Below, in pieces: positions 1-64,000 of a stretch of 64,000 nucleotides of DNA. Source of the DNA: Ideonella sp. MAG2. Its GTDB lineage: Bacteria > Pseudomonadota > Gammaproteobacteria > Burkholderiales > Burkholderiaceae_C. The translations under genes were made by a program, and so were the position numbers. The stretch covers positions 160,069 through 224,068 of the forward strand of contig PTEU01000001.1 of the NCBI GenBank assembly GCA_004359425.1. Reading direction: 5' to 3'. Each line of letters begins with the position of its first letter. Within the stretch, counting starts at the first letter, position 1. The notes below the pieces were generated by a model. The model was not told the origin of the DNA and did not search any database. It saw only the letters and a program-made list of their open reading frames with translations.

Positions 1-387
1 GGCCTCGGCATCCTTGGCGGATCGGGTTTCGAAGTCGGGCAGGGGCCACACAGCAATGCTGTGAACTTCAAACGGATCGAGCACATTCATGGCCACCGCG
101 TCGGTGCGTTGGTTGGTCAGATGGCGACGAATCCGTGTGCCGAGACGCTCTTTGGTTTGGCCCACGTAAATGGGTTCATTGTCGTAGTCAAAAAAGGCAT
201 AAACGCCCCATTTGATTGACCCTAGGCGAACACCCTCTCCCGTCTGAAGCTGATAGGTCTGATCCAGAAAGCAGCCCAATGCCGTGCGCAGTTGTTCGGT
301 CTCGAACGGAAGCTCCGTGATGGCCAAGCTACCGCTACCGACCGTATCTACTGGAGTCTTCAGGCTTGATCTGACGGAGCGACTCAT
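1..387 (-). CDS. GIY-YIG restriction endonuclease, Eco29kI-like (partial, runs off the left edge)
   Basis: Probable type II restriction enzyme of the GIY-YIG nuclease superfamily; 129 codons are visible and the C-terminus lies outside the window. The core motif is clear: GVY at residues 61-63 and YVG at 74-76, ten residues apart, followed by R81 and R85 in RLGTRIRRH, where the family places its catalytic arginine. The start ATG overlaps the stop of the upstream methyltransferase as ATGA, so the two are probably translationally coupled. The Eco29kI-like assignment rests on this pairing with a C5 methyltransferase; the recognition site cannot be read from the sequence. A homing-type or repair GIY-YIG protein is less likely. 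Confidence 0.75.
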   Translation of the reverse strand, partial: MSRSVRSSLKTPVDTVGSGSLAITELPFETEQLRTALGCFLDQTYQLQTGEGVRLGSIKWGVYAFFDYDNEPIYVGQTKERLGTRIRRHLTNQRTDAVAMNVLDPFEVHSIAVWPLPDFETRSAKDAEA

Positions 388-1538
388 TGCGAAAATTTCA
401 GTCTGCTGCCCAGGCGCGGGATGGGAAGGCTTTGATTCGCCGAAATGATGGGACTCAGAATGTGCTTCTGAATGTGCTTCACGACAGGAACCACCACGCC
501 GTCACCCAGCAAATGGTAGGCGTCGTTGTAGCGCGCGGGCAGCACATAGTGATCGGGTAAGCCCATCAATCGCGCTGCTTCGCGGGGGGAGATGAGGCGG
601 CTGCGTATGTTAGGGCCATCCACGATCAAAATGGTCTGTCTGCTCGACCCCCCCGCTGGGGTTCTGAGACAACCCGCAACACCGTCAAATCTGACCTCCG
701 CACGTTGAACGTTGTCGCGCGTTCGGCGATACACCGTACCCGCCTTGATGGCCCCCAGGCGCTGTGCCTCGAGAACCTTGCGTCGGTTCGTGTCGGTCAT
801 CATGGCCAGCAATGCCTGAGTTTGTTGCGGGCTGTGCCACTTCACGCCGGTAGGCTCATGCTCCAAAACATCATCGAGCGTATGGAGGCGATGCTTCGGC
901 GTAGGTAGATTCAGCCATCGCCAATGATGCTTGATGGCCATAGGCAATCGGTGGTAAGCCCGAATGAGTGCGTCTGGATGCCAAGCAGGGGAAGGTTGCT
1001 CAGCGCAGAGGTCAGCGGGCAACTTCAACGCTGCATCCACGCCGAGAATAAACAGGCGCGGTCTAGATTGGGGCACAAAGTGGACTGCATCGATGACCAT
1101 GGCACCGACCATGTACCCTTCTTGGGTGATCGCACGCGCGATTTGTTCGAAGTCTTTGCCCTCGCGAGAGGTGAGGGCCCCGCAGACATTCTCAAGCACC
1201 ACCAGTCGAGGCTTTCTTCCCTCCACATTCAAGGCTCGGATGAGCCGCCAATATCCCCAAAAAGCGCCGCTTCTCTCACCCTGTAGGCCGTGACCGTTTC
1301 CAGCCAATGACAGGTCTTGGCAAGGAAAAGATCCCCAAGCCAAGTCCGCATGGCCGGGTAGTTGCGCCGTGGTGACATCAAACACGTCGCCGGTAAAGAG
1401 GTCGTTCTCCTGCCAGTTCGACGCATACGCGGCAGATTTTTTGCTGCAAATGTCATTGGCAAAAACACACTTCCAGTTCTCGCTCAAACCGGTGCGCGCC
1501 ATCCCGCCGCCTGCAAAGAATTCGTAGTAAGTGCGCAT
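384..1538 (-). CDS. DNA (cytosine-5-)-methyltransferase of a type II restriction-modification system
   Basis: C5-cytosine methyltransferase that would protect host DNA from the adjacent GIY-YIG nuclease. From the chosen start MRTYYEFFAGGG the motifs follow in order: FAGGG (motif I, SAM binding), the catalytic PCQ within GSFPCQDLS (motif IV), ENV (motif VI), QSRPR (motif VIII), a target-recognition stretch, and GDGVVVPVV near the C-terminus (motif X). The reading frame stays open 27 codons further upstream, but that extension has no family character and covers a LexA-like box and a -10-like hexamer, so the ATG at 1538 is preferred. The gene comes first in the operon and its stop overlaps the nuclease start. 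Confidence 0.9.
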   Translation of the reverse strand: MRTYYEFFAGGGMARTGLSENWKCVFANDICSKKSAAYASNWQENDLFTGDVFDVTTAQLPGHADLAWGSFPCQDLSLAGNGHGLQGERSGAFWGYWRLIRALNVEGRKPRLVVLENVCGALTSREGKDFEQIARAITQEGYMVGAMVIDAVHFVPQSRPRLFILGVDAALKLPADLCAEQPSPAWHPDALIRAYHRLPMAIKHHWRWLNLPTPKHRLHTLDDVLEHEPTGVKWHSPQQTQALLAMMTDTNRRKVLEAQRLGAIKAGTVYRRTRDNVQRAEVRFDGVAGCLRTPAGGSSRQTILIVDGPNIRSRLISPREAARLMGLPDHYVLPARYNDAYHLLGDGVVVPVVKHIQKHILSPIISANQSLPIPRLGSRLKFSQ

Positions 1539-1557
1539 AAAGATCCTGAGCCTATCA

Positions 1558-1580
1558 CTGTGTTTGCATACAGCAGTATA
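1558..1580 (-). promoter_or_regulatory. LexA-like box next to a -10-like hexamer upstream of the R-M operon
   Basis: Positions 1558-1573 read CTGT, eight bases, ACAG, which matches the LexA (SOS) operator core used in proteobacteria. On the minus strand a TATACT hexamer at 1575-1580 sits just upstream of it, so a bound repressor would cover the probable transcription start of the methyltransferase-nuclease operon. No convincing -35 is seen. The match is exact for the half-sites, but such a motif can occur by chance. Confidence 0.45.
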
Positions 1581-1739
1581 GGTTCTTGATGTTGTTCGTG
1601 GTGAGTGTAGGGGGATCAACTGACTTCATTGTGCGCCGTCGGTTCTTGGCCCACCGCTCCACCACAGTTTGCGATTCCACCCGTCAAAGGCACCTCGTGC
1701 TCCGCTTGAAAGGCCAAAAAAAATCCCCACCTTGATGCG

Positions 1740-2234
1740 ATGAACGACACCTTGCTTTGGGCGCTCAGCGCTGGCCTTGTCCTCCTCGGCTTTGCGGGCA
1801 TTGTCTTGCCCGCCTTGCCCGGCACTTTGTTGGTCTGGGCCGGCTTGCTGCTGGCGGCCTGGATTGACGACTTCCAGCGCATCGGCGGCTGGCCCATGGC
1901 CGCCATCACGGTCATGGCTCTTATCGCCTGGGCTTTGGACTATGTCGCAGGCCTGATGGGCGCGCGCCACTTGGGCGCCAGCAAGCAGGCCTTGATCGGT
2001 GCGGCCCTGGGCACCGTGGTGGGCCTGTTCATGGGCCTGGTCGGCGTGTTCTTCATGCCCTTGGTCGGCGCGGCCGTGGGCGAATACCTGGCCCGCCGCG
2101 ACCACCCCGACGCCGCCCCCCAAGCCCTCAAGGTCGGCGTTGGCACCTGGGTGGGCATGCTGGTGGGCATGCTAGCCAAGTTTGTGCTGGCCTTTGTGAT
2201 GATCGGTGTGGCGGTGGCGGCTTACCTGTGGTGA
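1740..2234 (+). CDS. DUF456 family membrane protein
   Basis: A 164-residue, very hydrophobic, glycine- and alanine-rich protein with the pattern of the DUF456 family: an N-terminal pair of membrane segments (about residues 8-45), then central and C-terminal glycine-zipper-like segments containing GALGTVVGLFMGL and GVGTWVGMLVGML. It is expected in the inner membrane; its function is not known. It is transcribed divergently from the R-M operon and followed by the vapB gene. The start ATG is the first in frame, and the length is normal for the family. Confidence 0.85.
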   Translation: MNDTLLWALSAGLVLLGFAGIVLPALPGTLLVWAGLLLAAWIDDFQRIGGWPMAAITVMALIAWALDYVAGLMGARHLGASKQALIGAALGTVVGLFMGLVGVFFMPLVGAAVGEYLARRDHPDAAPQALKVGVGTWVGMLVGMLAKFVLAFVMIGVAVAAYLW

Positions 2235-2327
2235 GACGCGGTGTGGGCAAGCTGCATTTCGACAAGAGTTCTTGGACAGCGGGCATGATGGCTTAAATCA
2301 TCGATATCTACCAGCGAGAGGGCACCC

Positions 2328-2561
2328 ATGGACATTGCACGCATCTTCCAATCCGGTCGCAGTCAGGCCGTTCGTCTGCCCAAGGAGTACCGCTTTGAAG
2401 GCACCGAAGTGGCGGTCAAGCATTTCGGCAATGGTGTGCTGCTCTTGCCCTTGAATGACCCGTGGCAAACCATGGAGGACGGCTTGGCGGCTTTCGAAGC
2501 GGGCTTTGTCCTGAGCCGCGAACAGCCCGCAGCGAAGGAGCGCGATGAGATCAAGCCATGA
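2328..2561 (+). CDS. vapB: VapB-type antitoxin (AbrB/SpoVT fold)
   Basis: A 77-residue protein with the swapped-hairpin AbrB N-terminus typical of VapB antitoxins (IFQSGRSQAVRLPKEYRF), followed by an acidic, flexible C-terminal half that would bind and neutralise VapC. An AGCGAGAGG stretch about ten bases upstream of the ATG can act as a ribosome-binding site. Its stop overlaps the start of the downstream vapC remnant as ATGA, the usual arrangement in vapBC operons. The partner toxin is gutted, so this antitoxin is probably an orphan relic, although its own frame is intact. Confidence 0.85.
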   Translation: MDIARIFQSGRSQAVRLPKEYRFEGTEVAVKHFGNGVLLLPLNDPWQTMEDGLAAFEAGFVLSREQPAAKERDEIKP

Positions 2562-2698
2562 TCTTGCGCTACGCCCCTATCTGCCACTTCATCAACGTCA
2601 GGCCCGCCAGCAAGGGCACCATGCTGGTCACCAACAACACGCGAGAGTTCGCCAAGGTACCGGGCCTCTTGCTCGACAACTGGGTCGAGCCTGACTGA
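2558..2698 (+). pseudogene. vapC: vapC toxin remnant with the centre deleted
   Basis: A 46-codon frame that begins like VapC (MILRY) and ends like VapC (LVTNNTREFAKVPGLLLDNWVEPD), but nearly all of the PIN domain between them is gone; full-length VapC proteins are about 130-140 residues. The N-terminal metal-binding DTN motif normally found around residues 5-8 is also missing, so no ribonuclease activity is expected. The ATG overlaps the vapB stop as ATGA. The two ends are still in frame, as though an internal stretch was cut out. Confidence 0.8.
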
Positions 2699-2711
2699 GC
2701 CCAACGCTGCA

Positions 2712-3392
2712 TCAGGGCTTCGGCGTCGCCGGTGGCAATGAACCCACCCCCGGCAAATGCTGCCCCGAGGTCACCCCCATCGACACATAGATGCTGGTCA
2801 GCCCGTCCACGCCCACATCCGCCGCTTGTACCCAGGCTTCAGGCACATAGATGAGGGCGCCGCCCACGGGCACGGGGGCGGTGGGCACGAGCACCGCCAA
2901 GTAGGGCGCACCGCCCACCAGCACGGGCTCGGGGGATGACAGCAAGCCCAGCACCGCAGCGGCTTGGCCGGGGCCGCCAAAGTGCAGCCAAACTGGGCTC
3001 ATCGAACGTGTGCCTTGCTCGTCGCGCTGCGACATCAGGCCCACCAGCTTTTGCGCCATGTCGTAGATGTGGCGCACCACGGGGATGCGCTGCATCACCG
3101 CGTTCAGGCCTTCCAGCAGCACCGGCTGCAAGCGCGTTTGCACCAGCACGCCCAGGGCCATGATGCTGAGCAGCACCAGGCCTAAGCCCAGCAAATAGCC
3201 CACCACTTCCGAGCCGCTGACATCCAGGCCCAAGCTGATCAGCGCCTTGCCAAACAAGCTGGTGGGGCCCAGCCAGGCATAGATCAGGCGCACGGCCCAG
3301 ACCAAGATGCCCACGGTGGCGGCCAGAGGCAGGGCAGCCAAGAGGCCCGTCAAAAACACATTCGCCAAGCGGCGCAAGCCCGGTTTGATCAT
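2712..3392 (-). CDS. DUF502 family inner-membrane protein
   Basis: A 226-residue protein with two N-terminal membrane segments (about residues 12-40 and 62-85), then the soluble DUF502 core with IPVVRHIYDMAQKLV, a VLVPTAPVPVGG motif and a short proline-rich tail. Its function is unknown; the family is common in proteobacteria. Its ATG overlaps the stop of the recJ remnant upstream as ATGA, so the two genes form one transcription unit. Length and domain order look complete. Confidence 0.88.
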   Translation of the reverse strand: MIKPGLRRLANVFLTGLLAALPLAATVGILVWAVRLIYAWLGPTSLFGKALISLGLDVSGSEVVGYLLGLGLVLLSIMALGVLVQTRLQPVLLEGLNAVMQRIPVVRHIYDMAQKLVGLMSQRDEQGTRSMSPVWLHFGGPGQAAAVLGLLSSPEPVLVGGAPYLAVLVPTAPVPVGGALIYVPEAWVQAADVGVDGLTSIYVSMGVTSGQHLPGVGSLPPATPKP

Positions 3393-4899
3393 TGCGCGGC
3401 CTCCACCACCATCTGCACTCTTTGTTGGCCTTGGAACTCATCGACGCTGAGCCTATAGGCCAAGCGCACGCGGTCGGGCACCGGGTCGGTGTGGCCAAAC
3501 CAAATGGCGTCGCGCAGCGTGCCTTGCGGGCCGCCGTGGCGCACGCGCAGTTTCAGGTGCTTCTCGGCCACCAAGCGTTGTTGCACCACGTCCACCTCGT
3601 CGCAAAACACGGGTGCCGGAAAGCCCTGGCCCCAGACCACGTCGTCCAAGGTCTGCACGGTCTCCGCATTGAAGTACTGCAGCGGCAGCGGGCCATCGGT
3701 GGCCACGGTGCGGGTCAGTGCGGCGGCGTCCAGCCACTCGCGGGCCACTTGCTGCAGCGCTTGGTCAAAGGTGTCCACATCTTCTTCGGCCAAGGTGCAG
3801 CCGGCGGCCATGGCGTGGCCACCAAAGCGCTTGAGCAGACCGGGGTGGCGCTTGGTCACCAGGTCCAGCGCGTCGCGCAAATGAAAGCCGGGGATGGAGC
3901 GGCCCGAGCCTTTGAGCAAGCCATCGCTGCCCAGGGCTAACACAAAGGTGGGCCGGTGCAGGCGGTCTTTGAGGCGGCCCGCGACGATGCCCACCACGCC
4001 CTCGTGGAACTCGGGGTCAAACAGCACCAGGGCCGGGGGCGGGTCGCCTTCGGGCATCAGGTGCTCCAGCGCGGCTTCGGCCTGCTCGCGCATGCCAGCC
4101 TCCACATTGCGGCGCTCGCGGTTGATGGCATCCAGTTGCTGGGCCAGCTCTTGGGCGCGGCCGGGGCTGTCGGTCAGCAGGCATTCGATGCCCAAAGTCA
4201 TGTCGGCCAGGCGGCCGGCGGCATTGATTGGGCTGCGTCAAAGGCGCCGCGTGTGCGCAGCTCAGCCCGGGTGGCCAGCAGCACATAAAACATCACGCCC
4301 ACACCGGCCAGGGCTTTGCTTTCAAAGCCGCAATCCGGCTGGTTGGGGTTGACGATCACATCTGCGTCCGGCAACAGCACCGCGCCCTCGACCAAGGCGG
4401 GCAGGTGGTGGTCGGTCACCAGCACCTGCATGCCCAAGGCCTTGGCGCGCGCCACGCCCGCATGGCTGGCAATGCCGTTGTCCACGGTGATCAAGACCTG
4501 CGGCTGGCACTGGGCCTGGGCGAGGTCGACGATGGTGGGTGTCAGGCCATAGCCGTGCACGGCGCGGTCGGGCACCACATAGTGCAGGTGCTCCGCACGC
4601 GCCCCCAACATGGCCAATCCGCGCAGGGCCACGGCGCAGGCGGTGGCGCCGTCGCAGTCGTAGTCGGCCACCACACACAGGCGCAGGCCTTGTTGAACGG
4701 CATCCGCCAGCAGGCGGGCGGCAGCGTCGCAGCCCTTGAGCTGTGAGGGCGGCAGCAAGCGCGCCAGGTTGTCGTCCAGGTCGTCGGCGCTCTTGATGCC
4801 GCGTGCGGCAAACAAGCGGGCCAGCAGCGGGTGAAGGCCGCTTTGCTCCAGGGCAAAGGCGGTGCGGGGGGCGGTCTCTCGGACGGCGAGTTGAACCAT
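3389..4899 (-). pseudogene. recJ: recJ, single-strand-specific 5'-3' exonuclease, broken by an internal deletion with frameshift
   Basis: RecJ trims 5' ends in recombination and mismatch repair. The N-terminal piece has DHH-family motifs VVADYDCDGATA and VTDHHLP; it then leaves frame and stops at about 4198. The other reading frame resumes at INAAGRLADMTLGIECLL and continues through the C-terminal DHHA1 and nucleic-acid-binding part (GGHAMAAGCTL) to 3389. The pieces meet near 4228-4231. About 60-70 residues that normally lie between them, including the fourth catalytic motif of the DHH domain, are absent. An intact RecJ is about 565-575 residues. MVQLAVRE is the preferred start. No functional RecJ can come from this locus as written. 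Confidence 0.88.
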
Positions 4900-5091
4900 A
4901 GGGGCGGTACTTTCTTTAGGCCAACAAAGAGCTGCTGTCAATCTCAGGGCAGAGGAAGACCCCGCTTAGGCACCTGCCTAGTATCAGCCCCGACATCTGA
5001 TCAGAGCTCCAAGCCAGAGCCGTATATGGGGGACGCATCCGATGGGCTGTCATCACACTAAGACTCATCATCAATTGGAAGGATAAACATC

Positions 5092-5658
5092 ATGAAGACT
5101 CATTACATCGCCTCTGCCGTGCTGGCCGCCCTGTGCCTGGGCAGCATGTCGGCCACTGCGGCCATTAAGTCGGGCAAGTTCAGAACCGAGTCCAACCTGC
5201 CCGCCGTGCGGACTGGAACGCCTTTGGTACTGAGTGCCACGGCGCAATTGAATGCGGCTGCCGACGAATTGACCGGCGCAAACTTGCTGTCCAACCCCGA
5301 CGCCTGGGGCGGTGGCATTGTCCATATGGATCTGGACAAAGCCACCAATATCCTGACCTTGAAGGCGCAAGACAGTTGGGACTTCCAGACCTTTCATGCC
5401 CAGGTTCTGAGCATGAAGTTCACGGAGGCCAATGAGTCCGTCTGCGGCATCAGCTACCTGGATGGAGCCATTACCACACCCGATATTGCACCGACCGTGA
5501 CCTTTGCCGACACCGGCGTGGCCGTCAGTTATGCGGTGCAGGATGTGCCTGGTTTCGCCTATTTCAACTTCGTTGCTGGCGGCACGGCACGCTTCCAAAT
5601 TCAAACCTGCGTCCCAACTGCCGCTCAGCAAGCACCGGCTGCTGGCCGCAACCGCTGA
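5092..5658 (+). CDS. Secreted protein of unknown function
   Basis: A 188-residue protein with a clear Sec signal peptide (MKTHYIASAVLAALCLGSMS, cleavage after ATAA). The mature part is rich in threonine, alanine and aspartate and looks mostly beta-stranded; it has two widely spaced cysteines (CGISYLD and QTCVPT) that could form a disulphide. I do not recognise the family. A GGAAGG motif before the ATG is a good ribosome-binding site. It is divergent from recJ. The tail QQAPAAGRNR ends two bases before the stop of the convergent phosphoglycerate-mutase-like gene, so the C-terminus may not be original. Confidence 0.7.
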   Translation: MKTHYIASAVLAALCLGSMSATAAIKSGKFRTESNLPAVRTGTPLVLSATAQLNAAADELTGANLLSNPDAWGGGIVHMDLDKATNILTLKAQDSWDFQTFHAQVLSMKFTEANESVCGISYLDGAITTPDIAPTVTFADTGVAVSYAVQDVPGFAYFNFVAGGTARFQIQTCVPTAAQQAPAAGRNR

Positions 5659-5660
5659 GC

Positions 5661-6599
5661 TCACAGCGCCATCAGCACCGTGGCGGCGGCGGGCTTGGCA
5701 GCCCACCAACGCCGCCACAGGCCCCCGCGAGCAGCTTGGGTGAGCCAGGTCTGGGCGTGCCGCTCGCCGCACAAGGTGAGCGTCAGCGGTGCGCCCGCTT
5801 TGTGTTCGGCCAGCAGGGGCTTGAACAGCGTTGCATCCAGCGCATGCCAAGCCTCTGCCCAAGCTGCCCAGTCTTCGGCCAGCAAGGGGGCGCGCAATGT
5901 CTCTACACATTGCGCGGCATTGGGTGTTCCCCACTGCGGCGGTGCAGAGCCTGTGCCGCTGAGCCAGAAGGAGTTCAGCGGCAACAAGCCCTGGGCGTCG
6001 CGGGCCTGATTCAAGGGGTGGCTGTGCAGCAGCATCTGTACCTCGGCCTGGAGTCGGCGCAGGCGTCGTGCGGCTTGTGGGGGGCCTAACCACAGGTCCA
6101 CATTGCGGCCTATCACTCGGTCTAACGAGGCCGTGGGTAGGTGGGCCAGGCTCTCATGCTCCGCCAGCCATTGCAGGGGCGTGCACCAATGCAGGCGGAT
6201 GCCGTCTTCTTCAAACAAGGGCCGCACGGCCTCAAAGGCTGCGCGTGAGCTGGCCTCGTCCAAGGCCAAATCCGCCGGGTTGAGCAATGAAAACTGCTCG
6301 GTACCCGCATGCCAATGCGCGGGGCTCACCAAGGCCCAGCCGCTGCCAGGGGGAGGGGCCAAGCCTGCGGCATGCGCTGCTTGGGCAGCCAAAGGAATCA
6401 ATCCGTCTTGCACTTCCCAGCCGCAGGCACGGGCCCAGGCGCGCTCATGAGGGGGGTTCAGGCTGTACTCGTCGCCCTCGTCCGGTGCCTGGGCGTGCAG
6501 CCGTGCCAACAGGGCTTCCAAATGCGGGAGTTGCAGCGTGCCCAGGGTGTGCAGGGCCGCTTCCGAGGTCGCGGAGGCAAAGGCCAAGATCAGATGCCG
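5661..6599 (-). pseudogene. RpfE-type phosphoglycerate-mutase-like protein lacking its start
   Basis: The minus-strand frame from HLILAFASATSE to AAATVLMAL (about 310 residues) resembles a protein conserved in Burkholderiales near recJ and lolC, often annotated as a cofactor-independent phosphoglycerate mutase or RpfE-type regulatory protein. The codon that should be the initiator reads CGG at 6597-6599, and upstream sequence changes abruptly into antisense lolC. The sequence break therefore falls at the first codon, so promoter, ribosome-binding site and start are missing. The body shows no internal lesion. Role unknown; the family name is from memory. Confidence 0.6.
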
Positions 6600-7634
6600 G
6601 GGGGGTACCTGGCCGATTGGCAAGCGCTGGCCCAAGAGGCCAAGCAGGAACCGCTGGTCAAGGCGGCGGCACCCTTTGTCTCCAGCCCCTCGCTGTTGGC
6701 CCGGGGCGAGACCATGAACGGCGTGCTGGTACGCGGCATCTTGCCCGAGGCAGAACAACACATCACGGGCCTGGCCGCCAAGATGAAGGCTGACGGCGTG
6801 CTGGACCAGCTCCAGCCCGGCGCCTGGCGCATCGTCATCGGCGTGGACCTGGCCCGCGCGCTGGACGTGAAAGTGGGCGAAACCGTCAACATCATCACCC
6901 CCGGCATTCAAATGACCCCAGCCGGTGGCATGCCCACCATGCGCAAGTTCACCGTGGCCGGCATCTTCAATGTCGGGCACTTTGAGTACGACAACACCTT
7001 GGTGATGATGCACATTGAGGATGCCGCCCGGCTTTATCGCACCGGCGGCCCACAAGGCATTCAGCTTCGCCTGACAGACGTGCATGAAGCCCGCGCCACC
7101 GGCTTTCGCTTGGCCGACATGCTCGGTCCTAAAGTCATTGTCAGGGACTGGACGCGCACCAAAGCGCAGTGGTACGACGCCGTGCAGATCGAGAAGCGCA
7201 TGATGGGCATCATCCTGACGCTGATCGTCGCTGTGGCGGCTTTCAATTTGGTCTCGACGCTGGTGATGACAGTCACCGACAAGCGCGCCGACATTGCCAT
7301 CTTGCGCACCCTGGGCGCCAGCCCGCGCTCCATCATGGGCATCTTCATGGTCCAAGGTGCTGCCGCCGGCATCATCGGCACGCTGTCCGGCGTGGGCTTG
7401 GGGCTGCTGGTGGCCTTCAACGTGGATGTGATCGTTCCCTTCATCGAGCGCCTGCTGGGCGTGGCCTTTTTGCCGGGCAACCTCTATCTGGTGACCAAGA
7501 TGCCCAGCGACCCGCAGTGGGCCGACATTGGCCCCATCACCGTCATCTCTTTGACCTTGGCCTTTTTGGCCACGCTCTACCCCAGTTGGCGAGCCAGCCG
7601 CGTGAACCCAGCGGAGGCCCTGCGCTATGAATAA
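6600..7634 (+). pseudogene. lolC: lolC/lolE lipoprotein-release permease lacking its N-terminus
   Basis: LolC/E permeases work with LolD to extract outer-membrane lipoproteins from the inner membrane. The preserved part starts around DWQALAQEAK, contains the periplasmic domain (LLARGETMNGVLVRGILP, VAGIFNVGHFEYD) and the last three membrane segments with the MacB/FtsX-like permease domain (DKRADIAILRTLGASP), and ends in NPAEALRYE. About 80-110 N-terminal residues with the first transmembrane helix are missing, as is a start codon. The left boundary coincides with the lost start of the divergent mutase-like gene, so one deletion could explain both. The stop overlaps the start of lolD. Confidence 0.85.
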
Positions 7635-7700
7635 AGACATCGTTCTGGCTGCCACCCAGTTGCACAAGCGCTTCACCGAAGGCCCGCTGGATGTGGAAGT
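7627..7700 (+). pseudogene. lolD: lolD 5' fragment (ABC transporter ATPase, about 25 codons left)
   Basis: The frame begins MNKDIVLAATQLHKRFTEGP, which matches the N-terminus of LolD, the ATPase that powers lipoprotein release. It overlaps the lolC stop by eight bases, as in intact lol operons. After about 24 codons the similarity stops and the sequence continues as the middle of tatD in another frame; the lolD frame closes at 7713. Walker A, the signature motif and Walker B are all absent, so nothing functional remains. Confidence 0.75.
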
Positions 7701-8294
7701 AACCAGGCCCTGAGCCGATGGAAGGACGACCCGCGCTTGGTGGCCGTGGGCGAGATCGGGCTGGACTTTTTTGTGCCGGGCCTGGACCCCCTCCTGCAAG
7801 AACACTTCTACATGGCGCAGCTCAAGCTGGCCCGCCAGCATGGCCTGCCCGTCATCTTGCATGTGCGGCGCTCAGCCGATGGCTTGCTCAAGGGCTTGCG
7901 GCGGCACGAGGTGGTGGGCGGCATCGCCCACGCCTTCAATGCCAGCGATGCGCAAACAACGCAGTTTGTGAGGCGAGGATTTGCCTTGGGGTTTGGCGGT
8001 GCCATGACCTTTGAGCGCGCGCTGCAGATCCGCCACTTGGCCCGCAGCGTGCCCGAGACCGCGCTGGTGCTGGAGACGGATGCGCCGGACATTCCGCCGC
8101 ATTGGCTCTACCGCACCGCCGCCCAGCGGCAAACAGGCCAAGACAGCAGGCGCAACGAACCGGCGGAGCTGCCCCGCATCGCCCAGACTCTGGCTGAGCT
8201 GCGCGGTTGGAGCTTGGCCCACACCGCGGCCCTTACTACCGCCAATGCTTGCCGCGTGTTGCCGCGCTTGAGGGCGCTGTGCGGCCATGGCTGA
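7701..8294 (+). pseudogene. tatD-family metal-dependent hydrolase lacking its N-terminus
   Basis: TatD enzymes are metal-dependent deoxyribonucleases with a TIM-barrel amidohydrolase fold. The frame from NQALSRWKDDPRLVAVGEIGLDFF to the C-terminus carries several family motifs: GEIGLDF, the histidine of VILHVRR, GGIAHAFNAS and the ETDAPDI metal-binding site. The first 70-80 residues, with the HxHxD metal motif, are missing; the upstream sequence is the lolD fragment. A GTG at 7737 could start translation, but the product would lack part of the metal centre. Its last codons overlap the next gene by eight bases. Confidence 0.82.
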
Positions 8295-9333
8295 GCCGCG
8301 TCTCACAGGCTTGGGGCCGGTGGTGGCGCCGCACACTCGGCTGCTCATCTTGGGCAGTTTTCCGGGCGTGGCGTCGCTGCAGGCGCAGCAGTACTACGGC
8401 CACCCGCGCAACCAGTTTTGGCCGCTGATGAGTGCGCTGCTGGCGCAAGACTTGGTGGGCTTGCCCTATGAGCAACGCTTAGCCGCGCTGCTGGCGGCGG
8501 GCGTGGGCCTGTGGGATGTCTACGCCGCTTGCGAACGCCCCGGCAGCCTGGATGCCGACATCCGCGCGGCCGATTTCAACGACCTGCCGGGCTTGATCGG
8601 GCAATTGCCTCAGCTCAAGGGCATTGCCCACAACGGGGCCGAGTCGGCGCGCGGGCGGCGCTTCACCGAAGGCCTGGGCCTGCCCGTGTTCAAGCTGCCT
8701 TCCACCAGCCCGGCCAATGCCAGTTGGTCCTTCGAGCGCAAGCGCGCAGCTTGGGCCCAGGCTTTTGAGGCCTGCCGCTTAGCGGCTCATCTCCGTGGGT
8801 CCGCTCGCGCTCGTCATCGTCATCGTCCTTCGCAGTGCCCTTGTTCCACTCCTCATCAAGCTAACTTCATCATGCCCGCCTTCACACCTGCGCAGATGCT
8901 CTGCGAAACCTCACCCAGCCCCAACCCCGCCGAGCCCAACCGCTGCCACTGGATCTCCGAGCCTGGTGGCCTGACGCAGTTTGGTGCCTATGTGGAAGTG
9001 CTCCAACCCGGCGCGGTTTCCGCCCGCCCGCATTGGCACAGCGCCGAAGATGAAATGGTCTATGTGCTGGAGGGCAGCATCACCCTGGTCGAGGGCGACA
9101 CCGTAACCCTGCTGCACCCTGGTGACGCCGCCACCTTCAAAGCCGGCGTGCCCGTGGGCCACTGCCTGCATAACCGCAGCGCCGCACCCACCCGTTGCTT
9201 GGTGGTGGGCACCCGCGCCCCACAAGACCGCATCACCTACCCAGGGCTAGATCGCGTGTGCGTGCGCGATCGGTCTTTGCCGGATGATTTGTGGGAAGAC
9301 GGGCAGGGGAGAGCGGTGGAGAGTCCGTTCTGA
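8287..9333 (+). CDS. DNA-deoxyinosine/uracil glycosylase (MUG-like) fused in frame to a cupin protein
   Basis: One open frame holds two unrelated proteins. Residues 1 to about 165 resemble the hypoxanthine/uracil DNA glycosylase family: LILGSFPGVASLQAQQYYGHPRNQFW near the start and LPSTSPANASWSFERK near the end of the domain. Residues about 196-348, beginning at an ATG at 8872 (MPAFTPAQML), form a cupin with the metal-site pattern PHWHSAEDEMVYVLEG and PAGVPVGHCLHN-like second motif. The linker (about 30 residues, rich in Arg, His and Ser) looks like translated intergenic sequence. Either the glycosylase lost its stop codon or the cupin is normally started separately at 8872. The ATG overlaps the end of tatD. 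Confidence 0.72.
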   Translation: MAEPRLTGLGPVVAPHTRLLILGSFPGVASLQAQQYYGHPRNQFWPLMSALLAQDLVGLPYEQRLAALLAAGVGLWDVYAACERPGSLDADIRAADFNDLPGLIGQLPQLKGIAHNGAESARGRRFTEGLGLPVFKLPSTSPANASWSFERKRAAWAQAFEACRLAAHLRGSARARHRHRPSQCPCSTPHQANFIMPAFTPAQMLCETSPSPNPAEPNRCHWISEPGGLTQFGAYVEVLQPGAVSARPHWHSAEDEMVYVLEGSITLVEGDTVTLLHPGDAATFKAGVPVGHCLHNRSAAPTRCLVVGTRAPQDRITYPGLDRVCVRDRSLPDDLWEDGQGRAVESPF

Positions 9334-9954
9334 GATGGGGCTTCGGCGTGCTGGTCTGATTGATTGGTGGCTTGTTTGCTGGAGCGCGTGTTCGGGTGTT
9401 CGCGTGCGCTGGCGCAGGCCATGGCCCGGGGCTCATGTCCCGGTGGTCGGCTTGCGCCGACTTCCCTGCGGTGCTCGGTCCAGGGCGTGCGCCGTCAAAC
9501 TCCCTCCGCTCGCCTTTGGCTCGCTGTGGTCAAACAATGACGGCGAGTATGTTCTTGAAGCGCGTGAGTACACGCGCCACGCCCTTTCCCTGCGCGCCTC
9601 GGCACCTCAAAATCGCCCCGAGCCATGGCCTGCACCAGCGCAAGTCCATATCGGCATTGGCCTGCTCAGGCGAGCGCTCTGATGCTCGGGCTTTGCATTC
9701 AAGGAATCTATGCTTGGTGGTATTCGGTTCGTGCCGACGAGGCTTTCATGGGGCCTGAACTCGGGGAGGAACCTCGGCAGTGTGAGAACGCCGCTTCCGG
9801 CAACCAAATGCGCTGAGTGAGAATACCGGAGGCAAGGCGCCAGTTTTTCACTGAATGTTTCGGACAGCTAGCGCCTAGCGTTACACAGACTGGAGTTGTT
9901 GTTACACAGCAATTCTGTTGTCCCGAATCATGGTCGGTCATCTAGAGACAAAAC
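9334..9954 (+). other. Intergenic region of 620 bases with small palindromes and no convincing gene
   Basis: Open frames here lack protein character. Two adjacent hairpins are visible: CCGGG (9426-9430) with CCCGG (9439-9443), and GTCGGC (9446-9451) with GCCGAC (9456-9461) around a TTGC loop. The sequence that follows, with several spurious frames, resembles from memory a dispersed intergenic element found in Comamonadaceae genomes. From about 9800 the base composition becomes more AT-rich towards the next gene. Confidence 0.4.
9426..9461 (+). repeat. Pair of tandem palindromes, possible REP-like unit
   Basis: Two perfect short hairpins lie back to back: five-base arms around eight bases, then six-base arms around a four-base loop. 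This layout is typical of repetitive extragenic palindromes, but no second copy was identified in the window, so the repeat status is inferred. Confidence 0.3.
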
Positions 9955-10320
9955 ATGAGTATTGCCGCAGCGCAGGCCAGCAAGTTTTTTGAGCAGGTAG
10001 CAACCGAAAGGCTTGTGTTTACCTTTACTGAAGCTGACGAGTTCCTGGTCTTTCCGGTTGGCGGCAATGAGGTTGTCCCGTTTTGGTCCAGTCGAGCGCG
10101 GCTAGAGAAGATACAAACAACTCATCCCAAATACGCCAAGTTTTCGATAACACAAATGTCGCTTGACGAGTTTCTTGCCAAGACGCTTCCCGACTTGGAA
10201 GAAGAGAGTATTCATGTGGGGGTTAACTGGTCAGGATCGCGCCTCGTCGGCTACGACGAAGATGTTGCCAGCGTCCGCCGCAATCTGGAGTATTGGTTAG
10301 AAAGGCGAAGCAATGGCTAA
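9955..10320 (+). CDS. DUF2750 domain protein
   Basis: A 121-residue soluble protein with the DUF2750 pattern: an N-terminal FFEQVATERLVFTF helix region, a central FPVGGNEVVPFWSSRARLEKIQ segment, and VGVNWSGSRLVGYD near the C-terminus. Function is unknown; family members occur singly or as cassette-like accessory genes. The gene is visibly more AT-rich than its neighbours, which suggests acquisition. It starts at an ATG after a long non-coding stretch and has no operon partner. Confidence 0.78.
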   Translation: MSIAAAQASKFFEQVATERLVFTFTEADEFLVFPVGGNEVVPFWSSRARLEKIQTTHPKYAKFSITQMSLDEFLAKTLPDLEEESIHVGVNWSGSRLVGYDEDVASVRRNLEYWLERRSNG

Positions 10321-10869
10321 CCAGCGCATCAAAGCCATTCGCTTCGCTCACTCGATCGAACATCGATACGTGCTCGCACGTCGCGTTATGCGCAGCGTTG
10401 TGTCGGTGACTTGTTCGGCAAACCTGCCAGATGAGTATCTGACCTCCATAGGCCGACCCGTGCCACCCCACTCAACGCCCTGGTGCGGGGTGGGCCCCAG
10501 GGCGAATTGAGAGGCGCCGATGCCTGCAGTGCGAAGGTACGCGGCCCTGGTCGTGTTTCTCGCAAGTCCATCGTCTTTGGCCCGCCCTGATCTCAACAAG
10601 CACCAAGCGTGATGCCGCAGTGACGCGGGCGTTCCCAGAAGCGAAGTATTAGGGGGAGGCGGCGGCCGCAGGCCGACGACGGAGGACATGAGCGGAGGGG
10701 AATGGCTGCGGCGCTGCGGTGCTGAACCCCTTGCAAGAAGCAGCTCACGGACACCACGACGCTTGAGCCATCAGCTTTGGCACCCGCACCTTGCCATCAC
10801 AGCGCACCGACTCTCCAGAAAGCAAGCGCCGGCCCTTCTAAGACTTCCTTCAGCCCCACCCCCGACCAT
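10321..10869 (+). other. Intergenic region, about 550 bases, no gene recognised
   Basis: No frame here looks coding on either strand. The first 70 bases after the DUF2750 stop end in a CGTTATGC core and could be weakly likened to an integron attC site, but the expected complementary inner arms are not present. The middle (about 10620-10700) is a G-rich stretch that resembles intergenic repeats of this bacterial group from memory. The right end leads into the hairpin before the cytochrome operon. Confidence 0.35.
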
Positions 10870-10900
10870 GACAACCTGTTCACTGCATTCACAGGTTGTC
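10870..10900 (+). promoter_or_regulatory. Perfect 10-base inverted repeat just before the cytochrome c start
   Basis: GACAACCTGT (10870-10879) pairs exactly with ACAGGTTGTC (10891-10900) around an 11-base loop. The right arm ends four bases before the ATG at 10905, so the only purine-rich ribosome-binding candidate (AGGTT) is inside the stem. It could be an operator or an RNA hairpin that limits translation; there is no T-run that would suggest a terminator. Confidence 0.5.
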
Positions 10901-10904
10901 TGTC

Positions 10905-11291
10905 ATGCGTCACCGCCTTCTTCTCGTAGCCTGCTTGGCCACCGCCAGCATGGCAGCGCAGGCCGCTACCCCGGCTGAGCTGCAAGCGGCCTATACCGCC
11001 CAAGCGGGCAGCCCTGCGCAGGCTGCGCGCGGCCAGGCCTTCTTCACCAGCACACACGGTAAAGAATGGTCTTGCGCCTCTTGCCATGGCGTGAAGCCCA
11101 CGGGCCAAGGCAAACATGCCGCCACCGGCAAGACGATTGCGCCGCTGGCGCCGGCCTTCAACCCCGAGCGCTTCACCGACAACGCCAAGGTGGAGAAGTG
11201 GTTTCGCCGTAATTGCAACGACGTGGTTTCGCGTGAATGCACAGCCGCAGAAAAGGCGGATGTGCTGGCCTGGCTGCAAACCTTGAAGTGA
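10905..11291 (+). CDS. DUF1924 family periplasmic cytochrome c
   Basis: A monohaem c-type cytochrome exported by a Sec signal peptide (MRHRLLLVACLATASMAAQA). The haem site is CASCH, about residue 58 of the precursor, followed by the DUF1924-type core (GKTIAPLAPAFNPERF) and a C-terminal helix ADVLAWLQTLK. It heads an operon with a diheme cytochrome c and a cytochrome b, which together look like a small membrane electron-transfer module. The ATG at 10905 is preferred over an upstream TTG because it starts the signal peptide directly. Substrate or partner unknown. Confidence 0.88.
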   Translation: MRHRLLLVACLATASMAAQAATPAELQAAYTAQAGSPAQAARGQAFFTSTHGKEWSCASCHGVKPTGQGKHAATGKTIAPLAPAFNPERFTDNAKVEKWFRRNCNDVVSRECTAAEKADVLAWLQTLK

Positions 11292-11390
11292 TTTCATCTC
11301 CAAATCATCCGTGTCGTTGTTGCTTTGCGTCGCCGTGCTAAATCACTGTCTTCGGCTTCGCGCCTAGACACGAACGATTTGGAAATGAAA
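11292..11390 (+). promoter_or_regulatory. 99-base intergenic segment framed by a long nested inverted repeat
   Basis: The entire gap between the two cytochrome c genes is palindromic at its ends. A 15-base arm at 11292-11306 pairs with 11376-11390 with one mismatch; three bases further in, CGTGTC (11310-11315) pairs exactly with GACACG (11367-11372). The right arm contains the GGAAATGAA ribosome-binding region and touches the next start codon. It may be a translational control hairpin in the operon mRNA, or a small palindromic mobile element that landed there. Confidence 0.6.
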
Positions 11391-11878
11391 TGAAAGCCCC
11401 CACCATGATCCTCTCTCACTTAACGCGCCTGGCCACCTTGGCAGCGCTGTGCACCAGCACATTGGCCACCCTCGCCTGGGCCGACGACCACGGCCCGCGC
11501 GTGCCGCTGCTGCCCACCTACAAAGCCGAGTGCTCAGCCTGCCATGTGCCCTATCCGGTGGGCTTGTTGCCCACGGCCTCTTGGCAGCGCTTGATGACCC
11601 ACTTGCCCAAGCACTTTGGCACCGATGCCTCTTTGGATGCGGCCACCACCGAACAGATCAGCGACTGGCTGATGGCCAATGGCGGTGGCCGACGTGCGGC
11701 CGAGGCTCCGCCTGAAGACCGCATCACCAAAGGCCGGTGGTTCATCCGCGAGCACAGCGAAGTCGCTGCCGATGTTTGGAGGCGCCCCGCCATCAAGAGC
11801 GCTGCCAATTGCGCGGCCTGTCACACGCAGGCGGCTGAAGGCAGCTTCCGTGAGCGCGACATTCGAATTCCCAAGTGA
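11390..11878 (+). CDS. Periplasmic diheme cytochrome c
   Basis: A 162-residue exported cytochrome with a Sec signal peptide ending near LAWA. Two haem-binding sites are seen: CSACH near residue 46 and CAACH near residue 143; the segment between has the SDWLMANGG and RWFIREH pattern of the family often named diheme cytochrome c. The second haem motif lies close to the C-terminus. It is the middle gene of the cytochrome operon, followed nine bases later by the cytochrome b. An internal ATG at 11405 is an alternative start that also precedes the signal peptide. Confidence 0.88.
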   Translation: MKAPTMILSHLTRLATLAALCTSTLATLAWADDHGPRVPLLPTYKAECSACHVPYPVGLLPTASWQRLMTHLPKHFGTDASLDAATTEQISDWLMANGGGRRAAEAPPEDRITKGRWFIREHSEVAADVWRRPAIKSAANCAACHTQAAEGSFRERDIRIPK

Positions 11879-11886
11879 GAACCGCG

Positions 11887-12621
11887 ATGACTGACAACAC
11901 TGCCCCACGCATCTTGGTCTGGGACTGGCCGACCCGCGTGTTCCATTGGCTGATGGTGCTTTGCTTTGCCGGCGCCTGGCTCACCTCAGAGAGCGAGCGC
12001 CTGCAACTGGTGCACATCACCCTGGGCTACACCATGGCCGGCTTGGTGGCCTTTCGGGTGCTGTGGGGCCTGATGGGCACGCGCTATGCGCGTTTCACCA
12101 GCTTTGTGCGCGGCCCTGCGGCTGCAGTGACCTATGTCAAGGGCGTGATCGCCCGCGAGCCTCAACATCATGTGGGGCACAACCCGGCGGGGGCCTATGC
12201 CGTGCTGGGCTTGTTGGCGCTGGGCGCGGGGGTCACTTTGACGGGCTGGCTCAATGACAGCGGCGATGCGCCGCATTGGTTGGAGGACGTGCATGAGTTG
12301 CTCGCCACCGGCATGCTGACCCTGGTGGCGGTGCATGTGCTGGGCGTGGTGGTGGGCAGTTGGGCCCACCGAGAGAACCTGGTGCGTGCCATGTTCACCG
12401 GGCGCAAGCAGGGCAGCCCCGACCAAGCCATTCGCAGCGCCTGGGCCACGGTGGCTGCGCTGATGCTGTGCGCGGTGTTGGGCTGGTGGGCGTGGCAATG
12501 GCAACATGCCCCGAGCGCCGCAGGGTCGCCAGGGGCGGTGCCCAGCGCGGCAGCCCCCAGCACGGTGGTGGCGTGGCTGACCGCCCTGAAGAGTGAGCAC
12601 GATGACAATGACGACGATTGA
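11887..12621 (+). CDS. Cytochrome b/b6-domain membrane protein (b561 / hydrogenase b-subunit type)
   Basis: A 244-residue integral membrane protein starting RILVWDWPTRVFHWLM, the classic first helix of the Ni/Fe-hydrogenase type cytochrome b family with a haem-ligand histidine. Four core helices are visible, with further histidines in VHITLGYT, VHELLATG and VAVHVLG as probable haem ligands. A fifth C-terminal segment (WATVAALMLCAVLGWWAW) and an acidic tail (EHDDNDDD) follow. It would pass electrons between quinol and the two periplasmic cytochromes encoded upstream. The ATG at 11887 is chosen over 11875 because it begins the conserved N-terminus. Confidence 0.88.
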   Translation: MTDNTAPRILVWDWPTRVFHWLMVLCFAGAWLTSESERLQLVHITLGYTMAGLVAFRVLWGLMGTRYARFTSFVRGPAAAVTYVKGVIAREPQHHVGHNPAGAYAVLGLLALGAGVTLTGWLNDSGDAPHWLEDVHELLATGMLTLVAVHVLGVVVGSWAHRENLVRAMFTGRKQGSPDQAIRSAWATVAALMLCAVLGWWAWQWQHAPSAAGSPGAVPSAAAPSTVVAWLTALKSEHDDNDDD

Positions 12622-12638
12622 CGAGGGCAGAGGGCGGT

Positions 12639-13316
12639 ATGCGAATCTTGTTGGCTGAAGACGATGCTCTGTTGGGCGATGGCCTGCGCAACGGCTTGCG
12701 CCAACATGGCTTTCAGGTCGATTGGGTGCGCGACGGCGAAGCCGCCCAGCGCGAGCTGCGCGCCCAGCCCTACGCCGCCGCCGTGCTGGACTTGGGCCTG
12801 CCCCGCCTGGATGGCCTGGACGTGCTGGCGCAGATCCGCCAAGCCGGCGTGACATTGCCCGTGCTAGTGCTGACGGCGCGCGACGGCGTGCCCGACCGCA
12901 TCAAGGGCTTGGACTTGGGGGCTGACGACTATGTGGTCAAGCCCATTGACCTGGACGAGTTGGCCGCGCGCCTGCGAGCCTTGGTGCGCCGCGCCCATGG
13001 CCAGCCCACCGAAGTGTTGCGCGCTTGGGGCGGTGTGAGCTTAGATGTATCGGCCCGCAGCGTGGCCAAAGACGGGCAGGCCGTGACCCTCTCGACCCGC
13101 GAGTTTGATTTGCTGCAGGCCATGGTGCTCAAGGCTGGCCGCGTGCTCACGCGTGAACAACTGGAGCAGCATCTCTACGCCTGGGGCCAGGAGGTGGAAA
13201 GCAATGCCATCGAAGTCCACATTCACCACCTGCGCCGCAAGCTGGGCAGCGACCTCATTCAGACGGTCCGTGGCGTGGGCTATGTGCTGCGCAAAGAGGA
13301 CAATCCCGCCGCATGA
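12639..13316 (+). CDS. OmpR-family response regulator, QseB-like
   Basis: A 225-residue two-component regulator. The receiver domain carries the acidic pair in LLAEDDALLGDGL, the phospho-acceptor aspartate in VLDLGLPRLDG (about residue 51), the T in VLTARD and K in VVKPID. The C-terminal winged-helix domain ends in IEVHIHHLRRKLG and VRGVGYVL, diagnostic for OmpR/PhoB DNA-binding domains. It follows the cytochrome operon closely and overlaps its cognate kinase by four bases. The ATG of MRILLAED is used, 21 bases inside the open frame. With the kinase broken, phosphorylation would depend on another donor. Confidence 0.92.
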   Translation: MRILLAEDDALLGDGLRNGLRQHGFQVDWVRDGEAAQRELRAQPYAAAVLDLGLPRLDGLDVLAQIRQAGVTLPVLVLTARDGVPDRIKGLDLGADDYVVKPIDLDELAARLRALVRRAHGQPTEVLRAWGGVSLDVSARSVAKDGQAVTLSTREFDLLQAMVLKAGRVLTREQLEQHLYAWGQEVESNAIEVHIHHLRRKLGSDLIQTVRGVGYVLRKEDNPAA

Positions 13317-14358
13317 CGGGCGTTCCCTCCACTTCCACGTCACCCCAGCGTTGGGCTTGGCCGGCCTCTCTGCAAGGGCGGCTGATGGCCGCAGCCCTGG
13401 GCCTGCTGGTGGTGGTGTGGAGCGCCACGGCCTTGGCCACCTGGGCCGACGCGCGCCATGAGCTGGACGAGTTGCTGGACGGCCACTTGGCCCAAGCCGC
13501 CGCCTTGTTGGTGGTGCAGCAGGCGCACGAGATCGAAGAGCTGCAAGAAGACGAAGACAACCATGAGCGGCGGGGTGTCGATGCGCCCTCGCTGCACCGC
13601 TATGCGCCCAAGGCCGCGTTTCAGGTCTGGCATGAGGGGCAGTTGGTCTTGCGCTCTTCCGGGGCCCCGGCGCAACCCATGGGGCCAGACGGGCAGCATT
13701 TCAGCCAAGGCTTTGAGACCATCACCATTGCGGGTGAGCGCTGGCGCGTCTTCACCACGCGTGGTGCTGAGCAAGACGTGCAGGTCTATGTGGCCGAGAT
13801 GGTCGACTATGCGACCGCGCCACCCATTTGGTGACGCAGTTGCTCACCTTGTCGCGTTTGGAAGCTGCGGGCAAAGCGGGCTTGGTGCCGCTCGATGTGG
13901 CCCAAGTGGCCCAACGTGTCTTGGCCCAAGCCGCGCCGCAAGCCCTGGCCAAAAATCAGCAGTTGTCGCTGCAGGTCGGTGAGGGCAGCGATGATGATGA
14001 AGATGCCCCACTGCCCCCCGTGCCCGTGCAAGGCCTGGAAGCCTTGCTGGAGGTCTTGCTGCGCAATCTGGTGGACAACGCCATCCGCTACGCCCCTGCC
14101 GGTGCGCAAGTCCAAGTGCAACTTCAGCCTGTGCCTGGCGGCGTCGTGCTGTGCGTGGAAGACAGCGGCCCCGGCATGACAGACGCCGACATCGCCCGCC
14201 TGGGTGAGCGCTTCTTCAGGGTGCTGGGCACCGAGCAAACTGGCAGCGGCTTGGGCTGGTCCATCGTGCGGCGCATTGCGGCATTGCACCACGCAGAGTT
14301 GTCGGTGCAGCGCTCCCCTGGCTTGGGCGGCTTGAGAGTGACTGTACGGCTGGTTTGA
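13313..14358 (+). pseudogene. QseC-like sensor histidine kinase, centre deleted with frameshift
   Basis: The N-terminal piece (MTGVPSTST... to VAE near 13800) has the first membrane helix (about residues 19-42) and a periplasmic sensor domain. It then runs out of frame and stops at 13834. A different frame resumes at CDRATHLVTQLLTLSRLEA near 13810 and carries the ATPase domain: NLVDNAIRYAP (N box), EDSGPGM (G1) and GSGLGWSIVRRIA (G2). About 120-150 residues are missing: the second membrane helix, the HAMP linker and the HisKA helix with the phospho-accepting histidine. Both halves otherwise look well conserved, suggesting a recent event or an assembly fault. Confidence 0.87.
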
Positions 14359-14375
14359 CGCTGCATAATCGTCTG

Positions 14376-14538
14376 GCGACCGTTGCGCAAGTGTTTCGCG
14401 AGACCGTTCTTTTCAAGAGCACTCGCACAGCGGGGTTCCCCCGTCTGTTGAATTGTGTTGTGGCCACCGAGGCGTGATCGACCTGGCGACCCGTCGCCAA
14501 CCAGATCACGCATCACCTGCAGGTTGTGTAGCGGTCGC
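14376..14538 (+). ncRNA. Candidate retron msr-msd RNA upstream of the reverse transcriptase
   Basis: The gap before the reverse transcriptase is full of inverted repeats in the order expected for a retron RNA. Outer arms GCGACCG (14376-14382) and CGGTCGC (14532-14538) would play the role of the a1/a2 repeats. Inside are three hairpins: GCGAG/CTCGC (14398-14402 with 14422-14426); ACAGCGGGG with CCCCG, a bulged T and CTGT (14427-14448); and a long one, GCGTGATC (14472-14479) with GATCACGC (14504-14511), capped by TGGCGA/TCGCCA around CCCG. The outer arms are only seven bases, and the branching guanosine and msd limits cannot be fixed by eye. Confidence 0.45.
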
Positions 14539-14553
14539 ACCCTTCGCGCAGAC

Positions 14554-15897
14554 GTGAGCACTTCAAGACTTCAACGACAGACCGCCCTGGCCTTGGCCCG
14601 TGCCATGCAAGCGGGGCCTCGCACACCCCAGGGCTTGGCGGCCCGTATGCGCGCTTGCTTGGGGTGTGCCGAGCATCCGTGGATCACTGCCTTGTCGGCC
14701 CGCTGCGCGCGCATGGCCGCAGAGCGTTGGCAGCGTTTGAGTGCCAGAGCCCTCGCCGGCCTGATTGAGCGTGACGCAGGGTTCGAGCATGCGTGGCAGC
14801 AAGACCCCCGCCCCTTTGTTCGGCGTTACATCCTGCGACCGGGTGGCCACTTGCGGACTGCCCCTTTAGGCCTGGACACCGTTGAGCGCCCCGCCTGGAC
14901 CGATGAGGCCGCCCTTGCCCAGGGCCTGGGCCTTAGCGACGCTGCGCTGTGGCGGCTGACGCTGCCCACGCCGTGGCAGCGGGCCGCACCGCTCTCGCAG
15001 CAGCACTACGCGTGGCGTTGGCAGCTCAAGCGGCATGGGGGCTGGCGTCCGCTGGAGGTGCCTGCGGCCTATCTGCGTGCCGCGCAGCGCAAGCTGCTCA
15101 AGCATCTGTTGGACGGCATCCCACCGCACGAGAAGGTGTATGGTTTTGTTCGAGGACGATCGGTCATCGACCACGCGCAGGTCCACACGGGTCAGCCCGT
15201 GGTCATCAAGTTTGATCTGCAAGACTTCTTCACTTCGATCAAGGCGTCTCGGGTGCATGCCCTCTGGACGACTTTGGGCTATCCAGAGACGGTGGCGACC
15301 TTGCTCACGCGCCTGTGCACCGTCGCTACCCCTGAGCCGGTGCTGCAGCGGTGGCGTCAAGAGGGTGGGGCCACCTGGCATCAGGTGCTGAGGGCGCGGG
15401 AGCCGCATCTGCCGCAAGGCGCGCCGACCTCTCCGGCGCTTGCCAACCTCAGTGCCTTTCGACTCGACCTGCGCTTGGATGGGCTGGCACAGGCCTATGG
15501 TGCGCGCTACTCACGCTATGCCGACGATGTGGTGATCTCTGGCCCGCGTGCGCTACTGGCGGCCCGTGGCCGTTTGGAAGCGGCGGTGCAGGGCATCGTA
15601 GAGGCGGAGGGCTTCGCCTTGAACCAACGCAAAACGCGATGCGAAACCCAAGCCAGTCGCCAAACGGTTTGCCACATCGTGGTCAACCAGCGCCCCAACG
15701 TGGCACGCAGTGAGTTCGATCGCCTGAAGGCCATCCTTCATGGCTGCCTTCGAGAGGGCCCATCGGCCCACAACCGCGCGGGTCTCGCCGATTGGCGTGC
15801 GCATCTGCACGGCCGGGTGGCGTGGGTGGCACAGTTGAACCCTGCCAAGGCCAAGCGGCTGCAGGCCATGCTGCAACACATTGACTGGGCCTTGTGA
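14554..15897 (+). CDS. Retron-like reverse transcriptase
   Basis: A 447-residue RNA-directed DNA polymerase (counting from GTG 14554) with an N-terminal helical extension of about 130 residues as in myxobacterial-type retron RTs. Palm motifs: FDLQDFF (about 220-226), LPQGAPTSPALAN (286-298) and the catalytic YADD (322-325). The retron-specific regions are present but altered: HAQVH where NAxxH is usual, and VCHIVVN where VTG is usual, then RPNVARSEFDRLKAIL. No accessory effector gene is obvious next to it. The start is uncertain: GTG 14554 fits just after the predicted RNA, ATG 14605 is an alternative, and the frame is open back to 14455. Group II intron maturase is unlikely, as no X or endonuclease domain follows. 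Confidence 0.88.
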   Translation: MSTSRLQRQTALALARAMQAGPRTPQGLAARMRACLGCAEHPWITALSARCARMAAERWQRLSARALAGLIERDAGFEHAWQQDPRPFVRRYILRPGGHLRTAPLGLDTVERPAWTDEAALAQGLGLSDAALWRLTLPTPWQRAAPLSQQHYAWRWQLKRHGGWRPLEVPAAYLRAAQRKLLKHLLDGIPPHEKVYGFVRGRSVIDHAQVHTGQPVVIKFDLQDFFTSIKASRVHALWTTLGYPETVATLLTRLCTVATPEPVLQRWRQEGGATWHQVLRAREPHLPQGAPTSPALANLSAFRLDLRLDGLAQAYGARYSRYADDVVISGPRALLAARGRLEAAVQGIVEAEGFALNQRKTRCETQASRQTVCHIVVNQRPNVARSEFDRLKAILHGCLREGPSAHNRAGLADWRAHLHGRVAWVAQLNPAKAKRLQAMLQHIDWAL

Positions 15898-16017
15898 GCG
15901 CCGTTCTGTACCGGGTTTTCTGCGGTTCGTCCCGGCGCCAAAGCGCTCTATCGCAATAGCCTGGCGGGCCGAGCACGGAGCTTCTACAGTTCAGCCATCA
16001 ACTCACCGGAGCCTCAC

Positions 16018-16377
16018 ATGTCACTCGCAGAAGACCTCGCCCGTTTGGACGAACTGCACCGCCAAGGTGGCCTGTCTGATGAAGAATTTGCCCAGGCCAA
16101 AGCCAAGGTGCTGAGCCGTAGCGATGCCCCCGCGCGCAATGACGCTGCGGTGGTGCAAGCGCTCAACGGCCTGCGCCGCAGCCGCAGCGACCGCTGGTTG
16201 GGCGGTGTGTGTGCGGGCGTGGCCCAGATGACGGGCGTGGCCGCCTGGATCTGGCGTGTCAGCTTCGCCCTGCTGGCGCTGTGCGCAGGCAGCGGTGTGC
16301 TGGTCTATCTGCTGCTGTGGATTTTTGTGCCCGAAGAGCCAGTGGTCACCATGACGCCGCGCCAGTTGGGCAGCTGA
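16018..16377 (+). CDS. SHOCT and PspC domain membrane protein
   Basis: A 119-residue protein with two small domains. The N-terminus (LARLDELHRQGGLSDEEFAQAKAKVL, shown in part) is a SHOCT domain, a short C-terminal-type oligomerisation motif here placed first. From about residue 55 it is a PspC-like domain: RSDRWLGGVCAGVAQ, then a hydrophobic helix (FALLALCAGSGVLVYLLLW) and IFVPEEP. It probably sits in the inner membrane and relates to envelope stress, but no phage-shock partners are nearby. An ACCGGAGCC stretch precedes the ATG. Any link with the upstream reverse transcriptase is unsupported; the gap is 120 bases. Confidence 0.85.
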   Translation: MSLAEDLARLDELHRQGGLSDEEFAQAKAKVLSRSDAPARNDAAVVQALNGLRRSRSDRWLGGVCAGVAQMTGVAAWIWRVSFALLALCAGSGVLVYLLLWIFVPEEPVVTMTPRQLGS

Positions 16378-16391
16378 GCGCCAGCGTCGAC

Positions 16392-16883
16392 ATGCAAGGC
16401 CGCTGCGCTTGGCTGATGGGGCTGTGCCTCGGGTGGGGCATGGCCCTGACGCCGGTGGCGGCGCAGGCCGCTCCGGCTGGCGACCCTGGCTTGCGGGAGA
16501 CCCTCTATCAGTTGGACCGCCAACTGTTTGACGCGTTCAACCAGTGCGCCTCGCCCACTGAGCTGGACAAGCATGCCGCCTACTTCGACCCGGCGGTCGA
16601 GTTCTATCACGACACGGGGGGCGTCACCTGGAGCCGCGAGGCCATGATCGCCAACACCCAGCGCTATGCCTGCGGCCGATACACCCGCCAGCTCGTCGAA
16701 GCGAGCTTTGAGGTCTCGCCGGTGAAGGACTTTGGGGCCATCACCAGCGGCGTTCACCGCTTCTGTCAGGTCGCCACGCAGGACTGCGCGGGTGAGGCCC
16801 GCTTCCTGATGGTCTGGCGCCTGCAGCACGGCCAGTGGCGGGTCACCCGGGTGCTGAGCTTCGGCCATCGTGCCGTTCAGTAG
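16392..16883 (+). CDS. Exported DUF4440 (NTF2-like) protein
   Basis: A 163-residue protein with a signal peptide (MGLCLGWGMALTPVAAQA) and a single NTF2-like alpha+beta domain of the DUF4440 / SnoaL-like type: LFDAFNQCASPTELDKHAAYF, VEFYHDTGGVTWSREAMI, and the C-terminal strand ARFLMVWRLQHGQWRVTRV. Two pairs of cysteines may form disulphides in the periplasm. The activity is unknown. The ATG at 16392 is the one immediately before the signal peptide; it lies 15 bases after the stop of the PspC gene, so the two may be co-transcribed. Confidence 0.78.
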   Translation: MQGRCAWLMGLCLGWGMALTPVAAQAAPAGDPGLRETLYQLDRQLFDAFNQCASPTELDKHAAYFDPAVEFYHDTGGVTWSREAMIANTQRYACGRYTRQLVEASFEVSPVKDFGAITSGVHRFCQVATQDCAGEARFLMVWRLQHGQWRVTRVLSFGHRAVQ

Positions 16884-16904
16884 CGCTCAGATTCCTCGCT
16901 CGCC

Positions 16905-17264
16905 TCACAGCATCTGCAACACCAAGCGGGCACTGGCCGGGTTGGTGGCGCAGACCACGTTGTGCACATCGCAAGCCCGCACCAGGGCATTGATGTCGGG
17001 TTCATGCGGCTGCGGCGTCATCGGGTCGCGCAAAAAGATCACCGCCTGGACCTCGCCCACCGCCAAGCGAGCCCCAATCTGCAGGTCGCCGCCCAAGGGG
17101 CCGGAGAGCAAACACTCCACCAGCAGCCCCACCTCCTTGCACAGCCGCCCGCCGGTGGTGCCGGTGGCCATCAGGCGGTGCTGCCCCAGTTGCGGCGCAA
17201 ACTCGCGCGCCAGCGCCACCAGGGTGTCTTTCATGCGGTCGTGAGCGATCAGGGCGATGTGCAT
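16905..17264 (-). CDS. mgsA: Methylglyoxal synthase
   Basis: Converts dihydroxyacetone phosphate to methylglyoxal and phosphate, a bypass of lower glycolysis under phosphate limitation. The 119-residue protein shows the family blocks in order: [17 protein letters not shown], the phosphate-binding [23 protein letters not shown], the catalytic aspartate region [17 protein letters not shown] and a final [15 protein letters not shown]. Length is normal for the family, although shorter than the E. coli enzyme. It is convergent with the DUF4440 gene, and the stop codons lie about 20 bases apart. Confidence 0.92.
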
Positions 17265-17309
17265 TCGCGCATTGTCTGGCGCCCTGTGCGGGTGTGGGTT
17301 TCGAATGGG

Positions 17310-17639
17310 TTACGGCGCAGACGCCGCCCGCAAGCAAACGCCGTCTTGCGCAATGAGCTGCCGAAATGCGGGCGCTGTGCTGGCCCAATCCAGCACATCG
17401 ACTTTGAAGGGCAGGCTCGCCTCGTCAAAGGCTTCTTTCAGGGCGGCCTCTTGTGCCAAGGGCAAAGGCTGCGTGGTCATCAAGGCCAGGTCGAGGTCAG
17501 AGTAAGGCTTGGCTGTGCCCTTGACGCGGGAGCCAAAGGCGCGGACTTCTATGTTCGGCACGTGTCGCGCCAGAATCTGTAAGACCTCTTGCAGGTGATG
17601 CGGCAGGAGATCCACAGGGTGATGCGGCTGAGGGGGCAT
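17310..17639 (-). CDS. mntA: MNT-domain nucleotidyltransferase, antitoxin of a HEPN-MNT pair
   Basis: A 109-residue minimal nucleotidyltransferase with the signature GSRVKGTAKPYSDLDLAL: the GS followed by the DxD metal-binding pair, then a third acidic residue in FKVDVLDW. In HEPN-MNT modules such enzymes AMPylate or otherwise restrain the HEPN ribonuclease encoded beside them. Here it is the downstream gene; its ATG overlaps the stop of the HEPN gene as ATGA. No transmembrane or DNA-binding part is present. Confidence 0.85.
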   Translation of the reverse strand: MPPQPHHPVDLLPHHLQEVLQILARHVPNIEVRAFGSRVKGTAKPYSDLDLALMTTQPLPLAQEAALKEAFDEASLPFKVDVLDWASTAPAFRQLIAQDGVCLRAASAP

Positions 17640-18064
17640 CAGAGCGTGGGGTCCGTGGTGAGCTTGGCGGCCAGAAACTTGGCTTCTTCTAGAAAGTCAG
17701 GCACCAAGGCAAACACCGCCTCTGCTTTGGCTTGGTCGTAGGTGTGGCTGCTGTCGGTCCGGGCTTGCCGGTAGGTGCGCCACATCTCCCAGTCTGAGCG
17801 GAGCAAGCCCTTTTTGCTGCCGGTGCGGATCAAGTTCTGGAACGTCGCCTGGTCAATCTCTTCGGGGCTGGCGGCGGTGCTCTCCAGGTGCCGCTTGAGC
17901 ATTTTGTGGCTCAGCTCGTAGGTGAGCTCAAAGCACTGGATGACCGAGTTTCGCAACTGTTCGCGCAGGCCAGGGTCGGCCTTGGCCATGGGCGAGTGGG
18001 CGTAGCTGAGGGCTTTCTCCAGCTGAGCGATGGCATTCCTGAAGGAGCTGATGTCAATGGCCAT
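17639..18064 (-). CDS. hepT: HEPN-domain protein (HI0074-like), toxin of a HEPN-MNT pair
   Basis: A 141-residue all-helical protein of the nucleotidyltransferase substrate-binding / HEPN family. It contains SVIQCFELTYELSHKMLK and GSKKGLL-SDWEMWRTYRQARTDSSHTYD; the RTDSSH segment fits the RxxxxH ribonuclease motif of HEPN toxins, so catalytic residues appear intact. The start at MAIDISSFRN is chosen because upstream frame sequence is antisense to the LysR gene. It precedes and overlaps the MNT gene, the usual order for this toxin-antitoxin type. Confidence 0.85.
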   Translation of the reverse strand: MAIDISSFRNAIAQLEKALSYAHSPMAKADPGLREQLRNSVIQCFELTYELSHKMLKRHLESTAASPEEIDQATFQNLIRTGSKKGLLRSDWEMWRTYRQARTDSSHTYDQAKAEAVFALVPDFLEEAKFLAAKLTTDPTL

Positions 18065-18125
18065 GCGCGTTCCAATTGAGACTTCCCGTTGCCACCATCT
18101 TACGTGCAGCGGCAGCGAAGGGTTC

Positions 18126-19046
18126 TTAACCCGCCCGCGCCATCGCCTCCAGCAACTGCGCCGTGCGCCGCGCCAGCGGCGTGCTGCGGCGCTGGGCCGG
18201 TTCGGCCAGGCACAGGGTGCTGATGATCTGCGGGGCTTCGATGGGGCGCACGCGCAGGTGCTGCAAGGCGCCGTGGGCGCGCACGGCACCGGCCGTCAAG
18301 GCGGCGTGGCCCAGGCCTGCGCGGACGAGGTCGGGGATGACACCCACGCTGGAGACTTCCCAAGCCACGTTGAGCTGCACGCCGTGCAGGGCGGCTTGGG
18401 TTTCCATCAGCTTGCGAAAGGTATGGCCGCGCTGCGGCATCACCAGGGGCAGGCCAGAGAGCTGGGCAAAGCGGATAGGTCCGGCCACGTCTTGGCTGCT
18501 CCCCTGAGGGGTCTCTTGGCCGACATCGGCGGCCAAGGGGCTCACCAAGCACAGCGCTTCTTCAATCAAGGGCCGGGTGCTGACCTGGGCCGAGGGCTCG
18601 GGGTTGTAGAGCAGGCCTAAGTCCAGCCGCCCTTCAATCAGCCACTCGCTGATGTGCATAGAGAAGCCTTCGATGATGGCGCAGCGGGCCTTGGGCATCT
18701 GGATCTGAAAGGCCTGGATCAATGGCAGCGTCCATTGCCGCGCCAAGCTGGGCGGCAGGCCAATGGCAATCTGCCCGGCGGGCTCGTCGCGCCCAGCCGC
18801 CAGCTCGCTGCGCGCCACCTCCACCTGCTGCAAGATGGCCCGGCCATGGGCCAGCAGGCGCTGGCCCGCCTCCGTCAGGGCCACGCCCCGGCCATGCCGC
18901 AGCAGCAGGGTTTCGCGCAGCTCGGTTTCCAACTGGCGCACTTGGCGTGACAGGGCCGGCTGCGCCACGTCCAAGATCAGCGCGGCCTTGCTGAAGCTGC
19001 CGGCTTCGGCCACTTGCACAAACGTGCGGAGTTGTCGCAGGTCCAT
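18126..19046 (-). CDS. LysR-family transcriptional regulator, probable regulator of the lig operon
   Basis: A 306-residue LysR protein with the N-terminal winged helix (MDLRQLRTFVQVAEAGSFSKAA, PALSRQVRQLE) and a two-lobed effector-binding domain. It is transcribed away from the protocatechuate 4,5-cleavage genes that start at 19.9 kb, the arrangement expected for a divergent LysR regulator, but a vapBC module stands between. Its ATG overlaps the vapC stop as ATGA, so it has no leader of its own and is likely read from the vapB promoter. The regulatory target is inferred from position only. Confidence 0.88.
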   Translation of the reverse strand: MDLRQLRTFVQVAEAGSFSKAALILDVAQPALSRQVRQLETELRETLLLRHGRGVALTEAGQRLLAHGRAILQQVEVARSELAAGRDEPAGQIAIGLPPSLARQWTLPLIQAFQIQMPKARCAIIEGFSMHISEWLIEGRLDLGLLYNPEPSAQVSTRPLIEEALCLVSPLAADVGQETPQGSSQDVAGPIRFAQLSGLPLVMPQRGHTFRKLMETQAALHGVQLNVAWEVSSVGVIPDLVRAGLGHAALTAGAVRAHGALQHLRVRPIEAPQIISTLCLAEPAQRRSTPLARRTAQLLEAMARAG

Positions 19047-19480
19047 CAGAGCACTTCCAGATGGTGGGTCTGTGCGCCGTGCACGGCACTCAAGGGGATG
19101 CGCTGGTCCAGCGTGGCGAGCTTGCCGTCGTGGGCCACGGCCAGGGCCAAGAGGGTGACATCGGTGAGCTGTTGATGGCCGTGCAGGCGGTCGGCGCGGA
19201 TGCGCTGTGGGTCCAGCACACTCAGGTCACAGGGCCAGAAGCGATGGATGGGGTGAGCGGTGGAGCGGGCCAGCGCCGCCATGACCTGGGCCAGGGGCAA
19301 GGCATTCGGGTAGGCAGGCTGGCTCATGATGCGCAGCATGCCCAGTTGAGTCAGCGTGCAGGAGGCCCAGCCGTGGGGGGCTTGCTCCAGCATCCACTCC
19401 ACTACGCGAGCGTGATGAACGTGGTCGGGGTCGTGCAGGGCAATCAGCACATTCACGTCGAGCAAGGCGCAGCGTGTCAT
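19046..19480 (-). CDS. vapC: PIN-domain toxin, VapC-like
   Basis: A 144-residue PIN ribonuclease with the acidic active-site pattern: D8 in LLDVNVLIALHD, a glutamate at the start of WMLEQAP, LTDVTLLALAVAHDG with the third aspartate, and a final D in LATLDQRI. VapC toxins of this group cleave RNA when free of antitoxin. It follows its antitoxin gene by 16 bases and ends inside the ATG of the LysR gene. Start ATG 19480 is chosen, since the upstream open frame is the antitoxin gene read out of frame. Confidence 0.87.
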   Translation of the reverse strand: MTRCALLDVNVLIALHDPDHVHHARVVEWMLEQAPHGWASCTLTQLGMLRIMSQPAYPNALPLAQVMAALARSTAHPIHRFWPCDLSVLDPQRIRADRLHGHQQLTDVTLLALAVAHDGKLATLDQRIPLSAVHGAQTHHLEVL

Positions 19481-19496
19481 GTCTTGCGTCCCTCCA

Positions 19497-19748
19497 TCAT
19501 CCTTGTCCTTCATGGTCTTGCAGGCGCTGCACAAGGTCTGTGGTGACGGGCGACCCGCGCGAGGGCAGGGGGCAGATGCCATAGGCCGCCAGCGGCTCGG
19601 CGGCATGGACGGCACTAGGAACCGTGGGGTTTTGAAAGGCCTGCCGCGCCAGTTCGGAGATGACTTGGCCCAGCGACTTTTTCTCGCGCGCGGCCCGAGC
19701 CTTGGCGGCCAAGAGCACGTCATCGGCAATGTCCAGGGTGGTGCGCAT
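19497..19748 (-). CDS. vapB: Ribbon-helix-helix antitoxin, VapB-like
   Basis: An 83-residue protein that begins MRTTLDIADDVLLAAKARAA, the beta-strand and helix of an RHH DNA-binding domain, with KKSLGQVISELARQAF as the second helix and a flexible C-terminal tail for toxin binding. It is the first gene of the vapB-vapC-lysR unit. A perfect inverted repeat 20 bases upstream is a likely operator for autoregulation. The protein is full length for its type. Confidence 0.85.
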   Translation of the reverse strand: MRTTLDIADDVLLAAKARAAREKKSLGQVISELARQAFQNPTVPSAVHAAEPLAAYGICPLPSRGSPVTTDLVQRLQDHEGQG

Positions 19749-19767
19749 CGCGGCGTCCTTTCAACGT

Positions 19768-19788
19768 GATGCATGATGCTAATGCATC
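19768..19788 (-). promoter_or_regulatory. Inverted repeat, probable VapB operator
   Basis: GATGCAT (19768-19774) and ATGCATC (19782-19788) form a perfect seven-base palindrome around seven bases, 20 bases upstream of the vapB ATG. RHH antitoxins usually bind such repeats over their own promoters. The site lies in the only control region shared by lysR/vapBC and the divergent catabolic operon. Confidence 0.5.
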
Positions 19789-19889
19789 GCGCATCACCGT
19801 GTAAACCCGCAACAGCTATGCCGAATTGTTATAGCAGCTAGTGTCTCACCCGGCTTGGAGCTTCGCCCATCGCCGCCAACAATGCCCCC

Positions 19890-20594
19890 ATGCCAAGCCC
19901 GTCCTCCTCCGCCCCGCTGCGCTGCATCTCCTCCATGGCCACCCGGCTGCTGCTGGAGGAGTTGTTCGCGGCCTATGCCCAGCACAGCGGTTTGGTGGTG
20001 GCGCTGACCTCGGTGGGTGGCGTGGATGCTGCCAAGCGCGTGCAGGCGGGCGAACCCGTTGACCTGGTGGTCGTGGCCGATGATGCGCTGGCCAAGTTGG
20101 CTGCGGCGGGCCATGTGCGCCCCGACAGCGTGCGCGCGCTGGTGCATTCGCCAGTGGCCGTGGCTGTGCCAGCCGGTCGGCCCACGCCGGATATCTCCAC
20201 CGAGGCGGCACTGCGCCGCACCGTGGCTCAAGCCCTGCGCATCGGCTACTCCACCGGGCCCAGCGGCACCGCCTTGCTCAAGCTGCTGGAGGGCTGGGGG
20301 TTGCTGGCGCTGCTGAAAGACCACCTCATCCAAGCGCCCCCCGGTGTACCCGTGGGCCAGATGCTGGCCACAGGCCAGGTGGACCTGGGCTTTCAGCAGC
20401 TCAGCGAGCTGTTGCCCGTGCAGGGCATCACCCGCTTAGGCACGATGCCCGAGGGCGCTCAAATCATCTCCACCTTCAGCGGCGCGGTGGCCAGCTCCAG
20501 CACTCAGCCTGAGCAGGCCCAGGCGCTGCTGAGCTTTCTGGCCTCGGACGCTGCGGCTGAGGCCAAAGCACGCCAGGGCATGACGCCCGCCTGA
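19890..20594 (+). CDS. ModA-like substrate-binding domain protein
   Basis: A 234-residue protein of the type II periplasmic-binding fold, similar to molybdate-binding ModA and to small substrate-binding proteins found in aromatic degradation clusters: GGVDAAKRVQAGEPVDLVVVADDALAKL, then GYSTGPSGTALLKLLEGWG and GEVDLGFQQLSEL-like GQVDLGFQQLSELL. No clear signal peptide is present, so a cytoplasmic location is possible. It is the first gene before ligJ, 42 bases apart, and probably co-transcribed. Its ligand is unknown; relation to the pathway is by position. Confidence 0.75.
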   Translation: MPSPSSSAPLRCISSMATRLLLEELFAAYAQHSGLVVALTSVGGVDAAKRVQAGEPVDLVVVADDALAKLAAAGHVRPDSVRALVHSPVAVAVPAGRPTPDISTEAALRRTVAQALRIGYSTGPSGTALLKLLEGWGLLALLKDHLIQAPPGVPVGQMLATGQVDLGFQQLSELLPVQGITRLGTMPEGAQIISTFSGAVASSSTQPEQAQALLSFLASDAAAEAKARQGMTPA

Positions 20595-20636
20595 GCCCAC
20601 GCTTCCAACACATCAAGACAAGAGGACACCACCGTC

Positions 20637-21665
20637 ATGATCATCGACGTTCACGGCCACTACACCACCGCGCCCGCTGCGCTGGGCGCTTGGCGCGACC
20701 TGCAGATTGCAGGCCTCAAAGACCCCAGCCGTGCGCCCAAGGCCAGTGAGCTGAAGATCAGCGACGATGAGATCCGCGAGTCGATTGAGACCAACCAGCT
20801 CAAGCTGATGAAGCAACGCGGCAGCGACCTGACCATCTTCAGCCCGCGCGCCAGCTTCATGGCCCACCATATTGGTGACTTCAACACCTCAGCCACCTGG
20901 GCGGCCATCTGCAATGAGCTGTGCTATCGCGTGAGCCAATTGTTCCCCGAGCACTTTGTGCCGGCGGCCATGCTGCCGCAGTCGCCCGGCGTCGACCCTG
21001 CTACTTGCATCCCGGAGTTGGTGAAGTGCGTGGAGCAATACGGCAATGTGGGCCTGAACCTCAACCCCGACCCGTCCGGCGGCCACTGGACCAGCCCGCC
21101 GCTGTCGGACCGGCATTGGTACCCGCTCTACGAGAAGATGGTGGAGTACGACCTGCCGGCCATGATCCATGTCTCCACCAGTTGCAACGCCTGCTTCCAC
21201 ACCACGGGCGCGCACTACTTGAACGCCGACACCACGGCCTTCATGCAGTGCCTCACCTCTGATTTGTTCAAAGACTTCCCGACGCTGAAGTTCTTGATCC
21301 CGCATGGCGGTGGCGCGGTGCCTTATCACTGGGGCCGCTTCCGGGGCTTGGCGCAAGAGCTGAAGAAACCTCTGCTGCAAGAGCACTTGCTCAACAACAT
21401 CTTCTTTGACACCTGCGTCTACCACCAGCCGGGCATTGATTTGCTCACCAAAGTCATTCCGGTCAAGAACATCTTGTTCGCCTCAGAGATGATTGGGGCG
21501 GTGCGTGGTGTGGACCCTGAAACCGGCCATTACTACGACGACACCAAGCGCTATGTGAACGCCACGCCCAACTTGACTGAGGATGAGCGTTACCAGGTCT
21601 TTGAGGGCAATGCCCGCCGCGTGTTTGGCCGCTTAGACGCCACCCTCAAAGCCCGTGGTCTTTGA
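20637..21665 (+). CDS. ligJ: 4-oxalomesaconate hydratase
   Basis: Hydrates oxalomesaconate to 4-carboxy-4-hydroxy-2-oxoadipate in the protocatechuate 4,5-cleavage pathway. The 342-residue protein has the amidohydrolase-2 TIM barrel: MIIDVHGHYTTAP with the HxH metal site at the N-terminus, MIHVSTSCN and LIPHGGGAVPYHWGRF with further histidines, and a C-terminal LFASEMIGAVRGVDPETG. The sequence matches LigJ/PmdE-type hydratases over its full length. A CAAGAGGA ribosome-binding site precedes the ATG. It is followed 24 bases later by ligK. Confidence 0.93.
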   Translation: MIIDVHGHYTTAPAALGAWRDLQIAGLKDPSRAPKASELKISDDEIRESIETNQLKLMKQRGSDLTIFSPRASFMAHHIGDFNTSATWAAICNELCYRVSQLFPEHFVPAAMLPQSPGVDPATCIPELVKCVEQYGNVGLNLNPDPSGGHWTSPPLSDRHWYPLYEKMVEYDLPAMIHVSTSCNACFHTTGAHYLNADTTAFMQCLTSDLFKDFPTLKFLIPHGGGAVPYHWGRFRGLAQELKKPLLQEHLLNNIFFDTCVYHQPGIDLLTKVIPVKNILFASEMIGAVRGVDPETGHYYDDTKRYVNATPNLTEDERYQVFEGNARRVFGRLDATLKARGL

Positions 21666-21689
21666 ACCCACCCGATCTCGGAGAACCCC

Positions 21690-22373
21690 ATGTACGAACT
21701 CGGCGTTGTTTATCGCAACATCACCCGCGCTGACCGCGCTGCCACCGATGCCATGGCTGCACTGGGCAGCGCTACCGTGCACGAGGCCATGGGCCGTGTC
21801 GGCCTGCTGAAGCCCTATATGCGGCCTATCTACCCGGGCGCGCAGGTCTCGGGCACGGCGGTAACGGTGCTGCTGCAACCCGGCGACAACTGGATGCTGC
21901 ATGTGGCGGCCGAGCAGATCCAGCCCGGCGACGTGGTGGTGGCCGCCATCACCTCTGAATGCACCGACGGCTACTTTGGCGACCTGCTGGCCACCAGCTT
22001 CCAGGCGCGGGGTGCGCGGGCCTTGATCATCGACGCCGGGGTGCGCGACGTGAAGACCCTGCATGCCATGAACTTCCCGGTCTGGAGCCGCGCCATCTCG
22101 TCCAAGGGCTGCATCAAGGCCACGCTGGGTTCGGTCAATATCCCCATCGTCTGTGCCGGCATGTCGGTGCAGCCGGGTGATGCCATCGTGGCCGATGACG
22201 ATGGCGTGGTCTGCGTGCCCGCTGCGCGCGCCGTGCAAGTGGTCGAGGCGGCCGCCAAGCGCGAAAGCTTTGAGGCCGAAAAGCGCGCCAAGCTGGCCTC
22301 GGGCATCTTGGGCCTGGACATGTACAAGATGCGAGAGCCCCTGGCCGCAGCGGGTTTGCGCTACATCGACTGA
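21690..22373 (+). CDS. ligK: 4-carboxy-4-hydroxy-2-oxoadipate aldolase / oxaloacetate decarboxylase
   Basis: Splits 4-carboxy-4-hydroxy-2-oxoadipate into pyruvate and oxaloacetate and can decarboxylate the latter: the last step of the meta-cleavage pathway. The 227-residue RraA-fold protein has [31 protein letters not shown], the active-site [15 protein letters not shown] and [12 protein letters not shown], where R and D of the GVRD motif bind substrate and metal. Length matches the family. It lies in the operon between ligJ and the TctC-type gene. Confidence 0.94.
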
Positions 22374-22441
22374 CAACAAGAGAACCGAGACTCCGCTTTT
22401 TTTGCTTCTTCCACCGTGTTCATATGCAGGAGACAAACCGC

Positions 22442-23419
22442 ATGACCTTCGTCCTCAAAGCCCTGGCCGCCACGGCCACCACCCTGGCGCTGCTGGCGCC
22501 CAGCGTGCACGCGCAAGACTTCCCCACCAAGCCTGTGCGCATCATCACCCCCTTCCCGGCAGGGGCTGGCCCCGAGGCCGCGCTGCGCGTGCTGGCTGAA
22601 AAGCTGCAAAAGAAGTGGGGCCAAACCGTGGTGGTGGAGAACAAGCCGGGCGCTAACGGCTTCATCGCCATCGACGCCTGGAAGCGCGCCAACCCCGACG
22701 GGCATGAGCTGATCCAGCTCGACAACGTGCACCTCACCACCTATCCCTCACTGTTCAAAAAGCTGCCCTACGACCCGGCCAAGGACTTCGAGCCTGTGGC
22801 GCCACTCTTCCGCACCTACTTCTTTGTGGGCGTGGGCGCCGGCAGCAAGTACAAAACCGTGGGCGACATCGTGGCCGACGCCAAGGCTCACCCCGGCAAG
22901 CTGAACTACGGCTCTTGGTCGGTGGGCAACCCCGTGCACCTGGGCTCGGCCCTGCTGGAGGCCATGACCGGCACCCAGATGCAGCACGTGATCTACAAAG
23001 AAACTGCCATGCTCTACACGGCAGTCGCCACCAATGAAATGGATTGGGCTTTGGGCTCACTGGCCACCGCAGGCCCGATGCAGCGTGCCGGCAAGCTCAA
23101 GTTCATTGCCGTCACCGGCCCCAAGCGCCACCCCGCCTTCCCTGACGTGCCCACCGTGGCCGAGTCCGGTGGCCCCGCAGGCTATGAGGTGACCGGCTGG
23201 ACCATGGTGGCAGCGCCCAAGGGCCTGCCCAAGGCCGTGGCCGACAAGCTCCAGCGCGACATCGACGCTGCCCTGGCCGAGCCGGACATGAAGGAGCGCT
23301 ATGCCACCTTCGGCTACGAGCAGTTCCCGGTCACCCGCGATCAGTTCATGGCCTTCATCAAGTCCGAGACCGCCAAGGCCGCCGACATCGTGGCCCGCAC
23401 CAAGTCCTCGCTGGACTGA
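22442..23419 (+). CDS. TctC/Bug-family tripartite tricarboxylate transporter binding protein
   Basis: A 325-residue periplasmic binding protein with a signal peptide (LAATATTLALLAPSVHA) and the Bug-family core: FPTKPVRIITPFPAGAGPEAALR, VVVENKPGANGFIAI, and ARAGKLK-like MQRAGKLKFIAVTG near the C-terminal lobe. In pmd/lig clusters of Comamonadaceae such proteins probably bind protocatechuate or another aromatic acid. No TctA or TctB membrane gene is visible here, so it either uses a distant permease or acts as a sensor. Start ATG 22442 directly begins the signal peptide; it is followed by ligI. Confidence 0.9.
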   Translation: MTFVLKALAATATTLALLAPSVHAQDFPTKPVRIITPFPAGAGPEAALRVLAEKLQKKWGQTVVVENKPGANGFIAIDAWKRANPDGHELIQLDNVHLTTYPSLFKKLPYDPAKDFEPVAPLFRTYFFVGVGAGSKYKTVGDIVADAKAHPGKLNYGSWSVGNPVHLGSALLEAMTGTQMQHVIYKETAMLYTAVATNEMDWALGSLATAGPMQRAGKLKFIAVTGPKRHPAFPDVPTVAESGGPAGYEVTGWTMVAAPKGLPKAVADKLQRDIDAALAEPDMKERYATFGYEQFPVTRDQFMAFIKSETAKAADIVARTKSSLD

Positions 23420-23486
23420 GCCTCGCGCGCTTCTCCCCAGGGGCGGCCCGGCCGCCCCACTCACCCTAGACCCAACCCAAGCACCC

Positions 23487-24419
23487 ATGAGCAGAACCAC
23501 CTCGGGCGATTTCCAGAAAGCCAGCGGTTGGCTGGACTGGTTTGACGGCCCCGCCAAACCACAGTTTCAGTTGCCCGCCGGGGCGGTGGACGCCCACTGC
23601 CATGTGTTCGGCCCCGGGGCCGAGTTCCCCTACGCCCCCGAGCGCAAGTACACGCCTTGTGACGCCAGCAAGGCCCAGCTCTTTGCGCTGCGCGACCACC
23701 TGGGCTTTGCGCGTAACATCATTGTTCAGGCCACCTGTCATGGCGCGGACAACCGCGCCATGCTGGATGCCTGCGTGGCCTCGGGTGGCAAAGCGCGCGG
23801 CGTGGCCACGGTGCGGCGCAGCGTCAGTGATGCCGAGCTGCAAGCTATGCACGCCGCAGGGGTGCGCGGTGTGCGCTTTAACTTCGTCAAGCGCTTGGTC
23901 GACTTCACGCCCAAAGACGAGCTGATGGAGATTGCCGGCCGCATTGCCAAGCTGGGCTGGCATGTGGTCATCTACTTCGAGGCGGTGGACCTGCCCGAGC
24001 TGTGGGACTTCTTCACTGCCTTGCCCACCACCGTGGTGGTGGACCACATGGGCCGCCCCGATGTGAGCAAGCCTCTCGATGGCCCCGAGTTTGAGCTGTT
24101 CTTGAAGTTCATGCGCCAGCACCCGAATGTGTGGAGCAAGGTGAGCTGCCCTGAGCGCCTGTCCGTCACCGGCCCCAAGGCCTTGAATGGTGAGCAGGCC
24201 GTCTACCGCGACGTGGTTCCCTTTGCCCGCCGTGTGGTGCAAGAGTTCCCCGACCGTGTGCTCTGGGGCACCGACTGGCCCCACCCTAATCTCAAAGACC
24301 ACATGCCCGACGACGGCCTGCTGGTGGACTTCATTCCCCACATCGCGCCCACCGCTGAGCTCCAACACAAGCTCCTGGTGGCCAACCCCATGCGACTCTA
24401 TTGGCCCGAGGAACAGTAA
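23487..24419 (+). CDS. ligI: 2-pyrone-4,6-dicarboxylate hydrolase
   Basis: Opens the lactone of 2-pyrone-4,6-dicarboxylate to give 4-oxalomesaconate. The 310-residue amidohydrolase has VDAHCHVFGPGAEFPYAPERKY near the N-terminus, HGADNRAMLDAC, and RVLWGTDWPHPN with the catalytic aspartate near the C-terminus, all typical of LigI. The preferred ATG at 23487 comes after an upstream stretch that is only the tctC gene in another frame. Its TAA stop is immediately followed by the ligA ATG with no spacer, which suggests coupled translation. Confidence 0.93.
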   Translation: MSRTTSGDFQKASGWLDWFDGPAKPQFQLPAGAVDAHCHVFGPGAEFPYAPERKYTPCDASKAQLFALRDHLGFARNIIVQATCHGADNRAMLDACVASGGKARGVATVRRSVSDAELQAMHAAGVRGVRFNFVKRLVDFTPKDELMEIAGRIAKLGWHVVIYFEAVDLPELWDFFTALPTTVVVDHMGRPDVSKPLDGPEFELFLKFMRQHPNVWSKVSCPERLSVTGPKALNGEQAVYRDVVPFARRVVQEFPDRVLWGTDWPHPNLKDHMPDDGLLVDFIPHIAPTAELQHKLLVANPMRLYWPEEQ

Positions 24420-24845
24420 ATGGCCCTAGATAAACCCTATAAGGACGTGCCCGGCACCATCATTTTTGATGCCGAGGAATCCCGCAAAGGCTATTGGCTG
24501 AACCAGTTCTGCCACTCGCTGATGAAGCCCGAGAACCGCGCTCGCTTCAAAGCCAATGAGCGCGCCGTGCTGGACGAATGGCCGCTGACCGAGGCGCAAA
24601 AACTGGCCGTGCTGGCGCGCGACCTGAACGCTTGCATGCGTGAGGGCGGCAACATCTACTTCCTGGCCCGCATCGGTGCTACGGATGGCCTGTCCTTCCA
24701 GCAAATGGCCGGCTCCATGACGGGCATGACCGAGACCGAGTACCGCGCCATGATGATGGCGGGCGGCCGGTCTCCTGAAGGCAATCGTTATCTGGGCGAA
24801 GACGGCGACGCCCAACCCCACCGCCAGCCCCAAGGCGCGAGATGA
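24420..24845 (+). CDS. ligA: Protocatechuate 4,5-dioxygenase, alpha subunit
   Basis: Small subunit of the extradiol dioxygenase that cleaves protocatechuate between carbons 4 and 5. The 141-residue helical protein has SRKGYWLNQFCHSLMKPENR, LLTRDL-like KLAVLARDLNACMREGGNIYFL and a C-terminal GGRSPEGNRYLGEDG, closely matching LigA/PmdA. The start codon abuts the ligI stop. A 146-base gap with a palindromic repeat separates it from ligB, unusual for two subunits of one enzyme. Confidence 0.94.
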   Translation: MALDKPYKDVPGTIIFDAEESRKGYWLNQFCHSLMKPENRARFKANERAVLDEWPLTEAQKLAVLARDLNACMREGGNIYFLARIGATDGLSFQQMAGSMTGMTETEYRAMMMAGGRSPEGNRYLGEDGDAQPHRQPQGAR

Positions 24846-24856
24846 CCCACCCCCGA

Positions 24857-24917
24857 AGGCGCTGCGCGCCTCCCCCTCAAGGGGGCGATGCCAGTGGCCC
24901 GGGAGACCCGGTGCCAC
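24857..24917 (+). repeat. Palindromic intergenic repeat between ligA and ligB
   Basis: Three perfect hairpins in 61 bases: AGGCGC/GCGCCT (24857-24862 with 24866-24871), CCCCC/GGGGG (24872-24876 with 24881-24885) and a nested stem GTGGC-CCGGG with CCCGG-T-GCCAC (24894-24917). From memory this matches a dispersed REP-like element common in Comamonadaceae. It may stabilise or attenuate the operon mRNA between the two dioxygenase subunit genes. Confidence 0.6.
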
Positions 24918-24982
24918 GGCATCTGGCCGGACGGGGTGCTGCCGCTTCAGCAGTTTTGAGCACGCCCTCACCGAATACTTGA

Positions 24983-25858
<876 letters not shown>

Positions 25859-25859
25859 C

Positions 25860-26816
25860 ATGACGAAACCTATCAAAGTCGCCCTCGCCGGGGCCGGTGC
25901 CTTTGGCATCAAGCACTTGGACGGCATCCAGAACATTGATGGCGTCGAAGTGGTCTCGCTGGTCAGCCGCGAGCTGGACAAAACTCGCGAGGTCGCCAAC
26001 AAGTACGGCATTGCCCATGTCAGTACCGAGTTGGATGACGCGCTGGCCCTGCCCGAGGTCGACGCCGTCATCCTCTGCACCCCCACCCAGATGCACGCGG
26101 CCCAAGCCATCGCCTGCATGAAGGCGAGCAAGCATGTGCAGGTCGAGATCCCGCTGTGCGACGTGCTGGCTGAAGGCGAAGACGTGCTGCGGGTGCAGCA
26201 GCAAACCGGCTTGGTCGCCATGTGCGGCCACACACGCCGCTTCAACCCCAGCCACCAGTGGGTCAACGGCAAGATCAAGGCGGGCGAGTTCAACATCCAG
26301 CAAATGGATGTGCAGACCTATTTCTTCCGCCGCACCAATATGAACGCGCTGGGCCAGCCGCGCAGCTGGACAGACCACCTGCTGTGGCACCACGCCGCCC
26401 ACACGGTGGACCTGTTCGCTTACCAGTGCGGCAGCCCGGTCGTGCAAGCCAACGCGCTGCAAGGGCCGATCCACCCGACCCTGGGCATTGCCATGGACAT
26501 GAGCATCCAACTCAAGGCCGCCAATGGCGCCATCTGCACCCTGAGCCTGTCCTTCAACAACGACGGCCCGCTGGGCACCTTCTTCCGCTACATCGGCGAC
26601 AGCGGCACTTACATCGCCCGTTACGACGATCTCTTCAATGGCAAAGAAGAAAAGATCGACGTCAGCCAAGTGGCGGTCAGCATGAACGGCATTGAGCTGC
26701 AAGACCGCGAATTCTTCGCCGCCATCCGCGAAGGCCGCGAGCCCAACGCCAGCATTGCCCAAGTGCTGCCCTGCTATCGGGTGCTGCATCAACTGGAGCA
26801 GCAGTTGCGGGGGTGA
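25860..26816 (+). CDS. ligC: 4-carboxy-2-hydroxymuconate-6-semialdehyde dehydrogenase
   Basis: NADP-dependent oxidation of the hemiacetal of the ring-cleavage product to 2-pyrone-4,6-dicarboxylate. The 318-residue protein is a Gfo/Idh/MocA-fold oxidoreductase: VALAGAGAFGIKHLDG Rossmann motif, HVQVEIPLCD with the EIP (EKP-like) lysine position changed as in LigC, and RSWTDHLLWHHAAHTVDLF in the substrate domain. The ATG is one base past the ligB stop. It is the last gene of the pathway operon; no tautomerase (LigU/GalD) follows. Confidence 0.93.
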   Translation: MTKPIKVALAGAGAFGIKHLDGIQNIDGVEVVSLVSRELDKTREVANKYGIAHVSTELDDALALPEVDAVILCTPTQMHAAQAIACMKASKHVQVEIPLCDVLAEGEDVLRVQQQTGLVAMCGHTRRFNPSHQWVNGKIKAGEFNIQQMDVQTYFFRRTNMNALGQPRSWTDHLLWHHAAHTVDLFAYQCGSPVVQANALQGPIHPTLGIAMDMSIQLKAANGAICTLSLSFNNDGPLGTFFRYIGDSGTYIARYDDLFNGKEEKIDVSQVAVSMNGIELQDREFFAAIREGREPNASIAQVLPCYRVLHQLEQQLRG

Positions 26817-26908
26817 TGCGGGTGGGGCTCCTCTGGTGGCGTCAAGCCTGTGTCGTATAGCATGGGTCGTCTGTTAACCCTCAATACCGCTTGACATTGA
26901 AAGGATGC

Positions 26909-28078
26909 ATGCCGATGCGCTGCACTGCTGAGAAGGCTTTGCCAATTTTTGCCCTAAGGACTGCCTGTGTTGCGTCACTGGCCGTCGTGCTTTCAGCCTG
27001 CACTTCGGTGCCCACAGATGACGGGATCCGCATCGGATTGGCTGCGCCTCTGACCGGATCAATTCGCCACCTGGGCCGGGATGTGGAGCGAGGGGCGCAG
27101 TTGGCGGTTGAGGAGGTCAACGGCAGGAGTATTGTGGTTGGTGGGAAGCCGCTTCGGCTGAGTTTGATTTCGCAGGACGACGCTGGCATGCCACAGCAAG
27201 GCATCACCGCTGCAAATGCGCTGGTCAGCCAAAAGGTCAATGCTGTCATCGGGCATCTGAATTCCGGCACCTCCATTCCTGCAGCAAGGGTCTATGACGC
27301 AGCGGGTGTGCCCCAAATCTCCCCCTCTGCAACTAACCCCAAGCTCACCCGCATGGGGTTCGAGCGGGTATTCCGCATGGTTGCAGACGACGTTCAGTTG
27401 GCCGAAGAGTTGGGCCGGTATGCTGTCAATCGGCTGGGGGCTCGTCGCATCATGGTGGTGGACGATAGGTCCGCCTACGGGCAAGGCATCGCAGATGTTT
27501 TTGAAAGGACCTTGCTGAGCCAGGGAGCCGTCGTCCTCCCCAGGCAGTTCGCGAACAAGAGCGCGACGAGCCTGACATTGACCGTGGACGCGATTGCTGC
27601 GCAGGGGCCTGACTTGGTCTTTTACGGCGGGATGGATATTGACCTTGGCAAGTTGATTCGATCGGTGGCGCAACGCGGCCTGCGACCCAAGTGGATTGGG
27701 GGCGATGGCATTTGCTCAGGGGAGTTGCCTAAATTCGCCTCGGGCTTGGCCGACGATCAGGTCTATTGCGCAGAGGGTGGTGGACCCCCACTGAAACCAT
27801 CACTTCAATATCAGGAGTTCGCCGACAGATTTACCAAGAAGTTCGGGAGTGCTCCCATCCTGTATGCCAGCAATACATATGACTCTGTGCAGGCCGTCGT
27901 GGCTGCCATGGTCGCGGCCGGTTCCACAGACTCCAAGATATGGGTACCGTATCTCAGGAGCACGCCCAAGCTCCTTGGCGCCAACGGCGTTATCGAATTT
28001 GATGCGTCGGGAAATCTACGACAGCCTTATGTGAGCTTCTTTACCTACAGACGTGACAGCCGGGTGCAAATCGAATGA
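26909..28078 (+). CDS. Branched-chain-amino-acid-type ABC transporter binding lipoprotein (LivJ-like)
   Basis: A 389-residue periplasmic binding protein of the Leu/Ile/Val-binding family: IRIGLAAPLTGSIRHLGRDVERGAQLAVEE, INAVIGHLNSGTSIPA-like VNAVIGHLNSGTSIPA, PQISPSATNPKLT and GADGICSGE-like GGDGICSGELPKFA. The N-terminus has a lipobox (VVLSAC), so the mature protein should be membrane-anchored. The start ATG at 26909 is chosen with GAAAGGATG just upstream; a TTG at 26891 is less likely. No permease or ATPase genes are adjacent. Composition is slightly less GC-rich than its neighbours. Confidence 0.88.
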   Translation: MPMRCTAEKALPIFALRTACVASLAVVLSACTSVPTDDGIRIGLAAPLTGSIRHLGRDVERGAQLAVEEVNGRSIVVGGKPLRLSLISQDDAGMPQQGITAANALVSQKVNAVIGHLNSGTSIPAARVYDAAGVPQISPSATNPKLTRMGFERVFRMVADDVQLAEELGRYAVNRLGARRIMVVDDRSAYGQGIADVFERTLLSQGAVVLPRQFANKSATSLTLTVDAIAAQGPDLVFYGGMDIDLGKLIRSVAQRGLRPKWIGGDGICSGELPKFASGLADDQVYCAEGGGPPLKPSLQYQEFADRFTKKFGSAPILYASNTYDSVQAVVAAMVAAGSTDSKIWVPYLRSTPKLLGANGVIEFDASGNLRQPYVSFFTYRRDSRVQIE

Positions 28079-28094
28079 GGGTCTCATCTCGCGC

Positions 28095-28738
28095 ATGACA
28101 ACCACTACTCATGCCATTACCCGGGGGCCTCTGCGGCACCTCGGCCCCTTCCAAGTCAGCCCCATCGGCCTGGGCTGCATGAACCTCAGCCATGCTTATG
28201 GCGCACCGCCCAGCGCCGAGCAGGCGCGGGCTTTGCTGCACCAGGCGCTGGACGAGGGCTGCACCCTGTTCGACACCGCCGCGCTCTACGGCTTTGGGGC
28301 CAATGAGTCGCTGGTGGGGCCGTCTCTCAAGCCCTTCAGGCAGCGCCTCACCCTGTGCAGCAAAGGCGGTATGGCGGGGGTGACGGGCGCGGATGGCAAC
28401 ACCACCCGCGTCATTGACGGCCGCCCTGAAGCCCTGCGTCGCAACTGCGAAGACAGCTTGCGCCGCTTGGGCACGGACGTGATTGACCTCTACTACCTGC
28501 ACCGCTGGGACAAGCGCGTGCCGATTGAAGACTCGGTGGGCGAGATGGCGCGGCTGGTGGCCGAGGGCAAGGTCCGCGCCTTGGGCCTGTCTGAAGTCTC
28601 GGCCGCCACCTTGCGCCGCGCCCATGCCGTGCACCCCATTGCGGCCCTGCAGTCGGAATACTCGCTGTGGACCCGCAACCCCGAGATCGCCGTGCTGCAA
28701 ACCTGCCGCGAGCTGGGCGTGGCCTTTGTGGCCTTCAG
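28095..28738 (+). pseudogene. Aldo/keto reductase truncated at the C-terminus
   Basis: The frame reads as an NADPH-dependent aldo/keto reductase: LGPFQVSPIGLGCMNLSHAYG, LFDTAALYGFGANESLVG (catalytic Asp and Tyr), SKGGMAGV (Lys), YYLHRWD (His), GKVRALGLSEVSAATLRRAH and LQSEYSLWTRNPE. Homology ends at AFVAF, where SPLGRG would be expected, about 215 residues in; a complete enzyme is about 320-330. The sequence then becomes the middle of a GNAT gene in another frame, and the AKR frame stops at 28760. The last third with part of the cofactor site is missing. Confidence 0.85.
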
Positions 28739-29245
28739 GCCGGGCTGTTCCCCGTGTTGACCGAACCTGCCCTCTACCGCTATGTCGAGGTGCCACCGCC
28801 AGCGTCGGAGGCGGCGCTGGCTGCGCGCTTTGAGCGCTGGCAGGGCGGTGGCTCGGCAGACGGCACTGAGCTGTGGTTGAACTTTGCCGTGCGGCTGGCC
28901 AGTGGGGAGCTGGTGGGCTATGTGCAGGCTACGGTGATGGTGGGCCTGCCCGAGCGCCCGGCCTGGGTGGCCTATATGCTCAGCGAGCGGGTGTGGGGCC
29001 GAGGGCTGGGACACGCGGCCACTCAAATGTTGATGAGCCATTTGGCGCAACACCACGGCTGCACCGTGTTCTGGGCCTGCATTGAGCACGACAACGCGCG
29101 CTCCATCGCCTTGGTTAAAGCGCTGGGCTTTCACCGGGCCACGGCCCAAGAGTTGGCCGCGCATGAACTGGATGCCACCGAGCTGTTGTACGTGTGCAGC
29201 GCAGAGCCGCCCTCCGCATCACCGGCACGCCGCGAATCGGCTTGA
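28739..29245 (+). pseudogene. GNAT-family N-acetyltransferase lacking its N-terminus
   Basis: Starting at LFPVLTEPALYRYVEVPPP, the frame is a GNAT domain: LWLNFAVRLASGELVGYVQATV, VAYMLSERVWGRGLGHAATQM with the acetyl-CoA pyrophosphate-binding loop, and ARSIALVKALGFHRA. The first 20 or so residues and the start codon are absent; the upstream sequence is the truncated aldo/keto reductase. The join falls around 28735-28742. A single deletion removing the end of one gene and the beginning of the next explains both. Confidence 0.8.
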
Positions 29246-29251
29246 GTGCTC

Positions 29252-30418
29252 TCAGCCAGGCTTGAACAAACCCGCCAGCCGCTCCACCGCCGCCACCGAG
29301 GCAGCGCGGTCGGGTGTGGCATCGGCATTGCCCCAGTCGCCCACCGACTGGGCTTGCACCAAGATGCCGTCTTTGCGACTCACCATATAGAGGTTGTGGC
29401 CGCGCCATTGCAGGCCGTAGTTCACACCCGCTTGCGGCACCAGGCGGGCGGTTTGGCCACGCACCGGGATCAGGCTGTCGTCACTCCACAGGGCGCGGGC
29501 GCCCCAGCCGGTGGCATTTACCAGCGTAGGCTCGGGCAGGCTGCTGAGTTGGCGCGGGTGTTCAAAGCGGCGGGTGATGATCTCGCCGCCGTCGCGCATA
29601 AAGCCGTTCATCAGCCACTCGGTATAGGCGGGCAGGTTGAAGACCATCTGGGTATAGCGGCGCACATGCGGCACGGAGAACGGGTGTTGTTGCGGCTGCA
29701 GCAACACCGAACGCGGGCGAATGTCGCCAATCAGGTCTTCCAGGTCGGGGTAGTCCGGCTCTTCGTCATGCGGCGGCACTGAAGCCAGCTCGGCGTCAAA
29801 AGGCACGTCTGAGAGAAAGTAGCCGTCTTGCCACATCACCGGTTCGCCCGCCAGACCCAGCAGGCTCTGAAAGCGCTGGAAGGAGAAGCGCGCCATGGCC
29901 TCCCATTGGCGTGTGAAGGCGGGCGTGGTTTGCGCCTCGGTGCAAATGCGAGAGTCGGGTGACCACACACCCGTGGCGGCCGAGGAGCGCACCTCGGGCG
30001 GCCGCTCGGCGCAGTAGATGCGCACGCGCAAGCCTGCCATTTGCGCCAAGCGCGCGGTGGTCAAGCCGATGGCGCCGCAGCCAATCACCCCCAGCCGTGT
30101 CGCCCCGGTGGCTTGCACTAGGCGCAAGGCCTGCTGGGCCGAGCCCCAAGAGAGCGACCAGCCCGCGCCGCCGTGGCCGTAGTTGTGCACCACGGTGTGG
30201 CGGCCCAGGCGCTGGGCTTCGATGCGCGGGCCTTGCGGGCGGAAAGGCCGGGTGCAGCAGGCCACGGCAATGATGCGGTCGGGCCGCGCCCAAACAGGCG
30301 TGAGCGGCGCAGGTGTGGCCCAGGGCGCGGCTTGGGCCAGGGCCAAGGGGGCCGCAGGAAGCAGGGTGCCGGCGGCCAGGGCCTGTGCGCTGGCGTGTAG
30401 GAGTTGGCGTCTGAGCAT
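29252..30418 (-). CDS. FAD-dependent oxidoreductase, D-amino-acid-oxidase-like
   Basis: A 388-residue flavoprotein with an unusual N-terminal signal-like segment (RRQLLHASAQALAAGTLLPAAPLALA, partly twin-arginine-like RR). The order of the core differs from classic DAAO: VVHNYGHGGAGWSLSWG precedes LGVIGCGAIGLTTARLAQMAG, the dinucleotide-binding motif, which lies about residue 110. The C-terminal half has FNLPAYTEWLMN, LVNATGWGARALW and the GLQWRGHNLYMVSR strand. The substrate is unknown; D-amino acids or sarcosine-like amines are possible. It converges with the GNAT remnant. Confidence 0.78.
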   Translation of the reverse strand: MLRRQLLHASAQALAAGTLLPAAPLALAQAAPWATPAPLTPVWARPDRIIAVACCTRPFRPQGPRIEAQRLGRHTVVHNYGHGGAGWSLSWGSAQQALRLVQATGATRLGVIGCGAIGLTTARLAQMAGLRVRIYCAERPPEVRSSAATGVWSPDSRICTEAQTTPAFTRQWEAMARFSFQRFQSLLGLAGEPVMWQDGYFLSDVPFDAELASVPPHDEEPDYPDLEDLIGDIRPRSVLLQPQQHPFSVPHVRRYTQMVFNLPAYTEWLMNGFMRDGGEIITRRFEHPRQLSSLPEPTLVNATGWGARALWSDDSLIPVRGQTARLVPQAGVNYGLQWRGHNLYMVSRKDGILVQAQSVGDWGNADATPDRAASVAAVERLAGLFKPG

Positions 30419-30491
30419 CGGCGGGATGGGAGCAGGTGTGGCCCCATTTTCACGCAGCGCCCGTCAGAGTAAGACAGGACCGGCCAATAGG

Positions 30492-30929
30492 CTATGGCTC
30501 GCAGAGCGACTTGAGCAATGCAAGCGCCTTGGGGAAGGTGTCGAGCATGTATGGCGCCCACTCTTCTGCGGTGTCCAGAGATACGGTGACTTTGCAGCCT
30601 CCCGGCGTATCCTCAAACCGATAGTTTTCGTAGGCAGGGGCCCAGGCGAGCACTTTGTCGCTGGTGGTGTCTTCCACGCCGTTCTCGATCATGCCGATGT
30701 GACGGATGGAGACGAACTCATAAGGTCTGTTCTCGGCAATGACGGAACTCATGCCATCGCCAGACGGAGCCAGGAAGCGGATCTTGGCACCGCTTTCCCA
30801 AGAGCCCAGGTAATGAGAACCTTCGCAGAAGGCCCTTGTCCAGGCCTTGTAGGTTTCTGGCCCGAGCATGGTGTCCCACACGGTGGTGCGGGGTGCGTTG
30901 ATAGTGATGTCAAACGTCAATGTCTTCAT
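30492..30929 (-). CDS. SRPBCC / AHSA1-like ligand-binding protein
   Basis: A 145-residue START-fold protein of the polyketide-cyclase/AHSA1 group: MKTLTFDITINAPRTTVWDTMLGPETYKAWTRAF at the N-terminus, a central AKIRFLAPSGDGMSSVIAENRPYEFVSIRHIG, and a long C-terminal helix PYMLDTFPKALALLKSL. Such proteins bind hydrophobic ligands; no reaction is evident. The ATG at 30929 is used, since the extra 21 codons upstream do not fit the fold. No operon partners. Confidence 0.85.
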   Translation of the reverse strand: MKTLTFDITINAPRTTVWDTMLGPETYKAWTRAFCEGSHYLGSWESGAKIRFLAPSGDGMSSVIAENRPYEFVSIRHIGMIENGVEDTTSDKVLAWAPAYENYRFEDTPGGCKVTVSLDTAEEWAPYMLDTFPKALALLKSLCEP

Positions 30930-31026
30930 GAGCGCTCCGATGGGGTGCACGCGGGGCCATGCCGAGTGGCGATCCCGCGAGGGTAGGGCCAAGTGACGCC
31001 TCGCGCAACTCGGCTTCTCCTGGGTG

Positions 31027-31980
31027 TCAGCGCCGCAGCCGCATCTCCCCCGGCAGCGGCACCGAGCGCTTCAACACCCCCTCGGCCAGCCACAGCGCGC
31101 TTCGGGCTGCGCGTTGGGCCACATAGGGCAGGGGGAGCTGCTGATAGTCGTCGTTAAACACCTCAAAGCTGTAGTCGCCGCGGTAGCCCATGCTGTCTAG
31201 CGTGCGCACCAGTTGGGCCAGGGCTTGGCTGTGCACGCCTTCGCCCGGAAAGACCCGGAAGTGGCGCGCCGTCTCCAGCCTTTCCTGGGGCGTGCGCGTC
31301 TCTTGCCACATGAAGTCGGAGAGCTGCACCAAAAAGATCTTGCGCGGATCCACCTCTTGCAGCACGGCTTGCGGGGTGTCGGTGGCAAACAGGTGATAAG
31401 AGTCGACCCCCAGCCCCAGGTTGGGCATGTCAGCGCGGCAGACCACGTCCCACGCGTCTTGGGTTTCGTTGAGATGGCGGCCCCAGGAGAGCGCCTCGAA
31501 CGCCACCTTGATGCCCAGCGGCAAGGCCAACATGGCCAGCTTGCGCAGGTCGCGGGCCATGGCTTGGCGGTCGTCGCTGGCGTGCGGGGAGGTGGAGCTG
31601 CAGGCCAGCAGCACCTTGGCGCCCAAGGCGCTGGCCATCTGGATCATTTGTTGGGCGATGTCCACCTTGTAGCTGTGCAGGTGGCCGCTCAGGCCTTCAA
31701 AGTCGCGCAGCACCTGAAAGCCCGTCACCCGCAGACCACTGGCCTTGACGGCGGCCACCGCCGCCTCAATGCCCTGCGGGTGGCCCACGATGTCGCGCGC
31801 GGCCAGCATCACCTGGCCAAAGCCCGCCGCTCGGATGGCGGCGAGCTTGGCCTCCAGCGGCCCGGCCAGGGTGATGGTGTCCATGCCAAAGTCGCCCATG
31901 TGCGCGCTGTGAGGGGGGCTGGCTGCCCTCAGGGTGGCAAGCGAGGCAGGGCTGGCCCAGAGGGCGGTGGAGGGGGTCAT
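31027..31980 (-). CDS. 3-dehydroshikimate dehydratase-type TIM-barrel protein (QuiC N-terminal half)
   Basis: A 317-residue xylose-isomerase-like TIM barrel matching the catalytic half of QuiC-type 3-dehydroshikimate dehydratases, which form protocatechuate. Metal-ligand segments are in place: KVAFEALSWG, GLGVDSYHLF, FLVQLSDFMW and DYSFEVFNDDY. In Pseudomonas this domain is fused to an HPPD-like domain; here that domain is the separate upstream gene. ATG 31980 is favoured over GTG 31989 because GAGG of the upstream stop region is at the right distance. Product is expected to feed LigAB. A sugar isomerase role cannot be fully excluded. Confidence 0.8.
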   Translation of the reverse strand: MTPSTALWASPASLATLRAASPPHSAHMGDFGMDTITLAGPLEAKLAAIRAAGFGQVMLAARDIVGHPQGIEAAVAAVKASGLRVTGFQVLRDFEGLSGHLHSYKVDIAQQMIQMASALGAKVLLACSSTSPHASDDRQAMARDLRKLAMLALPLGIKVAFEALSWGRHLNETQDAWDVVCRADMPNLGLGVDSYHLFATDTPQAVLQEVDPRKIFLVQLSDFMWQETRTPQERLETARHFRVFPGEGVHSQALAQLVRTLDSMGYRGDYSFEVFNDDYQQLPLPYVAQRAARSALWLAEGVLKRSVPLPGEMRLRR

Positions 31981-31990
31981 GGCGTCCACC

Positions 31991-32869
31991 TCAGCGCGGG
32001 TCGAGCACCAGCTCGAAGGTGGGGCCTTGGTCGCTGGGGCGGGTCAGCGCGCCGCGTGCTTCGCTGTGCACGCCCACCTTGGACTCCACAAACTCCACGC
32101 CACGGGCCTTCAAGGCCTGGACAGACGCCAGCACATCGGCTGTGCCAAAGGCGACGCGCTGCAGCAGCTCTTCGGTGTCCACATCGGCAGCGTCGGGCAC
32201 GGGCTCGATCAACTGCCAGTACAGGGTGCCGCAAGGGCTGGCGAGGATGCGGCCTTGTGGCAGCACGCCAAAGCTGTGGCCGGGCGGCAGGTCGGCAAAG
32301 CCGAACAGCTCGCCCCAGAACGCCATCCAGTCGTCGATGCGGTCAAAGCCGATGTACTGCACCAGGCCAAACAGATGCAGCCCGGCCAGCGCTGGGGGGC
32401 GCGGGTCCACCGTGGGGATGGGCACGAAGTCCACGTCGTAGATGGAGAACTCGCCGACCCGGTCGACAAAGTAGATCAGGCTGCTGCCCACGCCGTGGAT
32501 GGCGGGAATGTTCAGCTCCATCACCGCCACCTGCGTGGGCACGGCCCAGGCACCCAAATCCAGCACGCGCTTGTAGGCCCGGGCGGCGTCCTGCACCCGG
32601 AAGGCCACGGCGGCGATGGTGGCCCATTCGGGCAGCGGCGGCTCATCAGGTGAGCGGTGGGCATTGACGATGATGTTCATGTCGCCTTGGCGGTAGAGCA
32701 TCACCTCGCGCGAGCGGTGGCGCGCCACGGGCCGAAAGCCCAGACGTTCCAGGCTTTGCCCCAGGGTTTGGGGTTTGGCCGTGTGGTACTCGATGAACTC
32801 AATGCCTTGCAGGCCCAAGGGGTTGGGCATGTCGCCCACAGATTCACGAGTGGCGGTGTGGGGGCTCAT
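31991..32869 (-). CDS. HPPD-like VOC-family protein (QuiC C-terminal half as a separate gene)
   Basis: A 292-residue protein with two vicinal-oxygen-chelate repeats, similar to 4-hydroxyphenylpyruvate dioxygenase and to the C-terminal half of QuiC dehydratases: LQGIEFIEYHTAKPQTLGQSLERLGF, ALAGLHLFGLVQYIGFDRIDDW and a final FELVLDP. The segment where dioxygenases carry the second iron-ligand histidine (HIAF type) reads QRVAFGTADV, so that histidine appears replaced by arginine. It is followed ten bases later by the TIM-barrel gene and preceded by aroE. Its own activity is uncertain; an accessory role in dehydroshikimate dehydration is inferred. Confidence 0.75.
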   Translation of the reverse strand: MSPHTATRESVGDMPNPLGLQGIEFIEYHTAKPQTLGQSLERLGFRPVARHRSREVMLYRQGDMNIIVNAHRSPDEPPLPEWATIAAVAFRVQDAARAYKRVLDLGAWAVPTQVAVMELNIPAIHGVGSSLIYFVDRVGEFSIYDVDFVPIPTVDPRPPALAGLHLFGLVQYIGFDRIDDWMAFWGELFGFADLPPGHSFGVLPQGRILASPCGTLYWQLIEPVPDAADVDTEELLQRVAFGTADVLASVQALKARGVEFVESKVGVHSEARGALTRPSDQGPTFELVLDPR

Positions 32870-32885
32870 GGTTCAGGGCTCCGTC

Positions 32886-33349
32886 TCAGTCGTGAAGGCA
32901 GGACACCGCCCGCAGCTCTTCCGGCGTGGCAGTGCCAAAGCCGAAGAACTCCAGGTAGGCGGGGATCATTTCGTAGAGCATGTCGCTGCCCACTTGGATG
33001 GGGCAGCCCTTGGCTTGAGCCTGTGCCAGCAGGGATCGCCCAGCAGGCTGCCGTCCGGGCGAACCAAGACGGCGTTGCAGGCCCCGGCGGCTTTGGCGGT
33101 GGGGGTGACTTCGTCCATCAAGGCCAGGGTGCTGACCTTGTGCGGCATGGTGACCAGCGCGCCTCGCGCATTGGTCAGGCGGCGCAGCACGGCGATGGTG
33201 TCGGCAAAGGCTTCGGGCTTGACGCCCATGGGCATGACCACAGCGTCAATGCCTTTGCTGTCGAACCAGGGGTTGTAGATCAGCGGCGCTTTGAAGTTCT
33301 CCGTCGGATATCCGAGATGCGCGATGAGCGTGGTTTTGCCGCTGATCAT
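32886..33349 (-). pseudogene. aroE: aroE-like shikimate/quinate dehydrogenase, NAD(P)-binding domain deleted with frameshift
   Basis: The N-terminal substrate domain is intact: MISGKTTLIAHLGYPTENFKAPLIYN, then VVMPMGVKPEAF, LVTMPHKVSTLALMDEV and AGACNAVLVRPDGSLLGD. Frame is then lost. The C-terminal piece continues in another frame as LLAQAQAKGCPIQVGSDMLYEMIPAYLEFFGF and ends at 32886. The junction is near 33033-33036. About 120 residues are missing, including the whole Rossmann domain, so no dehydrogenase activity is possible. Position in the TRAP/QuiC cluster points to a catabolic shikimate or quinate dehydrogenase, not the biosynthetic one. Confidence 0.88.
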
Positions 33350-33361
33350 GGTGCCTCATCC

Positions 33362-34360
33362 TTACTTGCGCAGCTTGGCCAGTTCGGCCTGCAACTCAGC
33401 CACGGTGCCGGCAATGGCCGCACCATGCTTCTCGATCACGGGCTTGAGCTTGTCGCGCAGCTTGGCTTGCTCGGCAGCGCTCAGCTCGGTGATCTGCATG
33501 CCGGCCTTCTTCAGCTCGGCGGCGTCGTCGGCGGACTTGCTGCGGTTGACCTGGCGCTGGTAGGTGCTGGTCTCTTTGGCCGCGTCTTGCAGGACCTTGC
33601 GCTCTGCGTCAGACAGCGTGTCCCAGACCTTCTTGCTGAAGATGATGGACTGTGGGTTGTACTGGTGGTTGCTCAGCACCAAGTTCTTCTGCACTTCATA
33701 AAACTTGTTGGCCAGGATCACAGACAGCGGGTTCTCTTGGCCGTCAATGGCCTTTTGCTCCAGACCAGCATAGACCTCGGGGAAGGCCATGGGCGTGGGA
33801 TTGGCACCCAGGGCTTTGACCCAGTCAATGTTGATGGCATTGGGGATGACGCGCAGCTTCAGGCCGGCAATGTCTTCCACCGTGTTGATGGGCTTTTTGC
33901 TGTTGGTGATGTTGCGAAAGCCCAGCTCGGTGTAGGCGAGGCCAACGATGCCTTTCTCGGCCAGCTTGGCGTGCAGCTTCTGGCCAAAGGGGCCGTCCAC
34001 GACGGCGTCGGCTTCTTTGGCGTTGGCGAACATGAAGGGGAAGTCAAAGACTTCAAAGTCCTTGACCTGTGAGGCCAAGATGCCGGAGTTCAGCATCACA
34101 AACTCGATGGTGCCGCCTTGCAGGGCCGACACATTGGCCGCGTCACCTCCCAGCGTGCCACCGGGGAAGACATTGACCTTGAGCTTGCCGCCGGACTTGG
34201 CTGCCACCAGTTCAGCAAACTTCTGCGCCCCGATCTCCAAAGGATGTCCCTTGGGGTTTTGCAGCGCAAACTTGAAGGTGCGCTCTTGGGCCTGCACCGC
34301 GCCGCAGGCGAGCAGGGCAGTCATGGTGGCCACGAGGGCGCGACGGGTAAAGCGGATCAT
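33362..34360 (-). CDS. TRAP transporter solute-binding protein, DctP family
   Basis: A 332-residue periplasmic binding protein with a signal peptide (LVATMTALLACGAVQA) and the DctP core: FKFALQNPKGHPLEIGAQKFAELV, KVNVFPGGTLGGD, LKLRVIPNAINIDWVKALGANPTPMAFPEVYAGLEQKAIDGQENP (split here for length), YEVQKNLVLSNHQYNP. The conserved arginine that clamps carboxylates is in GLKLRVIPN. Together with DctM and DctQ encoded upstream on the same strand it should import an organic acid; quinate or shikimate is inferred from the neighbours. Confidence 0.93.
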   Translation of the reverse strand: MIRFTRRALVATMTALLACGAVQAQERTFKFALQNPKGHPLEIGAQKFAELVAAKSGGKLKVNVFPGGTLGGDAANVSALQGGTIEFVMLNSGILASQVKDFEVFDFPFMFANAKEADAVVDGPFGQKLHAKLAEKGIVGLAYTELGFRNITNSKKPINTVEDIAGLKLRVIPNAINIDWVKALGANPTPMAFPEVYAGLEQKAIDGQENPLSVILANKFYEVQKNLVLSNHQYNPQSIIFSKKVWDTLSDAERKVLQDAAKETSTYQRQVNRSKSADDAAELKKAGMQITELSAAEQAKLRDKLKPVIEKHGAAIAGTVAELQAELAKLRK

Positions 34361-34439
34361 GGATGTCTCCTCTAGCGGGTGGTGAAAGGTCCGTCTGGAC
34401 GAATGCGCCTAAGCGCAGGCAAGAACCGGGGGTGCGCGT

Positions 34440-35678
34440 TCAGTTGGCAAACCATTTGGCAGGCCCAGTGACCAACCAAGGGAACAGCACCATCAAGAAC
34501 ATCACGGTGAACTGGGCGATCATGAAAGGCAGGACACCACGCGTCACCTCGTCCATCTTCATCTTGCCCACACCAGCGACCACGTTCAACACGGTGCCGA
34601 CGGGGGGCGTGATCAAGCCAATGGCGTTGTTGATGATGAACAGCACGCCAAAGTAAACAGGGTCAATGCCCGCGGCTTTGATCACGGGCATCAGGACGGG
34701 GGTCATGATCAAGATGGTGGGCGTCATGTCCATGGCCGTGCCCACGGCAATCACCAACACCATGATGGCGATGAGCAGCAAGGTCTGGTTGCCCATGAAA
34801 GGCTCCAGCAGCGCAATCATCTTGCTGGGAATGTCGGCCACGGTGATCAGCCAGGCTGAGACCATGGCGGCGGCCACCAAGAACATGATGACCGCGGTGG
34901 TCTTGGCGGCACTGACAAACACCTCATGCATCTGGTGCAGGCTCAGCTCGCGGTAGACCACGGTGGAGACCAGCAGGGCGTACACCGCCGCCACCACCGC
35001 CGCCTCGGTCGGGGTGAAGACGCCGAACTTCAGGCCCACCACCACGATGACCGGCAGGACCAAAGCCCAGGTCGCTTCTTTGAGCGCGTTCAGGCGTTGG
35101 ACCGTGCTGGCCTTGGGGGGCGGTGTGATGCTTTCAGACTTGGCCACCCACCACCAGGCTACGGCGATGGACAGCCCCATCAGCAGACCCGGCACGATGC
35201 CGGCCAAGAACAGCTTGCCGATGGACACATTGGCTGCCACGCCAAAGATCACAAAGCCGATAGAGGGTGGGATGACCGGCGCAATGATGCCGGCCGAGGC
35301 GATCAAGCCACCCGCGCGGGCTTTGTCGTGCCCGGCCGCCACCATCATGGGCAGCAGCAAAGAGGCCAGGGCCGCTGTATCGGCCACGGCTGAGCCGGAG
35401 AGGGCGGCCAGCAGGCAGGCCGCCACAATCGCCACAAAGCCCAGGCCGCCGCGGCGGTGGCCCACCAGGGTGAGCGCCAAGTTGACGATGCGGCGCGAGA
35501 GGCCGCCCACATTCATGATCTCGCCAGCCAGCATGAAAAAGGGCACCGCCAGCAGCGGAAAGCTGTCGGCCCCGTTGATGACGTTCTGCGCGAGGATCTG
35601 CGCATCGAACAAGTCCAAGTGCCACATCAAGGCCACGCCCGAGAGCAGCAGCGAATAGGCGATGGGCACCCCCAGCAT
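34440..35678 (-). CDS. TRAP transporter large permease, DctM family (5' end frameshifted)
   Basis: The 412-residue frame has the multi-helix DctM permease: LGVPIAYSLLLSGVALMWHL, LAVPFFMLAGEIMN, GGLGFVAIVAACLLAALSGSA, GIIAPVIPPSI and TPPVGTVLNVVAGVGK. The expected start, ATG 35704 with MTVFIFLGS, is in a different frame; it joins the body only if one base, or a short stretch, is restored near 35680. As written, translation would have to begin at ATG 35678, losing half of the first helix. This is a small lesion or a sequencing error. Confidence 0.85.
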   Translation of the reverse strand: MLGVPIAYSLLLSGVALMWHLDLFDAQILAQNVINGADSFPLLAVPFFMLAGEIMNVGGLSRRIVNLALTLVGHRRGGLGFVAIVAACLLAALSGSAVADTAALASLLLPMMVAAGHDKARAGGLIASAGIIAPVIPPSIGFVIFGVAANVSIGKLFLAGIVPGLLMGLSIAVAWWWVAKSESITPPPKASTVQRLNALKEATWALVLPVIVVVGLKFGVFTPTEAAVVAAVYALLVSTVVYRELSLHQMHEVFVSAAKTTAVIMFLVAAAMVSAWLITVADIPSKMIALLEPFMGNQTLLLIAIMVLVIAVGTAMDMTPTILIMTPVLMPVIKAAGIDPVYFGVLFIINNAIGLITPPVGTVLNVVAGVGKMKMDEVTRGVLPFMIAQFTVMFLMVLFPWLVTGPAKWFAN

Positions 35679-35716
35679 GAACCCAGGAAGATGAAGACGG
35701 TCATCGCGTAGGCCTC

Positions 35717-36277
35717 TTATTTCTTCTTGAAGGTTTGGCTGCGGTCCAGGTGCAGCTCGTCGATCTGCGCCAGGTCTTCCGACTCTTGCACCATCACCAA
35801 ATCTTTCTCACTCAATCTGCCGGTTAAGGTGCGCCAAAAATCTTGCAGCAGCATCACCCCGGTGGAGGCCGCAAACACCACGCCCGAGGCATAGAAAATG
35901 GCGGTGGAGGCACCGGTGACGGGGGCTTCGACCTCCCAATTGATCTCGGCTTGCTGCCAAGCGCCGCGCAACAGCAGCCACGTCACCCACAGCATCAGCG
36001 CTTGGCCCACGCCCAGGCAAAGGCGCTTGCCCACCGGCCCCAGGCGAGAGGTGAGCATGTCCGAGCCCAGATGCGCGCGCTCGCGCACCGCCACCACCGC
36101 GCCCAAGAACGTCAGCCAGACAAACAGCCAGCGCGACAGTTCCTCCGATTCGGTGATGCCGCTGTTAAAGGCATAGCGCATCACCACATTGCCGAACACC
36201 AAGACCACCATCAGGGCCAGCATCAGCACCAGCAGCCACTCCAGGGCGCGGCAGTATTGGTCGAGGATTTTGTTCAT
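35717..36277 (-). CDS. TRAP transporter small permease, DctQ family
   Basis: A 186-residue membrane protein with four helices: LEWLLVLMLALMVVLVFGNVVMRYAF, a second around WLFVWLTFLGAVVAVRERAHLG (the family's RxxxHxG-like loop), a third LGVGQALMLWVTWLLLRG and a fourth ASGVVFAASTGVMLL. It supports the large permease. The charged tail DLAQIDELHLDRSQTFKKK is longer than usual. Start ATG 36277 has GGAGCC upstream on the minus strand. It is the first gene of the transporter-aroE-quiC unit, followed by dctM. Confidence 0.9.
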   Translation of the reverse strand: MNKILDQYCRALEWLLVLMLALMVVLVFGNVVMRYAFNSGITESEELSRWLFVWLTFLGAVVAVRERAHLGSDMLTSRLGPVGKRLCLGVGQALMLWVTWLLLRGAWQQAEINWEVEAPVTGASTAIFYASGVVFAASTGVMLLQDFWRTLTGRLSEKDLVMVQESEDLAQIDELHLDRSQTFKKK

Positions 36278-36330
36278 GGGGGCTCCGGCTGTGCCACGGC
36301 TAGGCGGGTGCATCCCGTCTGCCAGAACCC

Positions 36331-36355
36331 ATAATGTACGAACTGGTTAGTTTTT
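36331..36355 (-). promoter_or_regulatory. Probable promoter and TetR-type operator upstream of the TRAP operon
   Basis: About 55 bases before the dctQ start lies a short AT-rich island in otherwise GC-rich DNA. It contains the palindrome AACTGGTT (36341-36348) and, on the minus strand, a TACATTAT -10-like element at 36331-36338. The segment AATGTACGAA at 36333-36342 recurs exactly at 37200-37209 beside the start of the adjacent TetR gene, so this is a good candidate for a shared operator. Confidence 0.5.
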
Positions 36356-36510
36356 ATGGATACGGATAAACCCGAATAGAGACGTGGATGGGGACGCTAC
36401 TCGTCGTCGCGTTAACAGGCCCAGGCTCAGTGGGAGCGCGTTTGACGCAAGTTGGTGCGGTGGGGCAGCCTGGCTTGGGAGCGCCCGAGCCTAGGCTGAA
36501 AGGCGAAGGC

Positions 36511-37218
36511 TCACAGGCGCTGGACGAAACGGAACACCATCTCCACCACATGCTCGCGGCGGGCGGCCACCTCGGCCGGGGTGTCTAGGCTGCGTTTGAA
36601 GATCGCGCCAAAGGTGTGGCGGTTGGCCACATTGAAGAAGCACAGGGCCGAGATGGACATGTGCAGGTCTATCGCGTCGATATCGGGCCGAAAGACCTTG
36701 GCCTTGACGCCGCGCTCGTAGACGGCGCGCACCGCATTGATGACCGGCACGTTCAGCGCCTGGATCACCGAGGAGCGGTTGATGAACTCACCGCGGTGCA
36801 TGTTCTCGTTCATCACCAAGCGGATGAAGTCGGGGTGGGCGAGTTGGTAGTCAAAGGTAAAGCCCACCAAGGTGCGCAGCGCTTGCTCGGGCGGCAAGTC
36901 TTCCAGGTGAAGCTCGGCCTCAATGCGGCGTATGCGCGCATAGGCGGCCTCTAGCACCTTGATGTAGAGCCCCTCTTTGCTCTCGAAGTAGTAGTAAATC
37001 ATCCGCTTCGAGGTGCGGGTCAGGGCGGCAATTTCGTCAATGCGTGCCCCCGCCAAACCCTTGTCCGCAAATTCCGCCGTGGCCACCTCCAGGATGTCGG
37101 CCATGGTGCGCTCGGGGTCGTTGGTGCGCGAAGGCTCCGCCTTGGCCGGGCGGCCCGGCTTCTTGGCGGCAGGGGGTGTGCGGGGGGCGGCTGGCATGGA
37201 ATGTACGAAATAGGCCAT
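36511..37218 (-). CDS. TetR-family transcriptional regulator of the TRAP/quiC cluster
   Basis: A 235-residue TetR protein with an unusually long basic, proline-rich leader (PAAPRTPPAAKKPGRPAK) before the helix-turn-helix: ILEVATAEFADKGLAGARIDEIA, TRTSKRMIYYYFESKEGLY. The C-terminal ligand domain (TLVGFTFDYQLAHPDFIRLV, MHRGEFINRS) is complete. It is next to and upstream of the TRAP operon on the same strand, and probably represses it. ATG 37218 is used; ATG 37197 is possible and would place the AATGTACGAA motif in its leader, which would suit autoregulation. Confidence 0.85.
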   Translation of the reverse strand: MAYFVHSMPAAPRTPPAAKKPGRPAKAEPSRTNDPERTMADILEVATAEFADKGLAGARIDEIAALTRTSKRMIYYYFESKEGLYIKVLEAAYARIRRIEAELHLEDLPPEQALRTLVGFTFDYQLAHPDFIRLVMNENMHRGEFINRSSVIQALNVPVINAVRAVYERGVKAKVFRPDIDAIDLHMSISALCFFNVANRHTFGAIFKRSLDTPAEVAARREHVVEMVFRFVQRL

Positions 37219-37371
37219 TTTCCCCCAAGCATAGCCGCCTTTGTTCGCTGCGACGGCTTTGCACACGGGCAACATGGGCGTGTCGCTCTGCCGGGTCACC
37301 CTGCCGTTATGCTTGGCAGACACCACACTCGGAGACAGCCGCCATGACTGACACCTTGCTCACCCGTCGCA

Positions 37372-38961
37372 GTGCCTTGCGCCTGGCACTGGCCGCCGCT
37401 GGCGGCTGGGCTACGTGGCGCGCAGCCCCCAGGCTATGGCCCCGCGCCCGGCCAATTGGCGCAGTTGAGCCAGCAGGGCTGGCAAGCCTATGTTCAAGAA
37501 CAACTGGAGCCTCAGCGCATACCGCTGCCAGCGGCACTCAGCAGCGCCTTGGCCGGGTTTCAAACCCTGGGTTGGAGCCAGTCAGAGCTGCTCGAAAAAT
37601 TCCGGCGTGCGGCCAAAGAGGGTCGTCAGGCCAAGGCGGACAAGGACAAATCTGGTGGCAGCCTCAAGCATGACTTGGTGCGGCAGGTGGGCAGTGAGGC
37701 CGCCGAGGCCCGCATCCTGAGGGCCTTGCACAGCCCGCGTCAGTTGGAAGAAGTGCTGGTCGAATTTTGGTTCAACCACTTCAATGTCTTTGTAGGAAAA
37801 GGCATTTGCCGGGTGCTGATGGGCAGCTATGAGCAGCAAGCCATTCGCCCCTTTGTGCTGGGCCGCTTCCGCGACATGCTCGGTGCCACTGCCAAGCACC
37901 CGGCCATGCTGTTCTACCTGGACAACTGGATGTCGGTGGGCACCGGCACAGCGGGTGGCATGGCGGGGCCAGACAAGCCGAAGAAGTCCAGCGGCCTGAA
38001 TGAAAACTATGCCCGGGAGCTGATGGAGCTGCACACCCTGGGCGTGGATGGTGGCTATACCCAGCGCGATGTCACCGAGCTGGCGCGCATCTTCACGGGC
38101 TGGGGCATCAATATGCGGCCCGAGGGCGACTCGGCCTTTCAATTTGCCCCGGCTCGCCACGACGCTGGCGAGAAGCAATGGCTGGGGCGGCGTGTCTCAC
38201 CCCAGGGCCAAGCCGAAGGCGAGATGGCCCTGGACGTGCTGGCCAAGCACCCCTCCACCGCCCGCCACATCAGCCGCAAGCTGGCGCAATACTTTGTGGC
38301 GGACCAAGCCCCAGCCGCCCTGGTGGACAAACTGGCGGCCCGCTTCACCCAAACCGACGGTGACTTGAAAGCGGTGATGCGCCAACTACTGGAAAGCCCA
38401 GAGTTCAGCGCGGCCTCGGCGCGGCAAGCCAAATTCAAACCGCCCTACCGCTATGTGTTGTCCAGCCTGCGGGCCAGTGATGCGCACGACATCGAAATCC
38501 GCCCCCTCATTGCCGTGTTGCAGAGGCTGGGCATGCCCTTGTTCGGCAGCCCCACGCCTGATGGCTACAAATACACCGAGCAGGCATGGCTGAGCCCGGA
38601 CGCTCTGCAAGCCCGGGTCACCTTCGCCACAGCCTTTGCCTCCGGCCGCTTGCCGGAGTTGAAGTCCGGCGATGACGCCGACGACGACAACATGATGGAG
38701 GGCAAACCCGGCAAGAGAGGCAAGCCAGACAAAGCCGACAAGCCAAACAAAGGCCAGAAGGGCGACACCCGCATGGTGGACATGGAAGATAAGGCGGCCC
38801 GGGTCGGCAATGGGCGCTTCTGGGGGGCAGTGGATGCCACGGCCCTGCTGAATGCCCTGGGCCCCGCCATCAGCGCGCAAACCCGTACCGTGATTGAACA
38901 ATCCGAGCCTGCTCTGCGCGCCGCCCTGGTGCTGGGTAGCCCTGATTTCATGCGTTACTGA
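37372..38961 (+). CDS. DUF1800 family protein (5' end frameshifted)
   Basis: A protein of about 515 residues with the DUF1800 core: GWQAYVQEQLEPQ, LVRQVGSEAAEARILRALHSPRQLEEVLVEFWFNHF (given in part), LNENYARELMELHTLGV, GGYTQRDVTELARIFTGWG and HPSTARHISRKLAQYFV. It is paired with the DUF1501 gene downstream, as nearly always. A lysine-rich low-complexity insert (KPGKRGKPDKADKPNKG) is seen near the C-terminus. The real start is probably ATG 37344 (MTDTLLTRRSALRLALAAAGG, a signal-like leader) in a different frame; the join near 37430 has lost a short piece. As written only GTG 37372 opens the main frame. Confidence 0.82.
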   Translation: MPCAWHWPPLAAGLRGAQPPGYGPAPGQLAQLSQQGWQAYVQEQLEPQRIPLPAALSSALAGFQTLGWSQSELLEKFRRAAKEGRQAKADKDKSGGSLKHDLVRQVGSEAAEARILRALHSPRQLEEVLVEFWFNHFNVFVGKGICRVLMGSYEQQAIRPFVLGRFRDMLGATAKHPAMLFYLDNWMSVGTGTAGGMAGPDKPKKSSGLNENYARELMELHTLGVDGGYTQRDVTELARIFTGWGINMRPEGDSAFQFAPARHDAGEKQWLGRRVSPQGQAEGEMALDVLAKHPSTARHISRKLAQYFVADQAPAALVDKLAARFTQTDGDLKAVMRQLLESPEFSAASARQAKFKPPYRYVLSSLRASDAHDIEIRPLIAVLQRLGMPLFGSPTPDGYKYTEQAWLSPDALQARVTFATAFASGRLPELKSGDDADDDNMMEGKPGKRGKPDKADKPNKGQKGDTRMVDMEDKAARVGNGRFWGAVDATALLNALGPAISAQTRTVIEQSEPALRAALVLGSPDFMRY

Positions 38962-38979
38962 CCACAAGGAGCTGCTGCC

Positions 38980-40239
38980 ATGAACCGACGCCACCTTCTC
39001 CAAGCCGCCGCCCTGGGCTCGGCCCTGTGGTTCCCTGTGGGCCGCCATGCCATGGCCTGGGCTCGCCCGGCTGCCCAGGCAGCGCAGCCCCGGCTCGTGG
39101 TGGTGCTGCTGCGCGGTGCCATGGACGGGCTGAGCGTGGTCGCGCCCTATACCGACCCCGACTACGCCCGCGCGCGCCCCAACCTGGCCCTGGCCAAGCC
39201 CGGCAGCGAAGAGGGGCTGCTTCAGCTCGACGGCCGCTTTGGCCTACATCCGGCGCTCGCGCCCTTGATGCCACTGTGGCAGGCGGGCCAATTGGGCTTT
39301 GTGCAAGCCTGTGGCTCGCACGACCCCACGCGCTCTCACTTTGACGCGCAGGACTATATGGAAACCGCCACGCCGGGGCGCAAAGCCACCCCCGACGGCT
39401 GGCTCAACCGCTTGATGCAGGCCTGGCCGGCCAGCCCCTTGGTGGGGCCTTCGGCCTCCCGGGCGGTGAGCGTGGGCGCGGTGCTGCCACGCATCTGCCA
39501 AGGGAGCTACAACATTGCCAACCTGCCCTCGGTGGCCGCCGTGGCCAAACCCGGCGTGTTGGACAAGCCCCGCGTGGCCAGCGCCTTTGAAAAGCTCTAT
39601 GGCAATGACGACGCCATGGGCCGCGCCTACCGCGAAGCCCGCCAAGCCCGCCAAGAAGTGCGCGCCTCCATGGACGATGACCACGGCCCGGACATGGCCG
39701 ATGTGGACCGTGGCGCACCGCTGCCCAATGGCCTGCCCGACGACGCCGCGCGCCTGAGCCAAGTCATGCGCAACGACCCGCGGGTACAAATGGCCTTTCT
39801 GGCCCTGGGTGGCTGGGACACTCACTCCGGCCAAGGCACCGTCAAGGGGCGCTTGGCCCAACGCCTGGAGCCGCTGGGCCGGGGCTTGGCCGAATTGGCC
39901 CAAGGTCTGGGGCCGGTATGGCAAGACACTGTGGTGATGGTGATGTCTGAGTTTGGCCGCACCGTGCGCCAAAACGGCACCGGTGGCACCGACCACGGGC
40001 ATGGCAACGTGATGATGCTGGCCGGCGGCCGCGTACACGGCGGCAAGGTGCATGGCGAATGGCCCGGCCTAGAAAGCCGTGCCCTCTATGAGGGCCGCGA
40101 CCTGGCCATCACCACTGACTTCCGCGAGGTCATTGCCACCGTGATGGCCCGCCACCTGAACTTGCCCGACGCCGCCATGAGCAGCGTCTTGCCGGGCTAC
40201 AAGGGTGCGGCGGGTGCGCTGAATCTTCTACGTGCCTGA
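38980..40239 (+). CDS. DUF1501 family exported protein
   Basis: A 419-residue protein with an N-terminal Tat-like leader (MNRRHLLQAAALGSALWFPVG) and the sulfatase/alkaline-phosphatase-like DUF1501 core: LVVVLLRGAMDGLSVVAPY, ACGSHDPTRSHFDAQDYME, FLALGGWDTHSGQGT and MVMSEFGRTVRQNGTGGTDHGHGNVM, which holds the metal-binding Asp-His pairs. It pairs with DUF1800 19 bases upstream. The biochemical function of the pair is unknown. The gene is complete. Confidence 0.9.
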   Translation: MNRRHLLQAAALGSALWFPVGRHAMAWARPAAQAAQPRLVVVLLRGAMDGLSVVAPYTDPDYARARPNLALAKPGSEEGLLQLDGRFGLHPALAPLMPLWQAGQLGFVQACGSHDPTRSHFDAQDYMETATPGRKATPDGWLNRLMQAWPASPLVGPSASRAVSVGAVLPRICQGSYNIANLPSVAAVAKPGVLDKPRVASAFEKLYGNDDAMGRAYREARQARQEVRASMDDDHGPDMADVDRGAPLPNGLPDDAARLSQVMRNDPRVQMAFLALGGWDTHSGQGTVKGRLAQRLEPLGRGLAELAQGLGPVWQDTVVMVMSEFGRTVRQNGTGGTDHGHGNVMMLAGGRVHGGKVHGEWPGLESRALYEGRDLAITTDFREVIATVMARHLNLPDAAMSSVLPGYKGAAGALNLLRA

Positions 40240-40252
40240 TGGCAGCCCCTGG

Positions 40253-40277
40253 CCTTGGGGGTATCGGCCCCCTAAGG
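40253..40277 (+). terminator. Stem-loop after the DUF1800-DUF1501 pair
   Basis: CCTTGGGGG pairs with CCCCCTAAGG across a short loop, with one mismatch, 14 bases after the DUF1501 stop. It could terminate the operon, although there is no run of T residues after the stem. Confidence 0.4.
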
Positions 40278-40413
40278 AAGCGGACTGCGCCTTGGTGGAC
40301 CCAGGCTTAGTCTCTGGGTGTCGGTGCTTGCCGCCTTGCCGATGATGTCGTGACGACAGGCTGATGGATATCAGCGTGCTCGTTCTTGGGCGGCCTTCAC
40401 CCTGGAGCCCCAC

Positions 40414-41001
40414 ATGAAAACCAAACTCCTCGCCACCGCGCTGGGCACTTTGTTCAGCGGTCTGACCTGGGCTGCGCCGCCGCATTTGCCTGCCGTCGAC
40501 CCGGCGGGTGGCAATGCCACGCTGTGGTCCATCACCTTTTACGACGACACCTCCAACACCCATACCCAATGGGCCACGCAAAACATCTGCATGTTGCAAG
40601 GCCCCACCATGGGCACCCATAGCCAAGGCCTGTGGTACAGCACCACCTACAACCGCTGGATTGGCCGCTACACCGAAGAAGGCAATCAAGTCCACATGAT
40701 TGGTGACTTCTGGACGGGCGCTGGCAAAGACGCCATGACCTGGAGCAAAGTGACCGGCAAGATGGAAGGCTATGGCCACTGGCAAGAGTGGGTGGAAGAC
40801 GGTGCCTATGGCAATTGGTTTGCGCGCGGCAACACCAAGCTGGTGAAGCTGGGCGAGTGCGACTGGAAGCCACCCGTGAATGCCACTTGGGCTGATCTCG
40901 AAAAGATGGCGCTTGAAGAGTCCCTGCGTGCCCCCAAGCGCATCCGCAAAGATGGCAGCTTGGCCTATCCCAACGACCGCGACATGCTGCCCTTGCAGTG
41001 A
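40414..41001 (+). CDS. Exported protein of unknown function
   Basis: A 195-residue protein with a clean signal peptide (MKTKLLATALGTLFSGLTWA). The mature part is rich in tryptophan, glycine and tyrosine (TLWSITFYDDTSNTHTQWATQ, WYSTTYNRWIGRYTEEGN, GHWQEWVEDGAYGNWFARGN), suggesting a compact beta-sheet or lipocalin-like fold; two cysteines could pair. I do not recognise the family. It stands alone, convergent with the DUF5916 gene. Confidence 0.75.
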   Translation: MKTKLLATALGTLFSGLTWAAPPHLPAVDPAGGNATLWSITFYDDTSNTHTQWATQNICMLQGPTMGTHSQGLWYSTTYNRWIGRYTEEGNQVHMIGDFWTGAGKDAMTWSKVTGKMEGYGHWQEWVEDGAYGNWFARGNTKLVKLGECDWKPPVNATWADLEKMALEESLRAPKRIRKDGSLAYPNDRDMLPLQ

Positions 41002-41063
41002 TGAAGCCGCACCGCTGAGCGGCGCGGGCCTGCAAGCGGGCTGTGCCACTCAAGCGGTCAACT

Positions 41064-43040
41064 TCACAGCCCACTGTCCCACTGCAGCTTGGCAAAGGCC
41101 TCACGCCGTGTCGGCTGCCCGGTGCTGGCATCCCACTGCAAGCCCAGGCTGACGTGCCACTGCGGGCCGAAGCGCTGCCGCCACATCAGCGAGCGGTGTT
41201 GGCTCTGGCTGAGGCTGCCAGCGCTAGCACCGGCTGCACCGCGCTGGCTGCGCTCTTGCTGCACGATGGCACGCAAGCTGCGGCGGGCGTCCAGGTGCCA
41301 CAGGGCCAGCACTTGCCAGCCCAGGTCTTGCAGGCCGGCGTGGCCGGCCTCTGGGCCGATGCGCAAGCCGGTGAAGACAGGGTCCAGCTCCAGGCTTTGG
41401 CCGCCGGGCAGGCCCCAGCGGGTTTTGGCCTCCAGGGCCCACCAGCCGCCACTGCCCAGGCGGTCCAGCTCGCTGTCCAACTGACGGCCCCAACTGCCGG
41501 TGGCGGTCAGGCGGGTCAACCAGGGCCAGGGGCTGGTTTCTATGCCACCCTGCAGGTTGGGGGTGGGGTGCAGCAGGCCGCCGCTGCGGGCGCGTTGCTG
41601 ATTGGGCCCCACATTGGCCCAGGCCACGGTGCGCCACGGCCCTTGCAGCCAACCGCCCAGCCGCAAGGCGCGGTAGATCACCTCGCCGCCAGGTTCGTCC
41701 AGGCGGCGGTCGCGCAACGAGCGCGACTCCTCCACGCCCAAATGCAGCTCGGTTTCATACAGCGTCAAGCCCTCGGCCCCCAGCGGCAGGGTGTGTTCGC
41801 CCAAGCGGCGGTTCAGCTCCAGCTTGGCCTGCCATAAACCGGCTTGGCTGGAGAAGCCCTGCAAGTTCACAAACTGCGGGGCCACCCAACTGGCCTCGGC
41901 AAAGTTAAACCACTCGGGGTTGCTGTGGGTGGCTTGTGCCCACAGGCGCGCGCCGCGCTCGGGCGCGCCGGGGCGGGCCATGGTGCGGCCTTGCGGGTCC
42001 GCCTGCAGCGTGTTTTCGCTGACCAAGCCATGCCAGCGCCATTGAAGGTGGTCGTCCTCACCCTTCCAGCGGCCTACGCCATCCAGGCCTGCCACTCGGT
42101 TGGTTTGGTCCGCCGCTACTTTGCGCTCGCCCGCCATCAGGCCCAGCATGCTCTGCTCGCCCTGCCAGCGGCCCCGCAAGAGCACCGAGCTGCTGGGGGC
42201 ACTGAGCTGCCAAGCCTCGGTACCCCAGGGGCGGCCACGAAGCACCAGCGCTCCTGCGCGGTCCTCCAGCACCAGGGCCGTGGCATCGGCCTGTGCGCCC
42301 CGCCAGGTGCTGCGCACGCCCCAGCGTGGGTCGGCCACGGTGCGCGAGTAAAAGGCGGGGGCGGTCAAGCCCAGCACGTCGGCGCTTTCCAGAAAATAAC
42401 TGCGTTTCTCAGGTAACTCAATAGCCAGGGAACGGTTGCCACGGGCCTGCGGTGCATCTATCTCGACCTGCGCGAAGTCGGGGTTCAAGGTGGTGTTGAA
42501 CACCCAGTCCGCGCGCGGCCGCCACAAGGCCTCCAGGCCCAGCGTGCCTTCGCCTTGGCGCTGGCCGGCCTCTCGGCTCTGGCGCAGGGTCCACTCGGCC
42601 CACGCTTTGACGAACACGGCGGCGTCACGCCTGCCGGTGGTGTCCAGCCAGATCCCGATATGGTCCTGGTCGGCCTGCACGCCATCGCGGCGGCTCAGCA
42701 GCACTTGCGGCGGCTGCGTGTCCCAGGCGCGCACCGCAAAGACCAGCGCTCTGTCATCCACCGCCACCTGCACTTCGGTGCGCACGCCCTCGGGCACCGG
42801 GCCGTTGGCCGTGGGGCGGCGTTGGGCAAAGTGGCTGTGGCGCGGCGCGCGCTGCCACACCGCATCGTCCAAGCGGCCATCCAGGCGCACGGGGGTGTCA
42901 TCAGTGCTGAGGCGAAGGGCCTGGAAGTGCGTGGGGGGTGGTGCATCTTGCGCTTGGGTCTGCGATGCGGCAGTAGCCAGCAGAGCCAAGGCAATGTGCA
43001 ACAGCCTCTTCGGGGCGCGTTGGGTGTGTGACTGTGGCAT
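41064..43040 (-). CDS. Outer-membrane-type carbohydrate-binding / DUF5916 protein
   Basis: A 658-residue exported protein. After the signal peptide (LLHIALALLATAASQTQA) comes a CBM9-like beta-sandwich (DTPVRLDGRLDDAVWQRA, VQVAVDDRALVFAVRAWD), then NPDFAQVEIDAPQARGNRS and PEKRSYFLESADVLG, motifs typical of DUF5916. The C-terminal 350 residues are amphipathic strands, probably a beta-barrel, ending in FAKLQWDSGL. ATG 43040 is chosen; the open frame upstream is antisense-type sequence without a leader. Substrate unknown. Confidence 0.85.
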   Translation of the reverse strand: MPQSHTQRAPKRLLHIALALLATAASQTQAQDAPPPTHFQALRLSTDDTPVRLDGRLDDAVWQRAPRHSHFAQRRPTANGPVPEGVRTEVQVAVDDRALVFAVRAWDTQPPQVLLSRRDGVQADQDHIGIWLDTTGRRDAAVFVKAWAEWTLRQSREAGQRQGEGTLGLEALWRPRADWVFNTTLNPDFAQVEIDAPQARGNRSLAIELPEKRSYFLESADVLGLTAPAFYSRTVADPRWGVRSTWRGAQADATALVLEDRAGALVLRGRPWGTEAWQLSAPSSSVLLRGRWQGEQSMLGLMAGERKVAADQTNRVAGLDGVGRWKGEDDHLQWRWHGLVSENTLQADPQGRTMARPGAPERGARLWAQATHSNPEWFNFAEASWVAPQFVNLQGFSSQAGLWQAKLELNRRLGEHTLPLGAEGLTLYETELHLGVEESRSLRDRRLDEPGGEVIYRALRLGGWLQGPWRTVAWANVGPNQQRARSGGLLHPTPNLQGGIETSPWPWLTRLTATGSWGRQLDSELDRLGSGGWWALEAKTRWGLPGGQSLELDPVFTGLRIGPEAGHAGLQDLGWQVLALWHLDARRSLRAIVQQERSQRGAAGASAGSLSQSQHRSLMWRQRFGPQWHVSLGLQWDASTGQPTRREAFAKLQWDSGL

Positions 43041-43137
43041 ACGAGCCGCGCAGTGTAGCCAGCCCTTTCGTGTCGCAGTCACCTTGTCCCCGAGAGGGCT
43101 GTGCCCTTGCAGCGCGTTTGATGGGGCGAGGCCGAAG

Positions 43138-43335
43138 TCAAGCGTTCTCGTTTGTGCCCCGAATGAAGGAGAGGCGGACGATGTCATCGCGAACCTTCCA
43201 GCCCGTGGCCTCCCAAAACTTCTGGCCCAGGGTATTGGTGCGAAAGACATCAATGTGAGACTTGGCGATGCCCAGTGTCGCAAGACCCTGCAGGCAGGCT
43301 TCCACAAGCTGCTTGCCCAGGCCAGACCGCCAATC
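43138..43335 (-). pseudogene. GNAT acetyltransferase C-terminal remnant
   Basis: The frame RSGLGKQLVEACLQGLATLGIAK..FWEATGWKVRDDIVRLSFIRG is the last third of a GNAT domain, including the acetyl-CoA loop GLGKQL and the terminal GFW-type strand (EATGWKVRDD). The first 80-90 residues are gone. The remnant begins directly at the stop codon of the MoaD-like gene, so the deletion end lies at about 43330-43335. Confidence 0.75.
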
Positions 43336-43618
43336 AGCCCCCACTCAAGGCCAACAGCACCGCTACGTCATCGCCCTCCTGCAGCACACAGGCCAGGTCG
43401 CGCACCGCCCGGCCGTTGACGAAGATGCGCATATTGGGTCGCAGTTGCTGCTGTTCGTCCACCACCCGAAAGCGCAGGCCAGGAAAGCGTGCGTCCAGGT
43501 CGGCGAACAGGGCGTGTAGGCTGGCTCCGTGGGCCTGTACCCGCGTGCTACCGCTGTAGGTGCACAGCGCCGTAGGCAGCAGCACGGGGATCAGAGGCGG
43601 GGCGTGCGGCGAACTCAT
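43334..43618 (-). CDS. MoaD/ThiS family sulfur-carrier-like protein
   Basis: A 94-residue ubiquitin-fold protein: VLLPTALCTYSGSTRVQAHGASLHALFADL (given in part), NMRIFVNGRAVRDL and the C-terminal EGDDVAVLLALSGG. The terminal Gly-Gly needed for adenylation and thiocarboxylation is present. It follows the BNR-repeat gene by 42 bases; the two are often neighbours in proteobacteria. It is not near other molybdopterin or thiamine genes, so the role is open. The length is normal. Confidence 0.88.
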   Translation of the reverse strand: MSSPHAPPLIPVLLPTALCTYSGSTRVQAHGASLHALFADLDARFPGLRFRVVDEQQQLRPNMRIFVNGRAVRDLACVLQEGDDVAVLLALSGG

Positions 43619-43660
43619 GCGAGGCGATGCGTGAACGAGGCAATCGTGCTGGGCATGGCT

Positions 43661-44818
43661 TCACGCCAAACAGGCGGCTTCGACGGCATAAATCTCGGGC
43701 AAATGCCGGGCGATGTTCTCCCACTGCTGCCCGCCATCGCGCCCTATCCACAGCTCACCACTGGTGGTGCCCACGTAAAGCGCGGGTGCGGGCAGCAGGG
43801 GGTCGATGGTCATGGCCTGGCGCTTGATCGTCCACCAGGCTTGCTCTGTGGGCAGGCCCTGGTCTTGGCGCTGCCAACTGGCACCCGCATCATGGGTGAC
43901 ATAGGCAGCCGGGCGACCCGCTGGGGCGGTGCGCGGCCAGACATCGGTGCCATCCATGGGGAAGACCCAGGCCATGTCGGCGTCATAGGGGTGCACCACC
44001 ATGGGAAAGCCGATGTCGCCCACCTCTGGCGGCATGGCGCGGCCAATGCGTTGCCAGCGGGTCTTAGGCCTGTCGAGCCGATAGATGCCGCAGTGGTTTT
44101 GTTGGTAGAGCCGGTCGGGCTGGCTGGGGCACTGGCGAATGCAGTGAGGGTCGTGGGCCGAGACATCCGTGGGGTCCACGCCTTCCACCACCTCCATGCC
44201 GTCAATCAGGGTGTGCCAAGTTTGGCCCCCGTCTTTGGACTCGTGCACGCCACCGCCCGACATGCCAAACAGCAGGTGTTCGGGGTCGCGCGGGTCCACG
44301 ATCAGCGAGTGCAACTTGGGGCCGTCGGGCGTGCCGTCTTGCACCGTGCCCATCCATTCGCGAAAGCGCGGGTCGTCGTTGATGGCGGGCAGCGGCACCC
44401 AGGTGTCACCGCCATCGTCGCTGCGGAACAGGCCTTGTGGCGAGGTGCCGGCATACCAGCGCCCCGGCTGGCTGGCGTGGCCGGGCGTGAGCCAAAACGT
44501 GTGGTCCACGCTGCGGGCCGGCAGGTTCTGGCCCGGGGTGTTGGGCGTGGGTTGCGCAAAGGCCGGCGGTTTGCTCGCCTCCGTCCAGGTGCGGCCCATG
44601 TCTTGCGAGCGAAAAATCGTCGGCCCCAGGTGGCCGGTGCGGGCCGCCGCCAGCAAGGTGCGCCCATCGCGTGGGTCCAGTTGCAGATGGCTGAGGGTGT
44701 GGCCCAAAAAGTGCGGGCCTTCTACCTGCCAGTGCTGGCGCTGTGCATCACCATGGAAAAGCCATGCGCCTTTGCGCGTGGCCACGAGCAAGACGATTCG
44801 GGTCGGGGGCGTACTCAT
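43661..44818 (-). CDS. BNR/sialidase-like beta-propeller protein
   Basis: A 385-residue cytoplasmic-looking protein made of Asp-box (BNR) repeats of the S-x-D-x-G-x-T-W type: RSQDMGRTWTEA, RSDDGGDTWVPL, ESKDGGQTWHTL, THDAGASWQRQ and GRDGGQQWENI, spaced as in six-bladed propellers. It is often annotated exo-alpha-sialidase, but no sialidase catalytic residues are evident and no signal peptide is present. Its usual partner is the MoaD-like gene that follows. ATG 44818 has GGAG upstream on the minus strand. Confidence 0.87.
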   Translation of the reverse strand: MSTPPTRIVLLVATRKGAWLFHGDAQRQHWQVEGPHFLGHTLSHLQLDPRDGRTLLAAARTGHLGPTIFRSQDMGRTWTEASKPPAFAQPTPNTPGQNLPARSVDHTFWLTPGHASQPGRWYAGTSPQGLFRSDDGGDTWVPLPAINDDPRFREWMGTVQDGTPDGPKLHSLIVDPRDPEHLLFGMSGGGVHESKDGGQTWHTLIDGMEVVEGVDPTDVSAHDPHCIRQCPSQPDRLYQQNHCGIYRLDRPKTRWQRIGRAMPPEVGDIGFPMVVHPYDADMAWVFPMDGTDVWPRTAPAGRPAAYVTHDAGASWQRQDQGLPTEQAWWTIKRQAMTIDPLLPAPALYVGTTSGELWIGRDGGQQWENIARHLPEIYAVEAACLA

Positions 44819-44939
44819 CAGGAGTCTCCTTCAGGGGCACCCAGCATAGGCAGCTTGGCCCAGGCGCACAAGGCGCGAATCCCTGAGACAAGATCAAAGC
44901 AGCGCCCGCCTCCCGCAGACGCAAAACTTGAGCGCAGCC

Positions 44940-45176
44940 CTAACAACCGGCTGGCTTCAACACCCGCTCGGTGCTGGCGGGGTTGGCGGCCAGTTTGGCC
45001 TCAGGCCGGCGCGGGCGCGCCACCAACTCGCCGCCACAGTTGGGGCACACGTTGTTCAAGTGCGTGCTGGCGCAGTCGCTGCAAAACGTGCATTCAAACG
45101 AGCAGATGCGCGCGTTGGTGCTGCCTGGGGGCAGGTCTTTGTCGCAGCATTCGCAGTTGGGGCGGAGTTGGAGCAT
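44940..45176 (-). CDS. DUF1272 zinc-ribbon-like protein
   Basis: A 78-residue protein with nine cysteines in the DUF1272 pattern: RPNCECCDKDLPPGS, ARICSFECTFCSDCA, NVCPNCGGELVARPRRP. It probably binds zinc; the function is unknown. ATG 45176 begins the conserved MLQLRPN. It starts only six bases after the uup stop on the same strand, so it is likely co-transcribed with uup. Confidence 0.9.
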   Translation of the reverse strand: MLQLRPNCECCDKDLPPGSTNARICSFECTFCSDCASTHLNNVCPNCGGELVARPRRPEAKLAANPASTERVLKPAGC

Positions 45177-45181
45177 GGCGG

Positions 45182-47098
45182 TCAGTTTCCTCTCTGTTGC
45201 AATTCTTCCCACCGCTCCATCAACCCCAAGAGTTCGTCGTCGATCTGGCCGTGGCGGGCGGTGACTTCGCTGATGCGGGCGGCACCTTGGGTGTACAGCT
45301 CGGTGCCGCTCATTAAGGCGGCGAGGGTGGCTTGCTCTTTCTCCAAGGCCTCGATCTTGCCGGGCAACTCGCTCAGTTCGCGCTGTTCCTTGTAGCTGAG
45401 TTTGGCCTTGGGCTTGGCCGAGGCGACGGGGGCTGCTGCAGGGGCCGGCGCTGACGCGGGTGGGGCGTTGCGGGCGGCTTCGGCGGCAGCGGCCTTGGCA
45501 GATGCTGCCTCGATGGCGCGGCTGCGGTCGCGCTGAACGATCCAGTCGGCAATGCCGCCTTCATATTCGCGCCAGCGGCCGGGGGCCACATCACCTTCCC
45601 AGACCATGGTGCTGGTGACCACGTTGTCCACAAAGCGGCGGTCGTGGCTCACCAAGAAGACGGTGCCGTCGTACTCCTGCAGCAGCTCTTCCAGCATCTC
45701 CAGGGTTTCGATGTCCAGGTCGTTGGTCGGCTCGTCCAGCACCAGCACATTGGCCGGGCGGGCAAACAGGCGGGCCAGCAGCAAGCGGTTGCGCTCACCG
45801 CCAGACAGGGTGCGCACGGGCGACTCTGAGCGCGCCGGGCTGAACAAAAAGTCGCCCAGATAGCTCTTCACATGCTTGCGCTGGTTGCCAATCTCCACCC
45901 ACTCACTGCCGGGGCTGATGGTGTCGGCCAGCGTGGCGTCCAGGTCCAGCGTGTCGCGCATCTGGTCGAAGTAGGCCACGCTCATCTTGGTGCCCAAGCG
46001 CACCTCGCCGCTGTCGGGGGTCAGCTCGCCCAAGATCATCTTCAACAGCGTGGTCTTGCCCACCCCATTGGGGCCGATCAGGCCGATCTTGTCGCCGCGC
46101 AGCACGGTGGTGTTGAAGCCACTGACCAGCACCTTGTCACCGTAAGACTTGCTGACGTTTTCCAGCTCGGCCACCAGCTTGCCGCTGGCGCTGCCGGTGT
46201 CGATGTCTAAGCGAACCTGACCTTGCACGTTACGTCGCGCGGCATGTTCCAAGCGCAGCGCTTCCAAGCGCTGGATGCGGGCCACGCTGCGGGTGCGGCG
46301 CGCCTCCACGCCCTTGCGGATCCAAATCTCTTCTTGCGCCAGCAGCTTGTCGAAGCGGGCATTGGCCAGGGCCTCGTTCTCCAGCTCGCGCTGCTTGGCC
46401 GATTCAAACGCGGCAAAGTTGCCGGGGTAGCTGCGCAACTGGCCTCGGTCTAGCTCGATGATGCGGGTGGACACGGCATCCAAAAACGCCCGGTCGTGGG
46501 TGATGAGCACCAGCGCCCCGGCAAAGTTGTTCAGCAGGCCGGCCAGCCAGTCGATGGAGTCCAAGTCCAGGTGGTTGGTGGGCTCGTCCAGCAGCAGCAC
46601 ATCCGGCATGGACACCAGCGCCCGCGCCAAGGCCACGCGCTTGCGCAGGCCGCCCGAGAGCGTGTTCACCAGCACATCGGGGTTGATCTTGAGCCGGTCA
46701 ATCGTCTGGGCCACGCGCTGCTCCCAGTTCCAGCCGTCCAGGGCTTCGATGCGGGTCTGCAGCGCGTCCAGGTCCTCGTCCTCGGCCATGCTCTCGTACC
46801 GGCGGCGCAAGTCCACCACCTCGGCCACGCCCTCGCTCACCACCTCAAACACGCTGTTGCCGGGCTCTAGGTGGGGTTCTTGCGGCACATACTCGCGGCG
46901 CACGCCGGTCTGCGCCTGCACGATGCCGTCGTCAGGCTTTTCCAGCCCGGCCAAGATTTTCAGCAGCGACGATTTGCCGGTGCCATTGCGGCCAATCAGG
47001 CCAACGCGCTCTCCAACTTCCAGGGAAAAGTCGGTGTGGTCAAGAAGTGCCACGTGGCCATAGGCCAGGTGGGCTTGGGTCAGGGTGATCAGGGACAT
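45182..47098 (-). CDS. uup: ABC-F family ATPase, Uup-like
   Basis: A 638-residue duplicated ABC ATPase without membrane domains. First cassette: GLIGRNGTGKSSLLK, LSGGLRKRVALARAL, LLLDEPTNHLD. Second: GLIGPNGVGKTTLLK, LSGGERNRLLLARLF, LVLDEPTNDLD. The inter-domain linker and a charged C-terminal coiled coil after an alanine/proline-rich spacer match Uup, which acts on ribosomes and on DNA junction stability. ATG 47098 (MSLITLTQAHLAYG) is the family start; the 15 codons upstream are not conserved. Confidence 0.93.
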   Translation of the reverse strand: MSLITLTQAHLAYGHVALLDHTDFSLEVGERVGLIGRNGTGKSSLLKILAGLEKPDDGIVQAQTGVRREYVPQEPHLEPGNSVFEVVSEGVAEVVDLRRRYESMAEDEDLDALQTRIEALDGWNWEQRVAQTIDRLKINPDVLVNTLSGGLRKRVALARALVSMPDVLLLDEPTNHLDLDSIDWLAGLLNNFAGALVLITHDRAFLDAVSTRIIELDRGQLRSYPGNFAAFESAKQRELENEALANARFDKLLAQEEIWIRKGVEARRTRSVARIQRLEALRLEHAARRNVQGQVRLDIDTGSASGKLVAELENVSKSYGDKVLVSGFNTTVLRGDKIGLIGPNGVGKTTLLKMILGELTPDSGEVRLGTKMSVAYFDQMRDTLDLDATLADTISPGSEWVEIGNQRKHVKSYLGDFLFSPARSESPVRTLSGGERNRLLLARLFARPANVLVLDEPTNDLDIETLEMLEELLQEYDGTVFLVSHDRRFVDNVVTSTMVWEGDVAPGRWREYEGGIADWIVQRDRSRAIEAASAKAAAAEAARNAPPASAPAPAAAPVASAKPKAKLSYKEQRELSELPGKIEALEKEQATLAALMSGTELYTQGAARISEVTARHGQIDDELLGLMERWEELQQRGN

Positions 47099-47123
47099 AG
47101 GGGGGGATTGTCCCTGAGTGGCA

Positions 47124-47137
47124 CCACAGGCCTGTGG
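47124..47137. promoter_or_regulatory. 14-base perfect palindrome between uup and the lipoprotein gene
   Basis: CCACAGGCCTGTGG is perfectly self-complementary and sits in the 120-base region between two divergent starts, where an operator might be. Nothing else identifies its binding protein. Confidence 0.3.
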
Positions 47138-47218
47138 CAACATGCCCCAAGCGTGCTGGCAGGCGGCTCTTTGAGTGGCAAATAGCTGGTGCCTTTCTTC
47201 AATGACAGAGGAGGATGG

Positions 47219-47968
47219 ATGATATTCACACGTCTGGCCGCAGGCCTGGGTTTGGCCGCCATGCTGCTGCTTTCGGCATGCAGCACACGGTCTATTTCGG
47301 CGTCCGATTACGACTCTGGGTATGGCAGCCGCTCAAACTACGTCACCGAGCTCAGCGAGTTTGATGTGCTGGGCATTGACCGCGCAGCCACCCCGAGTGA
47401 TGAGGAAATTGCCAAGCAATTAGCCCGCGCCAAGCGGGTAACTTTGACCCGAGCCAGCCGTATCTTGGTGATTCAGTCGGGGGCCATGCAACCCGATGCA
47501 CCCATGGTGCAGGCGATACAGAAGCGCTATTCCATGGGCACATTTACGGGAGTGTCACCGTCCATTGGTTGGCGTGAAGACAGGACGGTCAACCCCGCGG
47601 TCACAGCGAAGAGCTATGCCAGGGCACTGCGCGTGGCGGCGGCTCAAGGTGGGCACGACAAGATCATGGTCTATTGGGGCGTGCTTGAAAGCGCACGCGA
47701 AAACTTGGTGACCTCGACCGTCTCGTGGGTGCCCATCGTGGGGTGGGTCTTGCCCGACGAACGCCAACGCATGCGTATCCGACTGCGCGTGGCCTTGATC
47801 GACACGGCCACCGGCGATTGGGAGATGTTTTCCCCCGAACCGATCGATGACCGTACCTTCAGCAACATGATCGGTCGCCGAGAAGCGGATCAGGGCTTGG
47901 TCGCGACTTTGAAAGAAAAGGCCTACGCGGGGGTTGCCGCAGAGTTGCAGCAGCGCTTTGAGCGCTGA
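47219..47968 (+). CDS. Conserved lipoprotein of unknown function
   Basis: A 249-residue lipoprotein: signal peptide with lipobox LLLSAC ending in Cys-20 or so, then a domain with RASRILVIQSGAMQPDAPM, SYARALRVAAAQGGHDKIMVYWGVLESA and VPIVGWVLPDERQRMRIRLRVALID (given in part). The pattern suggests a periplasmic protein that the envelope stress literature leaves uncharacterised. AGAGGAGG stands seven bases before ATG 47219, which fixes the start; it is divergent from uup. Confidence 0.78.
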   Translation: MIFTRLAAGLGLAAMLLLSACSTRSISASDYDSGYGSRSNYVTELSEFDVLGIDRAATPSDEEIAKQLARAKRVTLTRASRILVIQSGAMQPDAPMVQAIQKRYSMGTFTGVSPSIGWREDRTVNPAVTAKSYARALRVAAAQGGHDKIMVYWGVLESARENLVTSTVSWVPIVGWVLPDERQRMRIRLRVALIDTATGDWEMFSPEPIDDRTFSNMIGRREADQGLVATLKEKAYAGVAAELQQRFER

Positions 47969-48044
47969 TATGCGGTGCCCAAGGGGGCGCGAGAGGGGTT
48001 CTCCCGAGCTAGCGCATGGCAGGGCTCTTGCCCAGAATCCTGGC

Positions 48045-48467
48045 ATGTCAGAAGCCAAAACCCTCCCCACCGCCGCCGACGTGGCCGCCTTTCTGGACGC
48101 CAAAGCTGGCCCAGCCCGCCGAGCCGACTGCGACCAGCTCATCGCCCTGATGCGCGAGGTCACTGGCTGCGAGCCGGTGATGTGGGGCCCCAGTATCGTA
48201 GGTTTTGGGCAATATCACTACCGCTATGAAAGTGGCCGCGAGGGCGACTCGCCGCTGCTGGGTTTTTCACCCCGCGCGGCCGACCTCAGCATCTACTTGC
48301 TCGCAGGTAGCGACGCCCCCGAGCCAGCCTCACTCTTGCAACGCTTGGGCAAGCACAAGATGGGCAAGGCCTGTCTATATGTCAAACGCCTCGCCGACAT
48401 CGATGTCGGCGTATTGACCCAGTTGATGCGTGCATCGGCGGCCGAAATGAAGCGCCGCTATCCATGA
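48045..48467 (+). CDS. DUF1801 (YdhG-like) protein
   Basis: A 140-residue protein with the DUF1801 core: VAAFLDAKAGPARRADCDQLIALMREVTG, PVMWGPSIVGFGQYHYRYESGREGD (given in part), LLGFSPRAADLSIYLL, GKHKMGKACLYVKRLADIDVGVL. Function is unknown. The ATG at 48045 opens MSEAKTLPTAADV, in agreement with family N-termini. Its stop overlaps the next small gene by four bases. Confidence 0.85.
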   Translation: MSEAKTLPTAADVAAFLDAKAGPARRADCDQLIALMREVTGCEPVMWGPSIVGFGQYHYRYESGREGDSPLLGFSPRAADLSIYLLAGSDAPEPASLLQRLGKHKMGKACLYVKRLADIDVGVLTQLMRASAAEMKRRYP

Positions 48468-48685
48468 CGTCGCTGTTCACCAAGCTCAATCTGGGCAGTC
48501 ACTGCACCCTGTTGATGCTGGGCGCAGCAGGCTTCGAGCCCGTGCGCCAAGTGGCGGTGGATGAAGGCTGGTCCGCCCTGCGCTTTCGGCGCGCCGAGTT
48601 CATCAAAACCTTGGCGCGCCACCCAGCAGGGGCCGAGTCTGCGCTGGGCCGAGCGCGCGCCCAGGCCCGCCGAAAGAGCGGCTGA
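48464..48685 (+). pseudogene. Small conserved protein with a probable in-frame internal deletion
   Basis: The 73-residue frame starts MTSLFTKLNLGSH and, after three residues, reads MLGAAGFEPVRQVAVDEGWSALRFRRAEFIK. From memory these are the N- and C-terminal signatures of a Burkholderiales protein of roughly 140-150 residues, whose middle third is absent here. Frame is preserved across the join (about 48505-48520). It overlaps the DUF1801 gene by four bases. Without an alignment this could also be a genuine short protein. Confidence 0.55.
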
Positions 48686-48696
48686 GAGTTGAGTTG

Positions 48697-49233
48697 ATGG
48701 CCCGCAATATCGAGATCAAAGCCCGCTTGCGCCACCGCGCCAGCGTCGAGGCCAAAACGGCAGCACTGGCGCAACATGGCCCGGAGCTGATCGTTCAAGA
48801 CGACACCTTTTTTGCTACTGCCCGAGGACGGCTCAAGCTGCGAACTTTTGTGGACGGCCACGGCGAGCTGATCTTCTACCAGCGCCCCGACCAAGCTGGC
48901 CCCAAGACTTCGTTCTACCTGCTCAGCACCACGCCCGAGCCGGACACGCTGAGCGAGTCCCTGACCCTGGCATGGGGTCAAACCGGCCGCGTGCAAAAGC
49001 GCCGCACGCTCTACCTGGTAGGCCGAACCCGTGTTCACTTGGACGAGGTGCAGGGCCTGGGCGACTGGCTGGAGCTAGAGGTGGTGCTGCAAGAGGGCGA
49101 GCCCGACGCAGAGGGTGTGCAAGAGGCCCTTGCGCTGATGGCGCAGTTGGGCGTCAACCCCGACGACTGCGTGCAAGGGGCTTATGTGGACTTGCTGGCG
49201 GCGCAGCCGCATACAAGCGGCAGGTCAGGGTGA
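48697..49233 (+). CDS. CYTH-domain protein (class IV adenylate cyclase / CyaB-like)
   Basis: A 178-residue triphosphate-tunnel protein. It opens with NIEIKARL, the ExExK motif that coordinates metal and phosphate, and follows with QDDTFFATARGRLKLR, ELIFYQRPDQAGPKTSFY, KRRTLYLVGRTRVHLDEVQGLGDWLELEVVL, all typical of CYTH proteins. It may bind nucleotides or organic triphosphates; cyclase activity is not assured. ATG 48697 rather than TTG 48694 is chosen. Its last codons (AQPHTSGRSG) overlap the broken TetR gene on the other strand. Confidence 0.88.
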   Translation: MARNIEIKARLRHRASVEAKTAALAQHGPELIVQDDTFFATARGRLKLRTFVDGHGELIFYQRPDQAGPKTSFYLLSTTPEPDTLSESLTLAWGQTGRVQKRRTLYLVGRTRVHLDEVQGLGDWLELEVVLQEGEPDAEGVQEALALMAQLGVNPDDCVQGAYVDLLAAQPHTSGRSG

Positions 49234-49550
49234 ACGCTCGGTCCGCCTGCGCGGCTCGCTCCGCTGGGCCAAAGGCCGGCAAGGTGCCCATGGCTTGGCG
49301 CAGTTGGACCTCGCCAAACAGCAGGGCAACATAGGTTTAGCTGCTCACGCACCGCAGCGCCAAAGCGCTCAATGATGCTTCTGAACAGCTCTTGCTTGTT
49401 GCTGTACCACGCATAAAGCGTCTGGTTAGAGGCCTGCGCACGTTTGGCAATCAGCAGCATGCTGGTCTTCTTGTAGCCCACCTCTTTGAGCAAGGCAAAG
49501 GCGGCGGCTTGAATCTCTGCGTGGCGTTCGTCTCGGTCCACTTTGCCCAT
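49154..49550 (-). pseudogene. TetR-family regulator, centre deleted with frameshift
   Basis: The N-terminal DNA-binding part is intact: MGKVDRDERHAEIQAAAFALLKEVGYKKTS and QASNQTLYAWYSNKQELF, up to AAVREQL near 49340. Another frame then gives YVALLFGEVQLRQAMGTLPAFGPAERAAQADRAF and TLTCRLYA, the end of a TetR ligand domain. About 60 to 80 residues are missing between. The divergent DUF6544 gene and repeats in the shared leader suggest it used to regulate that gene. Without the dimerisation core it is unlikely to work. Confidence 0.82.
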
Positions 49551-49588
49551 GTCTTGTGCTCCTGGTGGCTTGGTCTTGCATGCTAACT

Positions 49589-49634
49589 GTACATGCGTAT
49601 ACACTGCGACCATACGTGTACATGCATATACTGC
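49589..49634. promoter_or_regulatory. Two direct copies of an operator-like sequence
   Basis: GTACATGCGTATACACTGC at 49589-49607 and GTACATGCATATACTGC at 49618-49634 share all but a few bases and start 29 bases apart, close to three helical turns. They lie between the TetR remnant and the divergent DUF6544 gene. Each contains a TGTA...TACA palindrome. This is the expected position for TetR-type operators. Confidence 0.6.
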
Positions 49635-49706
49635 TTGGCTGAGCTTGCAGAACTTTCGGCTCTTTGTGTCCTTCTCTATCAACTTTCGACCTCGCTCCTC
49701 CCCACC

Positions 49707-50555
49707 ATGACCTTTCGTCTTCGCCCTATCGCCGCCACGGTGTTGGCCCTCGCCGCTGTACTGGGTTTGACTGTGGCCGCCAACAGCTACCTCACCGAGC
49801 GAGACATCTCGGCGTTTGAAGCCCGCGTCGCCACCTTGGGTGCGGCCAGCCCGGCACCGGCAGCCATGCCCGCCGCGCTGGCCTCATTGCCACCACCGGT
49901 TCAGCGCTATGTCCGCTACACCTTCCCTGAAGGCCCGGTGCGCTACGGCGTAGTTCGTCTGTCGGCCTCCGGGGAGTTTCGACGGCCGCAGAAGCAAGAC
50001 TTCCAGCCCACCACGGCGGGTCAGGTCATTGCGGCTGGTGTGCCGGCCTTGGTGTTCTCGGCCACTACGCCCATCGCAGGTGCCCTGTGGGCGCGGGCCT
50101 ATGACTTCTTCGCGGATGGCAAGATGGAGATGAAGGCCAAGATCCTCTCCACCGTGACCGTGGTGGACGAAAAAGAAACGCCCACCCTCAATGAGATCTC
50201 CTTGCGCCGCTGGCTGCTGGAAAGCCCGCTCTATCCCGCTGCGCTTTTGCCGGGCGGCCCGGTCACCTGGGAGGCTTTGGACGAGGACCGGGCTCGTGCC
50301 GTGGTCACCTGGGGCACCCTGCGCGCCAGCATGGTGGCCCATTTCGACCCACAGGGCCGCCTCACCCACATGCAAGCTGAGACTGACGGCGACTTGTCCA
50401 CGCCCTATCACGGCTCGGGCGAGCATGTGCAGCGGTCCAACTACCAGCGCGTGGGCGCGCAGATGATCCCCATGGACTTCACCATTTCGCGCCTCTCAGG
50501 CGGCAAGCTCTACCCGTTTTGGAAGGGGCGGATAGATCACATCAGGTTCGAATGA
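49707..50555 (+). CDS. DUF6544 (DUF6920-like) exported protein
   Basis: A 282-residue protein with an N-terminal signal or anchor (RPIAATVLALAAVLGLTVAANS), then ALASLPPPVQRYVRYTFPEG, FSATTPIAGALWARAYDFFADGKMEMKAK (given in part), SLRRWLLESPLYPAALLPG and a final PYHGSGEHVQRSNYQRVG. The family is often encoded beside TetR regulators, as here. Function unknown. ATG 49707 directly begins the signal segment. Confidence 0.82.
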   Translation: MTFRLRPIAATVLALAAVLGLTVAANSYLTERDISAFEARVATLGAASPAPAAMPAALASLPPPVQRYVRYTFPEGPVRYGVVRLSASGEFRRPQKQDFQPTTAGQVIAAGVPALVFSATTPIAGALWARAYDFFADGKMEMKAKILSTVTVVDEKETPTLNEISLRRWLLESPLYPAALLPGGPVTWEALDEDRARAVVTWGTLRASMVAHFDPQGRLTHMQAETDGDLSTPYHGSGEHVQRSNYQRVGAQMIPMDFTISRLSGGKLYPFWKGRIDHIRFE

Positions 50556-50592
50556 GTGGCGACACTTGCCTGCAAAGAGTTTGCTGTGTGGG

Positions 50593-51183
50593 CTACGGCG
50601 TCTTGAGTTGAAGCGCCCTGCTGCGCAAAGCTTCTAACAAGGTTTGCTTGAGTTCGGCCTGGTTGGCCAGTGTGCGGACGCGCCGCACGGGCACCCCGTA
50701 GTAGGCCTGTTGGCGATCATCCGTGCGTTGAGTTTGCGCCAAAGCAATGGCCTCCACCATCTCTTCTGGCGTTGCGTCGTCCACGTCCCACCAAAGCTGG
50801 GCGCATGCGGCAGACAAGCTGAGCACGCAGCGTCGCAGGGCAACTTGGCGCTGTGAGGCGTCCCACTGCAACATGCCCAGTGCCTTCATCTCTGCCAGTG
50901 CCGGGGCTGCGTCATCACCTCTGTCCAACAAGGCCATCGCCAGGCGCGAGGGTGCCTCTGGGCGCAGGCCCTGCGACAAGAGCCAAGCCAAGCCATGGCC
51001 GTTCAAGGGCGTCCATGCGTCATGCACCGCGCGCTCCACCTGAAACTCGCTCCAGTTTGCCAAGCGGGCACCCGATGTGCGCAGTTGAGTCAAGACAGAC
51101 GGTGGCGAATGCCGCCACGCGGCGGTGAGTAGGCTTGACGACGGCTTCGCACCACGATCAAACCGCACGTCCCGCTGTTGGAG
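50593..51183 (-). pseudogene. C-terminal part of an ankyrin-like protein cut off by an in-frame stop
   Basis: The sequence continues in the same frame as the gene upstream, after one TGA at 51184-51186: LQQRDVRFDRGAKPSSSLLTAAWRHS, then QVERAVHDAWTPLNGHGLAWLLSQGLRPEAPSRL, which has the helix-loop-helix rhythm of ankyrin-like repeats. A GTG at 51168 could start it separately and would give 191 residues, but no ribosome-binding site is seen. Reading the TGA as TGG would restore one protein of about 568 residues. Confidence 0.6.
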
Positions 51184-52299
51184 TCAATCCAGCTCTTCAA
51201 CGCTCATCAGGCGGGTGGCAGCCAAGGCCTCGCCCATTCGAAGCCTTTGCTCCTCACCCTCGTTCAAGAGGCTAGGAAAGCGGCTCAGGGTTGCGGCCAG
51301 CATGCTGAAGGACGAATTTTCATAAGTTGAAGGCAGCAGCCGTGCATCGCCTTGATCGCTGGGCAACTGATCCAGCAGGTGCTTGAACGCGCCAAGATCA
51401 TCTTGCAGGCGAGCGCAGCTCAAAGCAGGCAGGATGTCATCGACCCGCAGCCGGGCTCCAACCTCGGCCAAGGCGAGGCTGACAGCGGCCACTTGGCGTT
51501 GATGATCGGTGCGGGTGACACGTGCTTGAGTGCGGCAAGCTGCATTGCTCATCCAGACTGAGGAGTTGAGCGTGACTCCTTCGGCCAGCAACCACCGCAA
51601 GAAATTTGTGTGGCCGTGGAGAGCAGCTAGTCCCGCCATCTGCGCCAGAGCATGTGCTGAGTAAGCTTGGCCCGTGCTGTCGCGCCAGGCTTCCAGCACA
51701 TCCACCCGACCGGTCTCGGCGATAAGCAGCGGCACCCAGGCCTCCAGTGCGCGCTGTGGACTGGTGTCCGCCCAACTGGAGAGCAATTCGAGCGCAGTCG
51801 GCAATGGGAGTGCTGCGACTGCTGTGGCCAAACTCGGGACGCAACTGGCGGAAGTCTGACCGTCAGGCAAAGGTTCCATCGTCCACTGGATGAACAAACC
51901 TAACGCGTCTTCGCCCTGATCTGCAGAGTCGTTCTGAGGGGGCTCCTCAAAAAAATGCTCGACGACGAACTGATCCGACGTCGGGAACCACAGATCGATG
52001 GCCTGCTTCAGCACCACGCCGCGTGCTCGCACGAGAGACTCTAAGCTTTGTTCACCACGTAAAGGCCCGGAGAAGGCGCTCAAATACTGCCTGGGGTAGT
52101 TTCGGAAGTAGCAGGCAGCGTGTCGCATCAAGAAATAACTTCTGTCTCCGTCTCGTAGCCGTGTCGAGCCATGTTCCACCTTGAACTCGACATTCCACTT
52201 TGGCATTTGCGTGGCCGATATTGACCCCGCTAACAGCGCAAGCGCAGCTCCGATCAGCGCTGTCGGCACGCAGGACTTGAAAGCCCGCACCATGCTCAT
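51184..52299 (-). CDS. Exported ankyrin-like repeat protein, ended early
   Basis: A 371-residue protein with a signal peptide (ALIGAALALLAGSISA). The rest is helical and repeat-like: LAQMAGLAALHGHTNFLRWLLAEGVTLNSSVWM and LALAEVGARLRVDDILPALSCARLQDDLGAFKHLLDQL are ankyrin-style units (both given only as landmarks). The frame stops at MSVEELD and carries on unchanged beyond the TGA, so it is probably a truncated larger protein. ATG 52299 overlaps the gshB stop as ATGA, placing it in the gshB transcription unit. Function unknown. Confidence 0.7.
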   Translation of the reverse strand: MSMVRAFKSCVPTALIGAALALLAGSISATQMPKWNVEFKVEHGSTRLRDGDRSYFLMRHAACYFRNYPRQYLSAFSGPLRGEQSLESLVRARGVVLKQAIDLWFPTSDQFVVEHFFEEPPQNDSADQGEDALGLFIQWTMEPLPDGQTSASCVPSLATAVAALPLPTALELLSSWADTSPQRALEAWVPLLIAETGRVDVLEAWRDSTGQAYSAHALAQMAGLAALHGHTNFLRWLLAEGVTLNSSVWMSNAACRTQARVTRTDHQRQVAAVSLALAEVGARLRVDDILPALSCARLQDDLGAFKHLLDQLPSDQGDARLLPSTYENSSFSMLAATLSRFPSLLNEGEEQRLRMGEALAATRLMSVEELD

Positions 52300-53255
52300 G
52301 CCATATCCCGCTCCAACTGATCGATAAACCGCTTCGCCACATCAAACCCCGTCTGGTCGGTGATCTCCTGGAAGCAGGTCGGGCTGGTGACGTTGATCTC
52401 GGTGAGGTGGCTGCCGATGATGTCCAGGCCGATCAGCATCAGGCCGCGGGCGGCGAGTTTGGGGCCGATGGCTTGGGCAATTTCGCGGTCGCGCTCGGTG
52501 ATGGGGCGGGCCACGCCCTTGCCACCGGCTGCCAGGTTGCCGCGCACTTCGCCGCCTTGGGGGATGCGCGCCAAGCAGAAGGGAATGGGCTCGCCGCCGA
52601 TGACCAGCACGCGCTTGTCGCCGTCCACGATCTGCGGCAAGTAGCGCTGCACCATCAGGGTTTGGGCACCATCGCGGTTCAGGGTTTCGATGATGGCACC
52701 GAGGTTCAGGCCGTCGTCGCGCACGCGGAAGATGCCGCTGCCGCCCATGCCGTCCAGCGGCTTCAAGATGATGTCGCGGTGCTCGGCATGGAAGGCCCGC
52801 ACATCGGCCTCTTGGCGCGTCACCAGCGTGGGTGGGGTGAACTGGGGGAACTCCAGGATCGCCAGCTTCTCCGGGTGGTCACGCAGCGCGGCGGCACGGT
52901 TAAAGACTTTGGCGCCTTCGGCTTCGGCGCGGCCCAGCAGGTGGGTGGCGTAGAAATACTCGCTGTCAAAGGGCGGGTCTTTGCGCATCACCACCGCGTC
53001 AAAGCTGGCCAGGGCCGTGCGGCTGGTGGGCGTCTCGGTGAACCAGGGCGCGTGGCCGTGCGGGTTGTGGCTCGCGTCCACGGTGATATGCCGCACCGTG
53101 GCGCTGACCTTGCCACCGCTGACCCAATGCAGGTCACGCGGCTCGCAGGCCGCGATGCTGTGGCCGCGCCGGGTGGCCTCGCGCATCATGGCAAAGGTGC
53201 TGTCCTTGTAGGTCTTGAAGGATTCCAGCGGGTCGGCAACGAAGAGCAGGTTCAT
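52296..53255 (-). CDS. gshB: Glutathione synthetase
   Basis: ATP-dependent ligation of glycine to gamma-glutamylcysteine, the last step of glutathione synthesis. The 319-residue ATP-grasp protein shows MNLLFVADPLESFKTYKDSTFAMM, VVMRKDPPFDSEYFYATHLL, DIILKPLDGMGGSGIFRV (glycine-rich loop), GDKRVLVIGGEPIPFCLARIP and the metal-binding end LIGLDIIGSHLTEINVTSPT. Length is normal. It leads a unit with the ankyrin-like gene. Confidence 0.95.
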   Translation of the reverse strand: MNLLFVADPLESFKTYKDSTFAMMREATRRGHSIAACEPRDLHWVSGGKVSATVRHITVDASHNPHGHAPWFTETPTSRTALASFDAVVMRKDPPFDSEYFYATHLLGRAEAEGAKVFNRAAALRDHPEKLAILEFPQFTPPTLVTRQEADVRAFHAEHRDIILKPLDGMGGSGIFRVRDDGLNLGAIIETLNRDGAQTLMVQRYLPQIVDGDKRVLVIGGEPIPFCLARIPQGGEVRGNLAAGGKGVARPITERDREIAQAIGPKLAARGLMLIGLDIIGSHLTEINVTSPTCFQEITDQTGFDVAKRFIDQLERDMA

Positions 53256-53353
53256 GGTGGGGCTTCAGAGGAGATTCGGCACCAAAACCGGTGCCAGACA
53301 GGGGAGTTTGCCTGCTTTGAAGCTTTCTTGCCCGGCTCGGAGTGGTCTTGGGT

Positions 53354-53659
53354 TTAGGCCAGCGCCTCTCGAACAACATTTGGATGCTTATGAGCAATGC
53401 GGATCAGCGCCAGTGCTGCGCCTGAAGGAGCGCGGCGGCCTTGCTCCCATTCCTGGAGTGTGCGCTTGGAGATGCTCAGGGCGCTGGCGAACTCCGCTTG
53501 AGAAAGCCCGGTGCTTTGTCTGGCTTGCACCACCGCGTTGACTTCAACTTCAGTGGCGCGGGCGAACTGACGGGCCTTCATTTCGCGCACTGATTGCAAG
53601 AGCTTCAGTCCCAACTCTTCACCGCTAGCGGTGGATGTCTTTGTCTTACGTGCGGTCAT
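53354..53659 (-). CDS. higA: HTH antitoxin, HigA-like
   Basis: A 101-residue antitoxin with a helix-turn-helix of the XRE/Cro type: QARQSTGLSQAEFASALSISKRTLQEWEQG, typical of antitoxins that follow RelE/HigB toxins and repress their own operon. The N-terminal part (EELGLKLLQSVREMKARQFARATEV) would contact the toxin. The ATG at 53659 overlaps the toxin gene by 14 bases; toxin-first order is characteristic of higBA. Confidence 0.85.
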   Translation of the reverse strand: MTARKTKTSTASGEELGLKLLQSVREMKARQFARATEVEVNAVVQARQSTGLSQAEFASALSISKRTLQEWEQGRRAPSGAALALIRIAHKHPNVVREALA

Positions 53660-53966
53660 TTTCAATTTCCTTGCGTACTTCTTTGAGGAGGTGACTTGGG
53701 ATGTTGTCTCTTGCTGCCTTCGGATAGACCAACAGCATGCAGAGTTCGCTGGCAGAGAGATGGACGAAATAAATGACTCGAGTGCCGCCTTGCTTGCCCA
53801 TGCCTTGGCGAGCCCAGCGGACCTTTCGACACCCGCCACTGCCTGGAATCACAGTGCCAGCGTTGGGGTCGTTGGCGATCCATGCGAAAAACTCCAGTCT
53901 TTCCTCGGTGCTCCACAGTTTGGCGGCCTCCGCAACGAATGTGGGGGTCTCGTAGATCGTGAGCAT
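53646..53966 (-). CDS. higB: RelE/ParE-family toxin, HigB-like
   Basis: A 106-residue mRNA-interferase-like protein: [82 protein letters not shown] (the last two given as landmarks) match the RelE/HigB fold, with basic residues on the RNA-binding face. The ATG at 53966 is preferred to a TTG six bases upstream. It is the first gene of a higBA pair and reads away from panB. Confidence 0.85.
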
Positions 53967-54102
53967 GCGCAAATGTACGTCAGAGACGTATTTCCTTCAA
54001 GTGCCATTGCCCAGAGCATGGAAGGAGGGAGCCCCCTCCACTCGCTTGCGCTCCAAACCGTGCAGAATGCGCCCCCATCACAAGGGCTTGTTGCATTGCA
54101 CC

Positions 54103-55817
<1,715 letters not shown>

Positions 55818-55922
55818 GTGCGCTGACCCGGGTTTTCCACCAGCGCTGAACCGCAGCCAGCGCATCACCGCTACAGATGGGGGGCATTGGTGCCGACATA
55901 GGATGAAACTCCTCATGGCGGC

Positions 55923-57284
55923 ATGTCCTCAGACCTTTCACCTTTGCCTGCGCCCGCAAGCCCGGCCCCTGCCCGCAAGGGGGTGGTCTTGTTGGTGGAT
56001 GATGAGCCCTCGGTTCTGAGCGCTCTGCGCCGCCTGTTGCATCGCGAGGGCTATCAAATCCGCCTGGCCAGCAGTGGGGCCGAGGGCTTGGAGCAGCTCA
56101 AGCAGGGCGATGTAGACCTGGTGATTTCGGACATGCGCATGCCCGAGATGGACGGCGCGCAGTTCCTCAAACGGGCCGTGGGCCTGTACCCGGACATCGC
56201 CCGCATTTTGCTCACAGGCTATGCGGACATTGGAGCCACCATCTCGGCCATCAACGAAGGCCGCATCTCCCGCTACATCACCAAGCCCTGGGTGGACGAG
56301 GACCTGGTGCAGTGCGTGCGCGACGCCCTGGAGCTCAAGGCGCTCAAGCACAGCAATGCGGTGCTGCTGGCTCTGACCCAGCAGCAAAACCAGGCCTTGC
56401 AAGAGGCCAACGAGTCGCTGGAAGCCCGAGTCAAAGCCAGAACGGCCGAGCTGGAGCAGGTCAACGGCATGTTGGACATGGCCTACCAAGAGGTCAGCAA
56501 CACCTTCACCCTGGCCGTGAACGTGCTCTCCGGCATGTTGGAGATGCGGCGCGACGGCATTGCCGGCCATTCCCGTAAAGTGGCGGCACTGGCGGTGCTG
56601 ATGGGGCGTCGCCTGAAGCTGGACGAAAAGTCGCTGCAAGACTTGAACCTGGCAGGGCTGCTGCACGACATCGGAAAAATCGGCTTTCCGGATGCCATGC
56701 TGGGCAAGCCGGTGTCGGCCTACAGCCCCGAGGAAGCCGCCCGCTATCGCCGCCACCCGCTGGATGGCGAGCTGGCCTTGATGCCCCTGGCCGCTCTGCA
56801 CGGCGTGGCCAAGATCATCCGGCAACACCATGAACGCATTGACGGGCGGGGCTTTCCAGACGGCCTGCAAGGCGCAGAGGTGCTGCTGGCTGCCCAGGTG
56901 ATTGCCGCTGCCAGCGACTACGAGGGCATGGTCGCGGGCGAGTTGGCGCAAAAAGCCTATACCCAGCGCGAGGCCTTGCAGGCCATCAAGGGCGGCGGCG
57001 GGAGCCGCTACGAACACCGCGTGGTCGAGGCCCTGCTGGCCGCCGTCGAAGACCAAGCCGCCGAAGCGGCGCTGGACGTGGCGGTGGAGGCCCGTGAGCT
57101 CAAGCCCGGCATGGTCTTGGCTTACGACCTGGTGTCGGACCGAGGCATTATTTTGCTGGCGGCCGGCTATCGGTTTGACGAACGCATCATCAAACAGGTG
57201 TGCGACTTCGCGCAGCGTGAGGGACGGCGCTTGGTGGTGCCCATCCGTCTGGACTCCATCAAGCCCGGCATGCTCAATGAATAA
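55923..57284 (+). CDS. Response regulator with HD-GYP domain, c-di-GMP phosphodiesterase type
   Basis: A 453-residue RpfG-like protein. The N-terminal receiver has VVLLVDDEPSVLSALRRLL, the phospho-acceptor in LVISDMRMPEMDG and K in ITKPWVDE. A coiled-coil linker (about residues 140-185, QEANESLEARVKARTAELE) leads to the HD-GYP domain: AGLLHDIGKIGFPD with the HD pair and HHERIDGRGFPDGL, where the usual GYP reads GFP. It should hydrolyse c-di-GMP or sense it. It heads a four-gene operon with PAS-kinase, EAL-REC and HDOD genes, with gaps of 18 bases or less. Confidence 0.9.
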   Translation: MSSDLSPLPAPASPAPARKGVVLLVDDEPSVLSALRRLLHREGYQIRLASSGAEGLEQLKQGDVDLVISDMRMPEMDGAQFLKRAVGLYPDIARILLTGYADIGATISAINEGRISRYITKPWVDEDLVQCVRDALELKALKHSNAVLLALTQQQNQALQEANESLEARVKARTAELEQVNGMLDMAYQEVSNTFTLAVNVLSGMLEMRRDGIAGHSRKVAALAVLMGRRLKLDEKSLQDLNLAGLLHDIGKIGFPDAMLGKPVSAYSPEEAARYRRHPLDGELALMPLAALHGVAKIIRQHHERIDGRGFPDGLQGAEVLLAAQVIAAASDYEGMVAGELAQKAYTQREALQAIKGGGGSRYEHRVVEALLAAVEDQAAEAALDVAVEARELKPGMVLAYDLVSDRGIILLAAGYRFDERIIKQVCDFAQREGRRLVVPIRLDSIKPGMLNE

Positions 57285-57302
57285 CAGCAGGAAGGGCCCA
57301 CC

Positions 57303-59447
57303 GTGCCGCCATCGACCGCAGACTTGACCCTGATCCAAGCGACCTTGGATGCGCTTGCCGTGCCCGCTTGGGTAGAGAGTCGTGAGGGCATTCTCGGGGC
57401 CAACCCAACCCTGTTGCGCCTCTTGGGGCTCAGCGCCCAGGATGTCAGCGCCAAGTCTTCCTCTAGCTTGCTGGCGGACGACTGCATTGCGCCTTGGCAG
57501 GACATGCTGAACCGCTGCTTGGACGCCGCAGAAGACCTGCCCGCCTGCACCTCACGCCTGAAAACGGCCATGGGCAGCGAGCGGCATGTGGAGCTGAGCC
57601 TGCGGTCTTTGCGCTGCCAAGCCTCGTCGCACTGGGCGCTGGTGACCTGCCAGGACCTGAGCGATTTCTACCATGTCCAAATCGGCCTGCAAAACATCTC
57701 CGGCGTGCTGTCGCAAATCATCAGCAGCGCCCCCATTGCTACCTTTGTGCTGGACGAGTCGCATCGCATTACCCAGTGGAACCAAGCCTGCGAGGTCCTG
57801 ACGGGCAAGCCACGCACCAGCATGTTGGGCACCCAGAATGCATGGCAGCCCTTTTATGACAGTGCGCGCCCGGTGCTGGCCGATTTGCTGATTGATGGGG
57901 CCAGCGAACAAGAAATTTCGGCCCTTTACGATGTGACCGTTCGGCGCTCAGAGAGCGTGAACGGGGCCTTTGAATGCGAGCGCTACTACCCCAATGTCAA
58001 CGGCCGAGGGCGCTGGATTTACTTCACCGCCGCGCCCCTGCTAGACCAAGAAGGCCGGGTGGTCGGTGCGGTGGAAACGCTGCAAGACGTGACCCAGCGC
58101 CACGAGGCAGAAGAGGAGCTGCGACGCCACCGCGACCAGCTTGAAACCCTGGTTCAAGAGCGCTCCAAAGAGCTGGCGCTGACGGCCAGCGAGCTGGAGT
58201 TCTTCCTGGAAACGGTGCCGGTGGGGGTGATGCGCACCCAGAACGGCGTGATGCGGCGTTGCAATGGCGGCGTGGGCACCATCTTTGGTCTAGATCCAGA
58301 GCAGATGTTGGGCCAGCCCACACGGGGGCTCTTCAACTCTGACAGCGACTATGCCGAGCTGGGGGCGCTGGCGGGGCCGCGCCTGTCACGCGGGGAGCCG
58401 GTGTCTCATGAGATGTGGATGTTGCGCGCCAATGGCGAGCGCTGCTGGATACAAATTCACGGCCATGTGTGCGACCCCCAGGACACGGCCGCTGGCACCT
58501 GGTGGGTGCTGCAAGACCGCACCGAAGTACAGCGGGCCCAGGCCGATTTGGCCGCGCGCCTGCAAGAGCTGACCCACAGCAACCAGAAGTTGGCAGAGGC
58601 CCAAAACCAGCTTTTACAGGCCGACAAAATGGCCTCCATCGGCCAGTTGGCCGCCGGCGTGGCCCACGAGATCAACAACCCAGTGGCCTTTGTCAGCTCC
58701 AACCTCAACTCTCTCAAAGAGTACGTGGAAGAGTTGCTGGACTTGAGCGAGGCCGCTGTGGCGGCGCAGCAGCAACCCACGAATGCTGACGCGCAGACTC
58801 AGTTGCAGCAGCTCTGCCAAACCGTTGATCTGGACTACCTGAAAGACGACTTGCCCACCCTGCTGGCCGAAAGCGCCGACGGGCTGCAACGGGTGAAACG
58901 GATTGTTCAAGACCTGAAGGACTTCTCCCGCGTGGACCAGGCCGACTGGCAAGAGGCCGACCTCAACCAAGGCATTGAGTCCACCTTGAATGTGGTGCGC
59001 CACGAGGTGAAGTACAAGGCCGAGGTGGTCAAGCGCCTGGGGGCCTTGCCGCTGGTGCGCTGCTTGGCGGCGCAGTTGAACCAGGTCTTTTTGAACCTGA
59101 TCGTCAATGCCAGCCATGCCATTCAAGACAAAGGCGTCATCACGCTGTCCTCTGGGGTGCAAGACCAGTGGGTGTGGATACAGGTGGAAGACACCGGCTG
59201 CGGCATGTCCACCGAAGTGCAGCGCCGCATGTTCGAGCCTTTCTTCACCACCAAAGAAGTGGGCAAGGGCACGGGCCTGGGCATGTCACTGTCCTTCTCC
59301 ATTGTGCAAAAGCATGGCGGCAGCTTTGAGGTGAAGTCCGAGCTGGGTCAGGGCACCGCCATTCGCCTGTGGTTGCCCGTCAAAGGCCCTGAGGCCGACA
59401 ACCCACCACGGCCTGCGGTGGCTTGGAGCCGGGGAGAAGGCGCTTGA
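57303..59447 (+). CDS. PAS-domain sensor histidine kinase
   Basis: A 714-residue soluble kinase starting at GTG 57303. Three PAS-like units can be traced (about residues 12-120, 145-275, 300-420), with linkers such as RHEAEEELRRHRDQLETLVQERS. The HisKA segment has the phospho-accepting H in QLAAGVAHEINNPVAFVSSNL, followed by the ATPase boxes NLIVNASHAI (N), EDTGCGM (G1) and GKGTGLGMSLSFSIVQKHGG (G2). No membrane segments are found. It could phosphorylate both receiver-containing neighbours. It follows the HD-GYP gene by 18 bases. Confidence 0.9.
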   Translation: MPPSTADLTLIQATLDALAVPAWVESREGILGANPTLLRLLGLSAQDVSAKSSSSLLADDCIAPWQDMLNRCLDAAEDLPACTSRLKTAMGSERHVELSLRSLRCQASSHWALVTCQDLSDFYHVQIGLQNISGVLSQIISSAPIATFVLDESHRITQWNQACEVLTGKPRTSMLGTQNAWQPFYDSARPVLADLLIDGASEQEISALYDVTVRRSESVNGAFECERYYPNVNGRGRWIYFTAAPLLDQEGRVVGAVETLQDVTQRHEAEEELRRHRDQLETLVQERSKELALTASELEFFLETVPVGVMRTQNGVMRRCNGGVGTIFGLDPEQMLGQPTRGLFNSDSDYAELGALAGPRLSRGEPVSHEMWMLRANGERCWIQIHGHVCDPQDTAAGTWWVLQDRTEVQRAQADLAARLQELTHSNQKLAEAQNQLLQADKMASIGQLAAGVAHEINNPVAFVSSNLNSLKEYVEELLDLSEAAVAAQQQPTNADAQTQLQQLCQTVDLDYLKDDLPTLLAESADGLQRVKRIVQDLKDFSRVDQADWQEADLNQGIESTLNVVRHEVKYKAEVVKRLGALPLVRCLAAQLNQVFLNLIVNASHAIQDKGVITLSSGVQDQWVWIQVEDTGCGMSTEVQRRMFEPFFTTKEVGKGTGLGMSLSFSIVQKHGGSFEVKSELGQGTAIRLWLPVKGPEADNPPRPAVAWSRGEGA

Positions 59448-61663
59448 GCGAGGATCTCAACGAGGGCCGCTCGGCGGCCCTGCGCACCATCCACCAGGCC
59501 ATCACGGAGTCCAACACGCGCTTGGGCAACGAGGTGACAGGTTTGCCCCATCGGGGGCAGATCCTGCTGGCCTTGGAGGCCATGATCCAAGACAGTGAGC
59601 GTCAGCCGGTGGTGATTGCTGTGGTGTCCATTCAGGTGCGGCGCGTCCACGCCTTGGCCACCTCACTGGGTTTTGGTGCCTCGGACGCCCTGGCGCAATG
59701 CATGGCAGACCGCCTGCGGGCCTACTCCAAGGCGAATGAATGGGGCGCGCACATCGGCGGGGCCGAGTTTGTGTGGGTGGCGGCCCAGGCCATCTCTAGC
59801 AGCGAAGCTGAGGCGACCCAGCAGCTTTCAAGCCGCGTACAGGGGTTGCGCTCACGCCTGAGCCAGGTGGCCGAGCTGCAAGAGCTGAGCGTGCTGCCAG
59901 ACTGCCGCTTTGGGGTCTCCTTGTTTCCCAGGGACAGCCGGGCCGGCAACCAGTTGCTCTTGGCGGCCAAGGCGGCCCAGCAAGAAGATGGCACGGCCCG
60001 TGGTTTGGCCGGGTTTGAACATCGGTCGCAACAAGCCAGCATCAGAGAGCTACACATTGAGTCGGCCCTGCCGCTGGCCTTGCAGCACGACGAACTCGCC
60101 TTGGTCTACATGCCCCTGGTCGAGCTGCGCCATGACAGCGTGCTGGGTGTGGAGGCCTTGTTGCGCTGGCACTCGCCCCATCTGGGCGATGTCTCTCCTG
60201 CGGAATTGGTGCCCGTGGCCGAACGCAGTGGGCTGATTGCCGAGGTGGGGCGCTGGGTGTTGCGCCGTGCCCTGGGCGACCTGGCCGCCTTGCGGCAACA
60301 AAGCGGGCAAGCGCTCAAGGTGTTTATCAATGTCTCGGTGGTGCAACTCCAGATCTCCGACTTCAAGGCGGACGTTGCACAGACCTTGCAAGAGCTTGCG
60401 CTGCCTGCCGACTGCCTGAACATTGAGCTGAAAGAAGACGTGGCAGGCGGTGTGCTGGAAGCCTGTGTAGAACAACTTCAGGCCATCTGCGCCATGGGTG
60501 TGGGCGTGGTGTTGGACGACTTTGGCAAGGGCAAGTCCGGTCTCAACCGGCTTACCCAACTGCCTCTGGACGGCGTCAAGGTCGACCATACGGTGGTGGA
60601 GGACATCAATGTCCCCGGGCGGCATGCGTCCATGACGCGCGCCGCCATTCACCTGGCCCACGAGCTGCAACTGACGGCCTATGCCGATGGCGTGGAAACC
60701 GTGGAGCAAATGCGCCACCTCTTGGACAAAGGCTGCGACGTGATCCAGGGCTGGGGCATTGGCAAGCCCATGCCGGCCTCAGACCTGTGGGCCTGGATGC
60801 AGACCTTTGCACGCTCGGCCAAGCCCTGGCGGGACGCCACCCACACGCGCGGCACTTTGCTGATCGTGGACGACGAGGCCAGCATCTTGTCCGCGCTCAA
60901 GCGGCTGTTTCGCCGCGAAGGCTATTTGGTGTTGACGGCCTCTGACGGCGCGTCTGGCTTGGAGTTGCTGAAAACCCAGCCCGTGGATGTCATCGTGTCG
61001 GACCAACGCATGCCGGAGATGCTGGGCGTGGACTTTCTGCGCCAAGCCCGGCTGCTTCAGCCCGACACCATCCGCATGACGCTGTCTGGCTTTGCCGACT
61101 TGCAGTCCATCATCGACGCGGTCAACGAAGGTGCGATCTACCGCTTCTTGATGAAGCCCTGGGAGGATGACCGGCTCAAAGCCCATGTGGAAGAGGCCAT
61201 GGCAGCCTGCCACTTGCGCAAAGAAAACCGCGAACTGCAAGAGCAAGTAGGGGCCAGCAACCGCGAGTTGGCGCAGAGCAATCGGCGGTTGGCCCTGAGC
61301 CTGCGTCAGCAGTTCCAACGGGTAGAAACCTTGCGTGACGGGGCCAGCAGTGCCCACGAGTTGCTGGATCGCCTGCCGCTTTCCATCGTGGGCCTAGACG
61401 CCGAGCGCAGCGTGGTCTACATCAACCAGCGCGCCATGCACTGCTTCCCCCATTGGATACCCAGCCTGGGTCAGGCGGCCCCACCTGAGCTGCAAGAGCT
61501 GCTGGCGCTTTGCCTGGCGTCCCCCAAAGTGCGGGCGGAGGGCATTGAGGTCGAGATCGCTGGCCACACGCGGCGGGTGCAACTGTGCGAGCAGGCGTGC
61601 GAGGGGCGAGGGGGCTACCTCATCATCTCACCCTGCGAAGACCCGCCAGGAGCCCCGGTATGA
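59444..61663 (+). CDS. EAL-domain protein with degenerate GGDEF, receiver and PAS-like domains
   Basis: A protein of about 739 residues. The N-terminal GGDEF-like domain reads GGAEF where GGDEF is expected (about residue 105), so no cyclase is likely. The EAL domain keeps its catalytic set: GVEALLRWHS, INVSVVQLQ, LNIELKEDV, VVLDDFGKG, VKVDHTVVED, AYADGVETVEQ and GWGIGKPMP. A receiver follows (LIVDDEASILSALKRLF, VIVSDQRMPEM), then a coiled coil and a PAS-like tail. A TTG at 59444 gives a TTGA overlap with the kinase stop; an ATG at 59423 is also possible. Confidence 0.88.
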   Translation: MSEDLNEGRSAALRTIHQAITESNTRLGNEVTGLPHRGQILLALEAMIQDSERQPVVIAVVSIQVRRVHALATSLGFGASDALAQCMADRLRAYSKANEWGAHIGGAEFVWVAAQAISSSEAEATQQLSSRVQGLRSRLSQVAELQELSVLPDCRFGVSLFPRDSRAGNQLLLAAKAAQQEDGTARGLAGFEHRSQQASIRELHIESALPLALQHDELALVYMPLVELRHDSVLGVEALLRWHSPHLGDVSPAELVPVAERSGLIAEVGRWVLRRALGDLAALRQQSGQALKVFINVSVVQLQISDFKADVAQTLQELALPADCLNIELKEDVAGGVLEACVEQLQAICAMGVGVVLDDFGKGKSGLNRLTQLPLDGVKVDHTVVEDINVPGRHASMTRAAIHLAHELQLTAYADGVETVEQMRHLLDKGCDVIQGWGIGKPMPASDLWAWMQTFARSAKPWRDATHTRGTLLIVDDEASILSALKRLFRREGYLVLTASDGASGLELLKTQPVDVIVSDQRMPEMLGVDFLRQARLLQPDTIRMTLSGFADLQSIIDAVNEGAIYRFLMKPWEDDRLKAHVEEAMAACHLRKENRELQEQVGASNRELAQSNRRLALSLRQQFQRVETLRDGASSAHELLDRLPLSIVGLDAERSVVYINQRAMHCFPHWIPSLGQAAPPELQELLALCLASPKVRAEGIEVEIAGHTRRVQLCEQACEGRGGYLIISPCEDPPGAPV

Positions 61664-62418
61664 CACCGAGCAAGGGGCGGCAGGCCAAGGCCTGGTTGCA
61701 AACACTACCAGCCCTGCCCAAAGCCGCCGAGAAAATCTTGCGCGCCTTGCAAGACGAGCACGCCTCCTGGCGAAGCACTGCCGCCGCCTTGGAAGAGGAT
61801 GCCGTCATCACCCTGAGGGTGCTGTCCTTGGCCAACTCACCGTTCTACGGGGCGGCTGGCCGGGTTCACTCAGCGGGCGATGCCATTCAAATTCTCGGCT
61901 TGAGTACCTTGACCGGTATTGTGCTGGCCAGCGCCTTGCGGCCCCCGACCTTGTGTACCGAGACTTCGCCCGTCGATGTAGAGAGCTTCTGGCGGCAGGG
62001 CCTTCACACCGCGCAACTGGCCCGCTTCATGGCCTCTGCCGCAGACCTGGATGGCGATCTCAGCTATTTGGCGGCTGTGCTCTACAAGACGGGCCAGCTC
62101 CTTCACCTCACCCTGCCAGCCAATGCCGGGCTGGACGAGCAAGACCAGAATGCGCCGACCCTGGCCGCACTGGCGGGCGAGCACTGGGGCCTGCCACCGC
62201 CTGTTGTGCAGGTGCTGCGGGACCTGGCCGGGGTGCTCGACGATGCAGAGCTCGGCGGTGAACCCAGCCCGGCCCGCGTCATCTGCTGGGCGGCCAGCCT
62301 GCTAGACCTGCCACCGCAGGAGGTCGCTGAGACCCACCCCACCGTGCTGGCCATCGCGCAAGCCTTGTCTCTCTCGCCCGCTACCCTGGTTCAGCAGTTG
62401 AAGGCGGGGGATGGCTGA
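61660..62418 (+). CDS. HDOD-domain protein
   Basis: A 252-residue signalling protein with an HDOD fold: LQTLPALPKAAEKILRALQDE, EDAVITLRVLSLANSPFYGAAG and DAIQILGLSTLTGIVLASAL near the N-terminus are diagnostic. The later part (ESFWRQGLHTAQLARFMA, LSYLAAVLYKTGQLLHL) resembles the catalytically dead HD region. ATG 61660 overlaps the EAL gene stop as ATGA, closing the operon. Such proteins usually relay two-component or c-di-GMP signals. Confidence 0.88.
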   Translation: MTPSKGRQAKAWLQTLPALPKAAEKILRALQDEHASWRSTAAALEEDAVITLRVLSLANSPFYGAAGRVHSAGDAIQILGLSTLTGIVLASALRPPTLCTETSPVDVESFWRQGLHTAQLARFMASAADLDGDLSYLAAVLYKTGQLLHLTLPANAGLDEQDQNAPTLAALAGEHWGLPPPVVQVLRDLAGVLDDAELGGEPSPARVICWAASLLDLPPQEVAETHPTVLAIAQALSLSPATLVQQLKAGDG

Positions 62419-62426
62419 TTTTTGCG

Positions 62427-63776
62427 TTACACGGTTGGGGCGGGGTTTGACGACGCCCCACACCAGGCCAACACCCCTTCACCCGCCACCCGGCCACTGG
62501 CCATGCTGGCCGTCAGCAAATAGCCACCGGTAGGGGCGTCCCAGTCCAGCATTTCACCAGCGCAAAACAGGCCTGGCAGGTTGCGCACCATCAGGTGCTG
62601 GTCCAGCGCGTCGAGCCGCACGCCCCCGGCACTGCTGATGGCCTCGTCCAGGGGCCTGGCTGCACGCGCAAGCAAGGGCAGGGCCTTGATGCGCGCGGCA
62701 AGCCACCCCGGGTCGCGGCTCAGGCGGTTCCAGTCGTCCAGGCTCAGGCCTTCGCGCAGCAGGTTGGCGGGCGCACCGCTCAGCCCCGCCTTTTCCTTTA
62801 AGTGGTTGGCCATAGAGCGCGTGCCTTGGCCGCTGGCCAGGGCTTTGTGCAATTCGGCCAGGCTGCGGTGCGGCAGCAAGTCCAGGCTCAGGGGTGCTTG
62901 GCCCTCGTGGGCCAGGCGCTCCCGCAGCAAGCGGCTGGCGGCATACACCAATTGGCCCTCCAGGCCGGTGGCCGTCAACACGCATTCACCCAGGCGGTCA
63001 AAGTGTTCACCGTCCACGCCGTCGCAGGCCAGGCGCACATTTTTCAGCGGGGTGCCCGCCCAGCGCTCGGTAAGGTGGGCGCTCCAGCCGATGTCAAACC
63101 CGCAATTGCTGGGGGCCAGAGGCGTGACCGGCACGCCCGCCTGCTGCAAAGCAGCCACCCAGGCCCCGTCTGAGCCCAAGCGCGCCCAACTGCCGCCGCC
63201 CAGTGCCAGCACCAGGGCATCGGCCTGGTGCTGCGCTGGGCCTTGCGGGGTCTCAAAGCTCAGCGTCCAGCCGCTCTGGTTGGGTGTGCGCTTGGCCAGG
63301 CTCTGGGCCTGCCAGCGGTGGCGCTGATGAAAGCGCACCCCCGCCGCGCGCAGGCGCGAGAGCCAGGCGCGCAGCAGAGGCGCAGCCTTCATCTCGGCGG
63401 GGAAGACCTTGCCCGAACTGCCCACAAACGTGGCAATGCCCAGCCCTTGGGCCCAGGCCCGCAGGCCCTCGGGCGACAGCACCTCCAACCACGCCGCTAC
63501 CCGTTCGGCCTGGGGGCCATAGCGGCGCTGGAATGCAACACGGGGCTCGGCATGGGTCAGGTTCAAGCCCCCTTTGCCCGCCAGCAAAAACTTACGCCCC
63601 ACCGAGGGCATGGCGTCAAACACATCCACCTGGGCCCCGCCAGCGGCCAGGGTTTCAGCGGCCATCAGCCCAGCGGGGCCACCGCCCACCACGGCAACCC
63701 GCCAAGGAGGGGAGGCATTCCCCCCAGAAGAGGGCCTGCCCAAAGGGGCGCTGTGGTGCAGAGTGGAGGGGGTCAT
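62427..63776 (-). CDS. HI0933/BaiN-like NAD(P)/FAD-dependent oxidoreductase
   Basis: A 449-residue flavoprotein: VAVVGGGPAGLMAAETLAAGG binds FAD, then GRKFLLAGKGGLNLTHAEP, LGIATFVGSSGKVFPAEMKAAPLL and the C-terminal PGLFCAGEMLDWDAPTGGYLLTASMASG (landmarks only), all typical of the TIGR03862 / HI0933 group. The reaction is uncertain. A proline-rich leader of about 25 residues precedes the FAD motif, and an internal start after it is possible. It converges with the HDOD gene, stop to stop within nine bases. Confidence 0.88.
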   Translation of the reverse strand: MTPSTLHHSAPLGRPSSGGNASPPWRVAVVGGGPAGLMAAETLAAGGAQVDVFDAMPSVGRKFLLAGKGGLNLTHAEPRVAFQRRYGPQAERVAAWLEVLSPEGLRAWAQGLGIATFVGSSGKVFPAEMKAAPLLRAWLSRLRAAGVRFHQRHRWQAQSLAKRTPNQSGWTLSFETPQGPAQHQADALVLALGGGSWARLGSDGAWVAALQQAGVPVTPLAPSNCGFDIGWSAHLTERWAGTPLKNVRLACDGVDGEHFDRLGECVLTATGLEGQLVYAASRLLRERLAHEGQAPLSLDLLPHRSLAELHKALASGQGTRSMANHLKEKAGLSGAPANLLREGLSLDDWNRLSRDPGWLAARIKALPLLARAARPLDEAISSAGGVRLDALDQHLMVRNLPGLFCAGEMLDWDAPTGGYLLTASMASGRVAGEGVLAWCGASSNPAPTV

Positions 63777-63919
63777 GAGGCGTGGCAGTCTATGTCACGC
63801 TTGGCGTCACAGGCGGTGTGACGTGCCAAAGAAAAAGATACAAAATGTCACGCCTTAAGCGGCGTTCTGGCTTAACAGTCCCGAACTGGCGTCGAACAAG
63901 GCTTTAAAACCCTGCTGTC

Positions 63920-64000
63920 ATGTCTGTTCCTGACCGCCCCTCCTCCGACTCCCCCGAACGCGAAGGGGAATTGCGCACTTTGCGCTTGATGCTGCCCTTG
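63920..64000 (+). CDS. Start of an unidentified gene (partial, runs off the right edge)
   Basis: Twenty-seven codons from ATG 63920, MSVPDRPSSDSPEREGELRT, then LRLMLPL, are open to the end of the window. The leader looks hydrophilic and then turns hydrophobic, which would suit a membrane protein or sensor, but too little is visible to name it. It is divergent from the flavoprotein gene. Confidence 0.4.
   Translation, partial: MSVPDRPSSDSPEREGELRTLRLMLPL

Follow-up and report, generated by a model that had tools for sequence, protein, structure and literature searches.

What does a protein with the HPPD fold do beside a dehydratase gene once its iron site has been replaced? The question is raised by HPL, which is encoded in a 64,000-nucleotide stretch of Ideonella sp. 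MAG2 DNA (contig PTEU01000001.1, positions 160,069 to 224,068 of the forward strand), hereafter the window. HPL and its neighbors in the window are the following.

31027..31980, minus strand: DSD, a QuiC-type 3-dehydroshikimate dehydratase, xylose-isomerase-like TIM barrel (family scans, alignments)
31991..32869, minus strand: HPL (P0001), an HPPD-fold protein of 292 aa with its iron site replaced (complete ORF, ATG start)
32901..33032, minus strand: C-terminal remnant of a shikimate/quinate dehydrogenase-like gene, in another frame (comparison with a relative)
33035..33349, minus strand: N-terminal part of the same dehydrogenase-like gene, with an internal deletion (family scan, comparison with a relative)
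33362..34360, minus strand: DctP, TRAP transporter solute receptor (family scan)
34440..35678, minus strand: DctM-like TRAP large permease (named by position and sequence)
35717..36313, minus strand: DctQ-like TRAP small permease (named by position and sequence)
36511..37326, minus strand: TetR-family regulator (family scan)

Fold and former iron site of HPL

HPL has the two-domain VOC fold, as found by both Pfam and Foldseek. It matches Pfam Glyoxalase_5, the HPPD N-terminal domain, with an E value of 5.9e-41, and its second half gives a weak Glyoxalase_4 match that is barely above the Pfam cut-off. The best Foldseek match of its AlphaFold2 (AF2) model (pLDDT 89.3, pTM 0.88) is the P. fluorescens HPPD 7x8e, with a TM score of 0.79 and about 31% identity in the structural match. 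By sequence against solved structures, HPL scores higher with 1cjx, also P. fluorescens HPPD (134 bits), than with the QuiC fusion 5hmq (78 bits). It lies far below the cut-off of the NCBIfam HPPD model TIGR01263 (85.1 bits, cut-off 277). HPL (77.7 bits) and the window DSD (162.4 bits) are also both below the 1200-bit cut-off of the NCBIfam QuiC model NF042435; the 162-bit match of the DSD runs across the N-terminal half of that model.

We aligned HPL with HPPD and located the residues that now stand at the former iron site and pocket.

32366..32368, minus strand: Gly168, at HPPD iron ligand H161 (alignments; model strand 165-172)
32357..32359, minus strand: Gln171, at HPPD H164, a non-ligand (alignments)
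32252..32254, minus strand: Gly206, at HPPD pocket residue Ser201 (alignment)
32213..32215, minus strand: Gln219, at HPPD Pro214 (alignment)
32156..32158, minus strand: Arg238, at HPPD iron ligand H240 (alignments; model strand 235-243)
32012..32014, minus strand: Glu286, at HPPD iron ligand E322 (alignments; model strand 285-289)

The original prediction had placed QRVAFGTADV where HPPD has an iron-ligand histidine motif. This is borne out by the 1cjx alignment and by 34 HPPD rows, in which the segment occupies the Q-H-[IV]-A-[FLC] position. The loss of H240 is thus real, but the predicted count of one lost histidine was short. H161 is lost too, with HPPD 'DHLTHN' aligned with 'FGLVQY', and Glu286 is the sole ligand retained, not two of three. 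The alignment therefore rules out a single-ligand loss. The two histidine positions were read from the pairwise 1cjx alignment, and E322, which lies past its end, was placed by multiple alignment. In the AF2 model, Gly168, Arg238, and Glu286 are on three separate strands of the C-terminal barrel.

The replacements are invariant. We used MAFFT to align the window protein with 96 members of its clade and 14 HPPDs from the same family. The positions of H161, H164, H240, and E322 are Gly, Gln, Arg, and Glu in 97/97 clade rows, whereas the HPPDs have the three histidines in 14/14 and the Glu in 13/14. We enlarged the alignment with 80 named-genome loci (the best 80 of 563 relatives) and 20 HPPDs from other families. 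The same four residues were present in 177/177 HPL rows, or 159/159 distinct ones; the HPPD rows had all three histidines in 34/34 and the Glu in 33/34. In other families of the order, the set is complete in 8/8 HPL rows, which also have Gly206 and Gln219. Two loci, L050 (in-frame stop in HPL) and L143 (a fragment), were kept out of the HPL alignments.

The substrate pocket has changed as well. We take Ser201, Pro214, and Asn216 of P. fluorescens HPPD to correspond to Ser267, Pro280, and Asn282 of the Arabidopsis enzyme. Ser201 has become Gly206, Pro214 has become Gln219, and Asn216 has become Ile or Val221, each in 159/159 distinct HPL rows; Gln239, which we match to Arabidopsis Gln307, remains Gln in 122/159. 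The excerpted text of PMC6750108 describes a Ser267-Asn282-Gln307-Gln293 network in the Arabidopsis pocket and reports that alanine mutants at Ser267 and Asn282 lowered efficiency about 12-fold and about 160-fold. Among the Ser, Asn, and Gln307 positions scored, the Ser and Asn members of this network are absent from HPL. The iron triad given in the same excerpts (PMC6750108) is likewise absent, with Gly, Arg, and Glu in its place in all 159 distinct rows.

Parts of the structure around the site are also gone. HPL lacks the C-terminal lid helix of HPPD: a median of 7 residues follows the Glu, against 36 in HPPD, and the HPL model stops three residues past its last strand. A long loop is missing too, since the spacing from R238 to the Glu is 46 to 54 residues, against 76 to 82 from H240 to the Glu in HPPD. 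We also looked for another histidine at the metal site. In the 97 clade rows, no histidine is invariant on the pocket strands, which rules out a relocated metal histidine. The N-terminal domain contains the two near-invariant histidines, H51 (97/97) and H125 (96/97). Of the others, H165, which lies on a pocket strand, is conserved in no more than 80/97 rows, and H268 in 81/97.

Dioxygenases of the HPPD type require the full iron-ligand triad. HPL retains a single ligand of the three, has a positive charge where another stood, and lacks the lid, so iron-dependent oxidation is very unlikely. The doubt about oxygenase activity in the original prediction is therefore supported more strongly than it was put, by the pocket as well as by the ligands. 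An annotation of clade members as HPPD on the basis of similarity would be misleading, since they are unlikely to act as dioxygenases in the tyrosine pathway. Judged by its sequence, the site does not look decayed, because an invariant set has replaced the ligands. If the site were unused, it would be expected to drift; its fixation suggests that it does something.

Gene pairing, distribution, and origin

The likely DSD start is ATG 31980, which follows a GAGGTGG overlapping the HPL stop; the mechanical ORF start is GTG 31989. We take E134, D165, Q191, and E239 to be the DSD metal ligands, going by the fold. We scored eight residues, R64, E134, D165, H168, Q191, S206, R210, and E239, from the QsuB/QuiC1 active-site list in the excerpted text of PMC7442255, leaving out its Leu97 and Leu136. 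The window DSD retains all but S206, which is Ala, as it also is in 15/20 fused QuiC rows.

A DSD-type gene lies downstream of HPL in 97/97 family loci (L044 and L065 are among those at contig ends) and in 80/80 named loci, these being the best 80 of 563 on contigs partly shared with the family set. In other families it is in the HPL gene row in 8/8, with aroE in between at L267 and L268. The operon pairing of HPL with the dehydratase gene is therefore well supported. At L144 (G020), a related single-domain DSD with 48% identity and all four ligands sits beside aroE-like genes, and no HPL was found in the 10-kb stretch around it. The barrel can thus stand alone.

We clustered the neighbors of HPL at 176 loci. 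These counts are lower bounds, because our home-made ORF caller recovered HPL itself in 148/176, and the named and unnamed sets overlap. AroE-like genes were present at no fewer than 73 loci, TRAP (DctM) at 54 or more, type II dehydroquinate dehydratase at 44 or more, and PcaB and a PcaR/PcaU-type regulator at 31 or more each. Parts of a transporter that we presume to be a Liv-type ABC system occurred in up to 43, again as a lower-bound count. In an NCBIfam scan of one representative per cluster, dehydroquinate dehydratase and PcaB were above their cut-offs, PcaR/PcaU was slightly short (270 of 285 bits), and AroE was well short (145 of 252). These neighbors show that the HPL-DSD pair belongs to quinate/shikimate/protocatechuate catabolism, with varying transporters. 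In the window, the dehydrogenase-like gene between DctP and HPL (32901-33349, minus strand) is missing about residues 114 to 237 of a relative, and its two parts are in different frames.

HPL is present in 98/299 genomes of the window's family, the window's own included, at 53% identity or more (51% on recomputing). The next matches, below the HPL clade, have at most 44% identity, and the 14 of them that were retrieved are HPPDs of 368 to 389 aa. In an order-level sample, 11/200 genomes match at an E value of 1e-60 or better, 8 of them from six other families. Among the rows listed for a class-level set of 369 genomes, which include just one genome from another family of the order, the window's family was the sole source of such matches (2 genomes). 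Hosts among the best 80 of 563 relatives are the Burkholderiales Acidovorax, Roseateles, Sphaerotilus, Polaromonas, Rhodoferax, Caldimonas, Comamonas, and Azohydromonas. The pairing of HPL and dehydratase genes is maintained across many soil and water bacteria.

With HPL as the query, the only HPPD-fold sequence elsewhere in the window's own genome (91% complete) was short and interrupted by an in-frame TAG (L143, G000:C2:1612679-1612894). Of the 97 family loci, one has an in-frame stop within HPL. At this locus, L050 (G197), the DSD is intact, and elsewhere in the genome there is a QuiC-type match. This suggests that genomes that also have QuiC can do without HPL.

We then asked where HPL came from. 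In a tree of 20 HPL, 28 HPPD, and 15 QuiC rows, HPL forms one clade with 100/100 support, and it groups with the HPPDs of the window's family at just 72/38. A clade of HPL plus QuiC is not rejected (AU p, 0.467); the AU-tested tree had 20 HPL rows, and another tree had 35. E217 and E234 are common to HPL and HPPD and absent from 15 QuiC halves. The family scores and these two retained glutamates point to an HPPD ancestor, as far as sequence comparison goes, and a common origin with the QuiC half is also compatible with the tree. A simple split of QuiC is rejected on the reversed gene order, the closer HPL scores to HPPD, and the two glutamates, a point that the tree leaves unsettled. The 15 same-family QuiC C-terminal halves have H161 in 15 and H240 in 11. 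The other four, a fused-QuiC subclade (L150, L154, L155, and L157), have Gln at H240, and L154 and L155 also lack the Glu at E322. Ligand loss in dehydratase-side HPPD-like units therefore happened more than once.

Partner barrels that lost metal ligands

Among 152 distinct single-domain barrels encoded after HPL, 12 lack one or more of E134, D165, Q191, and E239 (L040, L045, L054, L061, L064, L066, L088, L207, L216, L219, L239, and L241). L262 is a further such dead barrel (E134V, E239Q). The 12 distinct cases were among 24 DSD rows flagged as incomplete, of which 16 were real (12 distinct and 4 copies), 6 were mis-started and intact, and 2 were at contig ends (L065 and L227). The L219 barrel has no stop in its aligned part by tblastn, and its ORF closes at 290 aa. 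Directly upstream of HPL and the dead barrel, L064 has a complete QuiC-type fusion ORF (629 aa), and L066 has a QuiC-like ORF with an odd end. Fused QuiC proteins retain all four ligands in 20 rows (18 distinct). In a quick tree of 111/170 barrel rows, in which L262 is absent, the losses take four changes by parsimony, three of them forced by well-supported branches.

In intact pairs, the barrel is closer to the window's barrel than HPL is to the window's HPL, by 1.1 to 20.0 points in 150/150 rows (137 distinct). In dead pairs the order is reversed in 12/12 distinct cases, the margin being 0.8 to 22.3 points; L088 and L040 are borderline. The HPLs of dead pairs are 55 to 66% identical to the window's, within the 51 to 75% of intact pairs. 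We estimated dN/dS by NG86, in which dS is probably underestimated for these G+C-rich genes. Dead barrels gave 0.17 to 0.32 in three Rhodoferax-type pairs and 0.35 to 0.56 in four others, compared with 0.06 to 0.17 in four intact-barrel pairs. The HPLs of those dead pairs gave 0.07 to 0.11 (Rhodoferax-type) and 0.23 to 0.36 (the four others). Thus, where the partner barrel has lost its likely metal ligands and evolves faster, HPL keeps its site and its usual conservation. The comparison of dead with intact barrels suggests weaker yet still purifying selection on dead barrels, at least in the Rhodoferax-type lineage. The dead barrel of L241 was modeled as a confident TIM barrel (pLDDT 91.7; closest to 5hmq, TM 0.84), from an input alignment that contained intact relatives.

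A QuiC-type match was present in 6/7 dead-partner genomes of the family sample and in 8/90 other HPL genomes (Fisher, 2e-5), in rows that are not phylogenetically independent and with contig ends truncating two partners among the 90. However, QuiC does not take over whenever a barrel dies. None was found in the 5 named genomes from the Rhodoferax-type lineage with dead barrels (L207, L216, L219, L239, and L241), whereas 3/11 named genomes with an intact partner had one; pooled, the counts are 6/12 dead-partner and 11/101 other genomes (p 0.003). A type II dehydroquinate dehydratase query had no match in 4/5 of the Rhodoferax-type dead genomes, some of which are metagenome assemblies of unstated completeness. 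The loss of the partner's metal ligands at 12 distinct loci shows that HPL can perform its conserved task without an active dehydratase.

Candidate roles and known counterparts

The computation establishes the fold of HPL, its ligand loss, the invariance of its site, its operon pairing, and its persistence beside ligand-less partners. The explanation we favor, to which we give about an even chance, is that HPL is the partner subunit in a QuiC-like module of protocatechuate/quinate/shikimate catabolism that is split in two and reversed in order; it would lack metal and probably bind a ligand. HPL would no longer be an iron dioxygenase and would serve as the trans-encoded counterpart of QuiC's HPPD-like half, its iron site and pocket having been swapped for the presumably metal-free set Gly168, Gln171, Gly206, Gln219, Arg238, and Glu286. 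Most likely it would complex with the adjacent QuiC-type TIM barrel, as its consistent operon pairing and the precedent of QuiC suggest. Its most likely ligand would be a carboxylate of the quinate/shikimate-to-protocatechuate route, with Arg238 as a putative anion clamp and Gln and Glu side chains for the hydroxyls. We infer that HPL would stabilize or tune the barrel.

The precedent is QsuB. The excerpted text of PMC7442255 states that it was still unknown what the HPPD-like half does in two-domain dehydroshikimate dehydratases and then proposes oligomerization; the excerpts of both PMC7442255 and PMC9324987 propose that this half is necessary for oligomerization and stability. According to the former excerpts, full QsuB is mainly an octamer, and the barrel alone is mainly a monomer. 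Without the HPPD-like half, kcat drops from 60.8 to 23.4 per s, Km is halved, kcat/Km changes little (63.3 versus 49.5), and the product no longer inhibits the enzyme-substrate complex (PMC7442255). The oligomer fractions were similar in activity, and oligomerization by itself gave no rise (PMC7442255). By analogy, HPL may act in trans like this half. However, it survives beside dead barrels, so such action cannot be all that it does, and ligand-less partners at 12 distinct loci argue against a role limited to tuning the dehydratase.

The original prediction had proposed a structural role beside the dehydratase. It was right about the neighbor, a QuiC-type dehydratase gene with its scored residues kept except S206, but a merely structural role is not established. 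As a pure scaffold, HPL would only hold the dehydratase together, as proposed for the QsuB C-terminal half, and an Arg-Glu salt bridge would close its pocket. The operon pairing and the single Arg opposite a single Glu at the former metal site suit this reading. We nevertheless consider it unlikely, because the invariance extends to Gly168, Gln171, Gly206, and Gln219, which makes carboxylate binding more likely than an Arg-Glu pair that holds the fold, and because HPL is conserved as usual where its partner lost metal ligands.

A speculative extension, which we regard as doubtful, is that HPL and its barrel form a two-subunit, metal-free sensor or enzyme of protocatechuate metabolism derived from two metalloenzymes. 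The iron site would have been lost once, in the clade ancestor, and the barrel metal site several times, with the function in the HPL pocket and not in the dehydration of 3-dehydroshikimate.

HPL might instead be an enzyme that needs no metal and acts in the protocatechuate/quinate route, such as an isomerase or lyase that works via Arg238 and Glu286, with the barrel as its support where dead. Its former active site does hold a polar invariant set, about four lineages have kept HPL after losing the dehydratase site, and pcaB lies directly behind the dead barrel in L216, L239, and L241. The lid that closes the HPPD active site is gone, however, and to our knowledge the pathway has no missing reaction that HPL would obviously fill; we judge this reading improbable. 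Metal binding through other ligands, such as Glu286 with a Gln or a distant His, is very improbable: Glu286 is in all rows, but the pocket strands have no invariant His or Cys, not even H165, and Arg238 puts a positive charge into the site. That HPL is a gene in decay, as the internal deletion in the window's aroE-like gene might hint, is hardly credible for a complete ORF with 75% identity to its nearest relatives, a site invariant in all rows, dN/dS of about 0.05 to 0.36 in 13 pairs, and a single in-frame stop among the family loci.

We return to the favored reading, a metal-free partner subunit. Here the HPPD-like unit has a gene of its own, and its site is rewired. It can thus be studied by deletion, expression, and assay independently of the dehydratase, and the lineages that lost the dehydratase site and kept the HPPD-like unit offer a natural reverse test. 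In the open-licence literature, we found no description of a metal-free VOC pseudoenzyme or separate HPPD-like dehydratase subunit that matches HPL.

HPL resembles P. fluorescens HPPD (1cjx, 7x8e) in its fold, its Glyoxalase_5 N-terminal domain, and its iron-site Glu. It differs in that both iron histidines have become Gly and Arg, the pocket Ser, Asn, and Pro are replaced, and the lid and long loop are gone. VOC proteins of the bleomycin-binding type hold a ligand in a metal-free VOC fold, and HPL would resemble them in having this fold without metal, but they belong to a different pathway and have a different domain number. The HPL-DSD pair is like QuiC1/QsuB (5hmq) in combining a QuiC-type TIM barrel with an HPPD-like unit in a similar catabolic setting. 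In QuiC the two are one chain with the DSD first, whereas here they are two genes with the HPPD-like one first, in the window and at the loci examined. The pairing of barrel and HPPD-like unit is known from QuiC, and HPL with its DSD is a split, order-reversed, iron-free form of it.
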